The position numbers and the translations under genes were made by a program. Positions 1 to 12,771 of a DNA stretch of 12,771 bases are shown in pieces. This DNA is from a bacterium (GTDB lineage Bacteria > Blakebacterota > Blakebacteria > Blakebacterales > Blakebacteraceae), in assembly GCA_025774205.1 (NCBI GenBank), contig JALGWK010000145.1, positions 1 through 12,771 of the forward strand, read 5' to 3'. How positions within the stretch are numbered: position 1 is the first letter of the stretch; each line of letters starts with the position of its first letter. Under the pieces are notes generated by a model. It had not been told where the DNA came from and made no database searches. It saw only the letters and a program-made list of their open reading frames with translations.

Positions 1-1419
1 GTCATGACCGAGGCGAAGCTGGAATCGTACGATCCCTCCAGGCCCTCCGATCTGGTCGGCACCTGCGCCAGGGCCGGTCAGGAAGAGGCCGAGATCGCCA
101 TCGCCGCCGCGGCGGAGGCTTTTGAATCCTGGAAGTGGACCACGGCGCAGGAGAGGGCCGATTTCATCTGGAAAGCCTGTGACCTGATGACCGAGCGCAA
201 GTTCGAGCTGGCCGCCTGGATGGTCTACGAAGAAGGCAAGTCGTGGGTCGAGGCTGACGCCGACGTGGCCGAGGCGATCGATTTCCTTGAATTCTACGGA
301 CGGGAGGCGATCAGGTATGCCGCCCCCCAGCCGCTGACACCGATTCCCGGTGAAGAGAACGAACTCCGTTACATCCCGCTCGGCCCGGCGCTCGTCGTGC
401 CGCCGTGGAACTTCCCACTGGCGATCCTGGTTGGTATGACCTCGGCTGCATTCGTCTCCGGGAATACCGTGGTGGTGAAGCCGTCGAGTGACGCTCCTGT
501 CATCGGCTGGCAATTCTTCAGGATCCTGCAGGAGATCGGACTCCCCGATGGCGTGGTGAACTTCATGCCGGGTGCCGGCGCCTCAGCCGGTGACTACCTG
601 GTGAAGCATCCGCAGACCCGTCTGATCGCTTTCACCGGTTCGATGGAAGTGGGCCTCCACATCAACGCTGAAGCGGCGAAGACCGCTGAGGGGCAGATCT
701 GGGTCAAGCGCACCATCCTCGAGATGGGCGGCAAGGATTTCGTCATCGTTGACTCGGACACCGATCTCGACGAGGCGGTCGCCGGTTGTGTCACGTCAGC
801 CTTTGGCTACCAGGGGCAGAAGTGCAGTGCCGGTTCGCGCCTGATCGTGGTCGAGGATGTCTACGACGAGTTCCTCGAGAAGATGAAACCCCTCGTGGAG
901 CAGATCCGGGTCGGTCACCCGGAGGACCCGGACGTGTACAACGGCGCGGTGATCAACGAAGGTGCCATGAACGACCATCTCAAGTACATCGAGATCGGTC
1001 GCCAGGAGGGTCGTATCGTCACCGGCGGCGAGCGCGACACCGGGGCAGGAGACGGATGGTTCATCAAACCGACCGTGATCGCCGATGTGGACCCGAAGGC
1101 CACGGTTGCCCAGGAGGAGATCTTCGGGCCGATCACGTCGGTCATCAAGGCCCGAGATTTCGATCATGCCTGCGAGATCGCCAACGACTCGATCTTCGGC
1201 CTGACCGGGTCATTCTACACCCGGGATCCGGAGAAGATCGTGAAGGGGAAGAACCTCTGCCACACTGGCAACCTCTACGTCAACCGGAAGTGCACCGGCG
1301 CCCTGGTGGGCGGACATCCCTTCGGTGGGTTCAACATGAGCGGGACCGACTCGAAAGCGGGCGGCGGGGACTACCTCTTCCTCTTCACCCAGCCGAAACT
1401 GATCTCCGAGAAGGTCTGA
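1..1419 (+). CDS. pruA: L-glutamate gamma-semialdehyde (1-pyrroline-5-carboxylate) dehydrogenase, 5' partial
   Basis: An NAD-dependent aldehyde dehydrogenase of the second step of proline catabolism, oxidising glutamate semialdehyde to glutamate in the cytosol. The frame is open to the window edge. The first ATG (position 4) lies where family members already have their N-terminal domain, so about 40 residues are probably missing upstream and that ATG is likely internal. Counting from it, I see PPWNFP at 133-138, the general base in LEMGGKD (E240), the catalytic cysteine in GQKCSAGSR (C274) and EEIFGP at 371-376. The C-terminal stretch around TGALVGGHPFGGFNMSGTD (431-449) is diagnostic of the RocA-type group 2 enzymes rather than general aldehyde dehydrogenases. 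No proline dehydrogenase is visible; it could lie upstream, outside the window. The gene ends in a strong terminator and looks intact over the part seen. Confidence 0.93.
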   Translation, partial: VMTEAKLESYDPSRPSDLVGTCARAGQEEAEIAIAAAAEAFESWKWTTAQERADFIWKACDLMTERKFELAAWMVYEEGKSWVEADADVAEAIDFLEFYGREAIRYAAPQPLTPIPGEENELRYIPLGPALVVPPWNFPLAILVGMTSAAFVSGNTVVVKPSSDAPVIGWQFFRILQEIGLPDGVVNFMPGAGASAGDYLVKHPQTRLIAFTGSMEVGLHINAEAAKTAEGQIWVKRTILEMGGKDFVIVDSDTDLDEAVAGCVTSAFGYQGQKCSAGSRLIVVEDVYDEFLEKMKPLVEQIRVGHPEDPDVYNGAVINEGAMNDHLKYIEIGRQEGRIVTGGERDTGAGDGWFIKPTVIADVDPKATVAQEEIFGPITSVIKARDFDHACEIANDSIFGLTGSFYTRDPEKIVKGKNLCHTGNLYVNRKCTGALVGGHPFGGFNMSGTDSKAGGGDYLFLFTQPKLISEKV

Positions 1420-1463
1420 TCGTAATATATAGTTCCGTTTCGACCGGATCGGAGCTGGATATG

Positions 1464-1508
1464 AAAAGGGCGGCGGATCTGAAACGGGATCCGCCGCCCT
1501 TCGCTTTT
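1464..1508. terminator. Bidirectional rho-independent terminator
   Basis: Two perfect 14-base arms (1466-1479 and 1488-1501, starting AAGGGCGGCGG) enclose an 8-base loop. The plus-strand side is followed by a T-run at 1504-1508. On the other strand the stem is followed by CTTTTC. It sits between the convergent dehydrogenase gene and the exported TonB_C gene, so it probably stops transcription from both sides. Confidence 0.9.
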
Positions 1509-1541
1509 CCGCTCTAACTCAGATGGCTGAACAGCAGGTAT

Positions 1542-2597
1542 TCAGGGGCTCTGCCAGTAGTAGCTCCAGCCATTCTCGGAGAGGACGAACTGCACGGTCT
1601 GACTCACCAGGGCCTTCACCGGCACGTCGTTGATCGAGGCAGGACGGTACCGCCACTGCATGACCGCGGCCTCGGCGGCTTTCTCGAATATCCGATGGCG
1701 GTTCGCGGGCACCTGGTCGGCGACCTTGACCTGCTCGACCGTGCCGTCGGTCCCGATGATGACGTGGAAGGTCACATACCCCTCGACCCCGGCCCGCCAG
1801 GCGATCTCCGGGTAGTCGGGCGGAGAGTAGTGGATCAGGGTGGGGGGAATGTCCCAGTTCAGGTAGATACGCGGTGAGGGAGTGGTCGAACTGGTGCCGG
1901 TGGCATCCGGTCCGAAGGTCGACATCACCGGCGCGGTTGAGCCGTTACCGTCGAGGTAGGGCGAAGAATCAGGGGTATCGAAGGTAAGAACGGCGAAGAC
2001 CGCGTTATCATCGGACAGCCTCGTGCCGAACGAGATCGGCCGACCCGGATCCACAGCCATCTGGATGGAGAAGATCTCTCTCCGGTCGTGCGAGATGTTC
2101 AGCTTGATTTCGAGGTCACTGGATCCCGTCAGCGTCTCGAGGTCACCCTGCCAGTTATTGCTCGAATAGGGGCCCCAGCCCGGCTCGGGGTTGAGCTGAT
2201 AGGTGTACTGTCCCCCCTTCATCCTGACGGCCTGCAGCAGGTAATACGATTGGCTGACGATCTCGAGGTTCTCGAAATCGTACCGGGCCCGAACCACGTC
2301 TATGGCCCGGGAGGCATCGGTGACGGCCTCGCTGACCGCTTCACTCGGGTGGTGACCGTGGAGCGGCGGCAGGAATACCCTCGGTTCACCCCTCCTGGCG
2401 TTGATCACGTAGAGCCGTACCCGGTTCAGTGTGAAGGCAGCGGGACGACGGTCACGCTTGTCCTTCTCTTCGAAGGCAACCCCGTCATCCGAGGCGAACG
2501 TCACCGCCGCGGGCAGGGATATCGCCAGTATCACCGCGAGCAGGACCGTGACGGACGCCGCACGGCGCCAGATACCGGTGCACGAGTGCGATATCAC
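1542..2597 (-). CDS. Exported protein with TonB C-terminal domain, last gene of ECF operon 1
   Basis: A 351-residue protein. Residues 11-35 form a signal peptide or anchor: Arg-Arg, a hydrophobic core, then VTFA before SDD, a plausible signal peptidase site. Residues about 258-338 look like a TonB C-terminal domain: YPEIAWRAGVEGYVTFHV, IGTDGTVEQVKV, then AVMQWRYRPA and VKALVSQTVQFVL. The roughly 200 residues between (55-245) I do not recognise. The usual Pro-rich TonB linker is missing, so this need not be an energy transducer; the domain is also used in exported proteins of unknown role. The start is GTG, overlapping the anti-sigma stop as GTGA, with GAGGGAT about 6 bases upstream. Coupling to a sigma/anti-sigma pair suggests an envelope-stress output or sensor, which is inference. 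Confidence 0.8.
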   Translation of the reverse strand: MISHSCTGIWRRAASVTVLLAVILAISLPAAVTFASDDGVAFEEKDKRDRRPAAFTLNRVRLYVINARRGEPRVFLPPLHGHHPSEAVSEAVTDASRAIDVVRARYDFENLEIVSQSYYLLQAVRMKGGQYTYQLNPEPGWGPYSSNNWQGDLETLTGSSDLEIKLNISHDRREIFSIQMAVDPGRPISFGTRLSDDNAVFAVLTFDTPDSSPYLDGNGSTAPVMSTFGPDATGTSSTTPSPRIYLNWDIPPTLIHYSPPDYPEIAWRAGVEGYVTFHVIIGTDGTVEQVKVADQVPANRHRIFEKAAEAAVMQWRYRPASINDVPVKALVSQTVQFVLSENGWSYYWQSP

Positions 2598-3151
2598 CGC
2601 GGATCCCTCAGCGGTTCGGCCGCTTCACTGTCGGATTCCAGCCACAGATAGAGGGCCCCCTCGTCCTCGCCATTGGCCTCGATCTCGACGGTCGCCTTCT
2701 CTCCCTCGACCGAAAGTTCGGTGACTGACACACCCGGTCCCGTCGCGATCACATCGTCAGTCTCAACCGGTTGCTGATCGACGAGCCAGGCGGTTCCGAT
2801 CAGGAAGGCCAGCGAGGCCAGCGCTCCGATGACGAACCCTCTCCGCTCCTCCCGGCGGCGGTATGAAGCCGGCGGTCGGGAGCGGGTCGGGGGGGCGATC
2901 CGGGAACTGATTTCTTCCCACCGGCCGGAGAAGAAGGGCGGTGTCTCGGTCTGAAGTTCGTTCCTGAGCGCTGCATCCACCCGCGAAACACGTCGTCTGT
3001 GAGCACGACAGGCGGGACAGAGCAGCAGGTGCCGGGCCACGAGCGGGAGCTGGAGGGCGTCCTCGCCAAGCTGCCCCAGCGTACGCTGGGTGTACGGGCA
3101 GCCGAAGGCATTCCCGGAGCGGGCATGGGCCCGGTGTCGGAGGGCCTTCAT
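2594..3151 (-). CDS. Membrane anti-sigma factor with ZAS-type zinc motif (operon 1)
   Basis: Likely the anti-sigma factor that holds the adjacent ECF sigma factor at the membrane. Numbering from the chosen ATG at 3151, the cytoplasmic N-terminus has C18, then H41-x3-C45-x2-C48 (HLLLCPAC), the zinc-binding anti-sigma pattern. One membrane segment follows at about 105-124 (GFVIGALASLAFLIGTAWLV). A short outer region of about 60 residues is probably beta-rich (TELSVEGEKATVEIEAN). An in-frame ATG six codons upstream (3169) is possible. I prefer 3151 because its ATG overlaps the sigma stop as ATGA, the same coupling seen at the downstream junction. Family membership is clear from the zinc motif, membrane segment and position; the signal sensed is unknown. 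Confidence 0.87.
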   Translation of the reverse strand: MKALRHRAHARSGNAFGCPYTQRTLGQLGEDALQLPLVARHLLLCPACRAHRRRVSRVDAALRNELQTETPPFFSGRWEEISSRIAPPTRSRPPASYRRREERRGFVIGALASLAFLIGTAWLVDQQPVETDDVIATGPGVSVTELSVEGEKATVEIEANGEDEGALYLWLESDSEAAEPLRDPR

Positions 3152-3729
3152 GATCGCCACCCGTCCCATCGGTCACGCAGCAGTTTCCGGGCCTGGTGGA
3201 GGTGGACCCGCACGGTCCCTTCAGAGCAGCCCAGGATCTCTGCTACCTCCGAGGTGTTCATCTCATGCACCACCTTCAGGACCAGACAGAGCCGCTGATG
3301 ATGGCTCAAGGTCTGGAGCATCTCCGCCAGACGGCTTTCTGACTCCTTCGTTATGGCGGGCAGGTCGGCCGGTGGGGCGTGGCCAGTTACCGGGACGAGG
3401 TGCTGCAGACGAACACGGGCCGTTTTCCGGCGTTTCTGATCGAGGGCGTAGTTGGTGGCCACCCGCAGGAGCCAGGTGGAGAACTTCGCGTCACGAGCGA
3501 AGCCGGAAAGATTCTCGTAGGCGCGGACGAAGGCTTCCTGGGTCACATCAACGGCGTCATCGTGACTCACGGCGATGCGGCGGGCGATACTGTAGACCAT
3601 CGACCAGTACCGCTCCACGAGGACGCGGTAGGCGTCCGGATTGCCATCGAGGCAGCGCTGTATCAACTGCTCGTCAGTGGCTTCGGGCGCTGGCGCGCCA
3701 TCAGGCTTATTCTGGTTTTTCCGTGCCAT
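3148..3729 (-). CDS. RNA polymerase ECF sigma factor (operon 1)
   Basis: A 193-residue RpoE-like sigma factor from the ATG at 3729 (MARKNQNKPDG). Region 2 (core and -10 binding) spans about residues 18-100, with DVTQEAFVRAYENLSGF and KFSTWLLRVATNYALDQKRR. Region 4 (-35 binding) spans about 130-185, with EVAEILGCSEGTVRVHLHQAR as the helix-turn-helix. There is no region 1 or 3, as expected for ECF factors. An ORF extension to 3780 would add residues encoded by an AT-rich leader; I reject it because the region-2 start and promoter candidate fit the shorter form. The gene overlaps its anti-sigma partner by 4 nt, so the two are translationally coupled, and it is divergent from endonuclease III. 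Confidence 0.92.
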   Translation of the reverse strand: MARKNQNKPDGAPAPEATDEQLIQRCLDGNPDAYRVLVERYWSMVYSIARRIAVSHDDAVDVTQEAFVRAYENLSGFARDAKFSTWLLRVATNYALDQKRRKTARVRLQHLVPVTGHAPPADLPAITKESESRLAEMLQTLSHHQRLCLVLKVVHEMNTSEVAEILGCSEGTVRVHLHQARKLLRDRWDGWRS

Positions 3730-3770
3730 CGGTTCACATATTAGACGAACGGGTTCAGAAACCTGTTTAG

Positions 3771-3799
3771 AGTGTAACATAAAAGACGCCGGTTGGCCA
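3771..3799 (-). promoter_or_regulatory. Candidate promoter for ECF operon 1
   Basis: On the minus strand TGGCCA (3799-3794) and TACACT (3776-3771) are separated by 17 bases, each matching 4 of 6 bases of the housekeeping -35 and -10 boxes. The region is AT-rich relative to the genes, and the predicted start lies about 35 bases before the sigma ATG. No convincing ECF-type GGAAC/GTC pair was found here, so autoregulation is not shown. Confidence 0.35.
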
Positions 3800-3867
3800 T
3801 GTTGGTGCCGTACTTTACCTTTTCAGGTGATTTGTCACTCTTTTCACTCCAGGAGCGGATGCAGTTG

Positions 3868-4617
3868 ATGGCGCGGAAGAATCCAGCCTTCTCCGAAGAA
3901 GATCCCCTGGCGCGGGCGTCTCGGGTGCTCAAGATCATGGATCGGCTGGATGAGCGCCATCCTGACGCGGGCCTGGCGCGGGCGTCTCGGGTGCTCAAGA
4001 TCATGGATCGGCTGGATGAGCGCCATCCTGACGCGGGAGTTGCCCTCGAGTATCGTGATCCTCTGCAGCTGCTGGTGGCGACGATCCTGTCGGCCCAGTG
4101 CACCGATGAGCGGGTCAACCAGGTCACGCCGGTGCTTTTCGAACGTTTTCCGGATGCCGGCGCCTATGCCGCGGCGGGGGTGGAAGAGATCGAAGAGATC
4201 ATCCATTCCACAGGGTTCTTCCGCCAGAAAGCGAAGTCCATCAAGGGCGCAGCCGCGGTGATCATGGAACGATTCGCGGGTGAGGTCCCGCAGGAGATGG
4301 CTGATCTGACCTCGCTGCCGGGGATCGGCAGGAAGACCGCGAACGTGATCCGCGGCGGAGCCTGGGGTTTTCCCGGAATCACGGTGGATACCCATGTCAA
4401 ACGCCTGAGCGGTCGTCTGGGGATCACCGATCACACCGACCCGGTGAAGATCGAATATGATCTGAACGACCTGCTCCCTGAAGAACGGTGGTTCCGGTTC
4501 TCCAGCGCGTTGATCTTCCATGGTCGGCGGGTCTGCGGCGCCCGGAAGCCGGACTGCGCCGACTGCACCCTGACCGACCTCTGTCGGTACTATCTCGAGG
4601 AGTCTGATGGCATCTGA
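3868..4617 (+). CDS. nth: Endonuclease III with an internal 22-residue tandem duplication
   Basis: A base-excision repair DNA glycosylase and AP lyase for oxidised pyrimidines. From the ATG at 3868 it is 249 residues, longer than the usual 210-230. The helix-hairpin-helix LPGIGRKTANV carries the catalytic lysine (K156), VDTHV the catalytic aspartate (D174), and the [4Fe-4S] ligands follow as C-x6-C-x2-C-x5-C (C223, 230, 233, 239). Residues 14-35 and 36-57 are identical, from a perfect 66-bp duplication that repeats the first helix (RVLKIMDRLDERHPDAG). The catalytic core is otherwise complete. Start choice is uncertain: AGGAG at 3851-3855 lies 12 bases before this ATG, 3 before an ATG at 3859 and 9 before a TTG at 3865. 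The stop overlaps the next gene by 11 nt. Confidence 0.93.
   Translation: MARKNPAFSEEDPLARASRVLKIMDRLDERHPDAGLARASRVLKIMDRLDERHPDAGVALEYRDPLQLLVATILSAQCTDERVNQVTPVLFERFPDAGAYAAAGVEEIEEIIHSTGFFRQKAKSIKGAAAVIMERFAGEVPQEMADLTSLPGIGRKTANVIRGGAWGFPGITVDTHVKRLSGRLGITDHTDPVKIEYDLNDLLPEERWFRFSSALIFHGRRVCGARKPDCADCTLTDLCRYYLEESDGI
3906..4037 (+). repeat. Perfect 66-bp tandem duplication inside nth
   Basis: Bases 3906-3971 and 3972-4037 are identical over all 66 positions, and the match ends sharply on both sides (C versus G before, C versus A after). The length is a multiple of three, so the reading frame is kept and 22 residues are repeated. Zero divergence indicates a very recent duplication or an assembly error. 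Confidence 0.97.
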
Positions 4618-5263
4618 GACACTGATCGTCATGGTCCGGCATGCCGAGACCGACTGGAACGCCGAGCGGCGGTTCCAGGGACACGCTGACACCCCCCTGA
4701 ACGAACTGGGACGGAGCCGGATCGAGCCGGTGACAGAAGCGCTGCGATCCTGGAAACCGGACGTGATCATCACCAGCGATCTTTCCCGGGCACGGGAGAT
4801 GGCCGAAGCAGCGGGCGCGGCTCTCGGAGTCGAAGTTATCGCCATGGAGGGCCTGCGGGAGTGCAGTTACGGCGATTGGGAGGGAAAGACGCTGGCGGAG
4901 GTGCGGCGTGAACACGGTGAGGACCTCGATCGATGGCGCCGGGCAGAAGCGGATGTCCCCCGCGGCGACGGCGAGAGTCTCACCGGGATGCAGGAACGCG
5001 CCCTCGATGCGATCGCCTCGATCGCCCGTGAACACACCGGCCGAACGATCGCACTCTTCGCCCACTCCGGTCCCATCCGGGGCGTGATCTGTTCGATCTT
5101 CGAACTGCCGATCGAAGAGCGTTACCGCTTCGAGATCAATAACGCCTCGATCTCGGCGATCCGTCTGCGGGAGAACGACCAGTGGCAGGTGCTGCTTCTC
5201 AACGGGATCAGCCACCTCGATGTTGTGCCGGGGATCCCGAGTCCGGTCGCGTCACGGGAGTGA
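4607..5263 (+). CDS. Histidine phosphatase family protein (phosphoglycerate mutase-like)
   Basis: A 218-residue cytosolic enzyme of the histidine phosphatase superfamily (branch 1). The RHG-type motif is VRHAETDWN with R11 and the phospho-accepting H12. Other active-site parts are RRFQGHADTPL (21-31), the arginine in SDLSRARE (R61), the acid in LRECSYGDWEGKT (E85) and the second histidine in FAHSGPIRG (H153). This pattern fits broad-specificity phosphatases and alpha-ribazole phosphatase (CobC) at least as well as phosphoglycerate mutase. No cobalamin genes are nearby, so the substrate is unknown. The start overlaps nth by 11 nt, so the two are probably co-transcribed. It converges on the Rrf2 gene with only 25 bases between and no clear terminator. 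Confidence 0.85.
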   Translation: MASETLIVMVRHAETDWNAERRFQGHADTPLNELGRSRIEPVTEALRSWKPDVIITSDLSRAREMAEAAGAALGVEVIAMEGLRECSYGDWEGKTLAEVRREHGEDLDRWRRAEADVPRGDGESLTGMQERALDAIASIAREHTGRTIALFAHSGPIRGVICSIFELPIEERYRFEINNASISAIRLRENDQWQVLLLNGISHLDVVPGIPSPVASRE

Positions 5264-5288
5264 GGGGTGGAGTGGGAGGGGCGAACGA

Positions 5289-5744
5289 TCAGTACGAGGT
5301 ATTCGAGATCAGGTCCTTGGCGGGGCAGAGATCGACACCGGAGGTTATCTCCCGGACCGATATCGAAGCAAAGAGCTGAGCCAGCCGGTCCTGGATGATC
5401 CCGACCGGTGTCTTGATGGTGCAGTTGTCCCACTGGTCACACAGTTCCTTGCCGCCCTTCTTGAGACAGGTGGCGATCGAAATCGGACCCTCCACCGCCT
5501 CGACCACATCGGCCACGCTCACATTCCCCGTATCGCAGGCGATCGAGTACCCCCCGCCGCGTCCCTGATGGGCCGTCAGGAATCCGGACCTGGTCAGGCG
5601 CTGCAGTACCTTGGCCAGCAGTTCATTTGGGATCGAGAATACCTCGGAGATCTCTTTGGCGCTGGCGACAGTGCTCTCCTCCAGGCCGTCGAGATAGCCG
5701 AGGGAGAGGATGCCGTAGCCGGTGGCTTTCGTGAGTGCGAGCAT
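5289..5744 (-). CDS. Rrf2/IscR-family transcriptional regulator with candidate Fe-S cysteines
   Basis: A 151-residue DNA-binding protein. The N-terminus MLALTKATGYGILSLGYL and the winged helix (ISEVFSIPNELLAKVLQRL, then GFLTAHQGRGGGYSIA) are typical of Rrf2. Cysteines C93-x8-C102-x5-C108 (TCLKKGGKELCDQWDNC) match the cluster-binding spacing of IscR, NsrR and RsrR-type members, so a [2Fe-2S] or [4Fe-4S] sensor is likely. The first of two adjacent ATGs (5747) is also possible; I chose the second because GGTGG then lies 7 bases upstream and the N-terminus fits the family. It stands alone, with no iron-sulfur assembly genes beside it, so the target could be iron status, redox or nitric oxide. A dyad-rich promoter region lies immediately upstream. 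Confidence 0.9.
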   Translation of the reverse strand: MLALTKATGYGILSLGYLDGLEESTVASAKEISEVFSIPNELLAKVLQRLTRSGFLTAHQGRGGGYSIACDTGNVSVADVVEAVEGPISIATCLKKGGKELCDQWDNCTIKTPVGIIQDRLAQLFASISVREITSGVDLCPAKDLISNTSY

Positions 5745-5771
5745 CATTGATCCACCCGGTGGTTGGGAATA

Positions 5772-5824
5772 TGCGACCTTCCTTATCGTATTTTAAGGTA
5801 CGACAAAGAGAGGTCGCAGGTCAA
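5772..5824 (-). promoter_or_regulatory. Nested inverted repeats over the likely promoter of the Rrf2 gene
   Basis: Outer arms TGCGACCT (5772-5779) and AGGTCGCA (5811-5818) share their centre, within half a base, with inner arms TCGTA (5786-5790) and TACGA (5799-5803). CCTTA and TAAGG (5781-5785, 5794-5798) form another 8-base-spaced dyad. On the minus strand TTGACC (5824-5819) and TACCTT (5800-5795) lie 18 bases apart as a modest -35/-10 pair. Rrf2 regulators commonly bind dyads of this size at their own promoters, so autoregulation is a reasonable inference. Confidence 0.45.
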
Positions 5825-5916
5825 GAAGGAGTGTGCGGTTCGGTGATCGCGATGCAAAACCCTGGTCGCCGGCTGCGATATCGTAGTCGAAATGGCCGGG
5901 ATCAGGTATATCGGGA

Positions 5917-6555
5917 TCAGTGAAACGGTGGTGGTGGCGGTTTTTCACCGCCCCGACCGGATCCTTCCCGATCGCTCCAGGTCCGGTCCCCGCCCGTGCT
6001 GTCACTCTCTCCCCGCCCGCGGCGGCCGTAATCGTACCTCCGGTCGACCTGGCCGAGCTGTCCGGGCACCATGTAACGGAGGAAGGCCTGGTACTGCTCC
6101 GGCGTCAGGATCTCCCGTTCCGCCAGGATGAGGCGGAGGGTCCGCTGCTGGATCTGGTTCTGGTAGCGCATGATCCGGGAGGTCATGCTGTCGAGACGGG
6201 CGATATTCGGCTCGGAACTCCGCAGTTCCTCACTGATCAGGCGTTGGAGGGTGTTGATCTCCTCCCGGGCCGGTTCGATCTCTGTGAACATCTCCCGGCG
6301 GAGGTCGCGCAGGGCTTCGAGCTGGTCAGGCTCGAAATGACGGAACTGGCGAAGGGAGTCAGGTGTGGCTTCCCGGCGATTCTCCAGGTCAGCGCGCCGA
6401 TAATCATCACCTCGCCAGCCGCGCTCCTCGGCAATGCGGCGGAAATGATCTCGCGGATTTTCCTGGGTGAGCATGATGATGCCGAGAGTCACATTCAGGC
6501 CGAGTGAAGCTGCCAGGATGAGGGTGACCAGGTTCTTCTTGAGGAAGGCAGTCAT
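5917..6555 (-). CDS. Spy/CpxP-like periplasmic stress or metal-sensor protein (operon 2)
   Basis: A 212-residue protein with an N-terminal signal anchor (about residues 8-29) and then a long, highly charged helical region. LTPEQYQAF at 150-158 resembles the LTxxQ motif, which places it near the Spy/CpxP/ZraP and 'periplasmic heavy-metal sensor' proteins that act as periplasmic chaperones or stress sensors. The helices at 78-112 and 115-148 fit that alpha-hairpin fold. The tail from 170 is low-complexity, rich in Arg, Gly, Asp and Ser, and ends in five prolines then FH. Few His and no Cys residues are present, so metal binding is not evident. The ATG shares one base with the preceding stop (TGATG), so it is coupled to the anti-sigma candidate. 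A sensor or output role in the ECF circuit is inferred from that position. Confidence 0.72.
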   Translation of the reverse strand: MTAFLKKNLVTLILAASLGLNVTLGIIMLTQENPRDHFRRIAEERGWRGDDYRRADLENRREATPDSLRQFRHFEPDQLEALRDLRREMFTEIEPAREEINTLQRLISEELRSSEPNIARLDSMTSRIMRYQNQIQQRTLRLILAEREILTPEQYQAFLRYMVPGQLGQVDRRYDYGRRGRGESDSTGGDRTWSDREGSGRGGEKPPPPPFH

Positions 6556-7043
6556 CAGCGGCCCTCATCATCCAGGGGAAGCGCCGCGAGGTAGATTCCG
6601 CCGATCGAATCGAGGGGCAGCGGATCGAGAGTTTCGAAGACGGTGTCGTGGGCGAGGAGTTCCTCCTCGGCGGCTGTACTGACGGCCGGGCCGCCGGTAC
6701 CCAGCAGCCACAGTCCCAGACCGACGATGATCCCGGCCGCGAAGGAGACCGCGACCCGCCATTGTTCCTGACGCGCAGGGAAGGCTGCCGTGCGACGGGC
6801 TGGCAGCTGATCTCTGACCAGCGGCCAGAAATCGATCGGTGTTCCCTCTGGTGCCCGGTCGGGAAGTGTCTCCCAGAGATTCCGGAGATTCTCCACCTCG
6901 TCCCGGAGTGCGGCCTCTCCGGCCAACCCCTCTTCAAACGCCCGCAGAGCGCGCTCGCCGAGGTCGCCGGCCAGCCAGGCCGGAATCTGCTGCCGGAGAT
7001 CGTCGGGATCGACCGGTCTGTTATGCCGTATATCTTCCCCCAT
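6555..7043 (-). CDS. Probable membrane anti-sigma factor without zinc ligands (operon 2)
   Basis: A 162-residue protein in the position where an anti-sigma factor is expected, 3 bases after the sigma stop, with AGGAC as ribosome-binding site. The N-terminus IPAWLAGDLGERALRAFEEGL resembles the first helices of zinc-finger anti-sigma domains (the 'LPAYLDGEL' part). There is no cysteine anywhere and only two histidines (8 and 132), so the ZAS zinc site is absent. A single membrane segment lies at about 97-116 (VAVSFAAGIIVGLGLWLLG), leaving about 45 residues outside. The assignment rests on gene order, topology and weak N-terminal likeness rather than a conserved motif. It is translationally coupled to the Spy/CpxP-like gene. 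Confidence 0.7.
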   Translation of the reverse strand: MGEDIRHNRPVDPDDLRQQIPAWLAGDLGERALRAFEEGLAGEAALRDEVENLRNLWETLPDRAPEGTPIDFWPLVRDQLPARRTAAFPARQEQWRVAVSFAAGIIVGLGLWLLGTGGPAVSTAAEEELLAHDTVFETLDPLPLDSIGGIYLAALPLDDEGR

Positions 7044-7046
7044 GGT

Positions 7047-7613
7047 TCAGTCCTCTTGTGTTCGACCCCGCTTCGGCTTCATTCCTTGCGCCTGAAATAT
7101 CTCAAGCAGGGTGAGTTTCGCCCGGTGGAGCAGTGATTCGACCGCTCCGATGCTCAGGTCCATGACTTCGGCGATCCTGGGAGCTGTCAGCTCTTCGAAG
7201 CGGTACATGATGATGGCGGTCCGCTGGCGCTCGGGGAGAGAGTCGATCGCCTCCCACACCATCCGGGTCCGTTCCTCGTCGAGCAGGGAGGAGTCGGGCG
7301 CTGGAGGCGGCGTGGAGACACCGGGACCGTACTGCTCCCGCCGGTTCTGTTCCCGCTTCCTGCCCCGGATGAGATTGAGGGAGAGGTTGATCGTCATGCG
7401 GTGGAGCCAGGTCGAGAGAGCCGATTCACCCCTGAATCGTTTCAGCTCCCGCCAGGCCTTGATGAAAACCTCCTGCGTGACGTCGTAAGCGTCATCATCC
7501 CCGACCATCCGGACGGCGGTCCGGTAGACCCGGTCCTGGTATTGGTGTACCAGGACCCCGTAGGCGTCTTCATCGCCCGCCCGGGCCCGCTGGATGAGGT
7601 TCGGTTCGTCCAT
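7047..7613 (-). CDS. RNA polymerase ECF sigma factor (operon 2)
   Basis: A 188-residue RpoE-like sigma factor, clearly different from the operon 1 protein. Region 2 covers about 5-85 (DAYDVTQEVFIKAWRELKRF, then SALSTWLHRMTINLSLNLIR). Region 4 covers about 118-172 (LPERQRTAIIMYRFEELT, then IAEVMDLSIGAVESLLHRAK). A linker rich in Pro and Ser lies between. The track would also allow a TTG start one codon upstream (7616), and the nearest GGAG is 12-15 bases away, so the exact start is uncertain. It heads the three-gene operon with the Cys-less anti-sigma candidate and the Spy-like protein. A divergent promoter region separates it from thrB. Confidence 0.92.
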   Translation of the reverse strand: MDEPNLIQRARAGDEDAYGVLVHQYQDRVYRTAVRMVGDDDAYDVTQEVFIKAWRELKRFRGESALSTWLHRMTINLSLNLIRGRKREQNRREQYGPGVSTPPPAPDSSLLDEERTRMVWEAIDSLPERQRTAIIMYRFEELTAPRIAEVMDLSIGAVESLLHRAKLTLLEIFQAQGMKPKRGRTQED

Positions 7614-7692
7614 CAATCAATCACTGCTCCGGCATGATTCAGACAGCGGCGTCCCGCTCTTCGCTCCGGTCCGTTCAGGATCCGCCCCACAC

Positions 7693-7721
7693 TGGATGAC
7701 GGGTGCCTGAGGAAGTATAGT
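7693..7721 (+). promoter_or_regulatory. Candidate promoter for thrB
   Basis: TGGATG (7693-7698, 3 of 6 matches) and TATAGT (7716-7721, 5 of 6 matches) are separated by 17 bases, giving a predicted start near 7728 and a leader of about 93 bases. It overlaps the candidate minus-strand promoter for the sigma gene. Confidence 0.4.
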
Positions 7722-7742
7722 GCCGGGGACGGATCGGGTTCC
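7714..7742 (-). promoter_or_regulatory. Candidate promoter for ECF operon 2
   Basis: On the minus strand GGAACC (7742-7737) and TATACT (7719-7714) are 17 bases apart. The -10 box is a good housekeeping match, while the -35 resembles the GGAAC box used by many ECF sigma factors, so the responsible sigma is unclear. The -10 box overlaps the -10 box of the opposite candidate promoter. The predicted leader to the sigma start is about 95 bases. Confidence 0.35.
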
Positions 7743-7759
7743 ATGCTCCCCGGTCGTCC

Positions 7760-7790
7760 CGGCGTTTCGGTTCCTCCGTAACCGGCGCCG
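7760..7790 (+). promoter_or_regulatory. Stem-loop in the thrB leader
   Basis: Two stacked stems are possible: CGGCG (7760-7764) with CGCCG (7786-7790), and CGGTT (7768-7772) with AACCG (7780-7784), around a 7-base loop. An asymmetric internal loop (3 versus 1 base) separates them. It lies about 30 bases before the start codon with no T-run, so it is not a terminator; no known leader or riboswitch is recognised. Confidence 0.3.
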
Positions 7791-7820
7791 CGATACCCTT
7801 CAGATTCGGGAGAGACTCCA

Positions 7821-8783
7821 ATGAAGCGCAGCGTCCAGACGGTGGTGCCGGGTTCCACCAGCAATCTGGGCCCCGGGTTCGACCTGTTCGGGCTCGCGGT
7901 GGACCTCTACCTGAGAGTTACCGTGGAGGTGGAAGGTTCCTTCAGCATGGCGGGCACGGTTGAGACCGAGTGGGTGGTCGAGTGGGAGGGGGAGGGTACC
8001 GGCCCTCCGGCCATGGTCCCGCTTGATGATTCGAACCTCGTGGTCCGGGGACTTATCCGGATATGGACAGCCGCCGGACTCTCACTCGACGGGAGAGCGA
8101 TCATCACGGGCCGGTCCGAAATCCCTGTGGCCCGGGGATTGGGCGCCAGCGGAGCGGCAATCGTGGCGGGACTGCTGGCCGGATCGCACCTGGCCGAGGC
8201 CGCCGTCGATGAGGATCAACTCGTCGCCATGGCCATCGCCGAGGAGGGTCATCCCGACAATGTCTCACCTTCCCTGAGAGGCGGACTTATCGCCGCCGCC
8301 GTCCTGGACGACAGCGAGGTACTCCTCCATCGCGGTCGGCTCCATGAGGATTACCTGATCGGGGCCGTGATCCCCGAGCTGGCTCTCTCCACCCGCCTTG
8401 CCCGGGAGGCGCTCCCTGGCCAGGTTGCCCATCTGGACGCCGTCCGCAGCCAGCAGCGGACCTTCTTCCTCTTCCACGCCCTCGAGAAGGGGCAGACCGA
8501 CCGCCTCGACCGGCTCACCCGCGACATTCTCCATGAGCCCTACCGGGCCAGGCTGATCCCGGCCTTTGACGACCTGTGCGGACTGGCCCGCGGCAATGGG
8601 GCCGATGCCGTCTGGCTGAGCGGCAGCGGGCCGACGATCATCGTTCTATGCGATGGAACGATCGACCGGGTGGAGGAGGTCTGCGCTCACCTGGTGAGGC
8701 GGTGGTCGGCGGAAGGAGTCGAGAGCCGGGCCATCGTGATCGGTCCCGATGACCTGGGTGGAGCGGTGATCGAAGAGGCCTGA
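7821..8783 (+). CDS. thrB: Homoserine kinase
   Basis: A 320-residue GHMP-family kinase that phosphorylates L-homoserine with ATP in threonine synthesis. GHMP motif 1 is VPGSTSNLGPGFDLFGLAV (9-27). The phosphate loop is PVARGLGASGAA (102-113), where most homologues read PLARGLGSSAAA. EEGHPDNVSPSLRGG (141-155) is characteristic of ThrB, as is LSTRLAREALPGQV (189-202). Motif 3 is LSGSGPTI (266-273). Length is normal for the family and the ATG has GGGAGAG 6 bases upstream. No thrA, thrC or asd is next to it, so the pathway is dispersed here. It converges on the broken ATPase gene with about 70 bases between; only a weak hairpin near 8783-8804 is there. Confidence 0.94.
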   Translation: MKRSVQTVVPGSTSNLGPGFDLFGLAVDLYLRVTVEVEGSFSMAGTVETEWVVEWEGEGTGPPAMVPLDDSNLVVRGLIRIWTAAGLSLDGRAIITGRSEIPVARGLGASGAAIVAGLLAGSHLAEAAVDEDQLVAMAIAEEGHPDNVSPSLRGGLIAAAVLDDSEVLLHRGRLHEDYLIGAVIPELALSTRLAREALPGQVAHLDAVRSQQRTFFLFHALEKGQTDRLDRLTRDILHEPYRARLIPAFDDLCGLARGNGADAVWLSGSGPTIIVLCDGTIDRVEEVCAHLVRRWSAEGVESRAIVIGPDDLGGAVIEEA

Positions 8784-8853
8784 TCAGCGACGTCTGCTGA
8801 GATCCCCACTGATGTCGACAGCGCCGGGTCTGACCGGTTCAGGCAGGAGGCTC

Positions 8854-9630
8854 CTAGTAGTCGTCTTCGTCGTCATCAACGGGCCAGGCGGCCGGATTGG
8901 GCATCACACTCCCCGGTTCACGGAACTGTTTGCGGGCCGCGAGCGGATCGAGAGGTAGCCAGGCCTTCATCAGCCGGCGGGCTGCTTCGGTCCGCGCGTG
9001 TTTCGCCAGCCGGTGCATCGAGGCCACCTCGACGATCTTGCCCTCCGCCATCACGAGCACCCGATCAGCACCCAGACTACGGCAATGCCGTGAAGGGCCG
9101 TCATCTCCCTGAAAAGATCGACCAGCGAGATGGCAGCCTCAGGATCGAGGCCGGCCGTTGGTTCGTCGGCCAGTACGACCTTGGGAGAACCGGCGAGCGC
9201 CCTGGCGACGGCTGCCCGCCGCATCTGCCCACCGGAAAGGGCCGCGGGCCGCAGGTCCCACTGCATGTTGGAGAGGGTGACCGATCGGAGCAGTTTGACC
9301 GCTTTTGTCCGGGCCTCTGCCCGCTTGACACCGGCCAGGATCATCGGTTCACAGACCGACCGGAAGACCGACCAGCGCGGATCGAAGGTTGGAAGAGGGT
9401 GCTGGGGGAGCCAGCCGATCGAGTCGGGCGCCCGCAGGGTGCCGCGCTCGATGGGGAGCAGCCTGGCAATCGTCCGCAGGACCGTGGTCTTCCCCACCCC
9501 GCTCTCGCCCACGATCACCGCCCGCTCACCAGGGTAAGCTTAAAGAACAACCCTTCAGGACGGGCTGCGATTCCTCGCCGCCAGGTCGTACCTCAACCCC
9601 CCTCAGTTCGATGATCGCCGCGCCTCTCAT
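8854..9630 (-). pseudogene. ABC peptide/nickel importer ATPase (DppF/OppF-like), disrupted by two frame breaks
   Basis: The second ATPase of the importer, in three frames. Frame 1 (9630-9526) starts with an ATG overlapping the previous stop as ATGA and encodes MRGAAIIELRGVEV through LKGCSLSL, then stops. Frame 2 continues from about 9538, reading YPGERAVIVGESGVGKTT with Walker A, then Q-loop WLPQHPLPTF, signature LSGGQMRRA, Walker B VVLADEPTAGLD and VVWV, and stops at 9051. Frame 3 resumes at about 9069 with ADRVLVMAEGKIVEV and ends in an acidic tail DDDEDDY at 8854. The first break fits loss of about 2 nt. At the second, roughly 10 residues expected between VVWV and ADRVLVM, including the H-loop histidine, are missing along with a frame change. 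As written, it cannot make an active ATPase; real decay and assembly error are both possible. Confidence 0.82.
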
Positions 9631-10397
9631 ACCGGCATCGAGAGCCGGGCCGTGTGACGGACCAGCGGCAGAGGTTTATCACCGAAGGGATCGAGGAGAT
9701 CGAGCGGGGTACCGTCGGCGTCGATCCGCCCCTTCGCGATGTGGATCACCCGATCACTGAGTGCCGCGGCTATCCGCATGTCGTGGGTAATCCAGAGCAC
9801 GGCCGCCGAGGCGTGCTGGGCCAGCGAAGTGATAATCCGCCCCAGGATGAGAGCTCGTGGAGGATCGAGGTGGGCGGTCGGTTCGTCGGCCACGACGAGC
9901 ATCGGCCCGGGCAGGAAGGCGCTGATCACCGCCGCGCGCTGCAGCATCCCGCCGCTCATTTCATATGGGCACCGCCGGGACAGTTCCTTCCGGTCGGGCA
10001 GACCGGTCACCTTCAAAAGGCGGTCGAGCGGCTCCGCGACCTTCTTCCGGTCTTTGATCCCTTCCAGCATCTGCGGCAGAAGGGGCCGGGTGGGTGTGAA
10101 GGCCCTGGCCGGCTCCTGGGGGATCCACCTGACGCTGACGCCCCTGATTCCGGACCACGCCTGGAGGTTGCCGACCGGGACAGCGCTAGGCCCGAGGTGA
10201 ACGATACCCTTCGCTGAAGCTCCCATGAAGGGCAGGAGACCCGCCATGGCGTGTCCGAGGGTGCTCTTCCCCGTGCCGGTGCGACCGGTGACAGTGGTGA
10301 TCTTGCCCGGCTGGAGTTCCAGATGGGATATAGCCAGGATCGTTCCGGAGCGTCCGTAGCTTACTTCGAAGTCAGCGAGTACGATGCGCTTACTCAT
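9627..10397 (-). CDS. ABC peptide/nickel importer ATP-binding protein (DppD/OppD-like)
   Basis: A complete cytosolic ATPase of 256 residues that would power import with its DppF-like partner. Walker A is GRTGTGKST (38-46), Q-loop IPQEPARAF (92-100), signature YEMSGGMLQRA (145-155), Walker B MLVVADEPTAHLD (166-178) and H-loop ITHD (H205). The signature differs from canonical LSGGQ but keeps the SGG core. At 256 residues it lacks the 60-80 residue C-terminal extension typical of OppD/DppD. The start overlaps the permease stop by 8 nt, and its own stop overlaps the next ATPase gene by 4 nt. Since that partner is broken, this protein would have to act as a homodimer or with another subunit if the transporter is to work. 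Confidence 0.9.
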   Translation of the reverse strand: MSKRIVLADFEVSYGRSGTILAISHLELQPGKITTVTGRTGTGKSTLGHAMAGLLPFMGASAKGIVHLGPSAVPVGNLQAWSGIRGVSVRWIPQEPARAFTPTRPLLPQMLEGIKDRKKVAEPLDRLLKVTGLPDRKELSRRCPYEMSGGMLQRAAVISAFLPGPMLVVADEPTAHLDPPRALILGRIITSLAQHASAAVLWITHDMRIAAALSDRVIHIAKGRIDADGTPLDLLDPFGDKPLPLVRHTARLSMPV

Positions 10398-11292
10398 CGG
10401 TCACCAGCCTCCCCGGGGTGACCCGTTCCAGTTCCTCGGTAACTGAGTAGTCAGTCGACATCAGGCGATCGGCGGTGGTCGTGCGGTGCACGTTGAGCCT
10501 GCGGGCCAGGCGGTCGCCGGCAAGATGAAGGGATACCAGCCAGATAGCGAGTGTGAGTCCGGAGACCAGCAGGATCCAGGGCGCGGTCACCATCGCGACA
10601 CCATCGGCGATCAGGGTTCCCCACGAGGCCATCGGAGGCGCGACCCCGAGGCCGAGGAAGGAGAGGAAGGCTTCCTGCATCATGACGATGGGGAGCATCA
10701 GGGTGGCGTAGACAACGAGCGGTCCAGCGAGATTCGGGAGGAGATGGGCCCGGAGCACATAGAACCGGCTGCCTCCCATCATCCGCGAGGCCTCGAGGAA
10801 GGCTTCCCCGCGGAGGTCCCTTATACCGGCCCGGACCACCCGGGAGAGAGGCAGCCACTCGACCAGCCCCAGGACCACGAAAAGGAGGAGCAGGCTCCTC
10901 TCACCGGCCAGGCTCACCAGGAGGATGACCAGGAACATGTACGGCAGGGAGAACCCGACATCCACGGCGCGCATCATGACTTCGTCGGTCCGCGGTCCGG
11001 CCAGACCGGCGATGCCGCCCCAGATCGTGCCGATCACGAGCGCCAGGATGGTCGCTCCGATCCCGACCGCCATGGTGGTGCGCATTCCCTCGAGAAGACG
11101 GGCCGCCATGTCGCGACCGAGCGCGTCGGTTCCGAAGATGTGCCGGGTCGAAGGCGGCTGGGCTTCCGGGAGGACACTCCCGGCCAGCTCGGCCGGCAGT
11201 ATCTCCGCGCCGAGCAGGGCGACAACGGCTCCCCCCAGAAGGATGATGAGGAGGACAAGGTCGACCAGTGCCGTTCCCGGTCTGAGCTTCAT
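10390..11292 (-). CDS. ABC peptide/nickel importer permease (DppC/OppC-like)
   Basis: A 300-residue inner-membrane permease. I see an N-terminal membrane segment (about 9-29), the family motif HIFGTDALGRDMAARLLEG (51-69), and further segments at about 74-97, 112-129, 133-148, 190-210 and 238-257. The cytoplasmic EAA loop that contacts the ATPases is at about 163-190 (EAFLEASRMMGGSRFYVLRA). Downstream is LSFLGLGVAPPMASWGTL (210-227), which is strongly conserved in DppC. The ATG overlaps the stop of the other permease as ATGA, and its TAA overlaps the first ATPase by 8 nt. It looks intact. Whether the ligand is a peptide, nickel, opine or sugar cannot be told from this subunit. Confidence 0.93.
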   Translation of the reverse strand: MKLRPGTALVDLVLLIILLGGAVVALLGAEILPAELAGSVLPEAQPPSTRHIFGTDALGRDMAARLLEGMRTTMAVGIGATILALVIGTIWGGIAGLAGPRTDEVMMRAVDVGFSLPYMFLVILLVSLAGERSLLLLFVVLGLVEWLPLSRVVRAGIRDLRGEAFLEASRMMGGSRFYVLRAHLLPNLAGPLVVYATLMLPIVMMQEAFLSFLGLGVAPPMASWGTLIADGVAMVTAPWILLVSGLTLAIWLVSLHLAGDRLARRLNVHRTTTADRLMSTDYSVTEELERVTPGRLVTDE

Positions 11293-12476
11293 GATCTGCC
11301 CTTCCTCGATGGTTTCCCCTTCTTCGATGGTTTACCACTCTTCGATGGTGCGCCTCCCCTGGGTGGAACGCCTCTCTTCGCCGGCACACCTCTCTTCGGC
11401 GGCACACCCCTCTTCGGCGGTACACCTTTCTTCGATGGTTTGCCTTTGCCTGCTGCCTTCTCCGCGACCCGGGCTTTGCCAGCCGCCTTCTTCAGCACCT
11501 GCCGGCGGGCGCGCTCGGCCACTGTCCATTCGGCATGTTCCTGGCGCAGGCGGGGATCGAGACGGATATGGGCGAGGTCAGCCACGGTGTGGACAATAAG
11601 GAGGAGGAGGGCGTAGAGCAGGGTGGCCCCGATCACGATCGGGTAGTCGCGGGCGAGGGCACCGTCTATGAAGAAGCGGCCCATCCCGGGCAGGCTGAAG
11701 ATCTTTTCCACCACCACACTGCCGGTCACCAGTCCCGCCAGCATCGGCGCGATGTAGTTAAGGAGCAGGGGCAGTCCCCTCGGCGCGGCGTGTCTCCTCA
11801 CGACCTGCCAGGAGCTCAGCCCGCGGGAGCGTGCCGCGAGGCACTCGGGACGATCGATGCACTCGGAGAGGACATTGCGCCAGAAACGGGCCAGCGAGCC
11901 CCCCACCGGGAGACCGAGGGTCAGGGCCGGCAGGACCAGGTGGCCGGGAGAGCCCCAGAGCGCGGCCGGGAAGAGACCGAGGCCGACCGCCAGGACCCGG
12001 ATGAGGATCGGGCCGAGGACGAAGACCGGTACAGCGAGCGCGATGAGCGCCGCCAGGGAGACGGCCGGTCCTGCCCGGGGCCGGATGACGGCCAGAGTGC
12101 CGCCTCCCAGACCGAAGAGGAGAGCCAGGAAGAGTGCGGCGAGCCCGAGGATGAGGCTCGGTACGAAGCCATCAAGGAGCACCCGCATGGCCGGCCGTTC
12201 CGGCTGCTGAAAGGAAGGACCGAGCGAACCGGTAAGGAGATTCCCCCAGAAGCGGACGTACTGTGTGATCAGCGACCGGTCGAGCCCGTAACGAGCCTCG
12301 ATGTTGGCTCGCACTGCTTCCGGTACGGCCTGCTCGTTCCGGAATGGCCCGCCGGGAGCGGCCCGCGTCAGGATGAAGGTCAGGCTCACGATGACGAAGA
12401 GCGTGGGCAACGCCGTGAGAAGTCGCCGCCTGAGCAGGGGCGAGATGGGGGGAAGGAGGAAGCGGCCCTCGTTCAT
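11289..12476 (-). CDS. ABC peptide/nickel importer permease (DppB/OppB-like) with basic repeat tail
   Basis: A permease of 395 residues from its own ATG at 12476. The first membrane segment is LLTALPTLFVIVSLTFILTR (19-38), and others lie near 105-130, 138-165, 179-198, 240-258 and 279-302. The EAA loop is ECLAARSRGLSSWQVVRRHA (211-230), and VVVEKIFSLPGMGR (254-267) and ARDYPIVIGA are DppB hallmarks. The usual protein ends near LDPRLR (311). Here about 85 more residues follow, Ala/Lys-rich first and then eight hexapeptides of the GVPPKR/GKPSKK kind (345-395), a very basic tail expected in the cytoplasm. In the present sequence the frame is open upstream into the binding-protein gene because of a 22-bp duplication. 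An independent start at 12476 is still likely. Confidence 0.88.
   Translation of the reverse strand: MNEGRFLLPPISPLLRRRLLTALPTLFVIVSLTFILTRAAPGGPFRNEQAVPEAVRANIEARYGLDRSLITQYVRFWGNLLTGSLGPSFQQPERPAMRVLLDGFVPSLILGLAALFLALLFGLGGGTLAVIRPRAGPAVSLAALIALAVPVFVLGPILIRVLAVGLGLFPAALWGSPGHLVLPALTLGLPVGGSLARFWRNVLSECIDRPECLAARSRGLSSWQVVRRHAAPRGLPLLLNYIAPMLAGLVTGSVVVEKIFSLPGMGRFFIDGALARDYPIVIGATLLYALLLLIVHTVADLAHIRLDPRLRQEHAEWTVAERARRQVLKKAAGKARVAEKAAGKGKPSKKGVPPKRGVPPKRGVPAKRGVPPRGGAPSKSGKPSKKGKPSRKGRS
11293..11445 (-). repeat. Degenerate 18-bp repeat array coding for a Lys/Pro/Gly tail
   Basis: About eight and a half 18-base units in register (11311, 11329, 11347, 11365, 11383, 11401, 11419 and 11437 are unit starts) encode hexapeptides such as GVPPKR, GVPAKR, GAPSKS and GKPSKK at the permease C-terminus. 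Units differ mainly at a few positions, so the array is older than the two perfect duplications elsewhere in the window. Confidence 0.85.
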
Positions 12477-12771
12477 CGCTCGGGGGTCCAGTCGAGGTCG
12501 ATCCGGACTCCAGTCGAGGTCGATCCGGACGCCGGTCCAGCCGACCACGTCGAGCGGGTTGGGCCGCAGGCCGCTCACGTACGGCTTGATGAGCTGGACG
12601 TTGCTGCTCTGGAAGATCGGGATGATCGGGACATCGGCGAGCATCAGCGCTTCGGCTTCTGCCAGGAGCCGGTTCCGCGTCCCCCGATCGGATGATCGTC
12701 GGGCCTCCTCGAGAAGCCGGTCATAGCGGGTGTCGGTCCAGCCGGTCCAGTTGTTCGGGTTCCCCCTCTCG
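12477..12771 (-). CDS. Periplasmic substrate-binding protein (OppA/DppA-like), C-terminal part, stop lost
   Basis: The last 98 codons of a family 5 extracellular solute-binding protein, running in from the right edge. It reads NPNNWTGWTDTRYDRLLEEA, then EAEALMLADVPIIPIFQSSN and LIKPYVSGLRPNPLDV, all typical of the C-terminal lobe of OppA/DppA proteins. In an intact importer this lipoprotein or periplasmic protein captures the ligand. As sequenced it has no stop of its own: the frame passes through DWSPDRPRLDPRA into the permease. Removing one copy of the 22-bp repeat gives DLDWTPER and a TGA overlapping the permease ATG as ATGA, which matches the coupling of the other operon genes. The N-terminus and signal peptide are outside the window. 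Confidence 0.87.
12487..12530 (-). repeat. Perfect 22-bp tandem duplication at the binding-protein/permease junction
   Basis: Bases 12487-12508 and 12509-12530 are identical at all 22 positions, with mismatches immediately outside (G versus C on the left, T versus G on the right). Twenty-two is not a multiple of three, so the extra copy shifts the frame by one and removes the inferred original stop of the binding-protein gene. Confidence 0.97.

Follow-up and report, generated by a model that had tools for sequence, protein, structure and literature searches.

The end of the OppA-like gene in this stretch of DNA poses the question of whether a 22-bp tandem repeat records the fusion of a binding protein to its permease or an error in the assembled sequence. 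The window, meaning the whole stretch that was analysed, is one entire contig of 12,771 bp (G000:C420), so that the binding-protein gene runs off its end and is incomplete, and no more than 241 nt separate the repeat from that end. The genome that holds the window (G000) is a metagenome-assembled draft with a completeness of 85.9%, its 3.09 Mb spread over 527 contigs; G001 belongs to the same genus, and G002 and G003 to the same family. The features that bear on the question are the following.

12487 to 12508, no strand assigned: 22-bp repeat, copy one (TRF, identical 22-mers)
12509 to 12530, no strand assigned: 22-bp repeat, copy two (TRF, identical 22-mers)
12480 to 12770, minus strand: OppA/DppA-like binding protein, C-terminal part, the gene running past the contig edge; G002 and G003 homologues end in W.PPR and a stop
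11289 to 12476, minus strand: DppB/OppB-type permease, 395 aa from the ATG at 12476; BPD_transp_1; 72-74% identity to G003/G002
10390 to 11292, minus strand: DppC/OppC-like permease; ATGA overlap with the preceding gene
9627 to 10397, minus strand: OppD-like ATPase; 8-nt overlap with the preceding gene
8947 to 9630, minus strand: OppF-like ATPase, broken; ATGA overlap at its start; two lesions relative to G002/G003

The sequence-only reading described the repeat at 12487-12530 as perfect, and it is. With both copies kept, no stop interrupts the minus-strand frame between the contig edge at 12770 and position 11289 (493 aa), and, as that reading had also stated, the frame unites the C-terminal part of the binding protein with the DppB/OppB-type permease (Pfam PF00528, BPD_transp_1, and PF19300, BPD_transp_1_N), the binding-protein stop being lost. 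Once one copy is removed, the frame reads GVRIDLDWTPER followed by a stop (protein end GWTGVRIDLDWTPER-TGA), and the restored TGA overlaps the permease ATG, whose first base is 12476, in the predicted ATGA. The same overlap had been noticed at two other junctions of the operon, and we find it at OppB/OppC and at OppD/OppF; the 8-nt overlap at OppC/OppD reads ATGAGTAA. Chance is ruled out as a source of the repeat, since 200 shuffles of the window yielded no perfect tandem repeat with a period of 20-110.

The relatives indicate which form of the junction is the older. In both G002 and G003 the genes are separate and the binding protein stops at the homologous residue (WHPPR before the stop in one, WRPPR in the other), its last residues being GWAGLRVNLEWRPPR in G002 and GWAGVRVDTGWHPPR in G003; the fused form is absent from both. 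Because these proteins stop at the same position, the comparison supports the single-copy junction as the ancestral state, in line with the earlier proposal. The same-genus genome G001 had no match to the query and so offers no comparison at this junction. A stable natural fusion within the family is ruled out by the stop that G002 and G003 retain at the same residue. Further afield, an open reading frame of the SBP-DppB fusion type in G026:C45 (915-922 aa) covers residues 7-411 of the query without a stop and is likewise one open frame, but it differs from the window in being distant (30% identity) and in lacking a fresh duplication. Such binding protein/permease frames in distant bacteria mean that the fusion architecture is not in itself unprecedented.

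The BPD_transp_1 permeases and the gene order, read from the open reading frames and their homologues in G002 and G003, identify the operon as encoding a peptide ABC importer of the Opp/Dpp type. Like other Opp/Dpp operons, it carries a binding protein, two permeases and two ATPases in order, with overlapping start and stop codons; unlike them, it is broken at two places, the binding protein/permease junction and oppF. The C-terminal tail of the permease (window 11299-11434), missing from G002 and G003, is rich in lysine and proline and carries imperfect 18-bp repeats (KKGVPPKRGVPPKRG...). Relative to those two genomes, oppF lacks a net 31 nt at about 9069, and a small frameshift interrupts it near 9530-9535. 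Broken oppF on the same contig would suggest operon decay, and it can be read together with the presence of the repeat in the deposited sequence and the single-copy ancestral form: a real, recent 22-bp duplication would have inactivated the transporter operon, producing a mis-sorted read-through fusion and leaving the permease to internal initiation only. Were the duplication true, the fusion of transporter parts would have been recorded in the act. The evidence does not favour that, and we regard it as very unlikely, given that lesions of the same kind occur genome-wide, at a high rate and blind to frame, and reach the valS and dnaE orthologues, where a living cell could not tolerate them.

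The rate and frame-blindness emerge from a survey of 81 sampled G000 contigs (given L-numbers below), of which 72 were readable (477 kb, about 15% of the genome), in which perfect two-copy tandem duplications of period at least 20 were counted. There were 14, the window repeat among them, with periods of 21, 22, 22, 22, 24, 28, 35, 39, 45, 53, 66, 71, 81 and 104, three being exactly 22 bp. By the same count G001 had 3 in 348 kb, one of these 277 nt from a contig end, and the roughly 99 kb taken from G002 and G003 had 0; that G001 too has three speaks against an assembly error, and the difference in rate between G000 and G001 is, taken alone, modest (P=0.03). Periods divisible by three make up 6 of the 14, no excess over chance (P=0.31), and the seven non-triplet duplications other than the one in the window all interrupt or shift long reading frames, including those of NuoF, a DUF1846 protein, a PEP-utilising enzyme, a TonB-dependent receptor and an outer-membrane efflux protein; several, as in NuoF and DUF1846, split a single Pfam domain. 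Four other duplications could be set against G001 by DNA alignment, and all four are single-copy there, the offsets matching the duplication lengths (gaps of exactly 22, 22 and 24 nt and an overlap of exactly 71 nt).

Real slippage duplications usually occur at short repeats. Those of G000 do not, which is a further argument against a genuine duplication at this junction: the 14 sites have 6 extra matching bases in total, compared with 9.3 expected by chance, and at 12487-12530 the copy number is exactly 2.0, no matching base extends beyond the copies, and microhomology is thus absent. A lineage with an unusual mutational process, generating microhomology-free tandem duplications of at least about 22 bp together with small deletions, and with the binding protein and permease fused in a decaying genome, would be a very improbable account.

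Net losses accompany the duplications. When intact G001 proteins were aligned to the G000 contigs, the 61 kb of shared coding sequence contained about six distinct breaks in G000, whose net changes range between +22 and -125 nt (losses of 10-125 nt; the +22-nt break is already counted among the 14 duplications), and only one break was attributable to G001 instead. Net losses also break two genes named from Pfam PF00133 and PF07733 and from reading of the sequence, the orthologues of valS (net -106 nt; 81-85% identical to an 899-aa ORF of G001) and dnaE (net -31 nt; 85% identical to G001), each of which is split into two frames (L200, about 2829, G000:C340; L207, about 1306-1309, G000:C208) and intact in G001. 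A further DnaE-like protein, only distantly related (32% identical), is encoded on another contig, and a gyrA/parC-type topoisomerase is intact in G000. No cell could survive with valS broken; therefore at least the valS and dnaE breaks are errors, and the consensus as written cannot be that of a living genome. The duplications have the same properties as these errors. The proposal that a real mutation gave a read-through fusion is thus unsupported, since duplications and net deletions are scattered through the genome without regard to frame, in valS and dnaE as elsewhere.

The position of the duplications is also uneven. Nine of the 14 have a contig end within 1 kb (P=0.008), and for six, the window repeat included, it is within 400 nt (P=0.004). 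In L150 (4976-5053) and L161 (330-379) there is a perfect tandem duplication each, about 320-330 nt from the 114-nt overlapping end that the two contigs share. The two-copy form might alternatively derive from a minority strain or subpopulation and have been picked by the assembler, the junction being mixed or reversible. The bin does contain some strain variation: the end regions of L124 and L152 are near-identical, not identical. That account explains neither the excess of frame-blind duplications and the net losses in essential genes nor the closeness of the duplications to contig ends, and we give it next to no weight.

The contig ends also suggest which assembler was used. Four pairs of sampled contigs overlap at their ends by exactly 114 nt. 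The assemblers metaSPAdes and MEGAHIT use odd k. Contig-end overlaps equal maxK-1 in IDBA_UD and maxK in metaSPAdes and MEGAHIT (PMC10914622), so that an even overlap of 114 fits IDBA-UD with k=115. The shortest G000 contig seen is exactly 2,000 bp, and IDBA-UD runs at -mink 65 -maxk 115 that kept contigs of at least 2,000 bp have been published for other samples (PMC8204110). Local assembly errors are suspected to be prominent with IDBA-UD (PMC7111523). The errors described there resemble those proposed for G000 in that short pieces of the consensus are thought to have no reads behind them, in that an overlap between flanking pieces is kept twice and in that repeat numbers and protein-coding sequences are wrong. 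The twice-kept overlap of that description has Ns between the copies, whereas the window repeat has none, and a check for scaffold gaps found no internal N runs in the sampled G000 contigs. A keyword search of the literature for exactly such an artefact returned little besides these three papers.

We consider it highly probable that the fusion is not a real feature and that the 22-bp duplication arose as a local error when this fragmented genome was assembled from a metagenome. Many duplications and losses of the same kind, independent of frame and present even in essential genes, make this the best reading of the repeat, as a strong inference rather than proof. An assembler of the IDBA-UD type would extend or join contig ends, retaining the shared overlap twice at some joins, perhaps including 12487-12530, to give duplications, and losing sequence at others to give net deletions. 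In the real organism there is most likely a single copy, together with a separate binding protein ending in GVRIDLDWTPER, and with the permease most likely translated from the overlapping ATGA start. It counts against an assembly error that short reads should span the 44-bp array, so that inventing the repeat needs a specific assembler failure. Imperfect 22-bp duplications (21/22 matches) in L036 and L048 point the same way, as such copies would be seen had some of the duplications been genuine and begun to age. In L036 (5638-5681) the one-mismatch duplication splits a long ORF, which is 803 aa with one copy; this may be a real event of greater age, or else two strain variants may have been joined there.

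Gene fusions, pseudogenes and frameshifts apparent in the G000 draft should not be taken as biology, and the analysis shows a check that can be made without reads, from how many perfect tandem duplications there are, in what frames and how far from contig ends, and from whether essential genes are intact. The window contig contains a second case.

3906 to 4037, no strand assigned: perfect in-frame tandem duplication, 2 x 66 bp, early in nth, on the same contig as the 22-bp repeat
3868 to 4617, plus strand: endonuclease III gene (nth), which holds the 2 x 66 bp duplication

The 66-bp segment is represented once in the same-genus protein, and alignment to solved endonuclease III structures runs through the second copy only. 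This duplication is probably the same sort of assembly error.
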